DNA of 64,000 bases from Streptosporangium sandarakinum. Lineage in GTDB: Bacteria; Actinomycetota; Actinomycetes; Streptosporangiales; Streptosporangiaceae. The stretch lies in the NCBI RefSeq assembly GCF_013409935.1, contig NZ_JACCCO010000001.1, positions 1,984,001 to 2,048,000 of the forward strand, written 5' to 3'. The translations under genes and the position numbers were made by a program. The notes under the pieces are model-generated. The model did not search any database, had not been told where the DNA came from, and was given only the letters and a program-made list of their open reading frames with translations. Below are positions 1 through 64,000 of the stretch, piece by piece (positions within the stretch are counted from its first letter, which is position 1; each line of letters opens with the position of its first letter).

Positions 1-1
1 C

Positions 2-526
2 CAGTCGACCTCGATGCTGAACGGCCACCGGGCCGAGCTGCCCCTCTCCGTGCTGCACACCCGGACGGCCAAGGGCATCGCCCGCTCGGCGGTCAACCTT
101 GTCGGGCCCGAGGTGTCGTTCGCCGCGCCGTTCATGCACCCGGCCTTCTTCGACGCGGCGCTGTCGGTGGGGGTGGCCCGCAAGGACGGCGGGCGCTTCT
201 ACCGGGAGCTGCTGCACGCGGCCAACCCGCGCGTCGCGGCGCTGCCCTCGACCAACGTCGTCAAGCAGCCGCTCCAGCGGGTTCCGCTGCGCTCGGCCGC
301 CGCGCCGGCCCGCGAGTACGGCCACCGCATGCTGGCGCGGGTCGCCTCGACGGTGCCCACGCTCCTGTCGGAGCAGCTCCAGGACGTCGTCGCCGCCGGG
401 CCGGACGCCCTGGCGCGGTTCAACGGGTGGAACGACCGGTTCTGGGTGCGTGGCCTGGTGCTCTTCGGAGCCTGGCTCACCGACCGCGAGGAGCGCCTGA
501 CCGGCCTCACCCCGCCCTGGGCCTGA
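2..526 (+). CDS. Asparagine-synthase-like protein, C-terminal part
   Basis: This frame is open from the window edge, so only the last ~174 residues are present and the true start lies upstream. The visible part contains a stretch reading like the asparagine synthase fold (a 'GPEVSFAAPF' segment that would form part of the synthetase site, then a 'LPSTN' turn). It ends in a Trp-rich helix. That family uses ATP and an ammonia donor to amidate Asp, or in secondary metabolism to form amides or lactams. Without the N-terminal glutaminase domain and the SGGLD ATP loop the assignment is only moderate. It could equally be an asparagine-synthase-like enzyme of polysaccharide or natural-product assembly. 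Confidence 0.5.
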   Translation, partial: QSTSMLNGHRAELPLSVLHTRTAKGIARSAVNLVGPEVSFAAPFMHPAFFDAALSVGVARKDGGRFYRELLHAANPRVAALPSTNVVKQPLQRVPLRSAAAPAREYGHRMLARVASTVPTLLSEQLQDVVAAGPDALARFNGWNDRFWVRGLVLFGAWLTDREERLTGLTPPWA

Positions 527-945
527 GGGACGCCGTTCCGGACCCGGCCCTCCCGGGCGACACTCTCGGAAAGCCCTTTCCCATCACCGTCGGCGCGACC
601 CGGCCGGGCACCCGTACGCCCAGGTCAGCGTGGTCGCGGCCGACGGCTTTCCGGTAAAGAAACGGTAAGTGTCGTGACGGCTACGCGCGGATGGCGCGAT
701 ACTCGCGGGGAATCCGCGGAACGGAGCGGAGACCGTCCGATTTCTGGGGGTTCGCCGCGCCCCTCCGGCTGGTAGTCTTCGCGGATAAAGCGCCACAAAC
801 GGATGGCACCGAATCACAAATTCGGTCCGACCGGGGCCCGGAGCTCATGGGGATGACGACTCCCGGCCAGCGCGGTGATCACAACATGTTCAGCCGGTAG
901 ACCGGCGACATCGTCCTGCCCTTTCTCACCCTGAGCGAGAACACG
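527..945. other. Intergenic region upstream of treS
   Basis: This 419-bp gap has no convincing gene. It holds a 7-bp inverted repeat ACCGAAT-n5-ATTCGGT (808-826), a candidate operator, and a small GCCGGT/ACCGGC hairpin (893-906) just before treS. The direct repeat CGGTAAAG/CGGTAAG lies near 652-668. No clear -35/-10 pair could be assigned. Confidence 0.4.
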
Positions 946-2634
<1,689 letters not shown>

Positions 2635-2651
2635 CGGTCCCGCCCGGAAGA

Positions 2652-2682
2652 CGGTGCGGTACGGCCCCGCCGTACCGCACCG
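2652..2682 (+). terminator. Terminator after treS
   Basis: A perfect 14-bp stem with a CCC loop starts 18 bp after the treS stop. The stem contains the GGTACGGC/GCCGTACC core that recurs in other terminators here. There is no T-tract, as is usual in actinomycetes. Confidence 0.75.
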
Positions 2683-2750
2683 GCTTCGGCGTCCGGCGGG
2701 CGAGGTGACCGCGCCGTCATGAGCTGAGGCATGACCTGGGGGCATGACGG

Positions 2751-2777
2751 CGGGCCGGCGCCGACGGCGCCGGCCCG
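2751..2777 (-). terminator. Terminator after the FtsX-type permease gene
   Basis: A perfect 12-bp GC stem (CGGGCCGGCGCC) with a 3-nt loop lies just beyond the permease stop, between convergent treS and the ABC operon. Next to it, GTGGCTAYCGGGCC is directly repeated over 2777-2804, running into the last permease codons. Confidence 0.65.
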
Positions 2778-2794
2778 TGGCTATCGGGCCGTGG

Positions 2795-5074
2795 CTACCG
2801 GGCCGTGACCGGGACCTGGGCGCGGGCGGCTCTCCTCGCCGGAATGAGGGCGACCAGCAGGGCCGCGCCGACCGCGACGACCACCGCCACCGTCAGGGTC
2901 AGCGGCGAGGGGGCCCGGCCGATGCCCGCGCCGACGCCGCTGGTGTGGCCCTGCAGGTCGACCAGGCCCGCCACCACCGAGGCCCCGGCCGCGGCGCCGG
3001 CCACCACGCCCAGCACGACGAGCAGGCCGGTGCCGGTGACCAGCGTGGCGGCCACCTGCCGGGGGGTGAGACCCATGGCCTTGAGCACCGCCAGGTCCAG
3101 CGCGTGGTCCCGCAGGCCCAGGGCGCTGGCGGTCAGCAGGTTCGCCAGGCCCAGCAGCGAGAGCACCACGATCAGCGCGACGATCACCACGCGGATGACC
3201 GAGAGCCGATCGGCCGGGTTGACCACCCGGGCCACCTCCAGCTTCTCGCCGGAGGCGGCCAGCAGCCGGGCCCGGACCGCCGCGGGGTCGGCCCCCGGTT
3301 CGAGCACCAGGCTGTAGAACTGCGGCGGCACCGCGTCCTTGGCCGCGAGGGTGTCCATCCCCAGGGAGAGCACCTCGCCGTCCTGGTCGGGCTCCACCAC
3401 CCGGCCCACGATGTGCACGATCAGCGGCGTGCCGCCGACCGTCATCCGCACCCGGTCGCCGATCTTCACGCCCAGCAGGTCGAGCAGCCCCTGCCCGGCC
3501 AGCGCCTCGCCGCGGGCGGCGAACATCCGCCCCTCGGCCACCCGGAAGGGGTACGGCTCGGCCGAGGTGCCCAGCGCCCTGGCCAGGACGGTCCTGGTCT
3601 GCTCCGGCTCCAGCGCGGAGACCTCGGCGCCGGGGTAGACGGCCCGCACCTGCGGGTCGGCCGCGGCCAGCCGGGCGGCCTCCTCGGCGGGGAGCTTGTC
3701 GGGGTGGACGACCAGCGCCGCCGCCTGCCCGACCCGCTCGGGGTGGCGCAGGAAGTCGTCCAGGGTCGCCCAGCACCCCAGCCCGATGGTGATCATCATC
3801 ATCGGGACGGCGAGGCCGAAGATGCTCAGCAGCGCGGGCGTCCGCCGGGTGAAGGCGTCGCGGGTGCCCAGGACGAGCGCGGGCGGCAGCCGTACCAGGA
3901 GGGCGAGGCGGGCCATCCGCGACAGGCGGCCCCGGGGCGGCGCGGCGGGCACCGCGGGCAGCGGCGGCGTGCGGCCCCCGCGCCAGGCGGGCAGGGCCGC
4001 GGCGACCACGACCACCGCGGCGGTGCCGAGGATGATCAGCAGTAGCGGCAGCGGCGACGGCGGCAGGAGCGGCACCCCGTCCAGCGCGAAGAAGGCGACG
4101 AGCTGCCCGCAGACCAGCCCGCAGGCGATGCCGAGCAGACCGAGCGCGCCGTGCTCCACGGTCAGCAGGCCGAAGATCTGGCCCCGGGTGTAGCCGAGTG
4201 ACTTGAGGGTGGCGATGTCGCGGGTCTGGGTGAGCACCCGGCCGCCCACCGCGTTGGCGACGGCCAGCGCGGCGGCGACCAGCCCGGTGACGCCGAACAG
4301 CGCCAGCAGCAGGCCGAGCAGCCGGTTGTCCAGCTCCATGGCGGCGCGGACCTCGCGCCAGGTGGACATGCGCCGGATCTGGTCGTTCAGCAGGGTGACC
4401 GCGCCGTGCACGGCCGGGAGGGTGTCCTCGCCGTCCACGAGCCGCAGGCCGGTGACCGACTCGCTGCGGCCGAGCGCCGGCTCGACCCGGGCGAGGGTGG
4501 AGGTGAGCGTCCAGGCCAGGCCGGGCGTCCACTCGGGGTAGAAGCCCTGGTCGGCGGTGTCGGCCAGGCCGACCACGGTCAGCGGGTGCGAGGCGCCGTT
4601 GAGCGCGGTGACCGGGAAGGAGGCGCCGATCCGCAGGCCCAGCGCCTCGGCGAAGGACCGCTCGACGACCACGCCGTCGGTGTCGCCGGGGCGCAGCCAC
4701 CGCCCCTGCCGGACCAGCGGCGTGGCCACCGCCGGCGGTCTCGCCTCCATCCCGCGCAGCGCCACCGGTGACTTCTTGCCCTCCAGGGTGAGCGTCACCG
4801 GCGCGGTGCGGTACGGCCCGGCCACCTCGGCCACGCCCGGCAGGCGGGACAGCGCGGTCACGTCGGGGGCGTCCCCGGTGTGGATCCACACGTGGGCGCC
4901 GCGGGACTCGGTGAACAGTCCCCGCCAGGGGTTGGTGCCGTCCTCCAGGAGGGTCACCGAGACGATCAGCGCCGTGACGATCCCCGCGACCGCGAGCACC
5001 GTCAGGAGCGCCTGCCCCCGCCGGGCCCTCAGGTCGGCGCGGATCCACCGGGCCGAGGCCCTGGCCGTGCTCAT
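2795..5074 (-). CDS. FtsX-family ABC transporter permease
   Basis: This 759-residue membrane protein has the layout of MacB/FtsX-type permeases. An N-terminal membrane anchor (about residues 20-42) precedes a large extracytoplasmic region. Three hydrophobic segments (about 255-370) form a first FtsX domain, a further hydrophobic segment around 420-440 starts the second half, and three C-terminal helices finish a second FtsX domain. Such proteins transmit ATP-driven movement to extracellular substrates (peptides, lipids, antibiotics) rather than importing solutes. It is the third gene of the padR-ATPase-permease operon, 63 bp after the ATPase stop. The ATG at 5074 gives a normal cytoplasmic start 'MSTARASARWIRADL'. 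The substrate cannot be inferred. Confidence 0.88.
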   Translation of the reverse strand: MSTARASARWIRADLRARRGQALLTVLAVAGIVTALIVSVTLLEDGTNPWRGLFTESRGAHVWIHTGDAPDVTALSRLPGVAEVAGPYRTAPVTLTLEGKKSPVALRGMEARPPAVATPLVRQGRWLRPGDTDGVVVERSFAEALGLRIGASFPVTALNGASHPLTVVGLADTADQGFYPEWTPGLAWTLTSTLARVEPALGRSESVTGLRLVDGEDTLPAVHGAVTLLNDQIRRMSTWREVRAAMELDNRLLGLLLALFGVTGLVAAALAVANAVGGRVLTQTRDIATLKSLGYTRGQIFGLLTVEHGALGLLGIACGLVCGQLVAFFALDGVPLLPPSPLPLLLIILGTAAVVVVAAALPAWRGGRTPPLPAVPAAPPRGRLSRMARLALLVRLPPALVLGTRDAFTRRTPALLSIFGLAVPMMMITIGLGCWATLDDFLRHPERVGQAAALVVHPDKLPAEEAARLAAADPQVRAVYPGAEVSALEPEQTRTVLARALGTSAEPYPFRVAEGRMFAARGEALAGQGLLDLLGVKIGDRVRMTVGGTPLIVHIVGRVVEPDQDGEVLSLGMDTLAAKDAVPPQFYSLVLEPGADPAAVRARLLAASGEKLEVARVVNPADRLSVIRVVIVALIVVLSLLGLANLLTASALGLRDHALDLAVLKAMGLTPRQVAATLVTGTGLLVVLGVVAGAAAGASVVAGLVDLQGHTSGVGAGIGRAPSPLTLTVAVVVAVGAALLVALIPARRAARAQVPVTAR

Positions 5075-5137
5075 GCCGGGGATCCCGGGCGCGCGGGGGG
5101 ATGGGCCGGAGGCCGGCCGGTCGTGCTCATCGGCGGC

Positions 5138-5880
<743 letters not shown>

Positions 5881-5884
<4 letters not shown>

Positions 5885-6387
5885 GGGAGGTCCTCCTGAC
5901 AGCGTTCGAGCCAGTCGAGGTCGGCCTGCAGATGCAGCATGGCCCCCTCTATCAGCAGGAGCGCGACGCGATCCCCCCGGTCGGTCCGCTCGGCCAGTTC
6001 GTTGAGGTCGCGCATGAGCGCGAGGTAGTGGCGGCGCTGGCGGTTGATCAGCGCCGTCCGGTCCGCGATGCCGGTCATCGGGGCCAGCACGAGCTTCATG
6101 AAGAACTCGTCCCGGACCCGGGGTCCCTCGGTGGGTTCGTCGGCCCACGCGTCGAGGGCTTCCCGGCCCTTGGCGGTGAGATAGTACACCTTCTTGTTCG
6201 GCCGGTTGGACTGCTCGACGTCCACCGCCTTCACCAGGCCGTCCTTCTCCAGACGACCCAGCGTCACGTAGATCTGCCCGATGTTCGGCGAGGGGTACGC
6301 CCTGCCGAATATCTGCTCAAGGGCCTGTTTGAGCTCGTATCCGTGGGCAGGTTCCTTCGCGAGGAGCGCCAGCAGCGACAGCCTCAC
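5881..6387 (-). CDS. PadR-family transcriptional regulator
   Basis: This 168-residue protein has the PadR winged helix at its N-terminus ('LLAKEPAHGYELKQAL', then 'GQIYVTLGRLEKDGLV' as wing and recognition helix) and a C-terminal Vir_act_alpha_C-like dimerisation helix. PadR proteins usually repress the transporter operon they head until a phenolic or antibiotic ligand binds. The GTG start follows an ideal AAGGAGGTGA ribosome site. The stop overlaps the ATPase start by 4 bp, so the three genes are translationally coupled. A CGTTAC direct repeat with 11-bp spacing upstream (6409-6425) is a possible autoregulatory site, not proven. Confidence 0.9.
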
Positions 6388-6436
6388 CCCTCACCTCCTT
6401 CAGGAGCTCGTTACCTGAGCGTTACGGCACTATCCG

Positions 6437-6465
6437 TTGACGCCCACATTAACGCTGTGCATAAC
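6437..6465 (+). promoter_or_regulatory. Promoter of the first sugar uptake operon
   Basis: TTGACG (6437-6442), a 17-nt spacer and CATAAC (6460-6465) form a good vegetative-type promoter 54 nt before the ATG of the first lipoprotein gene. The following ACATGCATGCAT tract and the ATGT at 6489-6492 may be regulator contacts. The padR operon diverges from this region. Confidence 0.6.
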
Positions 6466-6518
6466 ATGCATGCATCTACCTAACACGTATGTAACCGCAC
6501 CGAAACGAGGTGGCAATC

Positions 6519-7778
6519 ATGCGCAGGCTGCTCCCGGTCGCGCTCGCCGCGCTGCTGGCGGCGGGATGCTCGGGGGCCGTCGCGCAGGAGACGCCGGAAC
6601 GGTCGAGTGGGACCGGTCCGATCACCTTCGTCACGGGACGGGACACGACCGGGTATCTCCAGCCGCTCCTGGACCGCTGGAACGAGGCCCATCCGGCCGA
6701 GCGCGTCACCCTTCTGGAGCTTCCGGAGGCGGCCGACGAGCAGCGCGCCCAGATGGTCGCCAACCTCCAGGCCAAGAGCGAACGTTACGACGTTCTCGGC
6801 CTCGACGTGGTCTGGACGGCGGAGTTCGCCGACGCCGGCTGGATCGTGCCGCTCGACCGCGGCATGTTCCCGCTGGGCCGGTTCCTGCCGCCGGTGGTCG
6901 ACACCGCGGTCTACCGGGGCAAACTCTGGGCGGTGCCGTACACCAGCAACGCCGGCCTGCTCTACTACCGCAAGGACCTGCTCGCCGAGCAGGGCTTCAA
7001 GCCGCCCACGACCTGGGCGGAGCTGCGGGAGCAGGCCAGGACCCTGCATGAGAGGTACGGCGTCGGCGGCTACGCCGGGCAGTTCCTCGCCTACGAGGGG
7101 CTGACCGTCAACTTCGCCGAGGCCGTGCAGTCGGCCGGCACCGACATCCTCAGCCCGGACGGCACGCGGGTCGCCATGGACACCGACCGCGCCAAGGCGG
7201 GCCTGGACTTCCTGACCGGCGGCGTCCGGGAGGGATGGATCCCGGCCGAGGCCCTCTCCTTCAAGGAGGAGGAGTCGCGGCTGGCGTTCCAGGAGGGCCG
7301 CCTGGCCTTCGCCAGGAACTGGCCGCACGCCTACGGCCCGGCCACCTCCTCGGCGGTCGGCAGGAAGTTCGGCGTGACCCGGCTGCCCGGTCTCAACGGC
7401 CCCGGCTCCAGCTCGCTGGGCGGGGTCAACCTCGCGGTCAGCGCCTTCTCCAAGCGGCAGAAGTCGGCGGTGGAGTTCATCCGCTACTTCACCGGCCTGG
7501 AGAACCAGCGCCGGGTGCTCGCCGACGGCTCGTTCCCGCCCGTGTGGGCCGAGCTGTACGACGACCCCGGCCTGATCAAGCGATTCCCCTACCTGCCGGT
7601 CCTGAAGCAGAGCATCCTGTCCGCCCGCCCCAGACCGGCGAGCGCCAACTACAACCAGGTGAGCCTGGTGATCGCCAGTGCGGTCTCCAACGCCCTCACG
7701 CACCCCCAGGAGGAGGACGACGGCGACATCGTCGCCTCCATGAAAGGCCAGCTCAGCGAGATCATACGGACTCAGTGA
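6519..7778 (+). CDS. Sugar ABC transporter substrate-binding lipoprotein (first of two)
   Basis: This 419-residue family-1 solute-binding protein has a short signal peptide and a lipobox 'LLAAGC', with Cys17 the lipidated residue, so it should sit on the outer face of the membrane. The fold markers include 'YDVLGLDVVWTAEFA' and 'VPYTSNAGLLYYRKDL', typical of maltose/trehalose-binding relatives such as LpqY. I start at ATG 6519 because GAGGTGG lies at the right distance; an in-frame GTG at 6510 falls inside that ribosome site. It heads an operon that encodes a second, different binding protein and two permeases but no ATPase. A shared MsiK-like ATPase elsewhere is likely. The ligand is inferred only as an oligosaccharide. 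Confidence 0.85.
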   Translation: MRRLLPVALAALLAAGCSGAVAQETPERSSGTGPITFVTGRDTTGYLQPLLDRWNEAHPAERVTLLELPEAADEQRAQMVANLQAKSERYDVLGLDVVWTAEFADAGWIVPLDRGMFPLGRFLPPVVDTAVYRGKLWAVPYTSNAGLLYYRKDLLAEQGFKPPTTWAELREQARTLHERYGVGGYAGQFLAYEGLTVNFAEAVQSAGTDILSPDGTRVAMDTDRAKAGLDFLTGGVREGWIPAEALSFKEEESRLAFQEGRLAFARNWPHAYGPATSSAVGRKFGVTRLPGLNGPGSSSLGGVNLAVSAFSKRQKSAVEFIRYFTGLENQRRVLADGSFPPVWAELYDDPGLIKRFPYLPVLKQSILSARPRPASANYNQVSLVIASAVSNALTHPQEEDDGDIVASMKGQLSEIIRTQ

Positions 7779-7901
7779 CCGAGGGTGACCCCCTCAGCGA
7801 GTCGTCATCCCCGTTCTCGCGCGGCACGGCTTCCCCTTCTCCATCACCCCCCGGAAGACCCGGCCCCCGGGTCCTCCGCCAGCACAGGAGGTCTTCCCAG
7901 C

Positions 7902-9227
7902 ATGCGCAAGTCCGTCATCACGATGACCACCGCGGGCCTGGCGCTCGCGCTCGCCGCCTGCGGCGGCCAGAGCGGCGACGCCGCCTCGCCCTCCGCCGCG
8001 GCGAGCGGCAGCTCGGCCCCGGCGGCCAAGACCCTCGACGGTGTGAAGATCGAGGTCGCCGCCAAGTGGACGGGCGCCGAGCAGGCCAACTTCGAGCAGG
8101 TCCTCAAGGCCTTCGAGGCCAAGACCGGCGCCAAGGTCACCTACGCCTCCACCGGTGAGGACACCGGCGCCTACCTCGGCCCGCGCATCCAGGGCGGCAA
8201 CCCGCCGGACATCGCGATCCTGCCGCAGCCGGGCCTGATGCAGCAGTACGCCAAGGAGAGCGCGCTCAAGGAGCTCAGCCCCGAGGTGCAGAAGCAGCTC
8301 GACGACAACTACACCCCGTACTGGAAGGAGCTGGGCTCCGCCGACGGCAAGGTCTACGGCGTGCTGATGAAGGCGGCGCACAAGTCGCTGGTCTGGTACC
8401 GCGACCAGGCCTTCCAGGACGCCGGCGCGCAGCCGCCCACCAACTGGGACGAGTTCGTCAAGACCGCCCAGACGATCGCCGACTCCGGCACCCCGCCGTT
8501 CGCCCTGTGCGGCGCCTCCGGCTGGACCCTGACCGACCTGTTCGAGAACGTCTACCTGTCCAGCGCGGGCCCGGAGAACTACACCAAGCTGTCCAAGCAC
8601 GAGATCCCCTGGACCGACCCCTCGGTCACCACCGCGCTGGAGAAGATCGGCCAGCTCGTCGGCAAGAAGGAGTTCCTGCTCGGCGACACCTCCGGCGCCC
8701 TGCAGACGGACTTCCCCACCTGCGTCACCCAGGTCTACGGCCAGGACAAGGCGGCGATGGTCATCGAGGCCGACTTCGTCGGCACCACCGCCGAGGAGTC
8801 CAAGGCCAAGGTGGGCGAGGAGGCCAAGTACTTCCCGTTCCCCAAGGCCGGTGACACCGAGCCGGTCGTGCTGGGCGGCGACATCGCGGTGGTGATGAAG
8901 GAGTCCAAGGGCGCGATGGCGCTGATGGAGTTCCTCGCCTCCAAGGAGGGCGGCGAGGTCTGGGCCAAGCTCCCCGGCTACCTGTCGCCCAACCGCAACG
9001 TCTCGCCCGACAACTACCCCTCCGAGCTGACCAAGAAGCTCGCCCAGACGATCGTCTCGGCCGGTGAGTCCGTCCGCTACGACATGTCCGACCTCGCGCC
9101 CAGCGCCTTCGGCGGCACCGACGGCAAGGGCGAGTGGAAGCTCCTGCAGGACTTCGTCCGCGACCCCTCCAAGGTCAAGGACATCCAGGAGAAGCTCGAG
9201 GCCGAGGCCAAGAAGGCCTGGAAGTAG
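7902..9227 (+). CDS. Sugar ABC transporter substrate-binding lipoprotein (second)
   Basis: This 441-residue lipoprotein has lipobox 'LALAAC' (Cys20) followed by a Ser/Ala linker, then a family-1 binding domain ('GGNPPDIAILPQPGLM', 'KVYGVLMKAAHKSLVWY'). It resembles alpha-glucoside-binding AglE-type proteins more than its upstream neighbour does. ATG 7902 has AGGAGG ten bases before it; longer reading upstream of that is not supported. It lies 123 bp after the first binding-protein gene and 12 bp before the first permease, so it is the more likely direct partner of the permeases. Confidence 0.87.
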   Translation: MRKSVITMTTAGLALALAACGGQSGDAASPSAAASGSSAPAAKTLDGVKIEVAAKWTGAEQANFEQVLKAFEAKTGAKVTYASTGEDTGAYLGPRIQGGNPPDIAILPQPGLMQQYAKESALKELSPEVQKQLDDNYTPYWKELGSADGKVYGVLMKAAHKSLVWYRDQAFQDAGAQPPTNWDEFVKTAQTIADSGTPPFALCGASGWTLTDLFENVYLSSAGPENYTKLSKHEIPWTDPSVTTALEKIGQLVGKKEFLLGDTSGALQTDFPTCVTQVYGQDKAAMVIEADFVGTTAEESKAKVGEEAKYFPFPKAGDTEPVVLGGDIAVVMKESKGAMALMEFLASKEGGEVWAKLPGYLSPNRNVSPDNYPSELTKKLAQTIVSAGESVRYDMSDLAPSAFGGTDGKGEWKLLQDFVRDPSKVKDIQEKLEAEAKKAWK

Positions 9228-9239
9228 AGGAGAGCGGCC

Positions 9240-10868
9240 GTGACCGAACGGTTGGACGGCCCGCGGGCCCCGCGCGGCGGCGGCGACGCCGCCCGCGGGT
9301 CCTCTCCCGGACCGGATGACGCAGCCGGCTCCCCCGCCGGCCCACGCGAGGAATCCCCCTCCCCGGCGGACGCCGGGACCACCGCCGGAACCGCCGCCAC
9401 CGGGACCACCGGTGACGCGGCCGAGACCACCGGCGCCGGCGCGGACGGGGATGTCCACCCCGCCCTCGCCGACGTTACCCCCGCCACCTCCGCCGACCCC
9501 GCCGAGCGGATGGCGCCGGCCGTCGAGCCGGAGATCGCCACCGCCGGGCCGGCCGCGCCCGGGGTGGTGCGCGGCCCCTCCCGGCTGGGACCGTCGCCGA
9601 CGCTGGCGATCCTGTTCCTGCTGCCGGGAGTGGTGCTGCTCGGCGCGATGGTGATCTACCCGATCATCTACTCGATCTTCCGCAGCCTCTACGACAGCAC
9701 CGGGGACACCTTCGTCGGGCTGGAGAACTACGGGGCGATCTTCTCCGACTCCGGCACCCTCACCACGATCAGGAACAACCTGATCTGGGTCGTGGTGGCC
9801 CCCGCCATGGTGACCGTGATCGGCCTGATCTTCGCGGTGCTGACCGAGCGGATCCGCTGGGCGACCGCGTTCAAGCTGATCGTCTTCATGCCGATGGCCG
9901 TCTCCCTGATGGCCTCCGGCGTCATCTTCCGGCTCGTGTACGAGCAGGCCCCCGACCGGGGCGTGGCCAACGCCGTGATCACCTCGGTGCAGGGCGTCTT
10001 CGGCAGCCACAACGGCTTCCCCGACGCCCGGCCCCGGGAGAACGACCAGGCGCCCGTCGCCGCCCAGCAGGGCACGGTGGTGACCAAGCAGCCCGCGCAG
10101 CCCGGCAAGGCCGTGCTGATCCCGCTGGTGGGCGTGAAGCCCGCCGACCTCGCCACGGCCTCCGCGGCCAAGGCGGCGCCGCAGGCCGGGCCCGGCGAGC
10201 TGGCCGGCACCGTCTGGGTGGACTTCACCCAGGGCGGCGGCGGGCGGCTCAACGAGGTCGACGCCACCGAGAAGGCCCTGGAGGGGCTGACGGTCGAGGC
10301 GGTGCAGAACGGCGAGGTCAAGGCCACCGCCACCACCGGCGCCGACGGCACCTTCCGCCTCAGCGGGCTGTCCGCGGGCGACTACGTCGTACGACTGCCG
10401 CAGTCGAACTTCGAGGCGGCCTTCGGCGGGGTCTCCTGGCTCGGCCCGACGCTGATCACCCCGGCCATCATCGGGGCCTTCATCTGGGTGTGGGCCGGGT
10501 TCTCCATGGTGCTGATCGCGGCGGGCCTGTCGGCCATCCCGCGTGACGCGCTGGAGGCGGCCCGCATCGACGGCGCCACGGAGTGGCAGGTGTTCCGCAA
10601 GATCACCGTGCCGCTGCTGTCGCCGGTGCTGCTCGTCGTGTTCGTCACGATGATCATCAACACCCTGAAGGTCTTCGACCTGGTCTTCGTCATCGCGCCG
10701 GGATCGGTGCAGCCGCAGGCCAACGTGATCGCGCTGGAGATGTGGCGGGTCGCCTTCGGCGGCGGCAACAACCAGGGTCTGGGCAGCGCGCTGGCCATCT
10801 TCCTGCTGATCCTCGTCCTGCCGTTCATGATCATCAACATCCGCCGGTTCAGGAGGGACAACCAGTGA
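9240..10868 (+). CDS. Sugar ABC permease (MalF type) with a Cna-B-like insertion
   Basis: This 542-residue permease is about twice the usual ~300. Residues 1-115 are a Pro/Ala/Gly/Thr-rich cytoplasmic tail. Transmembrane segments start near residue 120 ('LAILFLLPGVVLLGAM'). After the segment ending 'VIFRLVYEQAPDRGVAN' there is an insertion of about 145 residues (roughly 255-395). Its second half reads like a Cna-B/SdrD-type beta-sandwich ('GTVWVDFTQ', 'GLTVEAV', 'ATTGADGTFRLSGLSAGDYVV'). The MalF core then resumes with the EAA loop 'ALEAARIDGATEWQVF'. The insertion maps to the extracytoplasmic loop, so it may dock binding proteins or cell-wall glycans. GTG 9240 follows AGAGGAGAG. It overlaps the next permease by GTGA. 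Confidence 0.88.
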   Translation: MTERLDGPRAPRGGGDAARGSSPGPDDAAGSPAGPREESPSPADAGTTAGTAATGTTGDAAETTGAGADGDVHPALADVTPATSADPAERMAPAVEPEIATAGPAAPGVVRGPSRLGPSPTLAILFLLPGVVLLGAMVIYPIIYSIFRSLYDSTGDTFVGLENYGAIFSDSGTLTTIRNNLIWVVVAPAMVTVIGLIFAVLTERIRWATAFKLIVFMPMAVSLMASGVIFRLVYEQAPDRGVANAVITSVQGVFGSHNGFPDARPRENDQAPVAAQQGTVVTKQPAQPGKAVLIPLVGVKPADLATASAAKAAPQAGPGELAGTVWVDFTQGGGGRLNEVDATEKALEGLTVEAVQNGEVKATATTGADGTFRLSGLSAGDYVVRLPQSNFEAAFGGVSWLGPTLITPAIIGAFIWVWAGFSMVLIAAGLSAIPRDALEAARIDGATEWQVFRKITVPLLSPVLLVVFVTMIINTLKVFDLVFVIAPGSVQPQANVIALEMWRVAFGGGNNQGLGSALAIFLLILVLPFMIINIRRFRRDNQ

Positions 10869-11743
10869 CAACCTCCACCATCGCCGGGGCCCCGCGGCGC
10901 GGCGTCCTCAGCCGGGTCACGGACCGGATCGGCGGCGGCGTGATCCAGGCCCTGATGGTCCTGATCGGCGTCTTCTGGCTGGTTCCCACCCTCGGCCTGT
11001 TCGTGGTCTCGATCCGCGAGGAGGCGGCCAACAACTCCACCGGCTGGTGGACCGCGTTCACCAAGCCGGCCGAGTTCACCCTGAAGAGCTACGGCGACCT
11101 GCTGGCCACCGGGTTCACCTCGTCGTTCTGGAACACCGTGGCCATCACGGTGCCCGCCACGATCCTGGTGATCGGCATCGCGGCCATGGCGGCCTACGCC
11201 TTCGCCTGGATGGACTTCCCCGGCAGGGACCCGCTGTTCCTCGTGGTCGTCGGCCTGCTGGTGGTGCCGATCCAGATCGCGCTGATCCCGATCGCGAAGC
11301 TCTACGGCGCCCTCGGGATCTTCGGCTCCATCGCCGGCGTGGTGCTCTTCCACGTCGCGTTCGGGCTCCCCTTCGCCATCTTCCTGCTCCGCAACTTCTT
11401 CGTGGGCATCCCCGCCTCGCTGCTGGAGGCCGCGCGGATGGACGGCGCGAGCGAGTGGCGCATCTTCTCGACCGTGGTGTTCCCGCTGGCCAAGCCCGCG
11501 ATCGCGTCGCTGGGGATCTTCCAGTTCCTCTGGGTCTGGAACGACCTGCTCGTCGCGCTGGTGTTCGCCGACTCCGACAACCAGCCGATGACCAAGGCCC
11601 TGCAGTCGCAGATGCGGCAGTTCGGTACCAACATCGACATCCTGGCGCCGGGCGCCTTCCTCTCCCTGATCATCCCGCTGGTGCTCTTCTTCGCCTTCCA
11701 GCGGTACTTCGTCCAGGGAATGATGGCCGGCTCGGTGAAGTAA
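10865..11743 (+). CDS. Sugar ABC permease (MalG type)
   Basis: This 292-residue inner-membrane permease has about six hydrophobic segments and the EAA loop 'SLLEAARMDGASEWRIF' that contacts the ATPase. It ends 'QGMMAGSVK', a hallmark of MalG-type proteins. Its GTG overlaps the stop of the MalF-type gene (GTGA), and GGAGGG precedes it, so the pair is translationally coupled. It is the last gene of the operon and ends in a strong hairpin. It should form the channel with the upstream permease. Confidence 0.92.
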   Translation: MTTSTIAGAPRRGVLSRVTDRIGGGVIQALMVLIGVFWLVPTLGLFVVSIREEAANNSTGWWTAFTKPAEFTLKSYGDLLATGFTSSFWNTVAITVPATILVIGIAAMAAYAFAWMDFPGRDPLFLVVVGLLVVPIQIALIPIAKLYGALGIFGSIAGVVLFHVAFGLPFAIFLLRNFFVGIPASLLEAARMDGASEWRIFSTVVFPLAKPAIASLGIFQFLWVWNDLLVALVFADSDNQPMTKALQSQMRQFGTNIDILAPGAFLSLIIPLVLFFAFQRYFVQGMMAGSVK

Positions 11744-11749
11744 GGGGGC

Positions 11750-11798
11750 AGGTCCGGTACGGCTTGCCCGGTTTTCCCGGGCGAGCCGTACCGGACCT
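11750..11798 (+). terminator. Strong terminator after the sugar uptake operon
   Basis: Arms 11750-11771 and 11777-11798 pair over 22 bp with one T-G wobble around a TTTTC loop. The stem contains CCGGTACGGC. It begins 6 nt after the permease stop and ends 22 nt before ung, so it insulates ung. Confidence 0.85.
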
Positions 11799-11820
11799 CA
11801 AAGGTCGATAGGGTTTCCCC

Positions 11821-12498
11821 ATGTCCGCACGCCCTTTGAACGAAGTCGTGGAAGCCGGGTGGGCCAAGGCCCTGGAGCCGGTCTCCGGCAAGATCGCCGA
11901 GATGGGCGACTTCCTCCGGAAGGAGGTCGCCGAGGGCAGGCAGTACCTCCCCTCCGGCCCCAACGTGCTCCGCGCCTTCCAGCAGCCCTTCGACCAGGTG
12001 AAGGTGCTGATCGTCGGCCAGGATCCGTACCCCACGCCGGGTCACCCGATCGGCCTGAGCTTCTCCGTGGCCGCCGACGTGCGCCCGATCCCGGCCAGCC
12101 TGCGCAACATCTACAAGGAGCTGACCGAGGACCTCGGGCTGCCCATGCCGAGCAACGGCGACCTGACCCCCTGGGCCGAGCACGGCGTGCTGCTGCTCAA
12201 CAGGGTCCTCACCGTCATGCCGGGCAAGCCGGCCTCGCACCGGGGCAAGGGCTGGGAAGAGGTCACCGAGCAGGCCATCAGGGCGCTCGCCGAACGCGGC
12301 AAGCCGCTGGTGGCGATCCTGTGGGGACGCGACGCCCGCAACCTGCGGCCGATGCTGCACCCCTACCCGGCCGTCGAGTCGGCCCACCCGAGCCCGCTGT
12401 CGGCCCGCAACGGCTTCTTCGGCTCCCGCCCGTTCAGCCGCGCCAACCACCTGCTGGAGGAGCAGGGCGCCGACCCGGTCGACTGGCGGCTCCCCTAG
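11821..12498 (+). CDS. ung: Uracil-DNA glycosylase, family 1
   Basis: This 225-residue enzyme removes uracil from DNA to start base-excision repair. The water-activating motif is 'GQDPYPTPG' with catalytic D68; it has Pro rather than the His of the enterobacterial GQDPYH. The uracil-contact motif 'GLSFSV' and the leucine-intercalation motif 'HPSPLSA' with H189 are intact. Length matches the family. The gene sits immediately after the transporter terminator and has its own hairpin downstream, so it is probably monocistronic. Confidence 0.95.
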
Positions 12499-12563
12499 TC
12501 TCCACCGTTGACCCCCGGCCGGATGGCCGCCGCAGGTGGGCCGATCCGCGAGAACGGCACCCG

Positions 12564-12589
12564 GATCCGCGGGTCCCGTCCCGCGGATC
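12564..12589 (+). terminator. Terminator after ung
   Basis: GATCCGCGGG and its exact complement are separated by TCCCGT, giving a perfect 10-bp stem 66 bp after the ung stop. Confidence 0.65.
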
Positions 12590-12661
12590 ACCCCCTTCCC
12601 CGCCTCCGTGTCCCACCTCCCGGGTCGGCCCTGCCCGCCGGGGGCACTAAGATTTACCACC

Positions 12662-12997
12662 ATGAGTGATGAATCGGGCACCGAACGTTATCTTCGCCTC
12701 ACGGTCGAACTGACCGTGGAGGTGAACGACCTGGGCGCGCTCCAGGCCGCCGCGCTGAAGGAGATCAACCACCCCGAGGCCGACCTCGACGACGCCGAGC
12801 GCCGGGAGCAGGCGGAGCTGGTCTCCGCCGACGAAAGCGGGGCGACCGCGCTGCAGTGGCTCATCGAGCCGGACCACGTGCTCGGCCTGATCGAGCACAT
12901 CGAGTCGATCGAGCCCCGCGAGGCCGTGCTGGGCGTCGAGCCCTCCGAGGGCCCCGCGGAGGAGGACGAGGACGGCGAGCACGACCACCACCACTAG
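12662..12997 (+). CDS. Small acidic protein with natural His tail, unknown function
   Basis: This 111-residue protein is strongly acidic, with beta-type N-terminal sequence ('YLRLTVELTVEVNDL') then Asp/Glu-rich helices, ending 'EDEDGEHDHHH'. I do not recognise the family. The acidic/His tail could bind metal ions, but that is inference. The ATG at 12662 is preceded by low-complexity sequence without an obvious ribosome site. It is flanked by ung and a convergent VOC gene, with a 15-bp-period direct repeat (AGGTCCTGTTCCGT, twice) starting at its stop codon. Confidence 0.7.
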   Translation: MSDESGTERYLRLTVELTVEVNDLGALQAAALKEINHPEADLDDAERREQAELVSADESGATALQWLIEPDHVLGLIEHIESIEPREAVLGVEPSEGPAEEDEDGEHDHHH

Positions 12998-13105
12998 GTC
13001 CTGTTCCGTCAGGTCCTGTTCCGTGGATCGTCCCGCCCGCCGAGGCCGCCGGGGACCCCTCGCCGCAGCGGGGATCCGCGGAACGGCACCCGGGCGCCGC
13101 GGAAC

Positions 13106-13495
13106 CTAGGCGAAGCCGTCCCCGAAGGCCCAGAGCTGGCCCTCCAGGTCGAAGGCCAGATAGGCCCTGGCGCCGTCGGGGGTGGCTTCGATCTCCGTCA
13201 CGATCTCCGCGCCCCGGCCCGCCGCCCGCTCGTAGTGGGCGTCGAGGTCGTCCACCACCACGAACACGCCCTGGCTGACCGCGGGCAGGTCCAGGGCGCT
13301 GCGCAGGTACGGTTCGCCGTCGCGGACCGGGGCCACCACGACCACCGCGTCCCCGAGCGCGAGCCGGGTGTGTCCGGGACCCCCGCCGCCGGGCGGGGCG
13401 GTCAGCGGGCGGAACCCGAAGACCTCACCCAGCCACGCCACGGCCGCCGGGGCGTCCTCGTAGCGAAGGAACGGGACCACGCGGGGCGTCGACAT
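13106..13495 (-). CDS. VOC-fold (glyoxalase/bleomycin-resistance-like) protein
   Basis: This 129-residue protein has one VOC domain: 'VPFLRYEDAPAAVAWLGEVFGFRP' opens the first beta-alpha-beta unit, and 'GVFVVVDDLDAHYERAAGRGAEIV' plus 'YLAFDLEGQLWAFGD' form the second. The terminal 'DLEGQLWAFG' is typical of the PhnB/glyoxalase-like group. Start ATG 13495 has GGAGG five bases upstream; an earlier ATG (13507) lacks one. The gene follows the photolyase on the same strand with a 104-bp gap. The substrate is unknown. Confidence 0.8.
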   Translation of the reverse strand: MSTPRVVPFLRYEDAPAAVAWLGEVFGFRPLTAPPGGGGPGHTRLALGDAVVVVAPVRDGEPYLRSALDLPAVSQGVFVVVDDLDAHYERAAGRGAEIVTEIEATPDGARAYLAFDLEGQLWAFGDGFA

Positions 13496-13599
13496 GCCGG
13501 CCTCCATCGAGCCACTCGGGACGTGCGCTGCCTTCACGCCGAGCTTGCCACCGCCGGGCGGCCCCGTCAGCCCCACCGGCCGATCCGGCGCCCGTCCGG

Positions 13600-14916
13600 T
13601 CAGGCCGGGGACACCAGGGGCGGCGGATAGCCACGGACCGCTGACGGCAGGCGCCAGGGTTCGTGGAGCGTCTTCGGCGGGACGTTCCGGAGCTCGGGCA
13701 CGTAGCGGCGGATGTACTCCCCGTCCGGGTCGAACCGCCGGGCCTGCCGTACCGGATTGACGGTCCGGTTGAACCGGGTGTCGTTGCCGGTCCCGGCGAC
13801 CCACTGCCAGTTGCCGTAGTTGTTCGCCACGTCGCCGTCGAGCAGGAGGTCGAAGAAGTGGTCGGCGCCCGTCCGCCAGTCGACCCGCAGCCGTTTGACC
13901 AGGAACCACGAGGTCAGCAGCCGGGCGCGGTTGTGCATCCAGCCCTCCTCCAGGAGCTGCCGCATCCCGGCGTCCACGATCGGCAGCCCGGTCCGGCCCT
14001 CCTTCCACGCCTGGAGGGCCTCGGCGTCGTCGTTCCACGTCAGCCCGCGCGGCCGGTAGTCGGCGCGGTTGATGGCCGGGAAGGCCATCGTCACCTGGTA
14101 GAAGAAGTCGCGCCAGCAGAGCTGCCTGACGAAGTCATCGCCGTCCTCGGTCAGGGACGCGAGCTCCAGGGGCGACAGGCAGCCGAAACGCAGGTAGGGG
14201 CTGAACTTGGAGGTGCGGTTGCCGGCCAGGTCGTCGTGGCCGGCGGCGTAGTCGGCCACGCAGTACTTCAGCCACTGCCGCATGCGCCGGCGCGCCACCG
14301 TCTCGCCGCCCCGGAACAGCTCGTGCGGCCGGTGCGGATGGCCGGGCGGCGGGACGCCGGGATCCAGCCCCTCGGGGAGGGTCACCCTGGCCGGGGCGGG
14401 AAGGACCTCGCGGCGGGAGTGGGCCTGCCAGGCCCGCCAGTAGGGGGTGAAGACCCGGTAGTGGTCCCCTCCCCCGGACGGGGTGACCGCGCCCGGCGGC
14501 ACGACCGTCACCCCGGGGAAGGCCCGGAACCCCATCCGGTGCCGCTCGCACTCCTCGGCCAGGCGGCGCTCCCTGCGCCGCGCGAGGGCGCTGACGTCGG
14601 CGCTGACGTGGACGGCCTCGACCACCCCCGCGGCGGATCCGCCGCCGGCCCCGCCACCGGCGATCTCCCGGGCCAGCCGGACGGTCTCGGCCACCGGATC
14701 GCCCCGGCGGACGACGAGGTCGCCGCCCCGCTCCCGGAGCGACCGGCGCAGGTCGGCGAGGGACTCCGCCAGGAACCCGGACCGGCGGCCGGCGGGCACG
14801 GAGGGGTCCAGCACGAAGAGAGGGACGACCCGGCGGGCCTCCGCGCACGCGGCGGCGAGCGCCGGGTGGTCGTGCACCCTCAGGTCGCGATTGAGCAAGA
14901 CGATGACGGTGTCCAT
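13600..14916 (-). CDS. phr: Deoxyribodipyrimidine photolyase (class I CPD type)
   Basis: This 438-residue flavoenzyme uses light to split pyrimidine dimers. The N-terminal antenna domain begins 'MDTVIVLLNRDLRVHDHPAL'. The C-terminal FAD domain carries 'GNRTSKFSPYLRFGCLSP', 'WRDFFYQV', 'LPIVDAGMRQLLEEGWMHNR' and the 'NNYGNWQWVAGTGNDT' segment with the electron-transfer Trp. ATG 14916 is the family-typical start. It diverges from a B12-type MerR regulator gene 190 bp away, and an ECF sigma factor and a DUF1722 protein follow. This arrangement suggests light control through that regulator. Confidence 0.95.
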   Translation of the reverse strand: MDTVIVLLNRDLRVHDHPALAAACAEARRVVPLFVLDPSVPAGRRSGFLAESLADLRRSLRERGGDLVVRRGDPVAETVRLAREIAGGGAGGGSAAGVVEAVHVSADVSALARRRERRLAEECERHRMGFRAFPGVTVVPPGAVTPSGGGDHYRVFTPYWRAWQAHSRREVLPAPARVTLPEGLDPGVPPPGHPHRPHELFRGGETVARRRMRQWLKYCVADYAAGHDDLAGNRTSKFSPYLRFGCLSPLELASLTEDGDDFVRQLCWRDFFYQVTMAFPAINRADYRPRGLTWNDDAEALQAWKEGRTGLPIVDAGMRQLLEEGWMHNRARLLTSWFLVKRLRVDWRTGADHFFDLLLDGDVANNYGNWQWVAGTGNDTRFNRTVNPVRQARRFDPDGEYIRRYVPELRNVPPKTLHEPWRLPSAVRGYPPPLVSPA

Positions 14917-15106
14917 CGACGATGACTTCGCGTGACCGGCCGGGAACGGTTGCACCCGCCGGGGGCCGAGCCGGGAGCCTCCTCCGGAGCGCCCTGCATC
15001 CGCCCAGGTGGGCCGCACGAAGGAGTAGTCGTGGACGGACGCCCCGAACCGGAGGCGTCGCACTGCTGGCAAGCTGGTGCCGGACGATGACCGGGGAGGG
15101 ATCGGG

Positions 15107-16111
15107 GTGACGACGAGAATGGACGAACCGGGCAGGCCGGCCCCCGAGGACGAGCCGGGGTACGGCATCGGCGCGGTCGCGCGCCGGCTCGGCGTGCCCG
15201 CGCCCACGCTGCGCACCTGGAACCTCCGGTACGGCATCGGGCCCAGCCGCCGCAGCCCGGGGGGGCACCGCCGCTACGACGCCGACGACCTGCGGCGCCT
15301 TGAGGAGATGAACCGCCTCATCAAGCTCGGCGTCCCGGCGGCCGACGCGGCGCGGGAGGTCCTCAGGCCCGGGGCCGCCCGGCGGGAGGCCCCCTCCGGC
15401 CGGCCGCCGCGTCCCGGCCCCGGCCAGGACGCCGCCGCCCCCTCCGCCCAGGGCGGTCTCGCCCTGGAACGGATCGTCCCGGCCGCGCCGGGGGCGGGGA
15501 CGCAGATCCCGACCGCGGCGATGCTGGCGCGGGCCGCGGTGGCGCTGGACAGCTCGACCGTGGCCGAGTGGATCGGCGCCGCGCTGGAGCGGCACGGGGT
15601 GGTGTGGACCTGGGAGAAGCTGGTGCTCCCGGTCTTCGAGACGATCTGCCACCGCCAGGCCGAGACCGGCGCGAGCGTCGAGGTCGAGCATCTGTTCTCC
15701 GACCGGGTGCTGGCCGCGCTGACCCGGCTCGTCCGGCGCCCCGCCCGGCCGGTCAACGACCGGCCGGTGCTGCTGGCCTGCGCCGCCGAGGAGCAGCACA
15801 GCCTGCCGGTCCACGCCCTGGCGGCGGAGCTGTCCGCCGTACACCGCCTGGAGACCCGGGTGCTGGGGGCCCGGACCCCGTATCCGGCCCTGGCCGACGC
15901 GATGCGGCGGCTGAGCCCGGCGGTGGTCTTCGTCTGGTCGCAGCGGTCCGAGACCGGCGACCCGGCGCCGCTCGGTTCGCTGCCCACGCTGCGTCCGGCG
16001 AGCCGGATCGTCGCGGGCGGCCCGGGCTGGCGGGAGGGGCTGCCGCCGTCGGTCGCCCTCGTCACGTCCTTCCCGGAGGCGGTCACCCGGATCCGCGAAG
16101 CGGTCCGCTGA
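15107..16111 (+). CDS. MerR-family regulator with B12-binding domain (LitR/CarH-like)
   Basis: This 334-residue protein has an N-terminal MerR HTH ('YGIGAVARRLGVPAPTLRTW', 'RRSPGGHRRY') and an Ala/Pro linker (about 90-125). A helical bundle plus Rossmann-like domain follows, as in the cobalamin photosensors LitR/CarH. The bundle keeps the 'EH' pair ('SVEVEHLF') but the usual upstream Trp of W-x9-EH is not in register. The lower axial-ligand region reads 'EEQHSLP', so His is kept but the Gly of H-x2-G is Pro. B12 binding is therefore plausible, not certain. GTG 15107 follows GGGAGGG. It diverges from photolyase and precedes an ECF sigma gene, as expected for a light repressor. Confidence 0.82.
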   Translation: MTTRMDEPGRPAPEDEPGYGIGAVARRLGVPAPTLRTWNLRYGIGPSRRSPGGHRRYDADDLRRLEEMNRLIKLGVPAADAAREVLRPGAARREAPSGRPPRPGPGQDAAAPSAQGGLALERIVPAAPGAGTQIPTAAMLARAAVALDSSTVAEWIGAALERHGVVWTWEKLVLPVFETICHRQAETGASVEVEHLFSDRVLAALTRLVRRPARPVNDRPVLLACAAEEQHSLPVHALAAELSAVHRLETRVLGARTPYPALADAMRRLSPAVVFVWSQRSETGDPAPLGSLPTLRPASRIVAGGPGWREGLPPSVALVTSFPEAVTRIREAVR

Positions 16112-16129
16112 ACCCGATCCACCGATCCG

Positions 16130-16152
16130 GCCCGCCGCGCTGAGCGGCGGGC
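16130..16152 (+). terminator. Hairpin after the LitR-like gene
   Basis: GCCCGCCGC/GCGGCGGGC with a 5-nt loop lies 19 bp after the regulator stop, followed by TCATTTG. It partly separates the regulator from the ECF sigma gene. Confidence 0.6.
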
Positions 16153-16223
16153 TCATTTGCGCTCATGGAAGCCGGCGGGTATGAATAAGTTTTGAATAGG
16201 TTTCCAGGGTCAGTGAGGCCACC

Positions 16224-16745
16224 ATGACAGACACCCTGAACGTCCGGCTCGCACAGGGCGACGACGCGGCGCTGGCCGAGTGCCTCACCGCGCACGGCGC
16301 GCTCATCCGTTCCTACCTGCGGCGTTTCATCCCTCCGCAGGACATCGAAGACGTGCAGCAGATCGTGTTCGCCGAGGTGTGGCGCTCGCGGCACCGCTTC
16401 GACCCCGAGCGCAACCTGCCGGCCTGGCTGATCGGCATCGCCCACAACCGGGCCGTCGACCACCTGCGGGCGCGAACCCTGCAGACGGTGCCGCTGGACG
16501 TGGTCGCCGACCCGCCCGGCGCGGACGGCCGGGTCGACGGTGACGGGGTGGCCGCCCGCGACGAGCTGCGGCGGGCGCTGGCCGAGCTGCCCGCGCCCCA
16601 GCGTGAGGCCATCGAACTGGCGTACTACGGCGAGCTGACCCAGCGGGAGATCGCCGAGAGGCTGAGCGTGCCGCTCGGCACGATCAAGGCCCGTACGGCG
16701 CGCGGCCTGCGCCGCCTGTCGGACATCCTCGTCCCGGCGGCATGA
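16224..16745 (+). CDS. ECF-type RNA polymerase sigma factor
   Basis: This 173-residue protein has sigma region 2 ('DIEDVQQIVFAEVWRSRHRF', 'NLPAWLIGIAHNRAVDHLRA') and region 4 ('LPAPQREAIELAYYGELTQ', 'IAERLSVPLGTIKARTARG'). No anti-sigma gene is visible nearby. GTGAGG precedes the ATG. The stop overlaps the next gene (ATGA). Position after a LitR-like repressor parallels the LitR-LitS pair that switches on light-induced genes in Streptomyces, so I infer a light-responsive sigma factor. An AT-rich tract at 16181-16200 probably contains its promoter. Confidence 0.9.
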   Translation: MTDTLNVRLAQGDDAALAECLTAHGALIRSYLRRFIPPQDIEDVQQIVFAEVWRSRHRFDPERNLPAWLIGIAHNRAVDHLRARTLQTVPLDVVADPPGADGRVDGDGVAARDELRRALAELPAPQREAIELAYYGELTQREIAERLSVPLGTIKARTARGLRRLSDILVPAA

Positions 16746-17761
16746 CCCGCCCTGAGGACGACACGGACCGGGGGGACACCATGGATGACATGGGCGAGTG
16801 GAACGACACGGAACGGCAGCCCCGGCCGCGGGTGGCGGTGTCGAGCTGCCTGCTGGGCGACCCGGTGCGCTTCAACGGCGGGCACAGCCGCGACCGCTTC
16901 GTCAGCGGGGAGCTGGACCCGCACGTCGACTGGGTGCGCGTCTGCCCCGAGATGGAGATCGGCCTCGGAGCGCCGCGCGAGTCGCTGCGCCTGGAGCGCT
17001 CGGCCGACGGCCCCCGCCTGGTCACCAGGAAGACCGGGACGGACCTGACCGGCCGGATGAACGCGCTGGCCGCCGAGCGGGCGCTCACCCTGGACGTGGA
17101 CGGCTACGTCTTCAAGGCCAGGAGTCCCAGCTGCGGCATCCACGGCATCCCGATCTACGCGGGCGACAGGGTCGTGGACCGCGGGGCCATGGGCGTCTTC
17201 GCGGCCCGCGTCATGGACGCCCACCCGCTGCTGCCGGTCGAGGACGAGGGCCGGCTGAACGACGCCCTGCTCCGCGAGACGTTCGTGGAGCGGATCTTCG
17301 CGTACGCCCGGCTGCGCGCGCTGCTGGAGAGCGACTGGCGCCCGCGCGACCTGATCGCCTTCCACTCCCGGCACAAGATGCAGCTGCTCGCCCACGACCC
17401 GGCCTCCTACCACCGGGCGGGGCAGGTGGTGTCCCGGGCGGGGACGGCCTCCCGGGACGAGCTGGCCGTCGCCTACGCCCACGCCTTCCGCACGGCCCTC
17501 ACCCGCAAGGCGAGCATCGGGCGCAACGTCAACGTCCTCCAGCACTGCATGGGGATGATGAAGGACCACCTGGACGAGACCCGCCGGGCCGACCTGGCGG
17601 AGGTGATCGACTCCTACCGCGCCGGGGAGGTGGCGCTCAGCGTGCCGGCGACCCTGCTGCGCCACCACGCGCGCGGCGAGGCCGCCGAGTACGTCCGCGA
17701 CCAGACCTACTTCGCGCCCTACCCCCGGGCGCTGCGGCTGCGCAACCACGTCCCGGCCTGA
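16742..17761 (+). CDS. DUF523-DUF1722 fusion protein (YbgA-like)
   Basis: This 339-residue fusion carries an N-terminal DUF523 domain with conserved Cys motifs ('VSSCLLGDPVRF', 'RVCPEME', 'SPSCG') and a C-terminal DUF1722 helical domain ('LIAFHSRHKMQLLAHDP', 'NVLQHCMGMMKDHL', 'QTYFAPYPRAL'). E. coli YbgA has the DUF1722 part and is encoded next to the photolyase phrB; the biochemical role is still unknown. Here it is translationally coupled to the ECF sigma gene and 1.8 kb from phr. The Cys pattern could bind metal or an Fe-S cluster. A downstream ATG (16781) is an alternative start. Confidence 0.88.
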   Translation: MTRPEDDTDRGDTMDDMGEWNDTERQPRPRVAVSSCLLGDPVRFNGGHSRDRFVSGELDPHVDWVRVCPEMEIGLGAPRESLRLERSADGPRLVTRKTGTDLTGRMNALAAERALTLDVDGYVFKARSPSCGIHGIPIYAGDRVVDRGAMGVFAARVMDAHPLLPVEDEGRLNDALLRETFVERIFAYARLRALLESDWRPRDLIAFHSRHKMQLLAHDPASYHRAGQVVSRAGTASRDELAVAYAHAFRTALTRKASIGRNVNVLQHCMGMMKDHLDETRRADLAEVIDSYRAGEVALSVPATLLRHHARGEAAEYVRDQTYFAPYPRALRLRNHVPA

Positions 17762-17775
17762 CCGCCGCACCGGCC

Positions 17776-17821
17776 CGCCGCCCGGCCGCGTCCGACCAGA
17801 CCCCGGACGCGCCGGGCGGCG
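17776..17821. terminator. Bidirectional terminator between the DUF523-DUF1722 gene and treZ
   Basis: Arms CGCCGCCCGGCCGCGTCC (17776-17793) and its complement (17805-17821, one base bulged) form a long GC stem between convergent genes. Confidence 0.75.
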
Positions 17822-17852
17822 TCATGACCGGTGTCCCCCGGCCCCGGGAAGG

Positions 17853-19565
17853 TCAGCCGGCTTTGACGATCGCCAGGGAGCGCGGCGGCAGGAACAGCTC
17901 CTCACCCTCGGCGGTGACCTTCGGGTCGGAGGCCAGCAGCACCTGGCCCGGCGCGAGCCGTACGGTGAGCGCGACCTGGCCGAGGTTGGCCGCGACCTGG
18001 CACGAACCCCGGTGGACGACCAGCCAGCCTTCGCCGTGGTCCACCCGGACCCGGTCCAGCCGGGGATCCGACAGCTCCGGATGCGCCCTGCGCAGCGCGA
18101 TCAGCGCCCGGTACCAGTCGAGATGCGCCCGGTGGGCGTCCCGGTCCAGCTCGCTCCAGTCGAGCTTGGAGCGCAGGAACGTCGTCTCCTCACCCGGGTC
18201 GGGGGCCCGCTCCGCCCAGTCGTCGTAGCCGAAGCCGACGAACTCCCGGCGCCGCCGGTCGGCCTCCCCCTCCCGCAGGTGCGGCTCGACGTGGTCGGTG
18301 AAGAACAGGAACGGCGTGCTCGCGCCCCACTCCTCACCCATGAACAGCATCGGGGTGAACGGCGAGGTCAGCAGCAGCCCGGCGGCCAGCCGCAGCGCCT
18401 CGGCCGGCATCCGGTCGCCCTCGGCGCGGTTGCCGATCTGGTCGTGGTTCTGCGCCGCGCAGACGAACCGGTACCCCGGGACGTGCCGCGCCGGGCGGCC
18501 GTGCGAGCGGCCCCGGAAGGACGAAAAAGTGCCGTCGTGGAGATAGGCGCAGGTCAGCACCTTGGGCAGCGCCCCGGCGAAGTCGTCGTAGTAGCCGTGC
18601 CGTTCCCCGGTCAACGCCACGTGCAGGGCGTGGTGGACGTCGTCGTTCCAGGCGGCGGCCAGGCCGTGCCCGCCGGCCTCGCGCGGGGTCATCAGCCGGG
18701 GGTCGTTGAGGTCGGACTCGGCGATGAGCGTCAGCGGCCTGCCCACGGCCGCCGACAGCGCGTCCACCTCGGCCGACAGCTCCTCCAGGAAGTGGACCGC
18801 CCGCCTGTCGTGCAGCGCGTGAACGGCGTCCAGCCGCAGGCCGTCGACGTGGTAGTCGCGCAGCCACTGCAGCGCGTTCTCGATGAAGTAGCGGCGCACC
18901 TCGTCGGAGCCGGGGCCGTCCAGGTTGACCGCCTGCCCCCAGAAGGAGGCGGCGCTGTCGTGGAAGTAGGGGCCGAACGGCGCCAGGAAGTTCCCCGACG
19001 GGCCGAGGTGGTTGTAGACGACGTCGAGGATCACCCCGAGGCCCCGCAGGTGGCAGGCGTCCACGAACCGCTTGAGCCCGTCGGGGCCGCCGTAGTTGTC
19101 GGTGACGGCCCACAGGTCCACCCCGTCGTAGCCCCAGTTGCGCGTCCCCGGCACCGGCGGCACCGGCATGACCTCCACGAAGTCCACCCCCAGCTCGACG
19201 AGATGGTCGAGCCTGCCGGCCGCCGCGTCGAAGGTCCCGGCGGGGGTGAAGGCGCCGACGTGCAGCTCGTAGATCACCGAGCCGGGCAGGCTCCGCCCCC
19301 GCCACAGGTCGTCGTTCCAGGCGAACCGGTCGTGGTCGTACACCCGGCTCGGGCCGAAGGTCCCCTCGGGCTGCCAGCGGCTGCGCGGGTCCGGCATCGG
19401 GTCGCCGCCGTCGACGCTGAACCGGTAGTCGGTGCCGTGACCGGCGCCGACCACCTCCGCGGTCCACCAGCCGCCGCCCGCGGCGTCCATCGAGTGGCGG
19501 ACATCCCCGATCACCACGTCCACCGCCGTCGCCGCGGGCGCCCAGACCTCGAACACGCCGTTCAC
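17853..19565 (-). CDS. treZ: Malto-oligosyltrehalose trehalohydrolase
   Basis: This 570-residue GH13 enzyme releases trehalose from maltooligosyltrehalose made by TreY. An N-terminal beta-sandwich ('FEVWAPAATAVDVV') precedes the barrel. Nucleophile D246 lies in 'VDGLRLDAVHAL', acid/base E283 in 'LIAESDLNDP', and the third acid in 'AAQNHDQIGNR'. The GTG start at 19565 is the last of three near-identical copies of the treY-stop/treZ-start junction; only this copy is in frame with the enzyme. Its GTG overlaps a TGA that ends a short frame opened by the upstream copies, so coupling is kept. It is the last gene of glgX-treY-treZ. Confidence 0.95.
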   Translation of the reverse strand: MNGVFEVWAPAATAVDVVIGDVRHSMDAAGGGWWTAEVVGAGHGTDYRFSVDGGDPMPDPRSRWQPEGTFGPSRVYDHDRFAWNDDLWRGRSLPGSVIYELHVGAFTPAGTFDAAAGRLDHLVELGVDFVEVMPVPPVPGTRNWGYDGVDLWAVTDNYGGPDGLKRFVDACHLRGLGVILDVVYNHLGPSGNFLAPFGPYFHDSAASFWGQAVNLDGPGSDEVRRYFIENALQWLRDYHVDGLRLDAVHALHDRRAVHFLEELSAEVDALSAAVGRPLTLIAESDLNDPRLMTPREAGGHGLAAAWNDDVHHALHVALTGERHGYYDDFAGALPKVLTCAYLHDGTFSSFRGRSHGRPARHVPGYRFVCAAQNHDQIGNRAEGDRMPAEALRLAAGLLLTSPFTPMLFMGEEWGASTPFLFFTDHVEPHLREGEADRRRREFVGFGYDDWAERAPDPGEETTFLRSKLDWSELDRDAHRAHLDWYRALIALRRAHPELSDPRLDRVRVDHGEGWLVVHRGSCQVAANLGQVALTVRLAPGQVLLASDPKVTAEGEELFLPPRSLAIVKAG

Positions 19566-19676
19566 TCCCTCTCCAGAGCCGCGGGCGCCCAGACCTCGAA
19601 CACCCCGTTCACTCCCTCTCCGAAAACCGCGGGCGCCCGCACTCCGGACGCGCCGTTCACTCCCTCTCCAGCAGCG
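19532..19676 (-). repeat. Three tandem copies (47-48 bp) of the treY/treZ junction
   Basis: Each copy carries, on the minus strand, a GGAGAGGGAGTGA block (ribosome site plus overlapping TGA/GTG) and the first ~11 codons of treZ. GTG codons fall at 19660, 19612 and 19565. The first interval is 48 bp (in frame), the second 47 bp (frame change). The first copy is the most diverged in its coding part. The first two starts open a 32-codon frame that stops exactly over the real treZ start. Confidence 0.92.
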
Positions 19677-21883
19677 CCACCGGCCGGGTCGCGAGCAGGT
19701 GGCCGAGGGAGATCCGCCCGGTGTGCCGTACGCCGGACAGCAGGTCGTGCCACGAGCCGGGCGGCAGCGTGAGCATCTCGTCCCCCCAGCCGCCGCGCCG
19801 CTCCAGGCCGACCGGGAGCCGGGTGACGACGGCCACGGCGCGGTCACCGCGGGCGAAGGCCACGGCGTGCTCCCCGGCCTCCATCGGGACGTACGGCAGG
19901 GCGGGGTCCAGCCTCCGGCGCAGGTTCAGCGCCTCGCGGGTGACGGCCAGCTTGGCGGCGTCCCAGTCCGAGGCCCCCTCCACCTCCCCGGCCAGCATCC
20001 GGCGGCGCAGCGCGAAGTCGACCGGGCGGCGGTTGTCCGGGTCCACCAGGGAGAAGTCGGTGATCTCGTTGCCCCAGTAGACGTCGGGCACGCCGGGCAG
20101 CATGAGCTGGACGAGCTTCTGGCTGAGGGAGTTGGACCGGGCGTGGGGCTCGATCCGGGCGGCGAACCGCGCGACGGACTCGCCGCACTCCTCGATCGCC
20201 CGGTGGACGAAGTCGCGCAGGCCCTTCTCGTAGGCCGGGTCGGGCGTGGCCCAGGAGATCGCGGTCTTGGCCTCCCTGGCCGCCTTGAACAGGTACTCGA
20301 AGAACCTCTCCTCGCTGATCGGCCAGGCCGCCATGAGGTTCTGCCAGGCCAGATGGTCGAGCGACGGGTCGAAGGAGACCCGGTCCGACCAGTCCGCGAC
20401 CGCCGCCGCCCACTCCTCGGGGATCTCCGACAGCACGGCCAGCCGGGCGCGGACGTCCTCGGAACGCTTGGTGTCGTGCGTGGACAGCGTCGTCATCGTG
20501 CCGGGCTGGAGCTCCCGGCAGAAGTCGTGGAAGGCTGCGACGGTCCCGCCGAACCGGTCGGGCTCCCCGCCCACCTCGTTCAGGCAGGACAGCGGGTACC
20601 ACCGGTACAGCGCGGTGTCCTCCACGCCCTTGGCCATCACCGGCCCGCAGAGCTGCTGGAAGCGCACGACCGCCTCCGGCGGGCCGTTGAGGACCTTCTC
20701 GACGACCTCCTCCACGGGAGCGCCCTCGGGCAGATGGGCCGCGGCGATCTTCCCGGCCTCCTCGACGATCGCGGCGGAGGCGGCCGGGACGGGCTCCCCG
20801 GGCACCACGTAGGCCCGGTAGACCGGCATCGCGACCAGCAGTTCCACCAGCGTCTCGCGGTCCGCGCCGAGCAGCGCGTTCAGGCGGTCCACCTCGGCGC
20901 GGAAGAACAGGTCGATGACGTGCCGCTTGGACCGCCTGACCACCTCGGCGTAGTCGCGCGGCACGCCGGTGCGGGCGGTGAACAGCTCGGTCAGCGGCTC
21001 GGCCCCCGCCGGGTCGACGAACAGCCCGGTGATCCGGTTGAGCACGTCGTAGCCGGTGGTGCCGTCGCAGTCCCAGTCGGCGGGCAGCCGCTCCTCCCCC
21101 ACCAGGATCTTCTCGGCGACCGTCCACACCCCCGACTCGCGGCGCAGCCGCGCCAGGTAGCCGCGCGGGTCGGCCAGCCCGTCGGGGTGGTCCACCCGCA
21201 GCCCCTGGACGAGGCCCTCTCGCACCAGGCCGAGGATCACCTCGTGCGTGGCCTCGAACACCTCGGGGTCCTCCACCCGCAGCCCGATCAGCGAGGAGAC
21301 GTCGAAGAACCGCCGGTAGCCGGGGCCCTGGCGCCAGTCGACCAGCCGGTAGTGGGTGTCGGGCAGCGGGAAGACGTGGTCGTGGTAGCGCAGCACGTCG
21401 CCGTCGGGGGCCGGCTCGACGTCGTCGCCGAGCACGGGCATCGCGACCCTGCCGTCGCTCCAGTCGATGTCGAACCACCGCCCGTACGGCGAGGCCCGCC
21501 CCTCCTTGAGCACCGACCACAGCGCCGGGTTGCCCGGCTCCGGGACCGGGACCGTCATGTGGTTGGGCACGATGTCCACCACGATGCCGATGCCGTGCCC
21601 GGCCAGCGTCGCCGCCATCGCCCGCAGCCCGTCGATCCCGCCGAACTCCTCGCGGATCCTGGAGTGGTCGGTCACGTCGTAGCCGTGCCGCGAGGGCGGG
21701 TCGGCCTGCAGGATCGGCGACAGGTAGACGTGATCGACCCCCAGGTCCCTCAGGTAGGGGGCCAGGGCCGCCACGTCGGCGAAGCCGAAGTCGGGGGTGA
21801 GCTGGATCCGGTAGGTGGAGCGGGGGGCCGCGGGCCCGGCCACGGCGGGCGCGGGCGCGGCGGACGCGGAGGAGACGGTGGGG

Positions 21884-21891
<8 letters not shown>
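19657..21891 (-). CDS. treY: Malto-oligosyltrehalose synthase
   Basis: This 744-residue GH13 enzyme converts the reducing end of a maltodextrin to a trehalosyl unit by intramolecular transglucosylation. Recognisable parts are 'STYRIQLTPDFGF' at the barrel start, 'VDIVPNHM' (residues ~105-112), nucleophile D234 in 'LRVDHPDGL', acid/base E260 in 'VWTVAEKIL' and 'LSTHDTKRSEDVRARL'. 'PGVPDVYWGNE' near the C-terminus is typical of TreY. An Ala/Pro-rich N-terminal stretch (about 5-22) precedes the domain. The GTG start overlaps the last codons of glgX by 8 bp. The stop TGA overlaps the first copy of the triplicated treZ start. Confidence 0.96.
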
Positions 21892-23989
<2,098 letters not shown>

Positions 23990-24006
23990 CACACCGCCCC
24001 TTCAGC

Positions 24007-24056
24007 GGTGGGAAGACATGCCCTGTCTTTCCCAGGTCATGCACGCATTTCCCACC
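24007..24056 (-). promoter_or_regulatory. Nested hairpins upstream of glgX
   Basis: GGTGGGAA (24007-24014) can pair with TTCCCACC (24049-24056). An inner hairpin, GGGAAGACA with TGTCTTTCCC (24010-24033), shares the same GGGAA, so the two folds exclude each other. If transcribed with glgX this could be an attenuator-like switch. It may instead be leftover element sequence. Confidence 0.35.
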
Positions 24057-24065
24057 CTTGTCACT

Positions 24066-24613
24066 TTGACGTCCTCCCCCGTCCGGAAAGACGGGGGATT
24101 CCACTCCGCCTCCTACGCGATGAGGAGAGCGAGCCGAGGTTCGCGGTGCACCGGCCCGGTGACCCGGGGCCCTTCCCGCGCGGCCACGGCATGCCCTGCC
24201 GCGTGTGCGATGTTGCGTGCGGCGTTCACATCGGCATGCCCGGCGTGCCCGGCGTGATGGCAGGAGCGGCACCGGAAGCGCGCTTGGCTCTCACGCGCCC
24301 TCCGGTCCACGAACCCGCACGCCGAACAGCGCCGACCGGTGAACGCCGGATCGACCCGGATGACCCGGCCGGGGGCCTTGTCCTCCAGGCGGGTCACCAG
24401 CAGGCCCCAGCCGCCTGCGGGGATGCCGCGGTTCAGCCCGGCCTTCTGCCGCACCCCGCGGCCCGGCTTCTCGGCCGTGCCGCGGGCCGAGCGGGTCATC
24501 GCGACGATCTTGAGGTCCTCGACCGCGAGGTTCCACACGTACCGGGCGTGGCGGCAGTGCTCGGCCAGCGCCGCCTCCTGAGCGGGGGTGGGCCGCAGCC
24601 GGTAACGGGACAC
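24066..24613 (-). mobile_element. Remnant of an IS200/IS605-type (IS1341-like) tnpB element
   Basis: A decayed tnpB frame is followed, on its own strand, by the hairpin CCCCCGTC-n6-GACGGGGG (24076-24097) and then GACGTCAA. That is the usual right end of actinobacterial tnpB elements, where the guide RNA also ends. No tnpA is present and the left end is not recognisable. The element sits between glgX and a VOC gene. Confidence 0.7.
24113..24613 (-). pseudogene. tnpB: Internally deleted TnpB (RNA-guided nuclease) remnant
   Basis: The 166-codon frame joins a TnpB N-terminus ('SRYRLRPTPAQEAALAEHC', 'ARYVWNLAVE') directly to the C-terminal third ('EDLKIVAMTRSARG', 'VDPAFTGRRCSACGF', 'CRSCHHAGHAGHADVNAAR'). 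The RuvC-I Asp and about 200 residues around it are missing. The RuvC-II Glu ('VEDLKI'), both CxxC zinc pairs and the RuvC-III Asp ('ADVNAARNI') remain. The junction falls at an 'AVE' shared by both segments, suggesting recombination over a short match. Without RuvC-I it cannot cleave DNA. I start at GTG 24613 ('SRYRLRP'); an in-frame ATG lies at 24637. The frame is still open, so a shortened protein could be made. Confidence 0.82.
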
Positions 24614-24732
24614 GCCCGGAACATTACCGAACGTCATCGGTTGAACACCGAAATCCCCGTGTCCGGCTGTGCCGCGTTTCCCCTCACCCTGCAGGGCCAT
24701 GTGGGGTACGCCGCACGCGGCGTCCGGGGCCC

Positions 24733-25116
24733 CTACGCGTTCCGGACCGGTGTGGAGACGTCCACGACCAGGCCGTTCGGGTCGAGCACCATGAAGCCGC
24801 GCTGGCCGTAGAACCGGTTACGCGGCGGGGAGACGATCCGGCAGCCCATCCTGCGGGCCCGCTCGTGGACCGCGTCGACGTCGTCGACCACGAACGTCAG
24901 GATCGTGCCCGCCGGGGAGTCGCGGTGGGCCTCCGGGACCAGCTCGTGGTCCCGCCGCCAGATCCCCACCTCCAGGGAGGGCTCGTCGGGCGGCGAGAGC
25001 TGCACGTACCAGTCCTCGTCGAAGTTGACCTTCAGGTCCAGCAGCCGGGCGAAGAAGTCCCTGGTCTCCGGTAGCCGGTCGGACAGGATGTTGGTCACCA
25101 CGCGGTTGACGGTCAT
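24733..25116 (-). CDS. VOC-fold protein
   Basis: This 127-residue protein has one VOC domain: 'RVVTNILSDRLPETRDFFARLL' then 'GTILTFVVDDVDAVHERARRMGC' and 'GQRGFMVLDPNGLVVDV'. It belongs to the glyoxalase/bleomycin-resistance superfamily, which includes resistance proteins, dioxygenases and isomerases, so the substrate is open. It is not closely related to the other VOC protein at 13.1-13.5 kb. It is isolated, with the tnpB remnant on one side and the AfsR-like regulator on the other. Confidence 0.82.
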   Translation of the reverse strand: MTVNRVVTNILSDRLPETRDFFARLLDLKVNFDEDWYVQLSPPDEPSLEVGIWRRDHELVPEAHRDSPAGTILTFVVDDVDAVHERARRMGCRIVSPPRNRFYGQRGFMVLDPNGLVVDVSTPVRNA

Positions 25117-25297
25117 ACGCGTCCCTCCAGGGTCGGATCGGTGAAGACGATGCGCGAGCCGTCCCTACGTGTTCCCCCTGTGGGCAGGCTAAGGCGTGGT
25201 TTTCCGTACGGGCGCGTTCCGGCCCGGTGTGTCGCGCCCGGCCGTCCGCCCCCGGCCGGGCTCACCCGGCGGCGCGGCCCCCGGGCGCGGGTACGGC

Positions 25298-28200
25298 TCA
25301 GGACTCGGGTACGGGTCCGGGCGTGGGCCCGGCTCCGGGCGCGGCTCCGGGCGCGGCTCCGGGCACGGGTACGGCGAGCCGGTCGCGCAGGGAGCGCAGG
25401 GCCGGCTCGTACCCGCGCAGGCCCGCCGCGGCGACGAACTCCCCGGCCGCCCGCAGGTGCGCCCCGGCCCGCTCCCGGTCGCCCGCGAGCAGCGCGAGCC
25501 GCGCCAGGCACAGGTCCGCGACCGACCAGCCCACCAGCCGGCCGGCGTCCGGGGCGAGCCTGCCGTACAGGTCCCGCCCGGCGTCCGCCTCGCCGAGCAC
25601 CAGGCAGAGCTCGGCGGCGGCGTCCGCCGTGAACCGGTGGGCCAGGCCGGGGCCCAGCACCGCGAACCCGTCCCGGGCCAGGCCGGCGAAGACCTCGCGG
25701 GCCTCGCCGGTCCGGCCGAGGTCGGCCAGGGCCAGGCAGCGCAGCAGCAGCCAGGGCCACTGGCCGGGGCGCAGGGCGAGCATCTCACCGGCCACCGCCA
25801 GCGCCGCGGCGGGCTCGCCCCGCCCCCGCAGCGCCAGGAAACGGAAGACGCCGCCGCGCAGGCGGGCGTCGTCGCGGCCCAGCGCCCCCTGCGGGTGGGC
25901 CGCCGCCGACTCCTCGGCCGCGGCCAGGGCGTCGTCGGGGCGCCCGTCGAGATAGGCGTGGATCGCGGCCTGCCAGGCGGCCAGCGAGACCATCGAGGGC
26001 AGCCGGAGCCGCCCGGCCGTCTCCCTGAGCCAGGCCAGCGGTTCCGCGGCCCCGGCGATGCCGTCCCGGGCGACCCGCTCGACGTAGGCCGACTCCCGGC
26101 CCAGCCACTCCACGGCCAGGTCGCCGGTGCGGCGCCCGATCTCCACGATCTCCTCCGCCGCCGCCCGCCGGGCGTCGTGGTCCCGGCCGTGCCGGAGCAC
26201 GATCACCAGGGCGACCAGCGCGTTGGCCAGGGCGCGGTCGTCGCCGGTACGGCGGGCCAGCCCTACCGCCTCCCACGCGAGCTCCGCGCTGCGCTCCACC
26301 GGCCGGGTCGCGAAACCGGTCGTCGCGGCGGCGGCCAGGAGCCGGGCCCGCCACGGCGAGTCCCCGGCCAGGCCGGAGCCGAGGACCCGCCCGACCCGCT
26401 CGGCGAGCCGGTCGATGCCGGTCATCTCCTCGTACATGGCCAGGTGGATCGGGTCGGAGAAACCCAGCACCGCCCTGGCCAGCCGGCTGCCGTCGTCGAG
26501 CCGCTCGGCGATCCCGGCGGCGGCCTCCAGGGAGGCGTGGGCCTCGATGCTCATCCCCGCCGCCACCTGCGCCTCGGCCAGATCGAGCAGCAGGTCGCAG
26601 CGCAGGGCGTCGTCGGGCGCCGGACGGCCGCCGGCCACGGTGAGCGCCAGTTCCAGCAGCTCCGCCGCGTCCTCCGGGGCGAACTGCGCCATCGCCTGGG
26701 CCGCGGCGCGGCGGGTGTGGCCGACGGCCTTGCCCGCCGTACGGTCGTTGACGACGCTCTCCCGGTAGTGGTGCGCGATCTCCGTCAGGCGGGTCGGGCT
26801 CCGCCGCTCCAGCACCTCCGCGATCCGGCCGTGCAGGCGGCGGCGCCGCAGCGGCGGCAGGCCGTCGCGCAGCGTGTCACGGACGATGTCGTGGACGAAC
26901 CGGCAGGACGGCCCGTCGCCCTCGGCCAGCAGCCGGGCCCGGACGGCGGCGTCGAGGATGTCCAGCACCCGCTCCTCGGGCACCTCCGACACCGCCACCA
27001 GGACGTCCGCCTCCACCTCCCGGCCGACCAGGGCCGCGACGGTCAGCACCTCCTCGGTGTCCGGCGGCAGACCGGCCAGCCGGCCGCGCACCACGTCCGC
27101 CAGCTCCTGCGGCGCCCGCCCGAGGCGCAGCACCTCGCCCAGGAAGAACGGGTTGCCCGCGGTCAGCCTGCCCATCTCGGCGGCCCGGTCCGGGTCGGCC
27201 CCGGCGCCGGCGAGGTAGGCGCGAACCTCGGCCTCCCCCAGCCCCCGCAGCGCCAGCCGCCGCACGTTCGGCAGCCGCGTCAGCGCGCCGAGCGCCTGCG
27301 CGAGCGGGCCGCCGGGCCGCACGTCGGTGTCGCGGTAGGTCGCCACCACGGTCAGCCCCGGGCAGAGCCGGGTGGAGGCCAGGAACTCCAGCAGCCGCAG
27401 CGAGGACGCGTCCGCCCACTGCAGGTCGTCGAGGACGACCAGGACGCGGCCGTGCCCGTCGATCAGCCGGGCGAACGCCTCGTACCGCTGGAACTGGCCG
27501 GTCCCGGCGGGCAACGTTGATCCGGCGGGCTGGGGATGCGCGGTTCCGGCGGGCGCCGACGGAAGCCGCCCGGTCCCGTCGTCTCCATCCCCGGTCCCGT
27601 CCCCGTCCGCCAGATCCCGTACGGCCTGCGTCCACGGCCAGAACGGCGGCGCGCCGACCCCGTCCCAGCAGCGGCCCCACGCCACCCGGTGCCCCCGCGC
27701 CCGCGCCGTCCCGGCCGCCCGCTCGGCGAGGCTGGTCTTGCCGATCCCCGGTTCCCCGGCCAGCAGCACCACCCGGTGCCCGTCCCCGGTGACCGTCTCC
27801 TCCAGCGCCCCGATCTCGGCGTCCCGGCCGACCAGCCGGGTCTGCGGCTCGGTGAGGGTCGTCGCCGGGACCCGGGAGGTGGTCGCCGTGGTTCGGGGGG
27901 TCGTCACCGCCGGGGCCCGGGGGGTCGTCGCCGTGGTTCGGGGGGTCGTCGCCGGGGCCCGGGGGGTGAGGGAGGGGTCCTGGGCGAGGATGCGCCGCTC
28001 CATCTCCCGGGACCGGGGATCGGGATCCAGCCCCATCTCCTCCACCAGCAGACGGCGGCCCTCGGCGAGCACGGCCAGCGCGTCCGCCTGCCGCCCGGCC
28101 TGGTAGAGCGCGTGGGCGCCGAGGGCGCGCAGCCGTTCCCGGAACGGGTGCGCGGCCACCAGCCGGGTGAGGCCGCCGCTCAGCGCCGCGCCCCGGCCGA

Positions 28201-28729
28201 GGGCGAGCTCGGCCTCGGCCGCGTCCTCCTCCAGCGCCAGCCGGAACTCGGTCAGGCGGGTGATCTCGTCCGCCGCCCAGCCGTCGGCCCCGAAGTCCGC
28301 CAGCGGCTCCCCGCGCCACTCCCCCAGCGCCGAGCGGAACCTCCGCGCCGCGTCCTCGTGGTCGCCCTCGCCCAGCGCGCGCCGCCCCTCGGCGGCCTGC
28401 TCACGCGCCCTGCCCAGGTCGATCCGGGCCGCCGGGACGTCCAGGGCGTAACCGCCGGCCCTGCTGACCAGGACCCGGGGCGGCACCCTGCGCGGCCTGC
28501 CGGGCTCGAACGCGCGGCGGAGCTTGGAGATGTACGCCTGGAGGGTGTTGACCGCCCCGGGCGGCGGGCCGCCCTCCCAGAGCGCGTCGATCAGCCGGGC
28601 CGGGGACACCGGGCGGGGCGCGGCGAGCACGCACAGGGCCAGTACGGCCCGCTGCTGGTGGGGCCCGATGGCCAGCGGCGTCCCGTCGTCGGCCGTCACA
28701 CCGACCGGCCCCAGCACGCGAAATTCCAT
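25298..28729 (-). CDS. AfsR/SARP-type large transcriptional regulator (BTAD-ATPase)
   Basis: This 1143-residue regulator has an OmpR-like winged HTH ('PVSPARLIDALWEGGPPPGA', 'VNTLQAYISKLRRAFEP'), a bacterial transcriptional activation domain (about 100-245) and a Thr/Pro/Ala repeat linker (about 255-292). A STAND/AAA-type ATPase follows, with Walker A 'GEPGIGKTS' and Walker B 'VLVVLDDLQWAD'. The rest is a long helical TPR-like region, then a Pro-Gly-Ala tail. Such proteins usually activate secondary-metabolite or developmental genes, but no biosynthetic cluster is adjacent. The ATG at 28729 has AGAGGTGA upstream. The linker and tail are coded by tandem DNA repeats. Confidence 0.92.
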   Translation of the reverse strand: MEFRVLGPVGVTADDGTPLAIGPHQQRAVLALCVLAAPRPVSPARLIDALWEGGPPPGAVNTLQAYISKLRRAFEPGRPRRVPPRVLVSRAGGYALDVPAARIDLGRAREQAAEGRRALGEGDHEDAARRFRSALGEWRGEPLADFGADGWAADEITRLTEFRLALEEDAAEAELALGRGAALSGGLTRLVAAHPFRERLRALGAHALYQAGRQADALAVLAEGRRLLVEEMGLDPDPRSREMERRILAQDPSLTPRAPATTPRTTATTPRAPAVTTPRTTATTSRVPATTLTEPQTRLVGRDAEIGALEETVTGDGHRVVLLAGEPGIGKTSLAERAAGTARARGHRVAWGRCWDGVGAPPFWPWTQAVRDLADGDGTGDGDDGTGRLPSAPAGTAHPQPAGSTLPAGTGQFQRYEAFARLIDGHGRVLVVLDDLQWADASSLRLLEFLASTRLCPGLTVVATYRDTDVRPGGPLAQALGALTRLPNVRRLALRGLGEAEVRAYLAGAGADPDRAAEMGRLTAGNPFFLGEVLRLGRAPQELADVVRGRLAGLPPDTEEVLTVAALVGREVEADVLVAVSEVPEERVLDILDAAVRARLLAEGDGPSCRFVHDIVRDTLRDGLPPLRRRRLHGRIAEVLERRSPTRLTEIAHHYRESVVNDRTAGKAVGHTRRAAAQAMAQFAPEDAAELLELALTVAGGRPAPDDALRCDLLLDLAEAQVAAGMSIEAHASLEAAAGIAERLDDGSRLARAVLGFSDPIHLAMYEEMTGIDRLAERVGRVLGSGLAGDSPWRARLLAAAATTGFATRPVERSAELAWEAVGLARRTGDDRALANALVALVIVLRHGRDHDARRAAAEEIVEIGRRTGDLAVEWLGRESAYVERVARDGIAGAAEPLAWLRETAGRLRLPSMVSLAAWQAAIHAYLDGRPDDALAAAEESAAAHPQGALGRDDARLRGGVFRFLALRGRGEPAAALAVAGEMLALRPGQWPWLLLRCLALADLGRTGEAREVFAGLARDGFAVLGPGLAHRFTADAAAELCLVLGEADAGRDLYGRLAPDAGRLVGWSVADLCLARLALLAGDRERAGAHLRAAGEFVAAAGLRGYEPALRSLRDRLAVPVPGAAPGAAPGAGPTPGPVPES
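27861..27967 (-). repeat. Tandem repeats coding the AfsR-like linker
   Basis: Alternating 21-24 bp units (GTCGCCGTGGTTCGGGGGGTC and GTCGCCGGGGCCCGGGGGGT-type) repeat in tandem and code the 'TTPRAPA/TTPRTTA' linker. A similar short repeat codes the Pro-Gly-Ala tail at 25315-25372. Both would be expected to vary in length between strains. Confidence 0.8.
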
Positions 28730-28899
28730 CGGTCACCTCTTCATGGATCGGGCCGATAGTAGTGGACGGTCTAGTCCGGATTCGCGGGACTTTCAGGGGG
28801 TTTACCGGATCGGAGCGACCACTGCGGCAAGGGCTTTCTGACGTTTGCCGCGTGACGCCCGGGTAGTTCCGAGCGGTCTCACGAGTGGAGGACGCGAGG

Positions 28900-29328
28900 A
28901 TGAGCGGATTCAAGAAGTTCCTCATGCGAGGAAACCTCGTCGAACTGGCCGTCGCGGTCGTCGTCGGAGCCACCTTCAGCGGGCTGGTGCAGGCGCTGGT
29001 CAAGGATCTGATCACCCCGCTGCTCGCGGCGATCACCGGCGGCCGGGAGCCGGACTTCTCGCAGTACTACTTCATGGTCAACGGCGCGAAGTTCATGTAC
29101 GGCGACTTCATCAACCACCTGCTGAGCTTCCTGATCATCGCCTCGGTGATCTACTGGCTGGTCGTGATGCCGATGACCCGGCTGATCTCCTTCTTCGACC
29201 GGGACAAGGCGGCGACCGAGAAGGAGTGCCCGGAGTGCCGCAGCGACATCCCGGTCGAGGCGAGCCGTTGCGCGTTCTGCACCGTGGAGCTGTCGGCGGT
29301 CCGCGCGGCCGACAAGCCGCCGGTCTGA
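28900..29328 (+). CDS. mscL: Large-conductance mechanosensitive channel with zinc-ribbon tail
   Basis: This 142-residue protein opens with the MscL signature ('GFKKFLMRGNLVELAVAVVV', then 'LVKDLITPLLAAI'), has TM1 about residues 15-40 and TM2 about 70-92, and should release solutes on hypo-osmotic shock. After TM2 the usual cytoplasmic helix is replaced by a zinc-ribbon-like tail with two CxxC pairs, 'CPECRSD' and 'CAFC'. ATG 28900 has GGAGG eight bases upstream; a GTG at 28885 is a less likely start. It is transcribed away from the AfsR-like gene. Confidence 0.93.
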   Translation: MSGFKKFLMRGNLVELAVAVVVGATFSGLVQALVKDLITPLLAAITGGREPDFSQYYFMVNGAKFMYGDFINHLLSFLIIASVIYWLVVMPMTRLISFFDRDKAATEKECPECRSDIPVEASRCAFCTVELSAVRAADKPPV

Positions 29329-29496
29329 CGCCCGGCACGGGGCCGGGTGGTGTTCTGGTCCGGCCGGGTCCCGGATGGTGCTCGTCATCGGCCGTTTCCC
29401 CGGCTGTTTCCCCGGCCGGTCCTCGCCGGCCGGTGCGAGCCTTCGAGGACCGTGGCGCCGGTCCGGCCTGGCGGCCGTCTGTAGGACCATGGGACG

Positions 29497-30105
29497 GTGA
29501 GCTTCGAACTGGCCGTCTGGTACGAACCCGAACCGATCAGCAGGGAACGCGCGGAGCGCGTCCACCACGCGCTCCACCGTGGAGAGCCCGGCGCCGCCGA
29601 GCCGCATCCCCAGGTGACGGCGTTCGCCGCGCGACTGGCCGGGGCCGAGCAGGTCTCCCCGGAGTTCGCCCTGGTCACCGTGGAACCGGAGCGGGCCGAC
29701 GAGGTGTCCGGCGAGGTCTTCGCCCTGGCCCGCGAGTGCGGGCTGGTCTGCTACGACCCGCAACGCGGGCTCGTCCACAACCTGGCGCCCCTGGGCGTCT
29801 ACGCGGGCATGCAACTGCACACGGGCGACGGGATGATCGTCGTCGATCCCGACCTCGGGCTGGTCCACGACGCCCTGGGCACCCTGTCGCCGCAGAACCC
29901 GTTCACCGCGCTGGTCGTCTTCGGCTCGCACTTCATCCAGGTCTCTCCGGAGATCACCGGTTACGAGCTGGAGTACAAGGACAGCGGCCGGGACCTGATG
30001 CTCCGCACCCACGTGCCCGACCCGGAGGCGGTCCGCACCGCCTTCGCCGAGTACGCCACGGGCGGGCGCGACTTCCTGGAACGGCACGACTGGGAACGGG
30101 TCTGA
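29497..30105 (+). CDS. Conserved protein of unknown function
   Basis: This 202-residue soluble protein starts 'MSFELAVWYEPEPISRERA' (GTG at 29497). Central beta-rich sequence ('FALVTVEPERADEV', 'GMIVVDPDLGLVHDALGTL') and a C-terminal helix with 'FLERHDWERV' suggest one globular domain. No motif points to a reaction and I do not recognise the family beyond similarity in style to actinomycete DUFs near osmotic genes. No strong ribosome site is seen. It is followed by 785 bp of repeat-rich non-coding DNA. Confidence 0.7.
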   Translation: MSFELAVWYEPEPISRERAERVHHALHRGEPGAAEPHPQVTAFAARLAGAEQVSPEFALVTVEPERADEVSGEVFALARECGLVCYDPQRGLVHNLAPLGVYAGMQLHTGDGMIVVDPDLGLVHDALGTLSPQNPFTALVVFGSHFIQVSPEITGYELEYKDSGRDLMLRTHVPDPEAVRTAFAEYATGGRDFLERHDWERV

Positions 30106-30153
30106 CACTTCTTCAGCGGGTCCCGTGCTTTGGGCGCGGGTTCTTCGCGTCGT

Positions 30154-30335
30154 GGGGCGTTTCCCCAGGGTTGGGCGGGTCGGTGGTTGCCGGGTCGGCT
30201 GTACGCGCTGCGGTGAGTGTTCCGGCCGGGGCTTCTCCCGCTTGGGGGCGTCTCCCTGGGGTTGGGCGGGTCGGTGGTTACCGGGTCGGTCATTGGTGCG
30301 CGCTGCGGTGGGTGGGTGTTCCGGCCGGCATTGTG
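30154..30335 (+). repeat. Two ~91-bp tandem repeats leading into the 351-bp repeat
   Basis: The block GGGGCGT.. TTGGGCGGGTCGGTGGTT.. CTGCGGTG.. GTTCCGGCCGG occurs twice with a 91-bp offset (starts 30154 and 30245). The second unit runs into the long inverted repeat. TTCCGGCCGG occurs at further points to 30410. No gene is supported here. Confidence 0.75.
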
Positions 30336-30647
30336 GTTGCCGTCTGGTTCCGGCCGGCCTTCGGCCTGGTCTCGGGCGCGGTGGTTGCCGGCGTTTTGAA
30401 GCCGGCCGGAACACCCGCCCGCCTCCGCGCCAAGACTGCTTCGGCCGTACGGCCCGCTCGCCGTAGTCGCTCTCTTGCGGGCTGCCCATGGTTCCCGCCG
30501 TCGCTGAAGCGACCCGCTGCTCCCGGCTCAGGGCGGGCCGCCGTGGCCTTGCGGCCACACTGACAGGGGAGAGCGCAGGGCCGGACGCCGTAGCCTCTCC
30601 CTTCCGGACCGCTCACGGCCCCCGCCACAGCCACTCCTTTCGGGTCG
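30297..30647 (+). repeat. 351-bp dispersed repeat, copy 1
   Basis: This non-coding segment matches 38657-39007 in the opposite orientation over 351 bp with no length difference and about a dozen substitutions by eye. It contains a GTGGCC-TTGC-GGCCAC hairpin near 30543-30558 and several GGCCGG palindromes. Long frames cross it on both strands, but they look like GC-driven artefacts. Confidence 0.92.
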
Positions 30648-30758
30648 TTCGCGGCCCCCGGCTTCTCCCTTCCGGGCCGCTCACGGTCCCCGCCGCAGCC
30701 ACTCCTTTCGGGTTGCTCGTGATCCTCGGCCTCTCCCTTTCGGGTTGCTCGTGGTCCT
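30596..30758 (+). repeat. 68-bp tandem repeat (about 2.4 units)
   Basis: Units begin TCTCCCTT at 30596, 30664 and 30732 and contain GCTCACGG..CCGC..AGCCACTCCTTTCGGGT. The first unit lies inside dispersed-repeat copy 1; the extra units are absent from copy 2. The rest of the gap to 30890 shows nothing recognisable. Confidence 0.85.
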
Positions 30759-30890
30759 CGTCGTGGGGAGCGCCTCCCATGAGGATCGCCCTCCCCACGG
30801 GAAACAAGGTTCGGGGAGCGGAGTGGCAGGGGAGCAAGGTGGCGGGCGGGGGCGGCTTGCCTCAGGTCACTGTTCGGTCGGCTTGGGCGG

Positions 30891-31361
30891 TCACCGGGAG
30901 TCCCTGTCGATCAGGTGGTCGAGGAGGACCTGGCCGATGTCCGCGAGTTGCCGCAGCTGTTCAGGGGTCAGCAGGTCGATCAGGTGCTCACGGACGCTCT
31001 CCGTATGCCGCGGGGCCGCGACCCGGAGCGCGTCGAGCCCCTCGTTAGTGAGGACGGCCAGCCAGCCGCGCCGGTCGCCGGTGTGGTGCTGCCTGCGCAC
31101 CCAGCCCTTCTGTTCGAGCTTGTTGATCGCGTGGGAGATGCGGCTGGGTTTGGAGTTGGTCCAATGCGCCAGCTCGCTCATGCGCATGGTGCGCTCGGGC
31201 GCCTCCGAGAGCAGGACCAGCAGTTCGTAGTAGGTGGGTGGCATGTCGGCCGCGGCCAGCAGGTCACGTTCCAGGCGGTCGGTCAGCAGGCGGGTGGCCA
31301 GGCCGAAGGTCCGCCAGGCGTGCTGCTCCTCGTCGTTGAGCCATCGGGTCACAGAAGTCAC
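30891..31361 (-). CDS. MarR-family transcriptional regulator
   Basis: This 156-residue winged-helix protein has 'MRMSELAHWTNSKPSRISHA' as HTH and 'GWVRRQHHTGDRRGWLAVLT' as the wing with the DRR motif. The N-terminal 'AWRTFGLATRLLTDRLERDL' and C-terminal helices form the dimer. It diverges from a YceI-family gene; the 86-bp gap probably holds the shared control region, with GCGA-TAGTG-TCGC (31392-31404) as one candidate site. The start is a GTG. MarR proteins usually repress the divergent gene until a ligand or oxidant is sensed. Confidence 0.9.
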   Translation of the reverse strand: MTSVTRWLNDEEQHAWRTFGLATRLLTDRLERDLLAAADMPPTYYELLVLLSEAPERTMRMSELAHWTNSKPSRISHAINKLEQKGWVRRQHHTGDRRGWLAVLTNEGLDALRVAAPRHTESVREHLIDLLTPEQLRQLADIGQVLLDHLIDRDSR

Positions 31362-31447
31362 CCTACTGGAATGTTGCGTACTGAAGTAAGTGGCGATAGT
31401 GTCGCGCCGAATCTTACAGCGCTGAAATAAATGCGGATGGAGTCATC

Positions 31448-31999
31448 ATGTTCCCCAGCCGGCTCACCGGTGCCTACACCATCGACCCCGCCCACAGCCG
31501 CTTCGGCTTCGTCGCCCGTCACGCCATGGTGACCAAGGTGCGCGGCAGCATCCCCGTCCACGAGGCCACCACCTCCCTGGACGCCGCCAATCCCGCCGCT
31601 TCCACGGTCCACGTGGTGCTCGACGTGGCCGGGATCCAGACCGGCAGCCAGATCCGTGACGGCCACCTGCGCACCGGCGACTTCCTGGACGCCGCCACCC
31701 ACCCCCACATCACCTTCGACTCCACCGCCGTCAAGCACGTGGACGGCGACGGGTTCGAGGTCACCGGACAGCTCACGATCCGGGGCGTGACCCGGCAGAT
31801 CACCTTCCCCCTGGAGTACACCGGCACCGCCGTCGACGCTCAGGGCCTGACCCGGGTCGGCTTCGAGGGCAGTACGGTGATCAACCGCAAGGACTTCGGC
31901 ATCACCTACAACGCGGCCCTGGAGACCGGCGGCGTGATGATCTCCGACAAGATCACGCTTGAGTTCGACCTGTCCGCCGTCAAGACCACCCAGGCCTGA
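31448..31999 (+). CDS. YceI-family lipid-binding protein
   Basis: This 183-residue protein is a YceI lipocalin-like beta barrel: 'AYTIDPAHSRFGFVARHAMV' is the conserved opening, 'THPHITFDST' and 'VTGQLTIRGVTRQITFPLEY' the central strands, and 'RKDFGITYNA' the late motif. Relatives bind polyisoprenoid or amphiphilic lipids in the barrel. There is no signal peptide, so it is probably cytoplasmic. It diverges from the MarR gene and ends at a perfect palindromic terminator. Confidence 0.92.
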   Translation: MFPSRLTGAYTIDPAHSRFGFVARHAMVTKVRGSIPVHEATTSLDAANPAASTVHVVLDVAGIQTGSQIRDGHLRTGDFLDAATHPHITFDSTAVKHVDGDGFEVTGQLTIRGVTRQITFPLEYTGTAVDAQGLTRVGFEGSTVINRKDFGITYNAALETGGVMISDKITLEFDLSAVKTTQA

Positions 32000-32040
32000 T
32001 CCGCCGCCCTCCATGTGGAGCGTCACCCGCCGGACCGGGA

Positions 32041-32072
32041 ACCGGCCCCGGCTCCCGGGAGCCGGGGCCGGT
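32041..32072 (+). terminator. Palindromic terminator after yceI-like gene
   Basis: A perfect 32-nt palindrome with arm ACCGGCCCCGGCTCCC lies 41 bp after the stop codon. Confidence 0.75.
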
Positions 32073-32311
32073 ACAGGGTGGCTGAATCGTCGCATCGAGC
32101 CCTCTCGTCAGCGGGTTCCGAAGGGAGATCGGGGCTCGAGAGACGGAGCGCGGGAGGGCGATCATGAACGTTTCCGACAAATTTTGGCCCGTCATCTTCG
32201 TCGATCGTCCCACCCGACCGGTGGGCCGTCGTTCTGGCAGCGTGGAGTCCGGCTCGGGACGCGCGGCTTCCAAAGTGGTGTCTCCGCGTCTCCACGGTGA
32301 AGGGGGCATTG
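32073..32311 (+). other. Intergenic region before the ketosynthase gene
   Basis: About 240 bp with locally lower GC (32164-32215). GGGAGGG stands 7 nt before an ATG at 32164 that opens a short frame running into the ketosynthase gene; I judge it spurious. This region probably holds the ketosynthase promoter, but no clear box is visible. Confidence 0.35.
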
Positions 32312-33532
32312 ATGGCGGACGGCAGAACCGACGTGGTGGTCACGGGGCTGGGCGCGACGACGCCGGTGGGGGGTGACGTGGCATCCGCCTGGGCCGCCCT
32401 GCTGGCGGGGCGGTCGGGCATCGGGCTCATCGAGGAGGAGTGGGCGGACGGCCTGCCGGTGCGGATCGCGGGCCGGCTGCGGGTGGAGCCCACCGAGGTG
32501 CTGGACCGGGTTCAGGCCCGGCGGCTGGACCGCTGCCAGCAGATCGCCCTGGTCGCCGCGCGTGAGGCGTGGGCCGACGCCGGAGCCCCGGAGACGGACC
32601 CCGAGCGCCTGGCCGTGGTCGTGGGCACCGGGGTCGGCGGGGTGCTGAGCACCCTCGCCCAGGACGAGGTCCGCAGGACCACGGGGGCGCGGCGGGTCTC
32701 GCCGTACACCGTCCCGATGCTGATGCCCAACGGTCCCGCCGCGGTGGTCAGCATGGAGTTCGGCGCCCGCGCGGGTGCCCACACCCCGGTGAGCGCCTGC
32801 GCCTCGGGGGCCGAGGCGATCGCGATGGGCCTGGACCTCATCCGGCTCGGCCGCGCCGACGTCGTCATCGCGGGTGGGGCCGAGGCGTGCGTCCACCCGC
32901 TCACCATCGCCGGCTTCGCCCAGGCCAAGGCGCTCTCCACCCGCAACGACGCGCCCGAGGAGGCGTCGCGGCCCTTCGACGCGGCACGGGACGGCTTCGT
33001 CCTCGGCGAGGGGGCCGCCCTCGTGGTGCTGGAGCGCGCGGAGTTCGCCGCGGCCCGCGGGGCCCGCGCGTACGCGGCGCTGGCCGGCGCGGGCGTCACG
33101 TCCGACGCCTACCACATCACCGCCGGCGACCCGGAGGGGCAGATGCGCGCCATCCGGGCGGCCCTGTCGTCCGCCGGGCTGAGCCCGCTCGACATCGACC
33201 ACGTGCACGCCCACGCCACCTCCACCCCGCCCGGGGACGTGACCGAGGCCCGCTCCATCGCCGAGGCGATCGGGACGCACCCGGCGGTCACCGCGACCAA
33301 GTCGATGACCGGCCACATGTGCGGGGCCGCCGGGGCGATGGGGGCGATCTCCGCGATCCTCTCGATCCGCGACGGGGTGGTCCCGGCCGTCCGGAACCTG
33401 GACGACCTCGACCCCGAGGTCAAACTCGACGTGGTCATGGGCGGTCCCCGCCGGGGCCGGGTGTCGGCGGCGCTGGCCAACGCCTTCGGCTTCGGCGGCC
33501 ACAACGCCTCCCTGATCCTCACCTCCCCCTGA
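32312..33532 (+). CDS. Beta-ketoacyl-ACP synthase II-like enzyme (FabF type)
   Basis: This 406-residue thiolase-fold condensing enzyme has catalytic C163 in 'VSACASGAEA', H301 in 'HAHATSTPPGD', K330 and H335 in 'KSMTGHMCGAAGA', and the C-terminal 'NAFGFGGHNAS'. It would perform decarboxylative condensation of malonyl-ACP with an acyl-ACP. It is solitary: no ACP, reductase or chain-length factor is nearby, so it may act in fatty-acid housekeeping or as an orphan. ATG 32312 has AAGGGGG seven bases upstream; a GTG five codons earlier is possible. It converges with the AraC gene. Confidence 0.93.
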   Translation: MADGRTDVVVTGLGATTPVGGDVASAWAALLAGRSGIGLIEEEWADGLPVRIAGRLRVEPTEVLDRVQARRLDRCQQIALVAAREAWADAGAPETDPERLAVVVGTGVGGVLSTLAQDEVRRTTGARRVSPYTVPMLMPNGPAAVVSMEFGARAGAHTPVSACASGAEAIAMGLDLIRLGRADVVIAGGAEACVHPLTIAGFAQAKALSTRNDAPEEASRPFDAARDGFVLGEGAALVVLERAEFAAARGARAYAALAGAGVTSDAYHITAGDPEGQMRAIRAALSSAGLSPLDIDHVHAHATSTPPGDVTEARSIAEAIGTHPAVTATKSMTGHMCGAAGAMGAISAILSIRDGVVPAVRNLDDLDPEVKLDVVMGGPRRGRVSAALANAFGFGGHNASLILTSP

Positions 33533-33570
33533 ACCCCGCTCCCCCGCCGCTCTCGCTCCCGGCGGTCGTA

Positions 33571-34464
33571 TCAGGGGTGGTGACCATCGCGGGGACCGTA
33601 CGGGTCCCCGCGGGAAGGCCCGAGGGGGCATGAGGCCCCGCACGGAGTAGGGGTGGGCAGGTGTCCGGTGACGAACGAGCCGGGAGGCACGCCCATCGCT
33701 TCGCGGAACTCTCCTGTCAGGTGCGACTGGTCGTAGTACCCCGCTTCGACGGCGAGCCTGGCCCACGAACCGGTACGGGCACGAGCGAGTACGGTTCGCA
33801 ACCGATCGATGCGCGCGAAGCGCTTCGGTGACACGCCGACCGCTCTGTTGAAGAGATCGCGCAGGTGGCGTTCGCTGACGCCGAGCCGTCGTGCGATGGC
33901 GGGCACCGGCTCGGGTCGCGCACCGGTGCTCGCGGACAGTCCTGCGATCGCGGCCTGAACGAGGTCGCTTCGCGACAGATCGCCCGGTGCCGCGAGGGAG
34001 ATGCGGGCCAGGAACTCCGCCTCGATCCGCTTGAGGACCGACATGTGATCGGGGCCGAGTCCGGCCAGTTCGTGAGCCAGACGATCACCCGGGGTTCCCC
34101 AGAGATCCCGTAACGGAACGGCTTGGTCGACAAGCTCACCGACCGGCACACCCAGCAGCAGCGAAGCCCGGCTCGGCCGGATACGGAGCCGAATGCCGAA
34201 GGGCACGTGCTTGCCTCGGTGGTACCGGGCATGGGTACGAGGACCGACGACCATCAGGTCGCCGTTCCGGTCGTCCAGTACGCGGAACACAAGTGCCGTG
34301 GATGCCTCCGGCGGATGCGTCAGGACTCCTTGATCAGCGCTGGCGGTCACACCCCGGATGTCGGACACCCAGGGCCGCAGAGCGCCTGGAACGGGTATCT
34401 CGTGACCCCACGTCGCACTCACGTGCTTCACGCTATCCGCCGTCGGAACGAACGACCCTGTCAT
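33571..34464 (-). CDS. AraC-family transcriptional regulator
   Basis: This 297-residue protein has a C-terminal AraC double HTH ('AIARRLGVSERHLRDLFNRA', 'WARLAVEAGYYDQSHLTGEF') and an N-terminal cupin-like sensing part ('VPGALRPWVSDIRG', 'MVVGPRTHARYH'). It diverges from an NmrA-type NAD(P)-binding gene, which it probably controls. ATG 34464 is my start; a GTG nearer the conserved 'SATWGHEIPVPG' is possible. A short Pro/Gly/Arg tail follows the HTH. Confidence 0.9.
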   Translation of the reverse strand: MTGSFVPTADSVKHVSATWGHEIPVPGALRPWVSDIRGVTASADQGVLTHPPEASTALVFRVLDDRNGDLMVVGPRTHARYHRGKHVPFGIRLRIRPSRASLLLGVPVGELVDQAVPLRDLWGTPGDRLAHELAGLGPDHMSVLKRIEAEFLARISLAAPGDLSRSDLVQAAIAGLSASTGARPEPVPAIARRLGVSERHLRDLFNRAVGVSPKRFARIDRLRTVLARARTGSWARLAVEAGYYDQSHLTGEFREAMGVPPGSFVTGHLPTPTPCGASCPLGPSRGDPYGPRDGHHP

Positions 34465-34522
34465 GTGCTCGGTGCCGGAATCTCCTATTCGATCCGGGGC
34501 GACGCGCGGCAAGGTCTGGGGC

Positions 34523-35365
34523 ATGATCCTGATCACCGGTGCCACGGGCACCATCGGCAGTGAGGTCCTCCGGCGGATCGCGGCGCGCGGCGAGGCGGTC
34601 CGCGCGTTGACACGAGACCCCTCACGTGCCCGGACACCGCCCGGCGTCGAGGTCGTGGCGGGCGACTTCGACGATCCGGCGTCGCTGGAGAGAGCGGTAT
34701 CCGGGGTCGACGGCGTCTTCCTGGTGGCTCCGGGTGGGCCGTCCACCGAACGGTACGACCTGGCGGTACTGGCCGCGGCCCGATCAGCCGGGGTACGCAA
34801 GGTGGTGAAGCTCTCGTCGATCGGGGCCGATGCCACGGACGACCACTGGCATCGGACCGGAGAGCAGGCGGTGCGCGCCGGCGGCATGAGCTGGACGTTG
34901 CTGCGGCCGTCCGCCTTCGCCGGCAACGCGCTGCAATGGGCCGCGGCGGTGCGTGCCGACGAGCCCGTGCCGAACATGACGGGAACCGCGGCGCAGGGGG
35001 TCATCGACCCGCGCGACATCGCCGAGGTCGCGGTGGAAGCTCTCGTCTCGGCGAAGCACGAAGGACAGACCTACACGCTGACCGGCCCGGAACTGCTGAG
35101 CTTCCCCGACCAGATAGCCCGGCTGGAGGCGGCGCTGGGGCGCACGATCAAGACCGTTGACGTTCCGCTCGACGTGGTGCGCGAGCAGATGCTCGCCTCC
35201 GGAATGGACGGCGAGATGGTGGAGAGCAGGCTCAGGGGCCTCAAGATCATCCGGGACGGCGGCAACGCCGTCCTGACCGACGGAGTCGAACGCGCCCTCG
35301 GACGCCCACCCACCGACTTCGGCGCCTGGGTCCTGGACCACCTGGACGCCTTCGTCACGAACTGA
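34523..35365 (+). CDS. NmrA-like NAD(P)-binding oxidoreductase
   Basis: This 280-residue atypical short-chain dehydrogenase has the Rossmann motif 'GATGTIG' at residues 6-12, then 'VRALTRDPSRA' and 'VEVVAGDFDDPASL'. It lacks the classical Tyr-x3-Lys, as in NmrA/QorB-type proteins that act as NAD(P)H-dependent quinone reductases or redox sensors. 'WTLLRPSAFAGNALQWA' and 'DPRDIAEVAVEAL' are also typical. ATG 34523 is the family start; a longer reading upstream would overlap the AraC start. It is divergent from the AraC regulator. Confidence 0.9.
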   Translation: MILITGATGTIGSEVLRRIAARGEAVRALTRDPSRARTPPGVEVVAGDFDDPASLERAVSGVDGVFLVAPGGPSTERYDLAVLAAARSAGVRKVVKLSSIGADATDDHWHRTGEQAVRAGGMSWTLLRPSAFAGNALQWAAAVRADEPVPNMTGTAAQGVIDPRDIAEVAVEALVSAKHEGQTYTLTGPELLSFPDQIARLEAALGRTIKTVDVPLDVVREQMLASGMDGEMVESRLRGLKIIRDGGNAVLTDGVERALGRPPTDFGAWVLDHLDAFVTN

Positions 35366-35553
35366 CCCGGAGCCCCCGCCAGGCCGGTCCGCGTTCGATT
35401 CGTCATGTGCGTGTCCTCTCATCCGGTGACGCGGCAGAAGAAGGCGGGCAGGCGGACATGGTGCGCGGGCCGGTCTTGAGGCGGCACGTCCGGGTCGGAC
35501 CCTGAGCGTGGATGACGGATGTGGACATGGAGACGGGAAAAACACAGGCCATG

Positions 35554-35595
35554 GCAAATTTGTAGTCGACTTTAAATTTGCAGTGCGGTTAGAAT
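35554..35595 (+). promoter_or_regulatory. TetR operator over a leaderless promoter
   Basis: GCAAATTT and AAATTTGC flank a central AGTCGACT, giving a 28-bp palindrome (35554-35581) with 12 of 14 positions symmetric. A -10 box TAGAAT (35590-35595) stands six bases before the tetR ATG. With an 18-nt spacer the -35 would be TCGACT at the palindrome centre. Bound repressor would block polymerase directly. Confidence 0.78.
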
Positions 35596-35601
35596 CCAGC
35601 C

Positions 35602-36240
35602 ATGACGGAGGGGTTGCGGGAGCGCAAGAAGCGGCAGACACGGCAGCGCATCTCTGAGGTGGCCACCGGCCTGTTCGTGGAGCGCGGCTTCGACCACGTC
35701 ACCATCGCCGAGGTCGCCGCGGCGGCGGAGGTCTCGGTCAATACCGTCTACAACTACTTCGAAGCCAAGGAGGACCTCGTCCTGCCCCCGGAGGAGGCCT
35801 CCCCCCAACGGCTCGCCGACATCGTGCGCGCCCGCCCGCCCGGCGTGTCCGCCGCGCGGGCGGTGCTGGACCACCTGCGCGAGGAGGCCCGCCGCCGCGA
35901 CCGCAGGCTCGGACTGACCAAGGGATTCGGCCGCTTCCTGGAGATGATGCGGGCCGCCCCCACGCTGACCGCCCGGCTGGAAGAGCTCGGCTCCCAGATG
36001 ACCGACGCGCTCGCCGCCACACTCGCCGAGGAGACCGGGGCCGCGCGGGACGCCCCGCTCCCCCGCGTGGTGGCCTGGCAGCTCGGCTCCCTGCACTCCC
36101 TCGTGCTGCAGGAGATCGGCCGGCGCACCTCGGCGGGTCAGCGCCCCGACGTGATCGCCGAGGCCGTGCTGGAACTTCTCGACGCCGTCGAGGACGTACT
36201 CGGCGAACGCGTTCTCACCTATGCCATACGAAAGGACTGA
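35602..36240 (+). CDS. TetR-family transcriptional regulator
   Basis: This 212-residue regulator has a TetR HTH ('RQRISEVATGLFVERGFDHV', 'IAEVAAAAEVSVNTVYNYF') and an all-helical ligand domain. No ribosome site precedes the ATG and a -10 box ends six bases before it, so the mRNA is probably leaderless. A strong palindrome covers the -35, indicating autorepression. The next gene starts 2 bp after the stop and is surely co-transcribed, while nothing suitable diverges close by. The ligand is unknown. Confidence 0.92.
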   Translation: MTEGLRERKKRQTRQRISEVATGLFVERGFDHVTIAEVAAAAEVSVNTVYNYFEAKEDLVLPPEEASPQRLADIVRARPPGVSAARAVLDHLREEARRRDRRLGLTKGFGRFLEMMRAAPTLTARLEELGSQMTDALAATLAEETGAARDAPLPRVVAWQLGSLHSLVLQEIGRRTSAGQRPDVIAEAVLELLDAVEDVLGERVLTYAIRKD

Positions 36241-36242
36241 CC

Positions 36243-36536
36243 GTGTTCCGAGTGATGATCCGGGGCAAGTTCGTCGGCCTGGACGACGCCGGACGCGACG
36301 CCGTCCAGGCCGTCGGCGGTGCCGCCTTCACCGAGACGGGAGCCTTCACCCACGACGGGAGCTTCTCGGCCTTCACCTTCCGCTGCCAGGTGCCCGCGGA
36401 CCCCGACGACGGTGAGCCCGAGGCCACCAGGAAGGCCATTGCGGCGCTGGACGCGCACGGCCACGCCTACCACCTCCTGAAGATCGCGGTGACGGACATG
36501 CGGCAGATCAAGATCCGCCAGAAGGGCCGCCGGTGA
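36243..36536 (+). CDS. Small DUF6204-like protein
   Basis: This 97-residue protein ('MFRVMIRGKFVGLDDAGRDA', ending in basic 'KIRQKGRR') resembles the DUF6204 family of small actinobacterial proteins often encoded with TetR regulators. 'AFTFRCQVPADPD' and 'HAYHLLKIAVTDMRQIKIR' suggest a ferredoxin-like alpha/beta fold. GTG 36243 starts 2 bp after the tetR stop. It is the only other gene in the tetR transcript, so it is the likely effector or partner, with no known activity. Confidence 0.78.
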   Translation: MFRVMIRGKFVGLDDAGRDAVQAVGGAAFTETGAFTHDGSFSAFTFRCQVPADPDDGEPEATRKAIAALDAHGHAYHLLKIAVTDMRQIKIRQKGRR

Positions 36537-36681
36537 GCCGCCGCACGTCCGGTCCGTCTCACCGGACGCTGAGAGCTCACATGTGACCGGCCACGGCGCC
36601 CTCGACGGTGAGGGCGATGGCGCGCAGCCCCCGCCCCGGGGCGGAACGCTGAAACCGCACACGCCAGGGTTGACCGGCAGG

Positions 36682-37401
36682 TCATCGGGTGGTGAAGGCT
36701 CCGCCGTTGACGTGGATGGTCTGGCCGGTGATGTGCCGGGCGCCGGGGGAGGCGAGGAAGTACACCGTCTCGGCGATGTCGTACGGGGAGCCGGGCCGCT
36801 TGTTCTGCGCCTCCGCGATGAGCGCGGCGCGGCGTTCCTCGGTCATCCCGCCGCGGAAGAAGTCGGTGCCCTCGATGTACCCGGCGGAGATGACGTTGCT
36901 GGTGACGCCGTGGGGGCCGAGTTCGGCGGACAGGGAGGCGTTCCAGGCGGCGAGCGCGGCCTTGGCCGCCCCGTAGGAACCACCCCGGCGCTCGGCCCCG
37001 ATCGACCCGATGCTGATGACGGAACCACCGGAGCCGAGCCTCTCCCGGACCGAGGCCGTGGTCAGCACCGCGCCGAGCAGGTTCTGGGCCAGGTCGGCCT
37101 GCCACTGGGCCAGTAGCGCCTCCAGGGGCGGAGCACCGTCGGGTACCGCGTCGGCCAGACCGCCGGCCGCGTTGACGAGGACGTCGAGCGTTCCGCCGAT
37201 CCGGTCCGCCAGCGCCGCGACCTGCTCGGGCCGGGTCGCGTCGCAGACGACGCCGTGCACCCCGAGGTCCAGGGCGGTCTTCTCGACGAGATCGGCGCGC
37301 CGTCCGGTGACGAAGACCTCGGCCCGGTCTGCGGCGAACCTCTCGGCGACGGCCCGGCCGATGCCGCTGGTGCCTCCGGTGACGAGCACGGTGCGAGTCA
37401 A
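36682..37401 (-). CDS. Short-chain dehydrogenase/reductase
   Basis: This 239-residue classical SDR has cofactor motif 'TGGTSGIG' (residues 8-15), 'NAAGG' at 77-81, catalytic S130/S133, Y143 and K147 ('SYGAAKAA'), and the terminal 'GQTIHVNGGAFTTR'. An acidic or basic preference loop 'VTGRRADL' suggests NADP(H). The start is a rare TTG at 37401 with GGGAGG upstream. It diverges from a MarR gene across a perfect 20-bp palindrome, so it is probably repressed by that protein. The substrate is unknown. Confidence 0.93.
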   Translation of the reverse strand: MTRTVLVTGGTSGIGRAVAERFAADRAEVFVTGRRADLVEKTALDLGVHGVVCDATRPEQVAALADRIGGTLDVLVNAAGGLADAVPDGAPPLEALLAQWQADLAQNLLGAVLTTASVRERLGSGGSVISIGSIGAERRGGSYGAAKAALAAWNASLSAELGPHGVTSNVISAGYIEGTDFFRGGMTEERRAALIAEAQNKRPGSPYDIAETVYFLASPGARHITGQTIHVNGGAFTTR

Positions 37402-37421
37402 GGGTGCCTCCCCATCGCTGA

Positions 37422-37441
37422 TACGTTTAGATCTAAACGTA
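37422..37441. promoter_or_regulatory. Perfect 20-bp palindrome between SDR and MarR genes
   Basis: TACGTTTAGATCTAAACGTA is fully self-complementary. It lies 20 bp from the SDR start and 25 bp from the MarR start, in the only gap between them, so it is the probable MarR operator controlling both. Confidence 0.85.
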
Positions 37442-37466
37442 ACCGATGATCGAGGGAGTTAACACC

Positions 37467-38009
37467 ATGGCGGACATGACGTCCATGGCCGGTGGTTCGG
37501 ACCCCACCCATTCACCCTCGGAGATCGCGGCCGCCTGGCAGCGGGAGCGTCCTGGCACCCCGACCGGCTCGATCGAGATCGTCACTCCCATCTGGCGCCT
37601 GGCGAAGCTGTTCTCGGACGACCGCGTCAGAGTTCTGCGAGCCGCGGGGATCGACGCGGCGACCCTCGACCTGCTGTCCGTCATCCGCCGCTCCGGACCG
37701 CCCTACGCCCTCAGCACCCGCGAGCTCACGCGCCGGACGCTCGTGACCGCCGGTGCCATCTCCCAGCGGGTCGCCCGGGCCGAGCGCGAGGGGCTCGTAC
37801 GGCGCGCGCCGGGAACGACCGGACGCCGCACCGTCATGGTTTCCCTGACGGACGAGGGCCACTCCCTCATCGAACGCTCCGTCGACGCGGTACTCGGCCG
37901 GGAGGCCATGCTGGTCAGCGGCCTGTCCGACTCCGAACGCGACCTGCTCGCCGGTTTGCTGGAGAAGCTGACGGCCGACGTCGGGCGGCGCCTGACCGAC
38001 AGTCGGTAG
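37467..38009 (+). CDS. MarR-family transcriptional regulator
   Basis: This 180-residue regulator has MarR helices ('VTPIWRLAKLFSDDRV', 'LSTRELTRRTLVTAGAISQR') and the wing 'LVRRAPGTTGRRTVMVSLT'. I prefer ATG 37467, with GAGGGAG eight bases upstream, over an ATG at 37446 that directly abuts the operator and has no ribosome site. It diverges from the SDR gene and is followed 11 bp later by an acetyltransferase gene, probably in the same transcript. Confidence 0.9.
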   Translation: MADMTSMAGGSDPTHSPSEIAAAWQRERPGTPTGSIEIVTPIWRLAKLFSDDRVRVLRAAGIDAATLDLLSVIRRSGPPYALSTRELTRRTLVTAGAISQRVARAEREGLVRRAPGTTGRRTVMVSLTDEGHSLIERSVDAVLGREAMLVSGLSDSERDLLAGLLEKLTADVGRRLTDSR

Positions 38010-38020
38010 GCTGCCTGCTC

Positions 38021-38539
38021 ATGATCATCGAGCCACTCGCCGCCCCCCGGGACGGCGTGCTTCCGGAGCCGCTGCTCGCCGAGCTGACCGCCCTCCACTC
38101 CGCCAACCGTGAGTTCTTCGCCATCAGCGGCGACTTCCCCGACCCCGACGACATCCGGCCGGAGCAGATCTCGGCCTCGCTCTCCGAAGAGCTGGTGAAC
38201 CCGGACACCGAGGTGCTGCTCTGCCGTACGGAGGCCGGTGGACCGCTCGCGGGCATCGCGATCACTCTGGCGCACCACCCGAACCCGGCCGACCCGGACC
38301 CGTGGATCGGCCTGCTGCTGATCGACGGCCGGATGCACCGCTCGGGGTACGGCCGGGCGCTGACGGGCGCCGTGGAGGAGCGCTTCCGGGCGGCGGGCCG
38401 GACGGCGGTCCGCCTCGCCGTACTCGACGCCAACACCAAGGGCCTCGCCTTCTGGAGCGCCCTGGGTTACGAGATCCTCGACCACCGCCCGGACCTCCAA
38501 CACGGCCGCCCCTGCACGGTCATGCGCAAGAAGCTTTGA
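38021..38539 (+). CDS. GNAT-family N-acetyltransferase
   Basis: This 172-residue protein has a GNAT fold. 'PWIGLLLIDGRMHRSGYGRAL' contains the acetyl-CoA pyrophosphate-binding R/Q-x-x-G-x-G/A motif in the form 'RSGYGRA', and 'VRLAVLDANTKGLAFWSALG' is the conserved C-terminal strand-helix. It likely acetylates an amine of a small molecule or protein; the substrate is open. It follows the MarR gene by 11 bp. Downstream lies repeat DNA. Confidence 0.9.
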   Translation: MIIEPLAAPRDGVLPEPLLAELTALHSANREFFAISGDFPDPDDIRPEQISASLSEELVNPDTEVLLCRTEAGGPLAGIAITLAHHPNPADPDPWIGLLLIDGRMHRSGYGRALTGAVEERFRAAGRTAVRLAVLDANTKGLAFWSALGYEILDHRPDLQHGRPCTVMRKKL

Positions 38540-38656
38540 AAGCCCCCTCGACCTGCTTCCTCTCCGCTTTCTTGATCTCTGCGGGGAGTCGCTTCACACC
38601 CTACGGCGACACCATGAGCGCCCCGAGAGGTAGCCGACCACGGCGGAGTCCACGAG

Positions 38657-39007
38657 CGACCCGAAAGGAGTGGCTGCGGCGGGGACCGTGAGCGGCCCGG
38701 AAGGGAGAGGCTACGGCGTCCGGCCCTGCGCTCTCCCCTGTCAGTGTGGCCGCAAGGCCACGGCGGCCCGCCCTGAGCCGGGAGCAGCGGGTCGCTTCAG
38801 CGACGGCGGGAACCATGGGCAGCCCGCAAGAGAGCGACTACGGCGAGCGGGCCGTACGACCGAAGCAGTCTTGGCGCGGAGGCGGGCGGGTGTTCCGGCC
38901 GGCTTCAAAACGCCGGCAACCACCGCGCCCGAAGCCAGGCCGAAGGCCGGCCGGAACCAGAGCCCAGCCACAACGCCGGCCGGAACACCCACCCACCGCA
39001 GCGCGCA
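38657..39007 (-). repeat. 351-bp dispersed repeat, copy 2 (inverted)
   Basis: This is the inverted partner of 30297-30647 with the same length. It fills most of the 620-bp gap 38540-39159, which otherwise has no gene. The flanks differ from copy 1, except a short similar stretch (GGTCGGT) at the end nearest 39010, so the repeat has fairly sharp edges. It is not a recognisable insertion sequence. Confidence 0.92.
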
Positions 39008-39159
39008 CAACCGACCAGCCCGGCAAGCGCGGACCTGCCCGATCCGGAGAAGCGCGCACGATGGGAACCACCGAACGACCCGTCCGGCCACCCGGGAAAC
39101 CCCCGCAACGCTGAGAGCCCCTGCTCAGCCCTACGGGAAACGCGGACGGCCCGAGCCGG

Positions 39160-40140
39160 TCACTCGCCCGGGAAGCGCACCCCCACCTGGGCACGGACCT
39201 CGTCCATGACGCCCATCACGTCCAGCGTCGTCTGCCAGGGCACCAGAGGGCTCTCCAGCAGTCCCTCGCGCAGGCAGCGCATGGCCTCGGCGGCCTCGTG
39301 CAGCATGCCCGACCCCTCGTAGGGGACGTGGAAGGTCTCCGGTTCGGCTTCCGGGCGGTGCAGGACGAAGGTGTCGGGCCGGAAGAACGGTCCTGGCACC
39401 TCGATCCGGCCGAGCGGGCCGGAGATGGTCGCGGTGACCGGGGTGGCGGCGGTGATGCCGCAGGACAGCACCGCCACCGCGCCGCTGTCGTAGCCGAGGA
39501 CCATGCCGGTGTTCTCGTCCACGCCCTCGGGGGTCAGCCGGGCCCAGGCCCGGACCTCGGCGGGGTCGCCGAGCAGGAGGTGGGCGAATGAGATGGGGTA
39601 GACGCCGAGGTCGAGGAGGGCGCCCCCGCCCTGCGCCGGGTCGCGGAGCCGGTGCTCGGGGCCGACGGAGGCGAGGATCCCGAAGTCGGCGTGGACGGCG
39701 GAGACCGGGCCGATCGCGCCGTCCTCGACCAGTTCCACGATCTTCCGGACACCCGGGACGCAGCGCGTCCACATGGCCTCCATGAGGAACAGCCCGCGCT
39801 CGCGGGCGAGGTCCACCAGCTTGGCGGCCTGGACGCGGTTGAGCGTGAACGCCTTCTCGCACAGTACGGCCTTGCCCGCGTTCAGGCAGGTCAGCACGGC
39901 GTCGTAGTGGGCGTTCTGGGTGTTGGCGACGTAGACGACGTCCACGTCGGGGTCGGCGGCGAGTTCGGCCCAGCTTCCGTGGGCGCGGGGGATGCCGTGC
40001 CGGTCGGCGAACGCCCGGGCGGACTCCACGGTCCGCGATCCGACCGCCACCACCTCGGCGTCCGGCAGCAGCTTCAGGTCTCCGGTGAACGTGGCCGCGA
40101 TCCAGCCGGTCGCGAGGATGCCCCATCTGATGGTGCTCAT
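39160..40140 (-). CDS. Gfo/Idh/MocA-family oxidoreductase
   Basis: This 326-residue NAD(P)-dependent sugar dehydrogenase has a Rossmann N-terminus ('IRWGILATGWIAATFTGDL'), the 'CEKAFTLN' motif corresponding to the family's 'EKP' signature with Ala for Pro, and the C-terminal alpha/beta substrate domain ('LRDPAQGGGALLDLGVYPIS'). It most resembles the dihydrodiol/xylose-dehydrogenase-like branch. The ATG at 40140 is typical; an in-frame start at 40158 is possible. It is alone on this strand between repeats. Confidence 0.9.
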   Translation of the reverse strand: MSTIRWGILATGWIAATFTGDLKLLPDAEVVAVGSRTVESARAFADRHGIPRAHGSWAELAADPDVDVVYVANTQNAHYDAVLTCLNAGKAVLCEKAFTLNRVQAAKLVDLARERGLFLMEAMWTRCVPGVRKIVELVEDGAIGPVSAVHADFGILASVGPEHRLRDPAQGGGALLDLGVYPISFAHLLLGDPAEVRAWARLTPEGVDENTGMVLGYDSGAVAVLSCGITAATPVTATISGPLGRIEVPGPFFRPDTFVLHRPEAEPETFHVPYEGSGMLHEAAEAMRCLREGLLESPLVPWQTTLDVMGVMDEVRAQVGVRFPGE

Positions 40141-40200
40141 GGCGACATATCCCACCATGTACGGCTACGCCGCACCACGCCCCACCTTCCGGCGAAAAAC

Positions 40201-40268
40201 CCGCCGTACGCAAGGACCCGCCGTACGCAAGAGCCCGCCGTACAGGGAGGCCCGCCGTACGGAGAAGA
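40201..40268. repeat. Four tandem 17-bp repeats
   Basis: CCGCCGTACGCAAGGAC-type units start at 40201, 40218, 40235 and 40252, decaying toward the right. The last unit is also the left arm of the prfC terminator. The 5' untranslated region of the Gfo/Idh gene overlaps this tract. Confidence 0.85.
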
Positions 40269-40285
40269 CTCCCCCGTACGGCGGG
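40251..40285 (-). terminator. Terminator after prfC
   Basis: CCCGCCGTACGG and its exact complement are separated by 11 nt, 15 bp beyond the prfC stop. The arm is built from the last 17-bp repeat unit. Confidence 0.75.
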
Positions 40286-40300
40286 CCCGCCGCGAGAAGC

Positions 40301-41884
40301 TCAGCCCCGGGTGTCGGCGAGCAGCGCCTTGAGCACCAGGTTCGGATGGTCGCGCAGCACGCCGCGCATCCGCCACTCGTCGGTGAACAGCGCCAGCAGC
40401 TCCCCGTCGATGGAGCGCGTGAAGACCTCCACACCCCGCTGCCGGGCGAGGATCGGCGCCGACTCGGCGTCGGTGATCCGGGCGAGGCTGAAGTCGAGCC
40501 GGTCCAGCGCGATCTCGGTGTTGAACTCCCCGGCCAGCCGGTGCTTCACCACGTCGAACTGCATCGGGCCGACCGCCGCCAGCACCGGCGACTGGTCGCC
40601 GCGGATCTCGGAGCGCAGCACCTGGACGACGCCCTCGGCCTCCATCTGCTCGATGCCCTTGCGGAACTGCTTGGCCCGGCCCGCGTCGCGGCAGCGGGCG
40701 GTCCAGAAGTGCTCGGGCGCGAAGCTCGGGATCTTCGGGAACTCGACCGACGGGCCGTCGTAGAGGGTGTCGCCGGGGCGCAGGGCGGTGGCGTTCACCA
40801 GGCCGACGACGTCGCCGGGGTATGCCTCGTCGATGGTGGCGCGTTCCTGGCCGAAGACCGCCTGGGCGTACTTGGTGGCGAAGGGGCGCCCGGTCGCGGC
40901 GTGGGTCAGCACCATGCCGCGCTCGAAGCGTCCCGAGCAGACGCGGACGAACGCGATCCGGTCGCGGTGCGAGGGGTCCATGTTGGCCTGCACCTTGAAG
41001 ACCAGTCCGGAGAACGGCTCCTCAAGGGGACGCGGGACGTCCTTGGCGTCGGGCCGCGGCGCCGGGGCGGGGGCGATGTCGACCATCGCGTCGAGCAGGC
41101 GACCGACGCCGAAGTTGTTCAGGGCGGCGCCGAACAGCACCGGGGTGGACTCGTGGCCCTCGAACGCCTTCTGATCGTGGTCGGCGCCGATCGCGCCCAG
41201 CAGCTCGACCTCGTCGCTGGCCCGGGTCCAGTCGTCGCCCAGCTCGGCCTCGGCCTGCTCGGGGGTCAGGTCGGTCTCGATGGCCTTGGTGGCGCCGCCG
41301 GGGGTGCGGGTGTAGCGGACCGCCCGGTCGGCGACGCGGTCGATCACCCCGTGGAAGAACCCGCCGGTGCCGATCGGCCAGGTGATCGGGGTGGGCCGCA
41401 GGCCGGTCTTCTCCTCGATCTCGTCCAGCAGCTCCAGCGCCTCGCGGCCGGGGCGGTCCCACTTGTTGACGAACGTGATGACGGGGATGCGGCGGTGGCG
41501 GCAGACCTCGAACAGCTTCAGCGTCTGCGGCTCCATGCCCTTGGCGGCGTCGAGCAGCATGACCGCGCAGTCGACGGCGGCCAGCACCCGGTAGGTGTCC
41601 TCGGAGAAGTCGGCGTGGCCGGGGGTGTCGACGAGGTTGAACATGTGGCCCCGGTACTCGAACCGGAGGGCGGCCGAGGTGATGGAGATGCCGCGGGCCT
41701 TCTCCATGTCCATCCAGTCGGAGGTGACGCCGCGGCGGCCGGCCTTGCCGTGCACCGCTCCGGCCTCGGTGATCGCCGACGCGTGCAGTGCCAGCGCCTC
41801 GGTCATGGTGGACTTTCCGGCGTCGGGATGGCTGATCACCGCGAACGTGCGACGCCGCGCCGCCTCCTCAATGATCGCGGTCAA
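40301..41884 (-). CDS. prfC: Peptide chain release factor 3
   Basis: This 527-residue translational GTPase recycles RF1/RF2 from the ribosome after termination. GTPase motifs are G1 'SHPDAGKST', G3 'DTPGHADF' and G4 'NKWD'; the switch-I region has 'RGISITSAALRF'. Domain II/III sequence ('VFKVQANMDPSHRDRIAFVR', 'VVQVLRSEIRGDQSP') matches RF3 rather than EF-G. I use the TTG at 41884 with GAGGAG upstream, which gives the normal RF3 length and N-terminus; reading further upstream crosses non-coding DNA. It is monocistronic. Confidence 0.95.
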   Translation of the reverse strand: MTAIIEEAARRRTFAVISHPDAGKSTMTEALALHASAITEAGAVHGKAGRRGVTSDWMDMEKARGISITSAALRFEYRGHMFNLVDTPGHADFSEDTYRVLAAVDCAVMLLDAAKGMEPQTLKLFEVCRHRRIPVITFVNKWDRPGREALELLDEIEEKTGLRPTPITWPIGTGGFFHGVIDRVADRAVRYTRTPGGATKAIETDLTPEQAEAELGDDWTRASDEVELLGAIGADHDQKAFEGHESTPVLFGAALNNFGVGRLLDAMVDIAPAPAPRPDAKDVPRPLEEPFSGLVFKVQANMDPSHRDRIAFVRVCSGRFERGMVLTHAATGRPFATKYAQAVFGQERATIDEAYPGDVVGLVNATALRPGDTLYDGPSVEFPKIPSFAPEHFWTARCRDAGRAKQFRKGIEQMEAEGVVQVLRSEIRGDQSPVLAAVGPMQFDVVKHRLAGEFNTEIALDRLDFSLARITDAESAPILARQRGVEVFTRSIDGELLALFTDEWRMRGVLRDHPNLVLKALLADTRG

Positions 41885-42020
41885 TTGCTGTTCTCCTCGC
41901 CGTGCTGGGGGTGAGATGGGGGCCGGCCCGTTCGGAAACGCTTCGGAAGGGCACTGGAACAGCTTACGTGCAGCGCGGCCGTCAACAGATGTGGCAACAC
42001 TTCCTCCGGCCGCTTGCGTC

Positions 42021-42055
42021 ACCATGGTGTTCGGTGGATTGTGGAACACCATGGT
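42021..42055. promoter_or_regulatory. Perfect 12-bp inverted repeat between prfC and the PP2C gene
   Basis: ACCATGGTGTTC and its exact complement GAACACCATGGT are 11 bp apart. The half-site GTGTTC/GAACAC is not the LexA box arrangement. It may be an operator for either divergent gene or an RNA hairpin in the PP2C leader. Confidence 0.6.
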
Positions 42056-42126
42056 TCGCCCCATGCCCGTCCCGACTGCCCGGAAAGCGACCCGCTCGTG
42101 CAACTCGACCTTTCAGTGATGTGCAG

Positions 42127-42888
42127 ATGATCACGCTTCGTTATGCGGCGGGCTCCGATGTCGGCCGGGTCCGCCAGGGTAATGAGGACGCGGCGTACGC
42201 CGGTGCCCGGCTGCTCGCCGTCGCCGACGGAATGGGCGGCCACGTGGGCGGGGAGGTCGCCAGCGCGGCGGCCATCACCGCGGTCGCGGCCCTCGACCGG
42301 GAGCAGCCGGACGATCTCGTGGCCACGGCCGAGGCCGGGGTCCGCCAGGCGAACCAGCGTCTGCGGGAGCTGGTGGAGGAGGACCCGAGCCTCACCGGCA
42401 TGGGCACCACGCTGACGCTGATGCTGTGGGACGGCCCGCGGGTGGCGCTCGCCCACATCGGCGACTCCCGCGCCTACCTGCTCCGTGACGGCGACCTGTA
42501 CCAGATCACCTATGACCACACCCTGGTGCAGACGCTGATGGACGACGGCCGGATCACCGCCGAGGAGGCCGCCAGGCACCCGCACCGGTCGATCCTGCTC
42601 CAGGTCCTCGACGGCGGCGACAACCCCGACCCCGACCTGTCCCTGCGCGACGCCGAGGTCGGCGACCGCTACCTGCTGTGCTCCGACGGCCTCTCCGGGG
42701 TGGTGGAGGCCGAGCGGCTGCGCCAGGTGCTCGCCGAGGTCGACGACCTGGACGAGGTGACCCGCCGGCTGATCGAGCTGGCCTGCGAGGCGGGCGGCCC
42801 GGACAACATCACCTGCGTGGTCGCCGACGTGGTCGAGGGTCCGGGCTCCGACACGCCCGTGACCGTCGGCGCGGCCGTCCCTTCCTGA
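42127..42888 (+). CDS. PP2C-family Ser/Thr protein phosphatase (first)
   Basis: This 253-residue PPM phosphatase has the metal-binding motifs 'VRQGNEDAAY', 'VADGMGGHVGGE', 'AHIGDSRAYLLRDG', 'LCSDGLSG' and 'GGPDNITC'. It dephosphorylates Ser/Thr targets of Hanks-type kinases in a Mn/Mg-dependent way. There is no membrane segment. The ATG at 42127 lacks a ribosome site; a GTG two codons earlier is possible. The last 14 codons plus stop are duplicated in tandem just downstream. It is a paralogue of the PP2C encoded at 44.2-45.0 kb. Confidence 0.93.
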   Translation: MITLRYAAGSDVGRVRQGNEDAAYAGARLLAVADGMGGHVGGEVASAAAITAVAALDREQPDDLVATAEAGVRQANQRLRELVEEDPSLTGMGTTLTLMLWDGPRVALAHIGDSRAYLLRDGDLYQITYDHTLVQTLMDDGRITAEEAARHPHRSILLQVLDGGDNPDPDLSLRDAEVGDRYLLCSDGLSGVVEAERLRQVLAEVDDLDEVTRRLIELACEAGGPDNITCVVADVVEGPGSDTPVTVGAAVPS

Positions 42889-42963
42889 GGGGTCCCGCCG
42901 TACGGCTCCGACACGCCCGTGACCGTCGGCGCGGCCGTCCCCTCCTGAGTGGTTCCGCCGTAC
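42844..42963 (+). repeat. 60-bp tandem duplication over the end of the PP2C gene
   Basis: Bases 42844-42903 and 42904-42963 match over 60 bp with only a few changes. The unit includes the last 14 codons, the TGA and the following CCGCCGTACGG palindrome. The second copy is non-coding. Confidence 0.9.
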
Positions 42964-43089
42964 GGCTCCCCCTCCGCGGGGGACGCGCCGTACGGCGGGG
43001 CCGCGTGTCCTGGCCGTGGCGCGGCGCAGACGCTATCGTCGGTTTCCCGTGCTTCTCACCGCTCGCCACCCCCGGAAGGACGCGCGCCC

Positions 43090-43182
43090 ATGTACAAGGA
43101 ATTCGCCATCGAGGCCATCGTCTGGCTGATCCCCGTCGTGATCCTGATCGGCCTGGCCTACATGATCACGCGCCCCGCCTGA
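43090..43182 (+). CDS. 30-residue single-pass membrane peptide
   Basis: This small frame codes a 30-residue peptide with one hydrophobic helix ('IVWLIPVVILIGLAYMI') between a short charged N-terminus ('MYKEFAIE') and a basic end. GGAAGGA lies about 12 bases before the ATG. It resembles no enzyme. Possible roles are a regulator or subunit of a membrane complex, but none is shown. It stands alone between the PP2C gene and purC, in a 442-bp gap that otherwise holds the duplication, CCGTACGG palindromes and GC-rich filler. Confidence 0.6.
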   Translation: MYKEFAIEAIVWLIPVVILIGLAYMITRPA

Positions 43183-43330
43183 CCCTCCCCGCCGCGTCCC
43201 CGCGCCGCCTCATCGCGCCCCCGCCGCGTCCCCGCGACGCCCGGCCGCGTCCACCGCGCCGGCGCGTGCCCATTAGTCTGTTGCCGCCCGGTATACGGCG
43301 GCACGACGGCACGTGAGAGCAGGGAAAACG

Positions 43331-44161
43331 GTGAAGCTTCTCCACTCAGGGAAGGTCCGGGACGTCTACGAGGACCGCGGGGACATCATCCTCGTGGCGT
43401 CCGACCGGGTGTCGGTCTACGACGTGATCCTCCCGACGCCCATCCCCGACAAGGGGAAGGTCCTCACGCAGCTCTCGCTGTGGTGGTTCGAGCGGCTCGC
43501 CGACGTCGTGCCGAACCACGTCGTCTCCGCCACCGACGTCCCCGCCGAGTTCGCCGGCCGGGCCATCCGGTGCCGGAGGCTGGACATGCTGCCGGTCGAG
43601 TGCGTCGCCCGGGGCTACCTCACCGGCGGCGGGCTGACGGAGTACCGCGAGCACGGTTCGGTCTCCGGCGTGTCGCTGCCGCCGGGCCTGGTGGACGGCT
43701 CCAGGCTGCCCGAGCCGATCTTCACCCCGAGCACCAAGGCGCCGCTCGGGCAGCACGACGAGCCGATCTCCTTCGGGGGCGTGGTCGAGCGGGTGGGCGC
43801 GGAGACCGCCGAGGAGCTCCGGCGGATCACGCTGGAGGTCTACCGCCGGGGGGCCGAGCTGGCCGCCGAGCGGGGCGTCGTCATCGCCGACACCAAGATC
43901 GAGCTGGGCCGGGCGGCCGACGGCACGCTCACCCTGGGCGACGAGTTGCTGACGCCGGACTCCTCGCGTTTCTGGCCCGCCGAGCAGTGGGAGCCGGGCC
44001 GGTCGCAGCCCTCCTTCGACAAGCAGTACGTCCGCGACTGGGCGACCGGCACCGGCTGGGACAAGAAGGAGCCCGCTCCCGAGGTGCCCGCCGAGGTCGT
44101 CGAGGCCACCCGGGCCCGTTACGTCGAGGCGTACGAGCGCATCACCGGCGAGACGTGGTGA
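43331..44161 (+). CDS. purC: Phosphoribosylaminoimidazole-succinocarboxamide synthase
   Basis: This 276-residue SAICAR synthetase ligates Asp to CAIR in purine synthesis, using ATP. It begins 'MKLLHSGKVRDVYE', with the lysine-rich nucleotide loop, and carries 'VECVARGYLTGGGLTEY', 'FTPSTKAPLGQHDEPISF', 'ADTKIELG' and the terminal 'SFDKQYVRDWATGTGWDK'. GTG 43331 is preferred because AGGGA precedes it and it gives the family N-terminus; GTG 43313 is an alternative. No other pur gene is adjacent here. Confidence 0.95.
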   Translation: MKLLHSGKVRDVYEDRGDIILVASDRVSVYDVILPTPIPDKGKVLTQLSLWWFERLADVVPNHVVSATDVPAEFAGRAIRCRRLDMLPVECVARGYLTGGGLTEYREHGSVSGVSLPPGLVDGSRLPEPIFTPSTKAPLGQHDEPISFGGVVERVGAETAEELRRITLEVYRRGAELAAERGVVIADTKIELGRAADGTLTLGDELLTPDSSRFWPAEQWEPGRSQPSFDKQYVRDWATGTGWDKKEPAPEVPAEVVEATRARYVEAYERITGETW

Positions 44162-44210
44162 CGCGCGGGCCGCTCCCGGGCGCCGCACGGTCGTGACGCG
44201 ACCGCGGCGC

Positions 44211-44233
44211 GGCCCCGCCACCGCGGCGGGGCC
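44211..44233. terminator. Bidirectional terminator between purC and the second PP2C gene
   Basis: GGCCCCGCC/GGCGGGGCC with a 5-nt loop lies between the two convergent stop codons. Confidence 0.65.
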
Positions 44234-44241
44234 CGCGGCGG

Positions 44242-45039
44242 TCAGTGGGTGAGCCGTCCCTCGGCGGCGGCGCCCACCACGAACCGGTCGGCCGACGGCG
44301 GGTGCTGGCCGTAGTCGGCCACGATGCAGGTGATGTTGTCGGGGCCGCCGCCCCGGTTGGCCAGGTCGATGAGCCACCGTACGGCCTCGGCCGGGTCGTC
44401 GATCTCGGTCAGCGTGTTGAACAGGGTCTCCGGGCCGACCACGCCGGTCAGGCCGTCGGAGCACAGCAGGTAGCGGTCACCGGGCTGGGCCTCGCGCAGC
44501 GACAGGTCCAGCTCGCCGTCTCCGGTGCCCTCCAGGACCCGCAGCACCATGGATCGGCGCGGGTGCTCGGCGGCCTGCTCCTCGGTGATGCGGCCCTCGT
44601 CCACCAGCGACTGGACCAGGGTGTGGTCGTGGGTGATCTGGTAGAGGGCGCTGTCGCGCAGCATGTAGGCGCGGGAGTCGCCGACGTGGGCGAGGGCGAA
44701 GTTCGGGCCGTCCCAGAGCATGGCGGTGAGGGTGGTGCCCATCCCGCGCAGGGTGGGGTCCTGCTCGCTCATGTCGTGCAGCGTGTGGTTGACCTCGGTG
44801 GCCGTGCCCTTGAGCGCCGCCACGAGGTCGACGCCGCCGGCCGGGAGTCTCTCGTCCAGCGCCGCCATGGCCCTGACCGCCAGGGAGCTGGCCACCTCGC
44901 CGCCCGCGTGACCTCCCATGCCGTCGGCGATGGCGAGCAGGCGGGCGCTCGCGTATCCGGAATCCTCGTTCGCCTCGCGGCGGACGCCGACATCGGATCG
45001 AGCGGCGTAGCGCAGCGCCAACGCTTGGTTGAGTGCCAT
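44242..45039 (-). CDS. PP2C-family Ser/Thr protein phosphatase (second)
   Basis: This 265-residue PPM phosphatase shares all metal motifs with its neighbour ('VRREANEDSGY', 'IADGMGGHAGGE', 'AHVGDSRAYMLRDS', 'LCSDGLTG', 'GGPDNITC') and is clearly a paralogue; they flank purC. It diverges from the HTH-methylase gene, which precedes a Ser/Thr kinase gene. The ATG at 45039 has no ribosome site; a -10 box sits six bases before it, so a leaderless mRNA is likely. A longer start at 45078 would overlap the promoter. Confidence 0.93.
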   Translation of the reverse strand: MALNQALALRYAARSDVGVRREANEDSGYASARLLAIADGMGGHAGGEVASSLAVRAMAALDERLPAGGVDLVAALKGTATEVNHTLHDMSEQDPTLRGMGTTLTAMLWDGPNFALAHVGDSRAYMLRDSALYQITHDHTLVQSLVDEGRITEEQAAEHPRRSMVLRVLEGTGDGELDLSLREAQPGDRYLLCSDGLTGVVGPETLFNTLTEIDDPAEAVRWLIDLANRGGGPDNITCIVADYGQHPPSADRFVVGAAAEGRLTH

Positions 45040-45045
45040 GAAGGC

Positions 45046-45074
45046 AGTAAAGCATTGGTTGAAGCACTTCACAA
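45046..45074 (-). promoter_or_regulatory. Leaderless promoter of the second PP2C gene
   Basis: On the minus strand, TTGTGA, a 17-nt spacer and TTTACT end six bases before the ATG. The divergent methylase gene must start from the remaining ~50 bp, possibly using TACTGT (45110-45115) as its -10, so the two promoters are back to back. Confidence 0.6.
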
Positions 45075-45123
45075 GCAAACATGTTGTAGACCGCTTCAGC
45101 GACGTGAACTACTGTTGTTCGGC

Positions 45124-47022
45124 ATGGAGGAGAGCCAGGACATCACGGTGAACGCGGGCGACATCGCCCGGCTCGCCTCCGTCGGCCGTGCCGCGGTCAG
45201 CAACTGGCGCCGCCGCCACGACGACTTCCCCCGCCCGGTCGCCGGAACCACCTCCAGCCCGCTTTTCTCGCTGCCGGAGGTCGCCGCGTGGCTGCGCCGC
45301 AACGGCAAGCCGTTCGAGGTCTCCCTCGGCGACCTGGTGTGGCAGCGGTTGCGGACCTCGGCCGACGACCTGCGCCTGGGCGAGCTGGTGGGCCGGGTCG
45401 GCGCCTTCCTGCTGTTCCTGCGGCGCGAGCCGGGCGCCTGGCCGGGGCTCGGCGCGCGGACGGCGGACGCCGTGGCCGCCGCCACGGCCGGCCTCCCCGG
45501 GGCCCCGATCGCCCCGCCCGACGACCCCGGCCTTCTCGGGCTGGTCGCGGAGCTGGCCGCCGAACGCGGTCCGCTCGCCACGTTCGAGTTCCTGTGCGAG
45601 CGCTACGCCGAGGCCCACTCCCGCCGGCTCGCGGTCACCCGGGACGACGTGGCCGACCTGATGTGGCGGCTGGCGGGCCGGGGACGGGGCGCGGTCCTGG
45701 ACCCGGCCTGCGGCGTCGGGACCCTCCTGCTGCGTGCCGGCTCCGCGCTCGGCCAGGAGGCCGACGCGACGAACGCCCTGATCGCCGCCGTCCGGCTGCT
45801 GCTGCGCGGCGCCGACGCCCGGATCGTGGCCGGCGACTCCCTGCGGGAGGACGGCCTGGCCGGAAGGCAGGCCGACGCGGTGATCTGCGACCCTCCGTTC
45901 AATGAGCGCGCCTGGGGGTACGGCGAGCTGACCGGCGATCCCCGCTGGGAGTACGGCCTGCCGCCCCGCGGGGAGGGCGAGCTGGCCTGGGTGCAGCACT
46001 GCCTGGCCCATGTGAGGCCGGGCGGGCCGGTGGCGATCCTGATGCCGCCGGCCGCGGCGTCCCGCCGTCCCGGCCGGCGGATCCGGGCCAACCTGCTGCG
46101 CGCCGGCGCGCTGCGGGCCGTGGTGACGCTGGGCGCGGCCGGGCCGGACCTGTGGCTGCTGCGCCGCCCGGACGGCGGGCGGCCCCCGTCGAGGCTCCTG
46201 CTCCTCGACGCCTCCGAGGACCTGTCGGTCGTGGAGCCCGCCTGGCGGGCCCACCTGCGGGACCCGGAGGCGGAGCCGCCGGGCGACGGCCGCAGCGTGC
46301 GGATCATCGACCTGCTCGACGAGGAGGTGGACGTCAGCCCGACCCGGCGCCGCCCCCAGCAGGGCGGGCCGGACTTCCTGCGGGACTTCACCGACGCGCT
46401 GGACCGCTTCCGCGGCGCGTCGGCCGCGCTGCCGGACGCGCCCCCGGCGCTGGAGGTGCTCGCCGAGCGGCAGGACCTGCCGGCCACCACCGTCGGGGAG
46501 CTGGCCAAGGCGGGGCTGGTCACGATCCTGCAGGCCCCGGCCAGGATGCCGGCCGAGGAGGGTCCCCTACCGGTCCTGACGGCCGGTGACACGGCCGTGG
46601 GCTCCGCCCCCACGGGCGGGACCACCCTCGACCCGGACCTGGTCATGATCAGGGCCGGGGACATCGTGACGAGCGTCCTGGGTGCGGTCCGGGTGATGAG
46701 ACGGAGCGGCGCGGCGCTGGGGCCGCAGCTCACGCTCTACCGGGTGGACCCCGAGCGGCTCGACCCCGACTTCGTGGCGGGCTTCATCCGCTCGGCCGAC
46801 ACGAACAGGTCACATCCCGGCTTCAGCCGGCTGGACGTACGGCGGGCCCGGGTGCCGGTGCTCCCCCTCGCCGACCAGCGGCGCTACGGCGCGGCGTTCC
46901 GGGAGCTGTTCGCGCTGGAGGACCGGGTGCGTGAGACGACCGCACTGGGGGAAACGCTGATCCGGCTAGGCTTTGACGGACTGGTTGACGGTCATCTCCG
47001 ACCGTGCGACCAAGGGGTGTGA
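45124..47022 (+). CDS. Orphan HTH - N6-adenine methylase - specificity fusion
   Basis: This 632-residue protein joins three parts. Residues 1-70 form a MerR/AlpA-like winged HTH ('AGDIARLASVGRAAVSNWRR', 'SLPEVAAWLRRNGKPFEV'). The middle (about 190-370) is a HsdM-type N6-methylase with AdoMet motif 'LDPACGVGTLLL' and catalytic 'CDPPFN' (an N/D-P-P-Y/F motif). The C-terminal ~170 residues resemble a HsdS target-recognition half ('MIRAGDIVTSVLGAVRV', 'RLDVRRARVPVLPLADQR'). No restriction subunit is present. It may methylate DNA at a chosen site for gene control or protection. No ribosome site precedes the ATG at 45124. A soluble Ser/Thr kinase gene follows 28 bp later and a PP2C gene diverges. 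Confidence 0.85.
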   Translation: MEESQDITVNAGDIARLASVGRAAVSNWRRRHDDFPRPVAGTTSSPLFSLPEVAAWLRRNGKPFEVSLGDLVWQRLRTSADDLRLGELVGRVGAFLLFLRREPGAWPGLGARTADAVAAATAGLPGAPIAPPDDPGLLGLVAELAAERGPLATFEFLCERYAEAHSRRLAVTRDDVADLMWRLAGRGRGAVLDPACGVGTLLLRAGSALGQEADATNALIAAVRLLLRGADARIVAGDSLREDGLAGRQADAVICDPPFNERAWGYGELTGDPRWEYGLPPRGEGELAWVQHCLAHVRPGGPVAILMPPAAASRRPGRRIRANLLRAGALRAVVTLGAAGPDLWLLRRPDGGRPPSRLLLLDASEDLSVVEPAWRAHLRDPEAEPPGDGRSVRIIDLLDEEVDVSPTRRRPQQGGPDFLRDFTDALDRFRGASAALPDAPPALEVLAERQDLPATTVGELAKAGLVTILQAPARMPAEEGPLPVLTAGDTAVGSAPTGGTTLDPDLVMIRAGDIVTSVLGAVRVMRRSGAALGPQLTLYRVDPERLDPDFVAGFIRSADTNRSHPGFSRLDVRRARVPVLPLADQRRYGAAFRELFALEDRVRETTALGETLIRLGFDGLVDGHLRPCDQGV

Positions 47023-47050
47023 TGTCCCTGGGAGTCCTCGGGAGGGTCGG

Positions 47051-47944
47051 ATGGTCATCGGTGACCGGTACGTACTCGACGACCTTCCCCTGGGGCAGGG
47101 CGGCATGGGCGCCGTCTACGGCGGCCACGACGAGCACCTCGACCGCCGGGTCGCCGTCAAGATCCTGCGCTTCCTCACCGGCCCGGACGAGGAGCTGACC
47201 CGGCGTTTCCTGCGGGAGGCGCGCATCCTGGCGAAGCTGGAGCACCCCGGCGCCCCGGTCCTGTACGACTTCGGCACCTTCGACCAGCGGCTGTTCCAGG
47301 TGATGCAGTTCATCGAGGGGGTGACCGTCGCCGACCTGGTCAGCGAGCACGGCCCGCTCCCGGTGCCGTGGGCCGCCGCGATCGCCGCCCAGGCGTGCGC
47401 GGTGCTGGCGGCCGCCCACGCCCTGTCGATCTACCACCGCGACCTGAAGCCCACCAACCTGATGCTCTGCCCGGACGGCAGCGTCAAGGTCCTCGACTTC
47501 GGCCTCGCCATGGTCCGCGAGTCGGGCTCGTCGCAGTTCACCCGGATCGGCCAGATCCTCGGCACCCCGGCCTACATGGCCCCCGAGCAGATCCAGCGCG
47601 GCCTGTCCGGGCCGCGCAGCGACCTGTACGCGCTGGGCTGCGTGATCCACGAGATGCTGACCGGGCGGCAGCTGTTCACCGGCGTCACCGAGTACGCCGT
47701 GTTCGAGCGGCAGGTCAACGAGCTGCCGCCGGACGTGCCGGGCGTGCCCGCCGCGCTGAACGGCCTGCTGGCCGAGCTCCTGGCCAAGGATCCCGAGCGG
47801 CGTCCCGCGTGCGCCGAGGCCCTGTACGAGCGCCTGCAGCCCTTCGCGGTGAACCTGCCGATGCTCCCCGGCTTCCTCCACGAGGCGTCGGTGCCCAGCC
47901 CGGGCCGGATGTACGCCCGGATGGTCGGCCGCGTCCTCGCCTGA
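47051..47944 (+). CDS. Soluble Hanks-type Ser/Thr protein kinase
   Basis: This 297-residue kinase has the Gly loop 'LGQGGMGAVYGG', Lys37 in 'VAVKIL', the catalytic 'HRDLKPTN' with D131, 'DFG' with D149 and the activation segment 'GTPAYMAPEQ'. It ends soon after the kinase domain with a short tail and has no transmembrane or PASTA segment, unlike PknB. ATG 47051 has GGGAGGG a few bases upstream; earlier in-frame starts would overlap the methylase end. Two PP2C phosphatases are nearby and could oppose it. The methylase fusion is a candidate substrate by position only. Confidence 0.92.
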   Translation: MVIGDRYVLDDLPLGQGGMGAVYGGHDEHLDRRVAVKILRFLTGPDEELTRRFLREARILAKLEHPGAPVLYDFGTFDQRLFQVMQFIEGVTVADLVSEHGPLPVPWAAAIAAQACAVLAAAHALSIYHRDLKPTNLMLCPDGSVKVLDFGLAMVRESGSSQFTRIGQILGTPAYMAPEQIQRGLSGPRSDLYALGCVIHEMLTGRQLFTGVTEYAVFERQVNELPPDVPGVPAALNGLLAELLAKDPERRPACAEALYERLQPFAVNLPMLPGFLHEASVPSPGRMYARMVGRVLA

Positions 47945-48079
47945 CAGCGCGTCCGCACCCGACGCCGCGTCCTCACCCGACAGCGCGTCCGTACCCGGCG
48001 ACGCCGCGGGTTCCGGAGCGCGCCGCCGGGTGCGGTCCGGAAGTGCGCCGCCGGGTCGAGCCGGGAGGATAATCCCTCC

Positions 48080-48883
48080 ATGGAAGGACACTGGATCGAG
48101 GTGGCGGACCGGGTGCTGGTGCGGCGGTACGCCGAGCTGGACCTGTCGGTGGGGCTGGTCCTGGGCGACGGCGGCTGCCTGGTGATCGACACCCGGGGCG
48201 ACGAGCGGCAGGGCGCCGAGCTGGCCGCGGAGGTGCGCCGGATCACCCTCGACCCGTGGACCGTGGTGCTCACCCACGCCCACTTCGACCACTCCTTCGG
48301 CACCCGGCCGTTCATGGAGTGCCCCGTCTGGGCCCACGAGGACTGCCGCGCCGACCTGGTCGCCGACGGCGCCGAGACGAAGGAGGCGTGGGCACGGCGC
48401 TACCGCGAGCAGGGCCGGCCCGACATGGCCGCCGACGTCGAGAAGACGGAGATCGTGCTGCCGGACCGCCTGGTGACCGACCGGGCCGAGGTGACGGCCG
48501 GCGGGCGCCGCGCCGTCCTGTCGTACCTGGGACGCGGGCACTCGCGGTGCGACCTGGTGATCGCGGTCCCGGACGCCGGCGTGGTGTTCGCCGGCGACCT
48601 GGTGGAGAACGGCGCGCCGCCGGCCTACGCCGACGCCTTCCCCCTGGAGTGGCCGGACACCCTCGGCGGGCTGCTCGGCCTGGCCGGGGACGCCGTCGTG
48701 GTGCCGGGGCACGGCGATCCGGTGGACCGGGCGTTCGTCACCGCCCAGCACGCCGAGATCGAGGCGGTCGCCGGGCTTTGCCGGGAGGTGGCCGCGGGCC
48801 GGATGAGCCGCGAGGAGGCCGTACGGCGCTCGCCCTACCCCGAGGACACCACGCTGACCGCCCTGGACCGGCTGGGCGGATAG
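48080..48883 (+). CDS. Metallo-beta-lactamase-fold hydrolase
   Basis: This 267-residue MBL-fold protein has the metal motif 'THAHFDH' (H66, H68, D70, H71), a later His in 'LGRGHSRCDLVI', the bridging Asp in 'VVFAGDLVENG' and the final 'VPGHGDP'. It hydrolyses or oxidises an unknown substrate; no rhodanese, flavin or RNase motif narrows this. The upstream 135 bp is built of short CGCGTCC/CCGACGCCGCG repeats. The ATG at 48080 follows GGGAGGATAATCCC. Confidence 0.9.
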   Translation: MEGHWIEVADRVLVRRYAELDLSVGLVLGDGGCLVIDTRGDERQGAELAAEVRRITLDPWTVVLTHAHFDHSFGTRPFMECPVWAHEDCRADLVADGAETKEAWARRYREQGRPDMAADVEKTEIVLPDRLVTDRAEVTAGGRRAVLSYLGRGHSRCDLVIAVPDAGVVFAGDLVENGAPPAYADAFPLEWPDTLGGLLGLAGDAVVVPGHGDPVDRAFVTAQHAEIEAVAGLCREVAAGRMSREEAVRRSPYPEDTTLTALDRLGG

Positions 48884-48920
48884 CCCGCCGGACGCCGCCC
48901 GCGGGCGGCGTCCGGGGCCG

Positions 48921-50048
48921 TCAGCCCACGGGGACCGGCGCGTCCGGGGTGTACTCGGTGTGGATGCGCCCGGCCGGGACGCCGAGGCGGACCAACCGGT
49001 CCGAGGTCACGCGCACCATCTGCTGCGACCCGCACACGAAGACGTCGCCGGACGGGATGATCCGGTGGTACTCCAGGGCGTCGATGGCGGTCTGGCCGTA
49101 CCCCGGTCCCGGCTCGTCGGAGACCGCCTGCACGATCCGCAGGCGCCGGTGCTGCATGCGCAGGTTGTTCAGGGCCTCGGTGTCGTAGGCGTCGGCGGCG
49201 CGCCGCACGCCGTAGAAGAGGTCGATGGCGGGGCGCTCGGGCATCCACACCGACTCCTCGATGAGCGCCTTGAGCGGCGCGAGGCCCGTGCCCCCGGCGA
49301 TGAAGACCAGGTGGGAGGTGGTGGCCTGTTCCAGCGACAGGGTGCCCCTGGGCGGGCCCAGCAGGATGGTGTCCCCCGGGCGGGTGTGCTTGACCAGCGC
49401 CGTGCTGACCCACCCGCCGGGTATGGCCCGCACGTGCAGGACGATCCTGTTGTCGTGGCGGGGGGCGTTCGCGATCGAGTACGCGCGCCACACCCGGGGC
49501 CACAGCGCGGTCTGCACGGTGGTGTACTGGCCCGCCCGGAACGGGTACGGGTGGTTGGGCTCGACGGTGAGGACGGCGATGTCGGGGGTGCGCATCTCGT
49601 GCCCGACCACCGTGCCGATCCAGGCGGGCGGGGCGGTGACCGCGTCCTGGTCGGCCGCCTGGATCATCACCTCGGCGATGAGGTCGTAGGCGGCCGCCCA
49701 GGCCTGGTCGTAGGCGGGCTGCCAGACGCCGTGGGCGCCCGCCCGCATCGCCGCGATCAGGCAGTGCCCGAGCGCCGGGTAGTGTTCGGGCCGGACTCCG
49801 TATTTGCGGTGGTCGCGGGCGAGCTGACCGAGATACTCGCGCACCCCCTCGGTGTCCTCCAGGTTGAGCACCACCTGCGTCAGCGCGCCGAAGAGGCGGT
49901 CGCGCTGAAGGTCCATCGCGGGCGGGAACAGCTCGCGGATGCGGGGGTTCTCGGCGAAGAGCCTGCTGTAGAAGTCCAGGGTCACCTGGTCGGCCACCGG
50001 CTCGACGAGCGACCAGCTTTCCCGGATGAGCCGGATGTCGAGGGTCAT
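48921..50048 (-). CDS. Flavohemoglobin-like globin-reductase
   Basis: This 375-residue protein fuses an N-terminal globin ('IRESWSLVEPVADQVTLDFY', proximal His in 'GVRPEHYPALGH') to a ferredoxin-reductase-type FAD ('RAYSIANAP', 'FRAGQY') and NAD domain ('FIAGGTGLAPLKALIEE', 'VFVCGSQQMVR'). It would dioxygenate nitric oxide to nitrate. ATG 50048 starts 5 bp after the PNPOx-like gene stop, so the two form an operon. An upstream GTG/ATG region (50078) is less likely. Confidence 0.9.
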   Translation of the reverse strand: MTLDIRLIRESWSLVEPVADQVTLDFYSRLFAENPRIRELFPPAMDLQRDRLFGALTQVVLNLEDTEGVREYLGQLARDHRKYGVRPEHYPALGHCLIAAMRAGAHGVWQPAYDQAWAAAYDLIAEVMIQAADQDAVTAPPAWIGTVVGHEMRTPDIAVLTVEPNHPYPFRAGQYTTVQTALWPRVWRAYSIANAPRHDNRIVLHVRAIPGGWVSTALVKHTRPGDTILLGPPRGTLSLEQATTSHLVFIAGGTGLAPLKALIEESVWMPERPAIDLFYGVRRAADAYDTEALNNLRMQHRRLRIVQAVSDEPGPGYGQTAIDALEYHRIIPSGDVFVCGSQQMVRVTSDRLVRLGVPAGRIHTEYTPDAPVPVG

Positions 50049-50052
50049 GGCG

Positions 50053-50730
50053 TCACCCAACCGGTTTCCCCGCCTCATGTCGGCTCAGTCCCACACCCCT
50101 CATCCGTCCGACGCCGAAGTAGTCGTCACCGGCGGGCCTGCGTCCCTCCGCGACGCGCTCCCGGCGGTCCTGCCTGACCAGCAGCGGGATGTGCTTGGAG
50201 CAGTGGATGTACGCCTCCTCGACCTCGATCATGATCCAGCGCTCGGCCTTCCTGCCCGGCGCGGTCTGGTCCTCGTCGTTGAGCCCGTAGCGGCGGGAGG
50301 CGTCGTAGGCGGTCATGATGCTCGCCGTGCCGTTGACGTGCAGGCCCACCAGGTCATCGAAGAAGTCGACGAACAGCAGGCTGATGTGCGGGTTCTCCAG
50401 GATGTTCCCCATGCTGGCGAGCACGCCGTTGCCCCGGAACTCCGGGTAGACCATCCGGGTGTCGTCCAGCACGCGCACGAACCCGGGCGGGCCCGAGCGG
50501 AACGTCGTGTCGCAGTTTCCGGCGGCGTCCGCGGTGCCCACGAAAGCCATCTGCTGTCGGGCCACGAACTCACGCATCTGGGGCGTCAGGTGGTCGACCA
50601 CCTGACGGCCGTAGAACCGCTCCGCCCGCTCCCTGGTGTCGAAGAGTTTCTGGAGGATGTGCTCCCCGCGGGAGCCGGGCAGGCCCTCGCCATCGTCCAG
50701 TCCGCCGTACGGCACATGCTGGGTCGTCAC
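50053..50730 (-). CDS. Pyridoxamine 5'-phosphate oxidase-family flavoprotein
   Basis: This 225-residue protein has the split-barrel FMN fold of the PNPOx superfamily ('MREFVARQQMAFVGTADAAG', 'LRSGPPGFVRV'-like FMN loop, 'NPHISLLFVDFFDDLVGLHV'). A C-terminal 'EAYIHCSKHIPLL' motif marks the F420/flavin-dependent oxidoreductase-like branch rather than true PNPOx. The GTG at 50730 gives the family-length protein; a longer start at 50826 is possible. It is co-transcribed with the flavohemoglobin gene, so it may serve nitrosative or oxidative stress defence. Confidence 0.85.
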   Translation of the reverse strand: MTTQHVPYGGLDDGEGLPGSRGEHILQKLFDTRERAERFYGRQVVDHLTPQMREFVARQQMAFVGTADAAGNCDTTFRSGPPGFVRVLDDTRMVYPEFRGNGVLASMGNILENPHISLLFVDFFDDLVGLHVNGTASIMTAYDASRRYGLNDEDQTAPGRKAERWIMIEVEEAYIHCSKHIPLLVRQDRRERVAEGRRPAGDDYFGVGRMRGVGLSRHEAGKPVG

Positions 50731-51122
50731 GTCTCTCCATTCGGTCCCGGACCACAAGCCTGTGAGAGGGCGCGGGCGGGTACCCGAGCCCGGCGATGAA
50801 GCACCAAACCGGATGTTTCCCCCCACATAACCGATGGAGCCTAGACCACATCAGCCTCACCCGAAACAGTTCTGCAACATTTCCACAGATTTTTCGAATC
50901 ATGATTAATACTCACTTTTCTTGCCCGAACCTGCACTCCAGAGCCGTCGCGGGGGTGCGCCGGAGCGGCGGGGACGCGCGGCGAGGCGGGCGGGAACGGT
51001 CCACCGACGACGACGACGGCGCGCACCGGGACGGACGGAAACGGCCGGCGGAATGGACATGAAGTCCGCGCCCACCGGCTGATAGCCTCCGGCGGGCAGC
51101 GACCTCGGGAGGGAAGAAGATC
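50731..51122. promoter_or_regulatory. AT-rich control region between PNPOx and HAD genes
   Basis: This 392-bp gap has no gene. It contains the lowest-GC stretch of the neighbourhood (50835-50935) with an AATCATGATT palindrome (50897-50906). It should hold the PNPOx-flavohemoglobin promoter and the start of the HAD transcript; I cannot assign an NsrR-type site with confidence. Confidence 0.45.
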
Positions 51123-51815
51123 ATGAGGCTCACCGGGCAGGTGCTCATCTTCGACGCCGACGACACGCTCTGGGAGAACAACGTCCTGTTCGAGCGGGTC
51201 ATCGACGACTTCCTGGGCTGGCTCGCGCACCCGACCCTCGACCGGGCCGAGATCCGCGCCATCCTCGACGACATCGAGGCGGCGAACGCGGTCGCCCACG
51301 GCTACGGCAGCAAGGTCTTCCTCCGCAGCCTCGGCGAATGCCTGGAACGGCTGCACCGGCGGCCGGCGACCGCCGAGGAGCGCCGCCGGATCGAGGAGCT
51401 GGCGGTGGCGCTCGTCGAGCACCGCGTGGAGCTGATCCCGGGCGTCTCGGAGACCCTGGCCGCCCTCGGCGACCGGCACGACCTGCTCCTGCTCACCAAG
51501 GGCGACCTGGAGGAGCAGCGGCGCAAGCTGGAGGTCTCCGCGCTCGCGCACCACTTCCGCGAGGTCCACATCGTTGCGGAGAAGGACGTGGAGGTCTACC
51601 GCGGGCTGGTGCGGCGGTACGACCTGACGCCCGCGACGACCTGGATGATCGGCAACTCCCCGAAGTCGGACATCCTGCCGGCCCGGCAGGCGGGCATGAA
51701 CGCCGTCTTCATCCCCAACGACAACACCTGGGTGCTGGAGCGGGCCGACCTCACCCCGGACGACGACCGGGTGCTGCGGCTGCGGAGGTTCCCGGAGCTG
51801 CTCGACCACTTCTGA
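51123..51815 (+). CDS. HAD-superfamily hydrolase
   Basis: This 230-residue phosphatase-like protein has HAD motif I 'IFDADDTLWENN' with two catalytic Asp, motif II 'LLLLTKG', a Lys in 'EKDVEVYRGL' and motif III-like 'WMIGNSPKSDILPA'. The cap is helical (residues ~20-90). The 'DADDTLW' form is typical of a pyrophosphatase/sugar-phosphatase-like branch. GGGAGGGAAG precedes the ATG. It is followed 72 bp later by a NUDIX gene on the same strand. Confidence 0.9.
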   Translation: MRLTGQVLIFDADDTLWENNVLFERVIDDFLGWLAHPTLDRAEIRAILDDIEAANAVAHGYGSKVFLRSLGECLERLHRRPATAEERRRIEELAVALVEHRVELIPGVSETLAALGDRHDLLLLTKGDLEEQRRKLEVSALAHHFREVHIVAEKDVEVYRGLVRRYDLTPATTWMIGNSPKSDILPARQAGMNAVFIPNDNTWVLERADLTPDDDRVLRLRRFPELLDHF

Positions 51816-51887
51816 CGCCTGCTGACGCCCGCCGCCACCGCGCCGCGTCGGCCGGGCCTCCGCCTGAAGACCGGGAAACGGGGAGAC

Positions 51888-52319
51888 ATGACACCGAAGC
51901 CCTCCGTATCGTGCGTGTTCGTCTGCCACGACGGCGCCGGCCGGGTGCTGCTGGCCCGGCGCGGCACCGGGGCGCGGGACGAGCCCGGCGCCTGGGACTG
52001 CGGCGCCGGGGCGCTGGAGTACGGCGAGACGTTCGAGGCGGCCGTCGCGCGCGAGGTCCGCGAGGAGTACTCGGCGGCGGCGCTGGAGATCGAGACGATC
52101 GGCGTCCGGAACGTCCTGCGCGGGGACCCGGTCTCCTCGCACTGGGTGGCGGTGGTGTTCGCGGTCCGGGTGGACCCGGCCGAGGTCGCCATCGGGGAGC
52201 CCCACAAGTTCGACGAGCTGGGCTGGTTCGCACCCGGCCGGCTTCCGGACCGGACGCACTCCCAGCTCCCCGAGAGCCTCGCGCTCTTCACCGCCTGGGC
52301 GGCCTCCCGGCGCCTGTGA
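51888..52319 (+). CDS. NUDIX hydrolase
   Basis: This 143-residue protein has the NUDIX box G-x5-E-x7-REUxEE ('GALEYGETFEAAVAREVREE', residues ~41-60), which binds Mg and cleaves nucleoside diphosphate-linked substrates. The surrounding sequence ('VLLARRGTGARDEPGAWDC') fits the MutT/ADP-ribose-like branch. The stop TGA is also the first triplet of the conserved activator box of the next operon. Confidence 0.93.
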   Translation: MTPKPSVSCVFVCHDGAGRVLLARRGTGARDEPGAWDCGAGALEYGETFEAAVAREVREEYSAAALEIETIGVRNVLRGDPVSSHWVAVVFAVRVDPAEVAIGEPHKFDELGWFAPGRLPDRTHSQLPESLALFTAWAASRRL

Positions 52320-52382
52320 CGACCGTCAGGGGTGAAGTCACGATGACCGCCACTTACCTGGGAAAACGCCGATTCCTAGGGT
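52317..52382 (+). promoter_or_regulatory. Activated promoter of the ABC/two-component operon
   Basis: The box TGACGACCGTC, then GTGA-AG-TCAC plus GAT (52317-52344), precedes TTACCT (-35, 52354-52359), a 17-nt spacer and TAGGGT (-10, 52377-52382). Seven bases then separate the -10 from the ATG, so the transcript is leaderless. The same arrangement, at identical distances, occurs at 56045-56110. Confidence 0.8.
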
Positions 52383-52389
52383 TGGCGTC

Positions 52390-53286
52390 ATGGAGAGAGC
52401 GGCGGTCGAGTTCCACGAGGTGAGCAAGCGCTACGGCCAGGTCCGGGCGCTTGACGCGGCGGGTTTCACGGTGGCGCGCGGGGAGACGGTCTCCCTGCTG
52501 GGCCACAACGGGGCGGGCAAGTCCACGGCGGTGGCGCTGATGCTCGGGCTGGTCCGCCCGGACGGCGGGCGGGTCGGCGTCCTGGGCGGCTCCCCGGCCA
52601 GAGCGGTCGCCCGGGGCCGGGTCGGCGCGATGCTGCAGAGCGGCGGGCTGCCCGACGGCGCCTCGGTCCGCGACATCGTCCGATTGGCCTGCGGGCTGTA
52701 CGGCGGGCGCCGGAGGATCGGCGAGGTCCTCGAACTGGCCGGGCTGACCGAGCTGGCCGGGCGGCGGGCGACCGCGCTGTCGGGCGGGCAGGCCCAGCGG
52801 GTCCGCTTCGCGATCGCGGTCGCGGGACGGCCGGAGCTGCTGTTCCTCGACGAGCCGACCGTGGCGATGGACGTCGAGGCCCGCCGCGAGTTCTGGGACG
52901 CGGTCCGCGCCTGCCGGGAGACCGAGGGCACGACGGTCGTGTTCGCCACCCACTACCTGGAGGAGGCCGACCAGTTCGCCGACCGGGTCGTGGTGCTCGG
53001 CCACGGCCGGGTGGTCGCCGACGCCGCCCCGGCGACGGTCAAGGCCCGGGTGGGCGGGCGGATCGTCCGCTGCGTGCTGGCCGAGCCCGACCCGCAGCGT
53101 CTGCTGGCCCTGCCGGGCGTGACGGAGGTGACCGTCCGGGCCGGGCAGGTGGAGCTGCGGACCGACGACGCCGACCGGACCGTGGGCGCCCTCTACTCCG
53201 CGATCGGCGGGGTGCGCGACCTCGAGGTGACCGGCGCCGGCCTCGATGAAGCCCTGATCCTTCTGTCTTCCGGAAAGGCCGCGTAA
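52390..53286 (+). CDS. ABC transporter ATP-binding protein (drug-export type)
   Basis: This 298-residue ATPase has Walker A 'GHNGAGKST', signature 'LSGGQAQRVRFAIA', Walker B 'LLFLDEPTVAMD' and H-loop 'FATHYLEEAD'. The 'LEEAD' following the H-loop and the C-terminal domain are typical of DrrA/NatA-type exporters. The ATG at 52390 is family-typical and lies seven bases from a -10 box. Its stop overlaps the permease start (TAATG). The permease, histidine kinase and response regulator follow without gaps. Confidence 0.94.
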   Translation: MERAAVEFHEVSKRYGQVRALDAAGFTVARGETVSLLGHNGAGKSTAVALMLGLVRPDGGRVGVLGGSPARAVARGRVGAMLQSGGLPDGASVRDIVRLACGLYGGRRRIGEVLELAGLTELAGRRATALSGGQAQRVRFAIAVAGRPELLFLDEPTVAMDVEARREFWDAVRACRETEGTTVVFATHYLEEADQFADRVVVLGHGRVVADAAPATVKARVGGRIVRCVLAEPDPQRLLALPGVTEVTVRAGQVELRTDDADRTVGALYSAIGGVRDLEVTGAGLDEALILLSSGKAA

Positions 53287-53987
53287 TGTTGCCCCTCGTG
53301 CGGTTCGAACTCGTTCGCGCCCTGCGCAATGTCAAGTACCTGGTGTTCCTGGTGGCCGTCCCGGTCGGTTTCTACCTGATGTGGGGACGCGGCTCGGACG
53401 CCGCCCTGGTGGCGATGGCGGTCTACGCCGCGACCGGCGGCGCGCTGATGGCCGCGGGCGGCGGGGTCGCCGACGACCGCGCCCAGGGCTGGTTGCGGCA
53501 GCTGCGGGTCACCCCGCTGAGCGGCGCCCGGTGGCTCGCCGGGCGCGTCGTGCTCGGCGTCGTGATGACCCTGCCCGGCATCCTCGCCGTCTGCCTGGCG
53601 GCCGTCCTGGTCGGCCACGCCGACCTGCCGCCCGCGCGGTGGGCCGCGCTGGCCGGGGTCCTGCTGGCCGGGTCGCTGCCGTTCTGCCTGCTGGGACTGT
53701 TCCTGGGGCTGACGCTGCGCGGCAAGACCGCCCAGCTCGGGATCGTGGTGGTCTTCTTCGCCCTGGCCGCGCTCGGCGGCGTGATCGGCCAGGGCGACCT
53801 GCCCGGCGCCTGGCAGCGGGTCCGCGAGCTCACCCCGTCCCACAGCCTGCTGCTGTACGGCGACGCCGCGGCGAGCGGCCGGGACGGACGATCCGCCGGC
53901 CTCGGTCAGGCCGGTGTCCTGGCCGCCTGGACGGCGCTGGCCGGCGCGGCGGTGCTGGCGCGGCGGCGCTGGAGCTCGGACGGGTGA
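53286..53987 (+). CDS. ABC-2-type transporter permease
   Basis: This 233-residue membrane protein has six hydrophobic segments and the ABC-2 'VADDRAQGWLRQLRVTPLSG' motif. It pairs with the preceding ATPase to export an unidentified lipophilic or antibiotic substrate. The start overlaps the ATPase stop and its own stop overlaps the histidine kinase GTG, indicating tight co-translation. Confidence 0.92.
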   Translation: MLPLVRFELVRALRNVKYLVFLVAVPVGFYLMWGRGSDAALVAMAVYAATGGALMAAGGGVADDRAQGWLRQLRVTPLSGARWLAGRVVLGVVMTLPGILAVCLAAVLVGHADLPPARWAALAGVLLAGSLPFCLLGLFLGLTLRGKTAQLGIVVVFFALAALGGVIGQGDLPGAWQRVRELTPSHSLLLYGDAAASGRDGRSAGLGQAGVLAAWTALAGAAVLARRRWSSDG

Positions 53988-55282
53988 CCGCACCGGAGAC
54001 GACACCCGGGGCGGCGTCCGATGTGGCGTCCGGGGCGGCGCCCGGGACGACGACCGCGGTGACGCCGGGGGCGGCCTCCGGAGCCGCGCCCGGAGGAACG
54101 GCCGGCTGGACCCGGCGGGCCCGGCCCGCCGGGTCTTCGGGTATGGACGGGCCCCCGGACGCCGAGGACGAGGGCCGGATCACCCGCCTGTGGTCGGCCC
54201 GGGACCGCTCCCGCCTCCTGCTGCTGGTCGCCGTCACGGTCTGGGCCTCGGCCGCCCAGGTGGCCGCCGGCACCCCGGCGTGGCCGACGGCCGCCGCGAT
54301 CGCCCTCGGGGTGCTGCTGGCCCTGCTGGGGCTGACGGTCCGCTCCGCCGCCGAGCCGAGGGTGTGGTGGCCGCGGTTCGCGGCGCTGGCCGCGATCCCG
54401 CTCCTGCTCGCCTTCGTGGCCGGTCCCTGGTGGGCGGCGACCGCCGCGTGGGCCAGCACCGCCGCCGGGTGGGGGCCGCCGCGGCGGGCCCAGCCGTACG
54501 TCGTGGGGCTCGGGCTGTCGGCGGCCCTGCTGGCCTTCGCCGGCGGCGGGGACGCCGGGCTGGCCCTGGTGCTGGGCGGGTTCGTCGCGCTCGCCGGCTT
54601 CTTCGCCGTCCAGGCCCGGCACGCCTCGGAGCTGATGACCGAGCTGCGGGAGACCAAGCAGGAGCTGGCCCGGCTGGCGGTCGTCGAGGAGCGCAACCGC
54701 ATCGCCCGCGACCTGCACGACCTGGTCGGGCACAGCCTGTCAGTGGTGGCCGTGAAGACCGAGCTGGCCCGCCGCCTGCTGCCGATCGACACCGGTCGCG
54801 CCGACGGCGAGCTGAAGGACATCGACGCCATCGTGCGCCGCGCCCTGTCGGAGGTACGGCAGGCGGTCACCGGCTACCGGCAGCCGACGCTGGCGGCCGA
54901 GCTGTCGTCGGCGGTCCAGGCCGCCCGGGCCGCCGGCATCCGCTGCGAGGTGACCAGCCCGGAATCCTGGGACCTGCCGGTGGCCGTCGAGGGCCTGCTG
55001 GCCTGGACGGTCCGGGAGGGCATCACCAACGTGCTGCGGCACAGCGGCGCCGCCAACTGCTGGATCACGGTGACCGGGGACCCCGGGGACGCCACCGGGA
55101 TCGCTGGCGGGATCGCGGTCGAGGTCGCCGACGACGGCGCCGTACGGGACCGCGACGACGACGGCCGGCCGGGCAACGGCCTGGCCGGGCTGAGCGAGCG
55201 GGCCCGCGCCCTGGGCGGTTCCCTGACCGCGGGCAGGCGCGACGGGGGCGGCTTCCGGCTGCGAGTGGAGGTGACGGGTTGA
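53984..55282 (+). CDS. Sensor histidine kinase (NarX/DesK-like)
   Basis: This 432-residue kinase begins with ~65 low-complexity Ala/Pro/Thr residues, followed by about six membrane segments (residues 77-210). A HisKA_3 dimerisation helix carries phospho-acceptor H245 in 'ARDLHDLVGHSLS', and a HATPase_c domain carries 'REGITNVLRHSGA' (N box) and 'GNGLAGLSERARALGG' (G box). GTG 53984 overlaps the permease stop (GTGA). It senses a membrane or exported signal and phosphorylates the next protein. Confidence 0.93.
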   Translation: MTAPETTPGAASDVASGAAPGTTTAVTPGAASGAAPGGTAGWTRRARPAGSSGMDGPPDAEDEGRITRLWSARDRSRLLLLVAVTVWASAAQVAAGTPAWPTAAAIALGVLLALLGLTVRSAAEPRVWWPRFAALAAIPLLLAFVAGPWWAATAAWASTAAGWGPPRRAQPYVVGLGLSAALLAFAGGGDAGLALVLGGFVALAGFFAVQARHASELMTELRETKQELARLAVVEERNRIARDLHDLVGHSLSVVAVKTELARRLLPIDTGRADGELKDIDAIVRRALSEVRQAVTGYRQPTLAAELSSAVQAARAAGIRCEVTSPESWDLPVAVEGLLAWTVREGITNVLRHSGAANCWITVTGDPGDATGIAGGIAVEVADDGAVRDRDDDGRPGNGLAGLSERARALGGSLTAGRRDGGGFRLRVEVTG

Positions 55283-55884
55283 TCCGGGTGTTCCTCGCCG
55301 AGGACCAGACCATGTTCCGCGGCGCGATGGCCGCCCTGCTGGGACTGGAGGCCGACCTGGAGGTGGTCGGCGACGTCTCCCGCGGGGACGAGGTCGTCGC
55401 CGCGTGTGAGCGCCTCCGGCCCGACGTGGCGCTGCTCGACATCGAGATGCCCGGCATGGACGGGCTGGAGGCCGCCCGCAGGCTCCGCTCGGCCGTGCCG
55501 GAGACGAGGGTCGTGATCGTGACGACCTTCGGCCGGCCGGGTTACCTGCACGCGGCGATGGCCGCCGGGGCCCGCGGCTTCCTCCTCAAGGACGCGCCCG
55601 TCGCCGAGCTGGCCGCGGGCATCCGGAAGGTCGCCGCGGGCGGCCAGGTGGTCGATCCGGCGCTGGCCGTGGCGGCGCTGAGCGAGGGCGCCAGCCCGCT
55701 CACCCCGCGGGAGAAGGACGTCCTGGCCGCCGCCCGCGCCCACGGCACCATCGCCGACATCGGCCGTGACCTGCACCTGTCGCCGGGGACCGTCCGCAAC
55801 CACCTGTCGGCGGCGATCCAGAAACTCGGAGCCCGGACCAGGACCGAGGCCATCGACATCGCCGTCTCCAAGGGCTGGCTCTGA
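55279..55884 (+). CDS. NarL/LuxR-type response regulator
   Basis: This 201-residue regulator has a receiver domain with phospho-acceptor D54 ('LLDIEMPGMDG') and a C-terminal LuxR HTH ('LTPREKDVLAAARAHG', 'DIGRDLHLSPGTVRNHL'). It starts with TTG, overlapping the kinase stop (TTGA), with GGAGGTGAC upstream. It is the probable activator binding the box repeated at 52317 and 56045, so it would control both its own operon and the LiaF-like gene. That target assignment is inference from the paired promoters. Confidence 0.94.
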   Translation: MIRVFLAEDQTMFRGAMAALLGLEADLEVVGDVSRGDEVVAACERLRPDVALLDIEMPGMDGLEAARRLRSAVPETRVVIVTTFGRPGYLHAAMAAGARGFLLKDAPVAELAAGIRKVAAGGQVVDPALAVAALSEGASPLTPREKDVLAAARAHGTIADIGRDLHLSPGTVRNHLSAAIQKLGARTRTEAIDIAVSKGWL

Positions 55885-55927
55885 CGTCCGGCCGGACGGC
55901 GCGAGCCGGTCGCGGAGCCCCGGCCCC

Positions 55928-55989
55928 GGGAGGCCGGTCCGCGCGGCCGGGTCACGGCCGGGTCGCGCGGGAGGCCGGTCCGCGCGGCC
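55928..55989 (+). repeat. 41-bp-period direct repeat after the response regulator
   Basis: GGGAGGCCGGTCCGCGCGGCC occurs at 55928-55948 and again 41 bp later. With flanking CCGGCC palindromes it can form several stems and may terminate the operon transcript. Nothing else is seen between 55885 and 56044. Confidence 0.6.
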
Positions 55990-56044
55990 CGGCCGCGCGG
56001 GAGACCGTTCACACGACCCGGGCCGGACGGCCGGGCCCGGGGTG

Positions 56045-56110
56045 TGACGACCGTCCTGGGTGAGATCACGATCCGCGGCACTTATCAGGAGATCGATGAC
56101 TTCGTAGCGT
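56045..56110 (+). promoter_or_regulatory. Activated promoter of the LiaF-like gene
   Basis: TGACGACCGTC, then GTGA-GA-TCAC plus GAT (56045-56072), precedes TTATCA (-35, 56082-56087), a 17-nt spacer and TAGCGT (-10, 56105-56110). The -10 ends seven bases before the ATG. Spacing matches the promoter at 52317 without a gap over 76 bases. Confidence 0.8.
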
Positions 56111-56117
56111 GGTGACC

Positions 56118-56465
56118 ATGACGAACACCACCCCGAAGTCCTGGAAGATCTCCCTCCTCGGCGGCGTCAAGCAGCGCGGCCCCCAGCGGCTGCCCGAGCA
56201 CCTGGTCGTCGTCACCGCCGTCGGCGGGGCCGACCTCGACCTCACCGGCGCCGCCTTCTCCGGCGGCCGGTTCACCCTGACCAAGGTCTCCTTCGCAGGC
56301 GGGGTGAAGCTCACCGTCCCCGCGGGCGTCCGCGTCGAGGTCGGGGGGTTCCACCTGTTCGGTGGCCACCACGTCGAGCAGGGCGCCGGGGCGCCCGACG
56401 GCCCGGTGGTCACCGTCCGCGCCTACGGGGTGTTCGGCGGCGTCCGGGTGGGCCGGTCGTCCTGA
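56118..56465 (+). CDS. LiaF-like/cell-wall-active-response C-terminal domain protein
   Basis: This 115-residue protein has repeated beta-rich Gly motifs ('GGADLDLTGAAF', 'GGVKLTVPAGVRVEVGGFHLFGG', 'VTVRAYGVFGGVRV'). They resemble the beta-helical C-terminal domain of LiaF/VraT-type proteins. There is no membrane helix, unlike full LiaF, and no DUF1707 start. By analogy it may bind or inhibit the kinase or sense envelope stress. The ATG at 56118 fits the promoter. It converges with the GH13 gene. Confidence 0.75.
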   Translation: MTNTTPKSWKISLLGGVKQRGPQRLPEHLVVVTAVGGADLDLTGAAFSGGRFTLTKVSFAGGVKLTVPAGVRVEVGGFHLFGGHHVEQGAGAPDGPVVTVRAYGVFGGVRVGRSS

Positions 56466-56590
56466 ACGGAACCGGCCGGCCCACCCCGGGCCGCCGGCTC
56501 CCCTCCCGGCCGTCGGCCGCCGGTCCCCGGATCTCGGCCGCCGGTCCCGGCTTCCCGGGGGCTTCCCCGCGAGCGGTCCGGAGGAGCGGT

Positions 56591-58123
56591 TCAGACGAGC
56601 CAGGCGGTGGTGTCCGCGGGGAGGACGGCGTCGTCGAGTTGGCCGCTGGCCAGCAGGACCGACCCGTGCGGCGGGAGCCGTACGGGGTCGGGGCCGAGGT
56701 TGGTCACGCAGGTGAGCCCCGACTCGCGGGTGAAGGCCAGCACGCCGGGCCCCAGGTCGATCCAGGTGAGCGTGCCGTCGCCGAGCCGGTCGCGGCGGAT
56801 GCGCAGCGCGGCGCGGTAGAGGGTGAGCATCGAGCCGGGGTCGGCCGACTGGGCCTCCACGGTGAGCGCGCGCCACTCCTCCGGCTGGGGCAGCCACGGC
56901 TCGCCCGCGCCGAAGCCGAACGGCGGCTTCTCCCCCGACCACGGCAGCGGCACCCGGCAGCCGTCCCGGCCCGGCACGGTGTGGCCGGAACGGGTCCACA
57001 TGGGGTCCTGACGCAGGGCGTCGGGGATGTCGTCGACCTCGGGCAGGCCGAGCTCCTCGCCCTGGTAGACGTAGACGCCGCCCGGCAGCGCCATGGCCAG
57101 CAGCGCGGCGGCCCTGGCCCGGCGTCCGCCGAGCCCCAGGTCCGACGGCGCGCCGTCCCGGCGGTCGCCGTGGTCCCAGGACGTGTCGGCCCTGCCGTAC
57201 CGGGTCACCACGCGCGCCACGTCGTGGTTGGACAGCACCCAGGTGGGCGGCGCGCCGAGCGGGGCGTGCGTGGCGATGGTCTGCTCGATCGAACGGCGCA
57301 GCGCGGCGGGCTCCCAGGGGCAGGCCAGGAAGTCGAAGTTGAAGGCGGTGTGCAGCTCGTCGGGCCGCAGGTAGCGGGCGAAGCGCTCCTGGTCGGGGAA
57401 CCACACCTCGCCGACCAGCATGCGGTCGCCGTACCCGTCGGCCAGGCGGCGCCAGTCGCGGTAGATCTCGTGCACCTCGTCGAGGTCGGTGTAGCCGTCG
57501 GGGTCGCCGCCGTCGAAGTCCTTCACCAGCACCGCGGCCGAGTCGATGCGGATGCCGTCCACTCCCCGGTCGAACCAGAAGCGCAGCACGTCGCGGAACT
57601 CCTCGCGCACCTCGGGGTTGGTCCAGTTGAAGTCCGGCTGCTCGGGGGCGAACAGGTGGAGGTACCACTGCCCGTCCGGCACCTGGGTCCAGGCCGGTCC
57701 GCCGAAGATGGACCGCCAGTCGCCGGGCTCGTCGGCGAACCAGAAGCGTTCCCGCTCGGGTGAGCCGGGCCCGGCGGCCAGCGCCTCCTGGAACCACGCG
57801 CTCCGGTCGGAGCCGTGGTTGGGCACCACGTCGATGATGACCCTGATGCCCAGCGCGTGGGCTTCGTCGATGAACCTCTCGGCCTCGGCCAGCGTGCCGA
57901 AGACCGGTTCGATGCCCCGGTAGTCGGCCACGTCGTACCCGCCGTCGGCCATCGGCGACGGGTACCACGGGTTGAGCCAGACGGCGTCCACCCCGAGGTC
58001 GGCGAGGTACGGCAGGCGGGCGCGCAGACCCGCCAGGTCTCCCGTCCCGTCACCGTTGCCGTCGGCGAAACTGCGCAGGTAGACCTGGTAGATCGCGGCC
58101 CCCCGCCACCACGTTTCCGGCAT
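56591..58123 (-). CDS. GH13 alpha-glucosidase (oligo-1,6-glucosidase type)
   Basis: This 510-residue GH13 enzyme has 'WLNPWYPSPMADGGYDVADY', 'IIDVVPNHGSD', nucleophile D194 in 'VDGIRIDSAAVL', acid/base E239 in 'MLVGEVW' and 'VLSNHDVARV'. It should hydrolyse short alpha-glucosides entering through the adjacent transporter, in the cytoplasm (no signal peptide). I use ATG 58123, with GGAG ten bases upstream; a GTG at 58162 just after the permease stop is a plausible alternative. It is the last gene of the LacI-controlled operon. Confidence 0.9.
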   Translation of the reverse strand: MPETWWRGAAIYQVYLRSFADGNGDGTGDLAGLRARLPYLADLGVDAVWLNPWYPSPMADGGYDVADYRGIEPVFGTLAEAERFIDEAHALGIRVIIDVVPNHGSDRSAWFQEALAAGPGSPERERFWFADEPGDWRSIFGGPAWTQVPDGQWYLHLFAPEQPDFNWTNPEVREEFRDVLRFWFDRGVDGIRIDSAAVLVKDFDGGDPDGYTDLDEVHEIYRDWRRLADGYGDRMLVGEVWFPDQERFARYLRPDELHTAFNFDFLACPWEPAALRRSIEQTIATHAPLGAPPTWVLSNHDVARVVTRYGRADTSWDHGDRRDGAPSDLGLGGRRARAAALLAMALPGGVYVYQGEELGLPEVDDIPDALRQDPMWTRSGHTVPGRDGCRVPLPWSGEKPPFGFGAGEPWLPQPEEWRALTVEAQSADPGSMLTLYRAALRIRRDRLGDGTLTWIDLGPGVLAFTRESGLTCVTNLGPDPVRLPPHGSVLLASGQLDDAVLPADTTAWLV

Positions 58124-58166
58124 GCTGCTGTGACTCCTCACTGGTAGGGATTCGCCGGTCACCGCG

Positions 58167-59162
58167 TCAGCCCTTGAGGCCGCCGGCGGTGAGGCCGGCC
58201 ATGATGTGGCGCTGGAAGACGAGGAAGACCACGATGGTCGGGACGCTGGCCATCACCAGCGAGGCGATGAGCACGTTCTGCGGCATCTGCGCCGACAGGT
58301 TGGCGATGCCGACGCTGACCGACATCTTCTCGTCGTCGGTCAGCACCAGCAGCGGCCAGACGAAGTCGCGCCAGGCGTTGACCACGGTCAGGATGGACAC
58401 CACGCCCAGGATCGGGCGGGAGATCGGGATGACGATCGACCACAGGATGCGTCCCGGCGTGGCGCCGTCGATCTCGGCGGCCTCCAGCAGTTCGCGGGGG
58501 ATCGAGTCGAAGAACCGTTTGAGCAGGAAGATGTTGAACCCGTTGGCCGCCGCGGGCAGCCAGATCGCCCACGGCGTGTTCAGCAGGTCCCAGCCGAGGA
58601 GCGGCAGGTCCTTGACCGTCAGGTAGGCCGGCAGCATGATCACCATCGGCGGGATCATCAGCGTGGCCAGCATCATGGCCAGGATCAGCTTGCCGAGCAC
58701 CGGCCGCAGCTTGGAAAGGGCGTAGGCGGCGGTGACGTCAACCGCCAGCGTGAACAGCCAGGCCCCGCCCGCGTACAGGGCGGTGTTGCCGAGCAGCCGG
58801 CCCAGGTCCATCAGCTCCCACGCCTCGGCGTAGGCGTCGAACGTGACCTTCGACGGCAGGAACGTCGGCGGGATCCGCACCAGTTCCTCGGTGGACTTCA
58901 TCGCCCCGGTGACCATCCAGTACAGCGGGAAGACGAAGGCGGCGGTGAAGCTCACCACGACCACGACGAGGACGGTCCAGTAGACGATCCGGCCCCCGGG
59001 CGAGTTGAGCCGGTGCGGGGAGACGGCGGTGCGGAACTCCGACTCGATCCGCCGCGGCCGTCGTCCCCGCCGCTTCGGGCGGCGCGCGGGCGGGGCGGGC
59101 GCGGAGGGAGGCGTGGTGCCGGGGGCGCCGGGGACGGCCGTGAGGTCGGCGAGGTTCGGCAT
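58167..59162 (-). CDS. Sugar ABC permease (MalG type)
   Basis: This 331-residue permease has a Pro/Arg-rich N-terminal extension of ~55 residues before the first membrane helix, six helices, and the EAA loop 'RELLEAAEIDGATPGRIL'. It ends 'MAGLTAGGLKG', as expected. Its ATG overlaps the stop of the upstream permease (ATGA), so the pair is coupled. It forms the import channel with the MalF-type partner. Confidence 0.93.
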   Translation of the reverse strand: MPNLADLTAVPGAPGTTPPSAPAPPARRPKRRGRRPRRIESEFRTAVSPHRLNSPGGRIVYWTVLVVVVVSFTAAFVFPLYWMVTGAMKSTEELVRIPPTFLPSKVTFDAYAEAWELMDLGRLLGNTALYAGGAWLFTLAVDVTAAYALSKLRPVLGKLILAMMLATLMIPPMVIMLPAYLTVKDLPLLGWDLLNTPWAIWLPAAANGFNIFLLKRFFDSIPRELLEAAEIDGATPGRILWSIVIPISRPILGVVSILTVVNAWRDFVWPLLVLTDDEKMSVSVGIANLSAQMPQNVLIASLVMASVPTIVVFLVFQRHIMAGLTAGGLKG

Positions 59163-60097
59163 CAGCTCTCGTCCTCCCGCGAGACGCGCAGGTAGACGGC
59201 GGAGAAGACCATCAGGACGATCATCAGCATCACGCCGAGCGCGTTGCCGCCGTTGATGTTCCCGAAGTTGAAGGCGTACTGGTACATGAGGTAGACGACG
59301 CTGACCGTGGAGTTCTCCGGGCCGCCCCCGGTGAGCAGGTAGGGCTCGATGAAGACCTGCATGGTGGCGACGATCTGCAGCAGGAGCATGACCAGCAGGA
59401 TCAGTTTGGTCTGCGGGATCGTGATGTGCCGGATGCGCCGGAAGAGCCCGGCGCCGTCGAGTTCGGCCGCCTCGTACAGCTCGCCGGGGATGGTCTGCAG
59501 CGCGGCGAGGTAGATGAGCGTGCCGCTGCCGAGGTTCATCCAGGTGGAGACGATGACGAGCGAGACGAGCGCGGTGTCGGTGCTGTTCAGCCAGTCGAGG
59601 GGCGGCAGGTGCAGGAAGCCGAGCACCTGGTTGAACAGGCCGGACTCCGGCTCGTAGAACCACTGGAAGAGCAGCACGCCGACGGCCGGGGGCAGCATCA
59701 CCGGGAGGTAGACGACGAGCCTCAGGTAGGCGCGGGCGTGGCGCAGCTCGTTGAGCACCAGGGCGGCGACGAACGGGACGCCGTAGCCGAGCACCAGCGC
59801 GAGCACGGTGAACGCCACGGTGTTCTTCCAGGCGGGCCCGAAGGCCGCGTCCTGGACGACCGTGACGAAGTTCTCCAGTCCCACCCAGACGGGCGCGTCG
59901 ACGAAGTTGGTCCGCTGGAAGCTGAGCACGACCTCCCGGACCATGGGGTACCAGGAGAAGAACGCGAAGCAGATCAGCGCTCCGCAGAGGAACCCGTAGG
60001 CGGTGACGTTCCGCCGTACGGCGAGCCGCCGCCGCTGGTTCCGTCGCCGTCCCGGGTCGTCCCGGTGTCGCGGGCCTCGCATGGTCACAGTGGTCAT
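59162..60097 (-). CDS. Sugar ABC permease (MalF type)
   Basis: This 311-residue permease has six membrane helices and the EAA loop 'GELYEAAELDGAGLFRRI'. It is of normal length, without the insertion seen in the 9.2-10.9 kb permease. ATG 60097 follows GGAGGACCG. It lies downstream of the binding-protein gene, with a strong hairpin in the 154-bp gap between them. Confidence 0.93.
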   Translation of the reverse strand: MTTVTMRGPRHRDDPGRRRNQRRRLAVRRNVTAYGFLCGALICFAFFSWYPMVREVVLSFQRTNFVDAPVWVGLENFVTVVQDAAFGPAWKNTVAFTVLALVLGYGVPFVAALVLNELRHARAYLRLVVYLPVMLPPAVGVLLFQWFYEPESGLFNQVLGFLHLPPLDWLNSTDTALVSLVIVSTWMNLGSGTLIYLAALQTIPGELYEAAELDGAGLFRRIRHITIPQTKLILLVMLLLQIVATMQVFIEPYLLTGGGPENSTVSVVYLMYQYAFNFGNINGGNALGVMLMIVLMVFSAVYLRVSREDES

Positions 60098-60199
60098 CGG
60101 TCCTCCGCCCCGCGCTCTCCGCGGTCCGCTCGTTTCGCTCCGGCCCGGCCGAGGGGCCCGGCACGGCCGGGGCGCCGGCCTTACCGGCCCCCCGCCTCC

Positions 60200-60246
60200 C
60201 GGCACGGGCCGGGGCACCCGCCGTACCGGCGCCCCGGCCCGTGCCG
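60200..60246 (-). terminator. Intergenic hairpin after the binding-protein gene
   Basis: CGGCACGGGCCGGGGC and its exact 16-nt complement are 15 nt apart, just after the lipoprotein stop and 100 bp before the permease. It probably acts as a partial terminator or mRNA 3'-end stabiliser, giving more binding protein than permease, as in malE-type operons. Confidence 0.7.
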
Positions 60247-60251
60247 CCGGG

Positions 60252-61640
60252 TCAGCCCTTCTTCGCCAGCAGGGCGTTGACCTTCGCCTCGGCGTCGGCG
60301 AGCAGCTTGGCGGGGTCGGCGTCCCGCCTCGTCAGCACCGCGGACATCGGGGTGTCGAGGATGGCGTAGATCTCCTGGGCGTACGGCCCCGGCTCGGCCT
60401 TGGGCGGGATGCCCTTGGAGCCCTGCGCCCAGAGCGCGAACTGCTCGGGCGCGACGTTGGCGTTCTCGGAGCGCAGCCGCAGGACCTCCTGGCCGGAGGG
60501 GGTGTCGGCGCCGTACAGGTCCGGGTACGGCTGGCCGACCGTCAGGTTCGCGCCCTTGGCGCGCACGTAGTCGAGCTGGCCCTTACCGGGGGTGAGGAAC
60601 TCGTACTCGATCCACTTCAGGCCGGCCCTGATCTGCTCGGGCGTGGCCTTGGGGTTGATCATGTATCCGGCGCCGCCGTTGAACAGCGCCTTGGCCTCGG
60701 GCTGCGCGGCGACGGCGTAGTTCTCGAACTTCGCCTGGAAGTCGTTGCGCAGTGAGATCAGCACGTCGGGGGCGCCGAGCATCATGCCCATCCTGCCGCC
60801 GGCCATCGCCTTCATCAGCGCGGGCCAGTCGATGTAGAGGCGGGAGCCCATGCTGTCGTCGGTCCAGCGCATCTGCTTGAGGTTCTCCAGCACCGCCACG
60901 CCCTCGGGGCTGTTGAAGGCGGCCTGCTTGCCGTCGGGGGTGACGACGTCGCCCCCGCGGCCGTAGAGGGAGGCGGTGAAGTGCCAGCCGCCGACGTTGT
61001 TGCCGCTGTACTCGCCGAAGCCGACGTAGCCGGGACCGAGGGCGGAGATCTTCTTGGCCGCCTCCCGGACCTCGGCCCAGGTCTTCGGCGGGTTGGCCGG
61101 GTCGAGGCCGGCCTTGGTGAACACGTCGCGGTTGTAGACCAGGCCCATGCCGTAGCCGTCGGTGGGCAGGCCGTAGACCTTGCCGTCCTTCTTGAAGATG
61201 TCGAGGGAGGCGTTGTAGTCCTTGAACGTCTTCAGCTCCCCGACGTACGGCGTGAGGTCGGCGGCCTGGCCGGCGGCCACCAGGCGCCCGACGTTGGGGA
61301 AGTTGACGAAGAAGACCGTCTCAAGCTGGCCGCCGGCCAGTTTCGCCTCGAACGTCCGCGGCTCGTAGCAGGGGAAGGCGTCGGTCACCTTCTCGATGTT
61401 GATGTCCGGGTTGAGCTTCCGGAACGCCGCGAGGTCCTCCTCGTAGGTCGTGCGCTGCGCCTTGTTGGTCTTCGGCGGCATGCAGTTGACCGTGATCGAC
61501 ACGGGACCGCCGGCGGAGCCCGACCCGGACGGCTGCGCGCCGTCCGCGGTGGGTTCGCCGGAACCGCACGCCGACGCCGCGAGGACTAGGGCGCTCGCGA
61601 GCAGCGGCCCGAGGAGCCTGCGACACCCGGATCTCGTCAT
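60252..61640 (-). CDS. Sugar ABC transporter substrate-binding lipoprotein
   Basis: This 462-residue binding protein has a lipobox 'LAASAC' (Cys25), so it is membrane-anchored. The domain contains 'TNKAQRTTYEEDLAAFRKLN', 'FFVNFPNVGRLVAAGQ' and 'GYVGFGEYSGNNVGGWHF'. Two extra Cys ('VNCMPP', 'AFPCYEP') in the mature part may form a disulfide. The ATG at 61640 is preceded by GAAGGG at some distance. It is first in the operon with two permeases and a GH13 glucosidase, so an alpha-glucoside ligand is inferred. Confidence 0.9.
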   Translation of the reverse strand: MTRSGCRRLLGPLLASALVLAASACGSGEPTADGAQPSGSGSAGGPVSITVNCMPPKTNKAQRTTYEEDLAAFRKLNPDINIEKVTDAFPCYEPRTFEAKLAGGQLETVFFVNFPNVGRLVAAGQAADLTPYVGELKTFKDYNASLDIFKKDGKVYGLPTDGYGMGLVYNRDVFTKAGLDPANPPKTWAEVREAAKKISALGPGYVGFGEYSGNNVGGWHFTASLYGRGGDVVTPDGKQAAFNSPEGVAVLENLKQMRWTDDSMGSRLYIDWPALMKAMAGGRMGMMLGAPDVLISLRNDFQAKFENYAVAAQPEAKALFNGGAGYMINPKATPEQIRAGLKWIEYEFLTPGKGQLDYVRAKGANLTVGQPYPDLYGADTPSGQEVLRLRSENANVAPEQFALWAQGSKGIPPKAEPGPYAQEIYAILDTPMSAVLTRRDADPAKLLADAEAKVNALLAKKG

Positions 61641-61706
61641 GGAGCTGACCCTTCTGCTGGGGGGGAGGCCAGGAGTGAGCCGGACGGTCCGCTCCGGCGT
61701 GGCCTC

Positions 61707-61744
61707 ACCATAGGATCCCCGACACCTTGATGCAATATTTCGAC
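61707..61744 (-). promoter_or_regulatory. LacI-controlled promoter of the alpha-glucoside operon
   Basis: On the minus strand, operator GTCGAAATATTGCA (61731-61744) overlaps the -35 TTGCAT (61730-61735). A 17-nt spacer leads to the -10 TATGGT (61707-61712). The partly overlapping inverted repeat ATATTTC-GACA-GAAATAT covers 61735-61752. The operator and spacing are duplicated at 63028. Confidence 0.8.
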
Positions 61745-61793
61745 AGAAATATGAAACATAACGACTGAGTCACGCGTTTCTCGTGCGAAACGC

Positions 61794-61830
61794 CGGAAGG
61801 GGTGACCCGCCGATCGGGCCACCCCTTCCG
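61794..61830 (-). terminator. Terminator after the lacI-type gene
   Basis: CGGAAGGGGTG and its exact complement, plus an inner CCCG/CGGG pair, form a hairpin 37 bp past the repressor stop. Confidence 0.75.
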
Positions 61831-61867
61831 CGCCGTCCCGGCCGCCGCGCTCGGCCCGCGGCCGTGC

Positions 61868-62860
61868 TCAGCCCGCGGCAGGCCTCGCCGTGGAGGCCCG
61901 CACCACCAGCTCCGGCTCGAAGAGCAGCTCGTCCGCGGGCACGGCCGCCTTGCCGATCAGCGCGACCAGCAGGTCCACCGCCGCCCGTCCCATGGCGTCG
62001 ATCGGCTGCCGGACCGTGGTCAGCGGCGGTTCGGTGCAGTTCATCAGGGCGGAGTCGTCGTACCCGACCACCGACACGTCGGCCGGCACCGACAGCCCCG
62101 ACCTGCGGGCCGCCCTGATCGCGCCGAGCGCGAGCGGGTCGCTGGCGCAGACCACGCCGGTGACCCCGGCCCGCAGCAGCCTCGCCGCCGCCGCGTGCCC
62201 GCCCTCCAGGGAGAACATCGTGTGCTCGACCAGGGCGGGGTCCCCGCCGGCGGCGAGGAAGGTCTCCAGCTTGCGACGGGAGGGCATGTGGTCCTTCGGC
62301 CCCAGCACCATGCCGACGCGCTCGTGGCCCAGGGACTTCAGGTGCCCGAGCGCCATCTCGGCCGCCACCTTGTCGTCGCAGGACACCTGCGGGAGACCCA
62401 GGTGGTCGACGGCCGCGTTGACCAGCACGGCGGGCAGCCCGCGCTCCAGGATCAGCTCGTAGTGCGCGTGCGAGGCGTCGGCCTGGGCGTACAGGCCGCC
62501 GGCGAAGACCACGCCCGACACCTGCTGCTGCAGCAGCAGGTCGACGTACTCCGCCTCGGAGACGCCGCCCACCGTCCGCGTGCACAGCACCGGGGTGAAG
62601 CCCTGCTGGGCCAGCGCGCCGCCGACGACCTCGGCGAAGGCGGGGAAGATGGGGTTCTGCAGCTCGGGCAGGACCAGGCCGACCAGCCGGGCCCGGTCGC
62701 CGCGCAGCTGGGTGGGCCGCTCGTAGCCGAGCACGTCGAGAGCCGTCAGCACCGCCTCCCGGGTCGTCTCCGAGACCCCGGGCTTCCCGTTGAGCACGCG
62801 ACTGACCGTCGCCTCGCTCACCCCGACCTTCCTGGCCACCTCTGCAAGTCGTCGCGTCAT
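61868..62860 (-). CDS. LacI-family transcriptional repressor
   Basis: This 330-residue repressor has a LacI HTH and hinge ('RLAEVARKVGVSEATVSRVL', 'NGKPGVSETTREAVLTALD') and a periplasmic-binding-protein-type effector domain ('LVGLVLPELQNPIFPAFAEV', 'VSVVGYDDSALMN'). ATG 62860 has no ribosome site and a -10 TATGGT six bases before it, so it is likely leaderless. A longer reading to 62887 would run through the operator. The gene lies between the operon it should repress and the secreted-protein gene, and all three have matching operators, implying autoregulation. Confidence 0.93.
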   Translation of the reverse strand: MTRRLAEVARKVGVSEATVSRVLNGKPGVSETTREAVLTALDVLGYERPTQLRGDRARLVGLVLPELQNPIFPAFAEVVGGALAQQGFTPVLCTRTVGGVSEAEYVDLLLQQQVSGVVFAGGLYAQADASHAHYELILERGLPAVLVNAAVDHLGLPQVSCDDKVAAEMALGHLKSLGHERVGMVLGPKDHMPSRRKLETFLAAGGDPALVEHTMFSLEGGHAAAARLLRAGVTGVVCASDPLALGAIRAARRSGLSVPADVSVVGYDDSALMNCTEPPLTTVRQPIDAMGRAAVDLLVALIGKAAVPADELLFEPELVVRASTARPAAG

Positions 62861-62866
62861 GCGCAA

Positions 62867-62895
62867 ACCATACGACATCTGAAGCAAATATTTGC
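62867..62895 (-). promoter_or_regulatory. Autoregulated promoter of the lacI-type gene
   Basis: The perfect palindrome GCAAATATTTGC (62884-62895) covers the -35 area of a promoter whose -10, TATGGT (62867-62872), ends six bases before the ATG. The operator centre matches the other two sites. Confidence 0.75.
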
Positions 62896-63027
62896 AGCCA
62901 CTTGCGGGCCCGAACGTCAGCCGCTTGCGACCCGCGACAGCGGCTTTCCGCCCTGAAAACCCTTGTTGAGCAGCGATGATGCCGCACCTTCACGCAGGAG
63001 CGCGAAGTCAATTCATTGCGAAATTCA

Positions 63028-63065
63028 GTCGAAATATTGCAGGCATCGATTTGTCATTTTACGGT
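63028..63065 (+). promoter_or_regulatory. LacI-controlled promoter of the secreted-protein gene
   Basis: Operator GTCGAAATATTGCA (63028-63041) is identical in 14 bases to the one before the binding-protein operon. The -35 TTGCAG (63037-63042), a 17-nt spacer and the -10 TACGGT (63060-63065) follow. Transcription would begin about 75 nt before the ATG. The stretch 62896-63027 shows no gene. Confidence 0.8.
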
Positions 63066-63146
63066 TCAGCCATCCAACCCGACGAAGGGCACGCTCCCCC
63101 GATCCCGGCACCCCCCCGGCGTTCCAGCCATGAGACAGAGGAACGG

Positions 63147-64000
63147 ATGAGACACAAGCGCGCCACACTACTCCGGCTGATCGCGGCGTTGGCCGCCTTC
63201 GGCCTCCTGATCGTCACCGGACCACCCCTCCCCGCCGCGGCCGCGGCCGGCCCGAACCTGGCGGCGGGCAAGGCCGCCACCGCCAGCGGGCACACCGACG
63301 TCTACGTCGCCGGCAACGCGACCGACGGCGACCCGTCCACCTACTGGGAGAGCCCGTCACACGCCTTCCCGCAGTGGATCCGGGTCGACCTGGGCACGAA
63401 CACGAGCGTCGACCGGGTCGTGGTGAAGCTCCCGCCCGGCTGGGAGCCGCGCACGCAGACGTTCTCGGTGCAGGGCAGCACCGACGGCGCCGCCTACACC
63501 ACGATCACCGGCCCCACGACGCGCACCTTCGACCCCGGCTCCGGCAACACGGTCACCGTCGACCTCCCCGCCACCGTCACCCGCTACGTCCGGCTGAACA
63601 TGACGGCCAACACCGGGTGGCCCGCGGCGCAGGTCTCCGAGCTGGAGGTGTACGGCGGCGCCGCCGGCGACACCCAGGCGCCCACCGCACCCGGCAACCT
63701 CGCCTACACCGAACCCGCCGCCGGCCAGATCAAACTGACCTGGACCGCCTCCACCGACAACGTCGGCGTCACCGGCTACGAGATCTACGCCGACGACGTC
63801 CTGCGCGCCACCGTCGCGGGCAACGTCCTCACCCACACCGACACCCAGCCCGCCAACGCCACCGTCACCTACCGGGTCCGGGCGAAGGACGCGGCCGGCA
63901 ACCGGTCGGCCCCGAGCAACGCCGTCACCCGCACCGGCAGCGGCGCCGGCTCCAACCTGGCCGTGGGCAAGCAGGTCAGCGCCTCCTCCTACGTCCACAC
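63147..64000 (+). CDS. Secreted discoidin/FN3 protein, 5' part (probable glucan-active enzyme)
   Basis: This open frame runs off the window end after 284 codons. Residues 1-36 form a signal peptide with a basic start ('MRHKRATLLRLIAALAAF') and an Ala-rich cleavage region. Residues ~38-170 are an F5/8-type C (discoidin/CBM32) domain: 'TATDGDPSTYWES'-like motif, 'WIRVDLGT', 'RYVRLNM'. Residues ~175-265 are a fibronectin type III domain ('LTWTASTDNVGVTGYEIY'). 'NLAVGKQVSASSYVH' starts a second discoidin domain. This layout is common in secreted alpha-glucanases (GH87, GH66) and other hydrolases; the catalytic domain is outside. It carries the same operator as the alpha-glucoside operon. Confidence 0.88.
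   Translation, partial: MRHKRATLLRLIAALAAFGLLIVTGPPLPAAAAAGPNLAAGKAATASGHTDVYVAGNATDGDPSTYWESPSHAFPQWIRVDLGTNTSVDRVVVKLPPGWEPRTQTFSVQGSTDGAAYTTITGPTTRTFDPGSGNTVTVDLPATVTRYVRLNMTANTGWPAAQVSELEVYGGAAGDTQAPTAPGNLAYTEPAAGQIKLTWTASTDNVGVTGYEIYADDVLRATVAGNVLTHTDTQPANATVTYRVRAKDAAGNRSAPSNAVTRTGSGAGSNLAVGKQVSASSYVH

Follow-up and report, generated by a model that had tools for sequence, protein, structure and literature searches.

Results

Genes of the locus

The window, by which we mean the whole stretch of 64,000 nucleotides analyzed here from Streptosporangium sandarakinum, contains an operon encoding an ABC exporter, a DesK-like histidine kinase and a DesR-like response regulator, and downstream of it a gene for a soluble LiaF-like (Toastrack) protein (Table 1). 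The ABC genes lie directly 5' of the kinase and regulator genes, which is the layout of the YvfTU branch. The best NCBIfam match of the ATPase was the DrrA subfamily, below the cut-off. Among solved structures, the regulator was closest to DesR (4ldz; E 9e-48, vs 2.6e-26 for VraR), while the best solved relative of the kinase was DesK (E 1.8e-27, residues 215-422). Several hydrophobic segments were placed at kinase residues 76 to 212 by a simple hydropathy scan only. By sequence, the kinase and regulator are thus nearest to DesK/DesR and not to Lia. Three further DesR-like regulators, with 53-61% identity, are encoded in the same genome.

The LiaF-like protein of 115 aa scored 22.9 bits against the LiaF-like_C profile, for which the cut-off is 29; among its homologues, L133 passed (38.2 bits) and L136 gave no match. 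Toastrack proteins have a right-handed beta-helix fold; the structure model of the window protein is all-beta (mean pLDDT 75.6), and a Foldseek search of this model against the PDB returned no significant neighbour (best E 1.7). The membrane part of LiaF (LiaI-LiaF-TM domain) was not found in it by Pfam or by a hydropathy scan, in which a single segment lay at the threshold (1.51), within the beta-strand domain.

Table 1. Genes and promoter elements of the locus (positions within the window)
Feature	Position	Strand	Basis or remark
Operator A core, inverted repeat TGAC-GACC-GTCA	52317..52328	+	-73 to -62 from ATG
Second element of box A, conserved as GGGT-N-A-N3-C-R-CGA	52330..52343	+	Orthologue alignment
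CACTTA of promoter A, overlapping weak -35	52351..52356	+	Promoter alignment
-10 TAGGGT of promoter A, 7 nt 5' of ATG	52377..52382	+	TAnnGT rule in alignment
ABC transporter ATPase, predicted leaderless start	52390..53286	+	Pfam ABC_tran
ABC-2 permease	53286..53987	+	Pfam ABC2_membrane_3
DesK-like histidine kinase, GTG start as listed (later start possible)	53984..55282	+	Pfam HisKA_3
DesR-like response regulator, TTG start as listed, helix SPGTVRNHL	55279..55884	+	Pfam Response_reg + GerE
Operator B core TGAC-GACC-GTCC, one base off full repeat	56045..56056	+	Alignment, genome box search
Second element of box B	56058..56071	+	Orthologue alignment
CACTTA of promoter B	56079..56084	+	Promoter alignment
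-10 TAGCGT of promoter B, 7 nt 5' of ATG	56105..56110	+	Promoter alignment
Soluble LiaF-like (Toastrack) protein, 115 aa, predicted leaderless start	56118..56465	+	Pfam LiaF-like_C

Similarity and rarity of the two promoters

A preliminary description of this DNA had reported a gapless likeness of 76 bases between the promoters of the ABC operon (promoter A) and the LiaF-like gene (promoter B), and this likeness is real. Between 52315-52390 and 56043-56118, 49 of 76 bases are identical without gaps, with the two ATGs (52390 and 56118) in register, while elsewhere in the window, on either strand, the best match to this 76-mer reached 37/76 (mean 20.3, SD 3.8). A comparison anchored at the ATGs gave 46 matches out of 73. 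As a control, the upstream regions of the 162 window ORFs of at least 150 aa were compared in 13041 pairs; the top pair, formed by similar stretches at 42678 and 44464, scored 55 and the runner-up 41. The promoter A/B pair is outside this set because the LiaF-like ORF is shorter than 150 aa.

Whether the box is common upstream of unrelated genes was a question raised in the same description. With up to three mismatches, the 28-bp box occurred at exactly two places in the 7.65-Mb genome, promoters A and B, and a genome-wide control with the reversed pattern gave no match. A profile built with both window promoters included scored them at 65.8 and 60.6 bits, and the next place in the genome at 13.3 bits. 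When the two promoters were compared within each of four genomes (G000, which is the present one, plus G158, G178 and G144), the boxes were identical at 21 to 24 of 28 positions vs 3 to 7 of 16 for the spacers, and the 30 nt above the box at 6 to 15 positions (15/30 in G000). This bears out the earlier proposal of selected regulatory sites with diverged spacers.

Operator and promoter elements

The operator half-sites are TGAC and GTCA at promoter A, with GTCC as the second half-site at promoter B, and the inner bases are GACC vs the A-N2-T of the published DesR-type motif. The core TGAC-N4-GTCA is the same as the core within the published DesR and pneumococcal RR11 motifs (PMC11034029). The downstream element of the box is conserved, yet altered relative to the published downstream direct repeat. 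This element had been described as a conserved GGGTGA-n2-TCACGAT; both promoters of the window contain this string, but orthologues do not share its palindromic part and conserve the form given in Table 1. The palindrome GTGA-n2-TCAC was for this reason rejected as a second operator. A conserved -35 with a 17-nt spacer had also been claimed. The spacer is 17 nt long, but the -35 is weak in both promoters (TTACCT and TTATCA) and the string conserved there is CACTTA, kept as CACT-A in 16/16 promoters of alignment A1, from which G005 was left out as a near-copy.

The proposed conservation of the -10 and of its distance to the ATG was confirmed, as TAnnGT, then 6 or 7 nt, then the ATG was found in all 16 aligned promoters; in both window promoters TAnnGT begins 13 nt 5' of the ATG. 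In leaderless genes, TAnnnT lies some 12 bp ahead of the start codon (PMC3160421), and both window promoters show spacing of this type in the alignment. Both therefore look leaderless, as had been suggested, with a predicted transcript start at or beside the ATG.

Conservation across relatives

The box was found 5' of the ABC operon in 9/9 family orthologues, with 0-5 mismatches, and in Kibdelosporangium. In five of these nine orthologues a LiaF-like gene adjoins the system, and the box precedes that gene in all five. The other four have no adjoining stand-alone LiaF-like gene, and elsewhere in them only weak matches were found; the LiaF-like gene is not obligatory for the system, because 4/9 orthologous systems lack one. 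In other families, too, the core is found in front of ABC genes and of stand-alone LiaF-like genes.

For LiaF-like genes, 56 distinct loci were surveyed (23 stand-alone, 33 fused to DUF1707). The operator precedes stand-alone genes at 20 of the 23 loci, some of them far from any such regulator, and DUF1707-fused relatives at 0/33. Fusions were called by a regular expression, which agrees with a reading of the printed sequences; Pfam DUF1707 was found in 2/2 fused examples tested and in 0/5 stand-alone ones, one of the five being a 60-residue piece with no match. L139 (G162), the middle of which seems to be in another reading frame, was left out of alignment A3. Four genomes (G155, G097, G194, G168) have a strong box at the LiaF-like gene and no orthologous regulator, the best being 64-65% identical; therefore another regulator would have to read the box there.

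Correspondence between recognition helix and operator

Regulators with the helix GTVRN had an exact TGAC-N4-GTCA 5' of the ABC gene in 63 out of 67 systems; the four without an exact core include the orthologue in G077, which is one base off. The exact core was present in 0/5 systems with the helix STVRN, a single clade that pairs with GGAC-N4-GTCC or near-forms, its helix change being a single event. At 36-38% identity, only two regulators were used, as negatives.

In a later set of GTVRN systems, the exact core was present in 12/12 cases. This set took 19 of the 20 regulator matches with at least 60% identity among the 33 listed (the partial G294:C22 was left out) and none of the 13 below 60%; one G155 region was added, for a total of 20 regions. 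Eight of the 20 have no detectable ABC gene and stand outside the 12/12 count: GGAC[A/T]TTTGTCC was found in three, TGACATTTGTCC in two and neither in three.

Discussion

We consider it likely that the locus is a DesK/DesR (YvfTU)-type system, the regulator of which drives both the exporter promoter A and the LiaF-like promoter B. The preliminary description named the NarL-type regulator encoded between the promoters as the binder; it probably does bind both boxes, given the conservation of the box with orthologous systems and the match of the GTVRN helix to the operator. By analogy with its relatives, the kinase, with several membrane helices, would react to a membrane property and phosphorylate the regulator. 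A regulator dimer would then bind the inverted repeat TGAC-N4-GTCA, aided by the second element just downstream, and activate a weak promoter, with the transcript beginning on the ATG or next to it. Promoter A would drive the exporter, kinase and regulator, which would amount to autoregulation, and promoter B the soluble LiaF-like protein. The latter might, speculatively, serve at the inner membrane face as a scaffold or feedback partner. Several observations run against this reading: the four GTVRN systems without the exact core, the four orthologous systems with no adjoining LiaF-like gene, the four genomes with a box at the LiaF-like gene and no orthologous regulator, GTCC in place of GTCA in operator B, the three paralogues at 53-61% identity and the single origin of the STVRN change.

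The paralogues could have a larger part. One of them, or several with overlapping specificity, might be chiefly responsible for binding at box A, box B or both, with the local regulator as one cross-talk node. The paralogue on contig C3 of G000 is accompanied by a separate ABC operon that carries TGACAAATGTCA at -66, in which the half-sites are identical, and the four genomes with a strong box and a best regulator at 64-65% identity fit such a scheme. However, the inner four bases of the C3 operator differ from those of the window operator, its promoter reaches only 13.3 bits against the profile, and it is the orthologous systems that are accompanied by the whole box, second element included. 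We regard this explanation as unlikely.

Still less probable is a three-component envelope-stress system like LiaFSR, in which the LiaF-like protein would inhibit the kinase. LiaF is a membrane inhibitor of LiaS (PMC11237479), and, as in LiaFSR and VraTSR, a LiaF_C-like (Toastrack) protein is encoded here near a LuxR-type two-component system. The window protein, however, is without the LiaF membrane domain, the kinase and regulator are DesKR-like, 4/9 orthologous systems do without the LiaF-like gene, and the motif and the order of ABC, kinase and regulator genes have been published for the DesKR/YvfTU group of Firmicutes (PMC11034029, PMC7726353); a feedback role of the LiaF-like protein as such may remain compatible. 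Thus, of the compact two-component regulon first proposed, the two conserved promoters stand, but the Lia-type envelope-stress or drug-response reading was rejected: the regulator is far closer to DesR than to VraR, and no evidence here points to a drug or cell-wall stimulus. Finally, the two-site rarity, the profile scores, the diverged spacers of the pairs in G158, G178 and G144 and the core in other families rule out chance and make mere recent copying without regulatory meaning wholly implausible, even with just two copies in the genome and matches above the box in G000.

The control system of the preferred DesK/DesR-type reading is itself of a known kind. The link between its regulator and a LiaF-like protein recurs in other actinobacteria and seems undescribed; searches of open-licence papers listed no actinobacterial DesR-type operator before a LiaF-like gene. 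We lean, by a modest degree, towards a broader proposal: across Actinomycetia, stand-alone soluble Toastrack genes would form a second, conserved branch of membrane sensing by DesR-type systems. Through a leaderless promoter, a cytoplasmic membrane-scaffold protein would be tied to the exporter's regulator, in cis or in trans depending on the genome, and the operator would be kept even without an orthologous exporter system. A survey of Toastrack proteins has already noted, for some Actinobacteria, that the domain is encoded within a transport operon, and suggests a scaffold beneath the membrane (PMC11237479); its available passages describe no operator, no link to DesR and no stand-alone unlinked Toastrack genes. 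The exported molecule is unknown for DesKR-type ABC systems of Firmicutes (PMC7726353), and a recurrent second target narrows the exporter question: whatever the role of the exporter, a soluble Toastrack protein seems to be needed in response to the same signal. With the helix/operator rule, targets could be predicted from sequenced actinobacterial genomes, and Toastrack proteins that lack a membrane part could be approached through their regulation.

DesK/DesR of Bacillus subtilis are the closest solved relatives of the window kinase and regulator. The DesR target in that species is the desaturase gene des, whereas here it would be an exporter and a LiaF-like gene.

The DesR motif of B. subtilis is ATGACA-N2-TGTCAT (quoted in PMC11034029), and that of TCS11 of Streptococcus pneumoniae is ATGACATTTGTCAT-N7-AGTGACA (PMC11034029). 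TCS11 is likewise DesKR-like, with an autoregulated operon that includes ABC genes, but its own operon was the sole specific target found, while here there are two promoters (PMC11034029). YvfTU-type relatives comprise YvfRSTU of B. subtilis, BA5598/BA5597 of B. anthracis and SA1313/SA1314 of S. aureus, and published DesK homologues were reported to respond to cooling (PMC7726353). These are systems of Firmicutes for which the available passages of PMC7726353 mention no LiaF-like second target. They resemble the present locus in that a DesK/DesR-like kinase and regulator are encoded after two ABC genes; the present locus differs from them by an altered second repeat, by other inner bases and by a promoter that looks leaderless.

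Two matching promoters at a single locus

The preliminary description held that the regions upstream of the ABC operon (operator A) and of the gene for a soluble, Toastrack-type LiaF-like protein (operator B) align without gaps over 76 bases. This was borne out, with 49 identities, while the best match of the same 76-mer elsewhere in the window reached 37 at most. The genome-wide search it had proposed for the 28-bp box (a TGAC-N4-GTCA core and a second element just downstream) returned, at up to three mismatches, two sites in the 7.65-Mb genome, both at this locus; the reversed control pattern had no match in the same genome. A second pattern, running from the second element through CACTTA, found these two sites alone.

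The final three bases of a NUDIX hydrolase gene are at the same time the start of operator A. A homologue adjoins the operon in genome G005 and was not reported in the displayed stretches of other orthologues. Two further ORF starts in the window are preceded by 73-nt stretches that match at 55 of 73 positions and look like coding sequence.

Coordinates of the features discussed
Feature	Location	Strand
ATG of the ABC operon	window 52390	
ATG of the LiaF-like gene	window 56118	
NUDIX hydrolase gene	window 51888-52319	
ORF start with similar 73-nt stretch	window 42678	+
ORF start with similar 73-nt stretch	window 44464	-
Operator-B TGA, G158	L124:7309	
Operator-B TGA, G178	L126:7348	
Operator-B TGA, G144	L128:6313	
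Box without ABC gene, G125	G125:C35:64350-64410 (L338 ~1502-1562)	
LiaF-like gene with out-of-register middle third, G162	L139:6494-6838	
Nonomuraea tandem-kinase loci	L042, L044-L046, L048-L051, L053, L054, L057, L058, L060	

Conservation of the system in the family

Among 120 genomes sampled from the family, the box was present in five: the window's own genome (G000) and G005, which has both copies, and G061, G038 and G096, with one each. The distance from box to ATPase gene start was 73 nt in all five. Permease matches at E 1e-20 occurred in 82 of 200 family genomes; identity was at least 58% in nine of the 82, every other listed match being at 46% or below, and the permease sets orthologues apart cleanly. 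The ABC gene was preceded by the box, with 0 to 5 mismatches, in all nine family orthologues and in Kibdelosporangium persicum (locus L010). The LiaF-like gene comes next after the regulator in five of the nine systems (G000, G005, G158, G178, G144), always preceded by a box of its own at 0 to 2 mismatches. In the last three, the TGA of operator B doubles as the regulator stop codon; thus, the LiaF-like promoter occupies the entire gap. The LiaF-like gene is not obligatory for the orthologous ABC system: G061, G038, G096 and G077 possess that system, yet the LiaF-like matches in them are only weak, the best having E 1.6e-12 to 2.2e-10.

We aligned 16 promoters (9 ABC, 7 LiaF-like). TGAC, TC, GGG, C-CGA, CACT-A, TA--GT and ATG were invariant, and the majority of spacer columns were variable. 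TAnnGT stands 6 or 7 nt upstream of the ATG in all 16. According to an excerpt of PMC3160421, leaderless genes of high-GC bacteria carry TAnnnT some 12 bp ahead of the start codon, and both window promoters look leaderless.

A sequence-only profile of these promoters (R1), which includes the window's own two, scored those two at 65.8 and 60.6 bits in G000, the next match being 13.3. At E 1e-4 (R1 E-values are rough because calibration was shortened), there were 21 matches in 16 of 200 family genomes, 15 of them sequences already in the model. The other six lay in G005 (two), G168 and G166 (preceding LiaF-like genes), G069 (by coordinates, upstream of a paralogous ABC permease) and G125. Among 15 genomes, seven weak matches (E 0.0025 to 0.59), one each in G077, G119, G155, G194, G097, G000 and G005, cover model positions 2 or 3 to 78 and thereby extend to the ATG. 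Judged by coordinates, each of the seven precedes a paralogous ABC permease, and partial matches of like score also occur elsewhere in the 15 genomes.

The G125 match (E 5.6e-11, model positions 2-62) comprises a box and CACTTA resembling the ABC promoter of G144 and G178. No ABC gene was found within 1.5 kb downstream of it, and permease matches in this genome reach just 40-41% identity. The box is probably a stranded leftover of a lost operon.

Correspondence of recognition helix and operator

We compared recognition helices and operators for 73 distinct regulators with at least 48% identity and an ABC gene upstream. The helix motif GTVRN was present in 67, and in 63 of these 67 systems the 230 nt preceding the ABC gene contained TGAC-N4-GTCA exactly; this core has a background rate of 0.015 per 200 nt with true sites counted in. 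The four remaining systems were L052, L248 and two whose core deviates by one base, L170 (the G077 orthologue) and L251. Five regulators had the helix STVRN, with GGAC-N4-GTCC in three systems, GTACTTTTGTCC in two and TGAC-N4-GTCA in none. One of the 73 helices was not parsed. For two regulators at 37-38% identity with a different helix, neither operator form was found. In a tree of 123 regulators, those with STVRN all fall into a single clade, so the helix change happened once.

Twenty further regions were fetched after this rule had been noticed. All 12 with an ABC gene have GTVRN and the exact core; they are kin to each other and to earlier rows, and therefore not 12 independent trials. The eight regions without an ABC match had GGAC[A/T]TTTGTCC (three), TGACATTTGTCC (two) or neither (three). 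L319, L323, L325, L331 and L334 are STVRN systems in which no ABC gene was detected (the L325 helix was unparsed by the script), and one or the other of these sequences precedes their kinase.

The LiaF-like gene as a proposed second output

Thirty LiaF-like loci listed for the 200 family genomes and 30 listed for 394 class genomes gave 56 distinct loci. TGAC-N4-GTC[A/C] was found upstream of 20 of the 23 stand-alone loci and of none of the 33 with a DUF1707-type N-terminus, as assigned by regular expression (Fisher's test, 2e-12, an overstatement given the relatedness of the rows). No box precedes the other three stand-alone genes, L122, L256 and L258 (G017, G381, G287). The 20 include five genomes of a different family, f18 (G437, G375, G216, G294, G304), and, in f28, genome G243. 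The 12 to 14 kb fetched around these six genes yielded neither such a kinase nor such a regulator; in all six, an in-frame ATG follows TAnnnT after 6 or 7 nt, and CACT stands between box and -10 in all five f18 genes. In four genomes of genus g65 (G155, G097, G194, G168), the box of the LiaF-like gene scores strongly with R1 (54.8 to 66.7 bits), but the best regulator is only 64-65% identical. Orphan LiaF-like genes have the box without an orthologous regulator, so another regulator would have to read it there, if any does.

The window's LiaF-like protein has a LiaF_C match under the Pfam cut-off. For its structure model, of mean pLDDT 75.6, no PDB neighbour reached significance. In G162, the middle third of the gene is out of register in alignment with relatives, as if by two frame changes, either an assembly error or real.

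Proposed mechanism and relation to known systems

The closest solved relatives are DesR for the regulator (E 9e-48) and DesK for the kinase (E 1.8e-27). From its likeness to DesK, the kinase would sense a membrane signal. The analysis strongly suggests that the regulator binds TGAC-N4-GTCA at -73 to -62 and the element at -60 to -47. Given the operator position and the poor -35, the bound regulator would activate a weak promoter, and with operator A in use the exporter operon would be autoregulated. We speculate that the LiaF-like protein acts as a scaffold or feedback partner, by analogy with a proposal for Toastrack in an excerpt of PMC11237479.

A tandem of two histidine kinase matches precedes a DesR-like regulator at 13 Nonomuraea loci, where no ABC match lies directly upstream.

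The portion of PMC11034029 consulted gives ATGACA-N2-TGTCAT as the DesR motif and ATGACATTTGTCAT-N7-AGTGACA as that of pneumococcal RR11, whose own operon, containing ABC genes, is its sole specific target. Part of PMC7726353 describes, in Firmicutes, a cluster in which two ABC genes are joined by a kinase and a regulator and whose promoter has inverted and direct repeats. The window core fits the DesR/RR11 operator family, but its inner bases differ and the second element is altered. Both the operator type and the unit of ABC genes, kinase and regulator are already known, and in some Actinobacteria a Toastrack gene has been noted within a transport operon (excerpt of PMC11237479). An actinobacterial branch whose second target, at times unlinked, is a stand-alone LiaF-like gene was not found in the open-licence literature searched.
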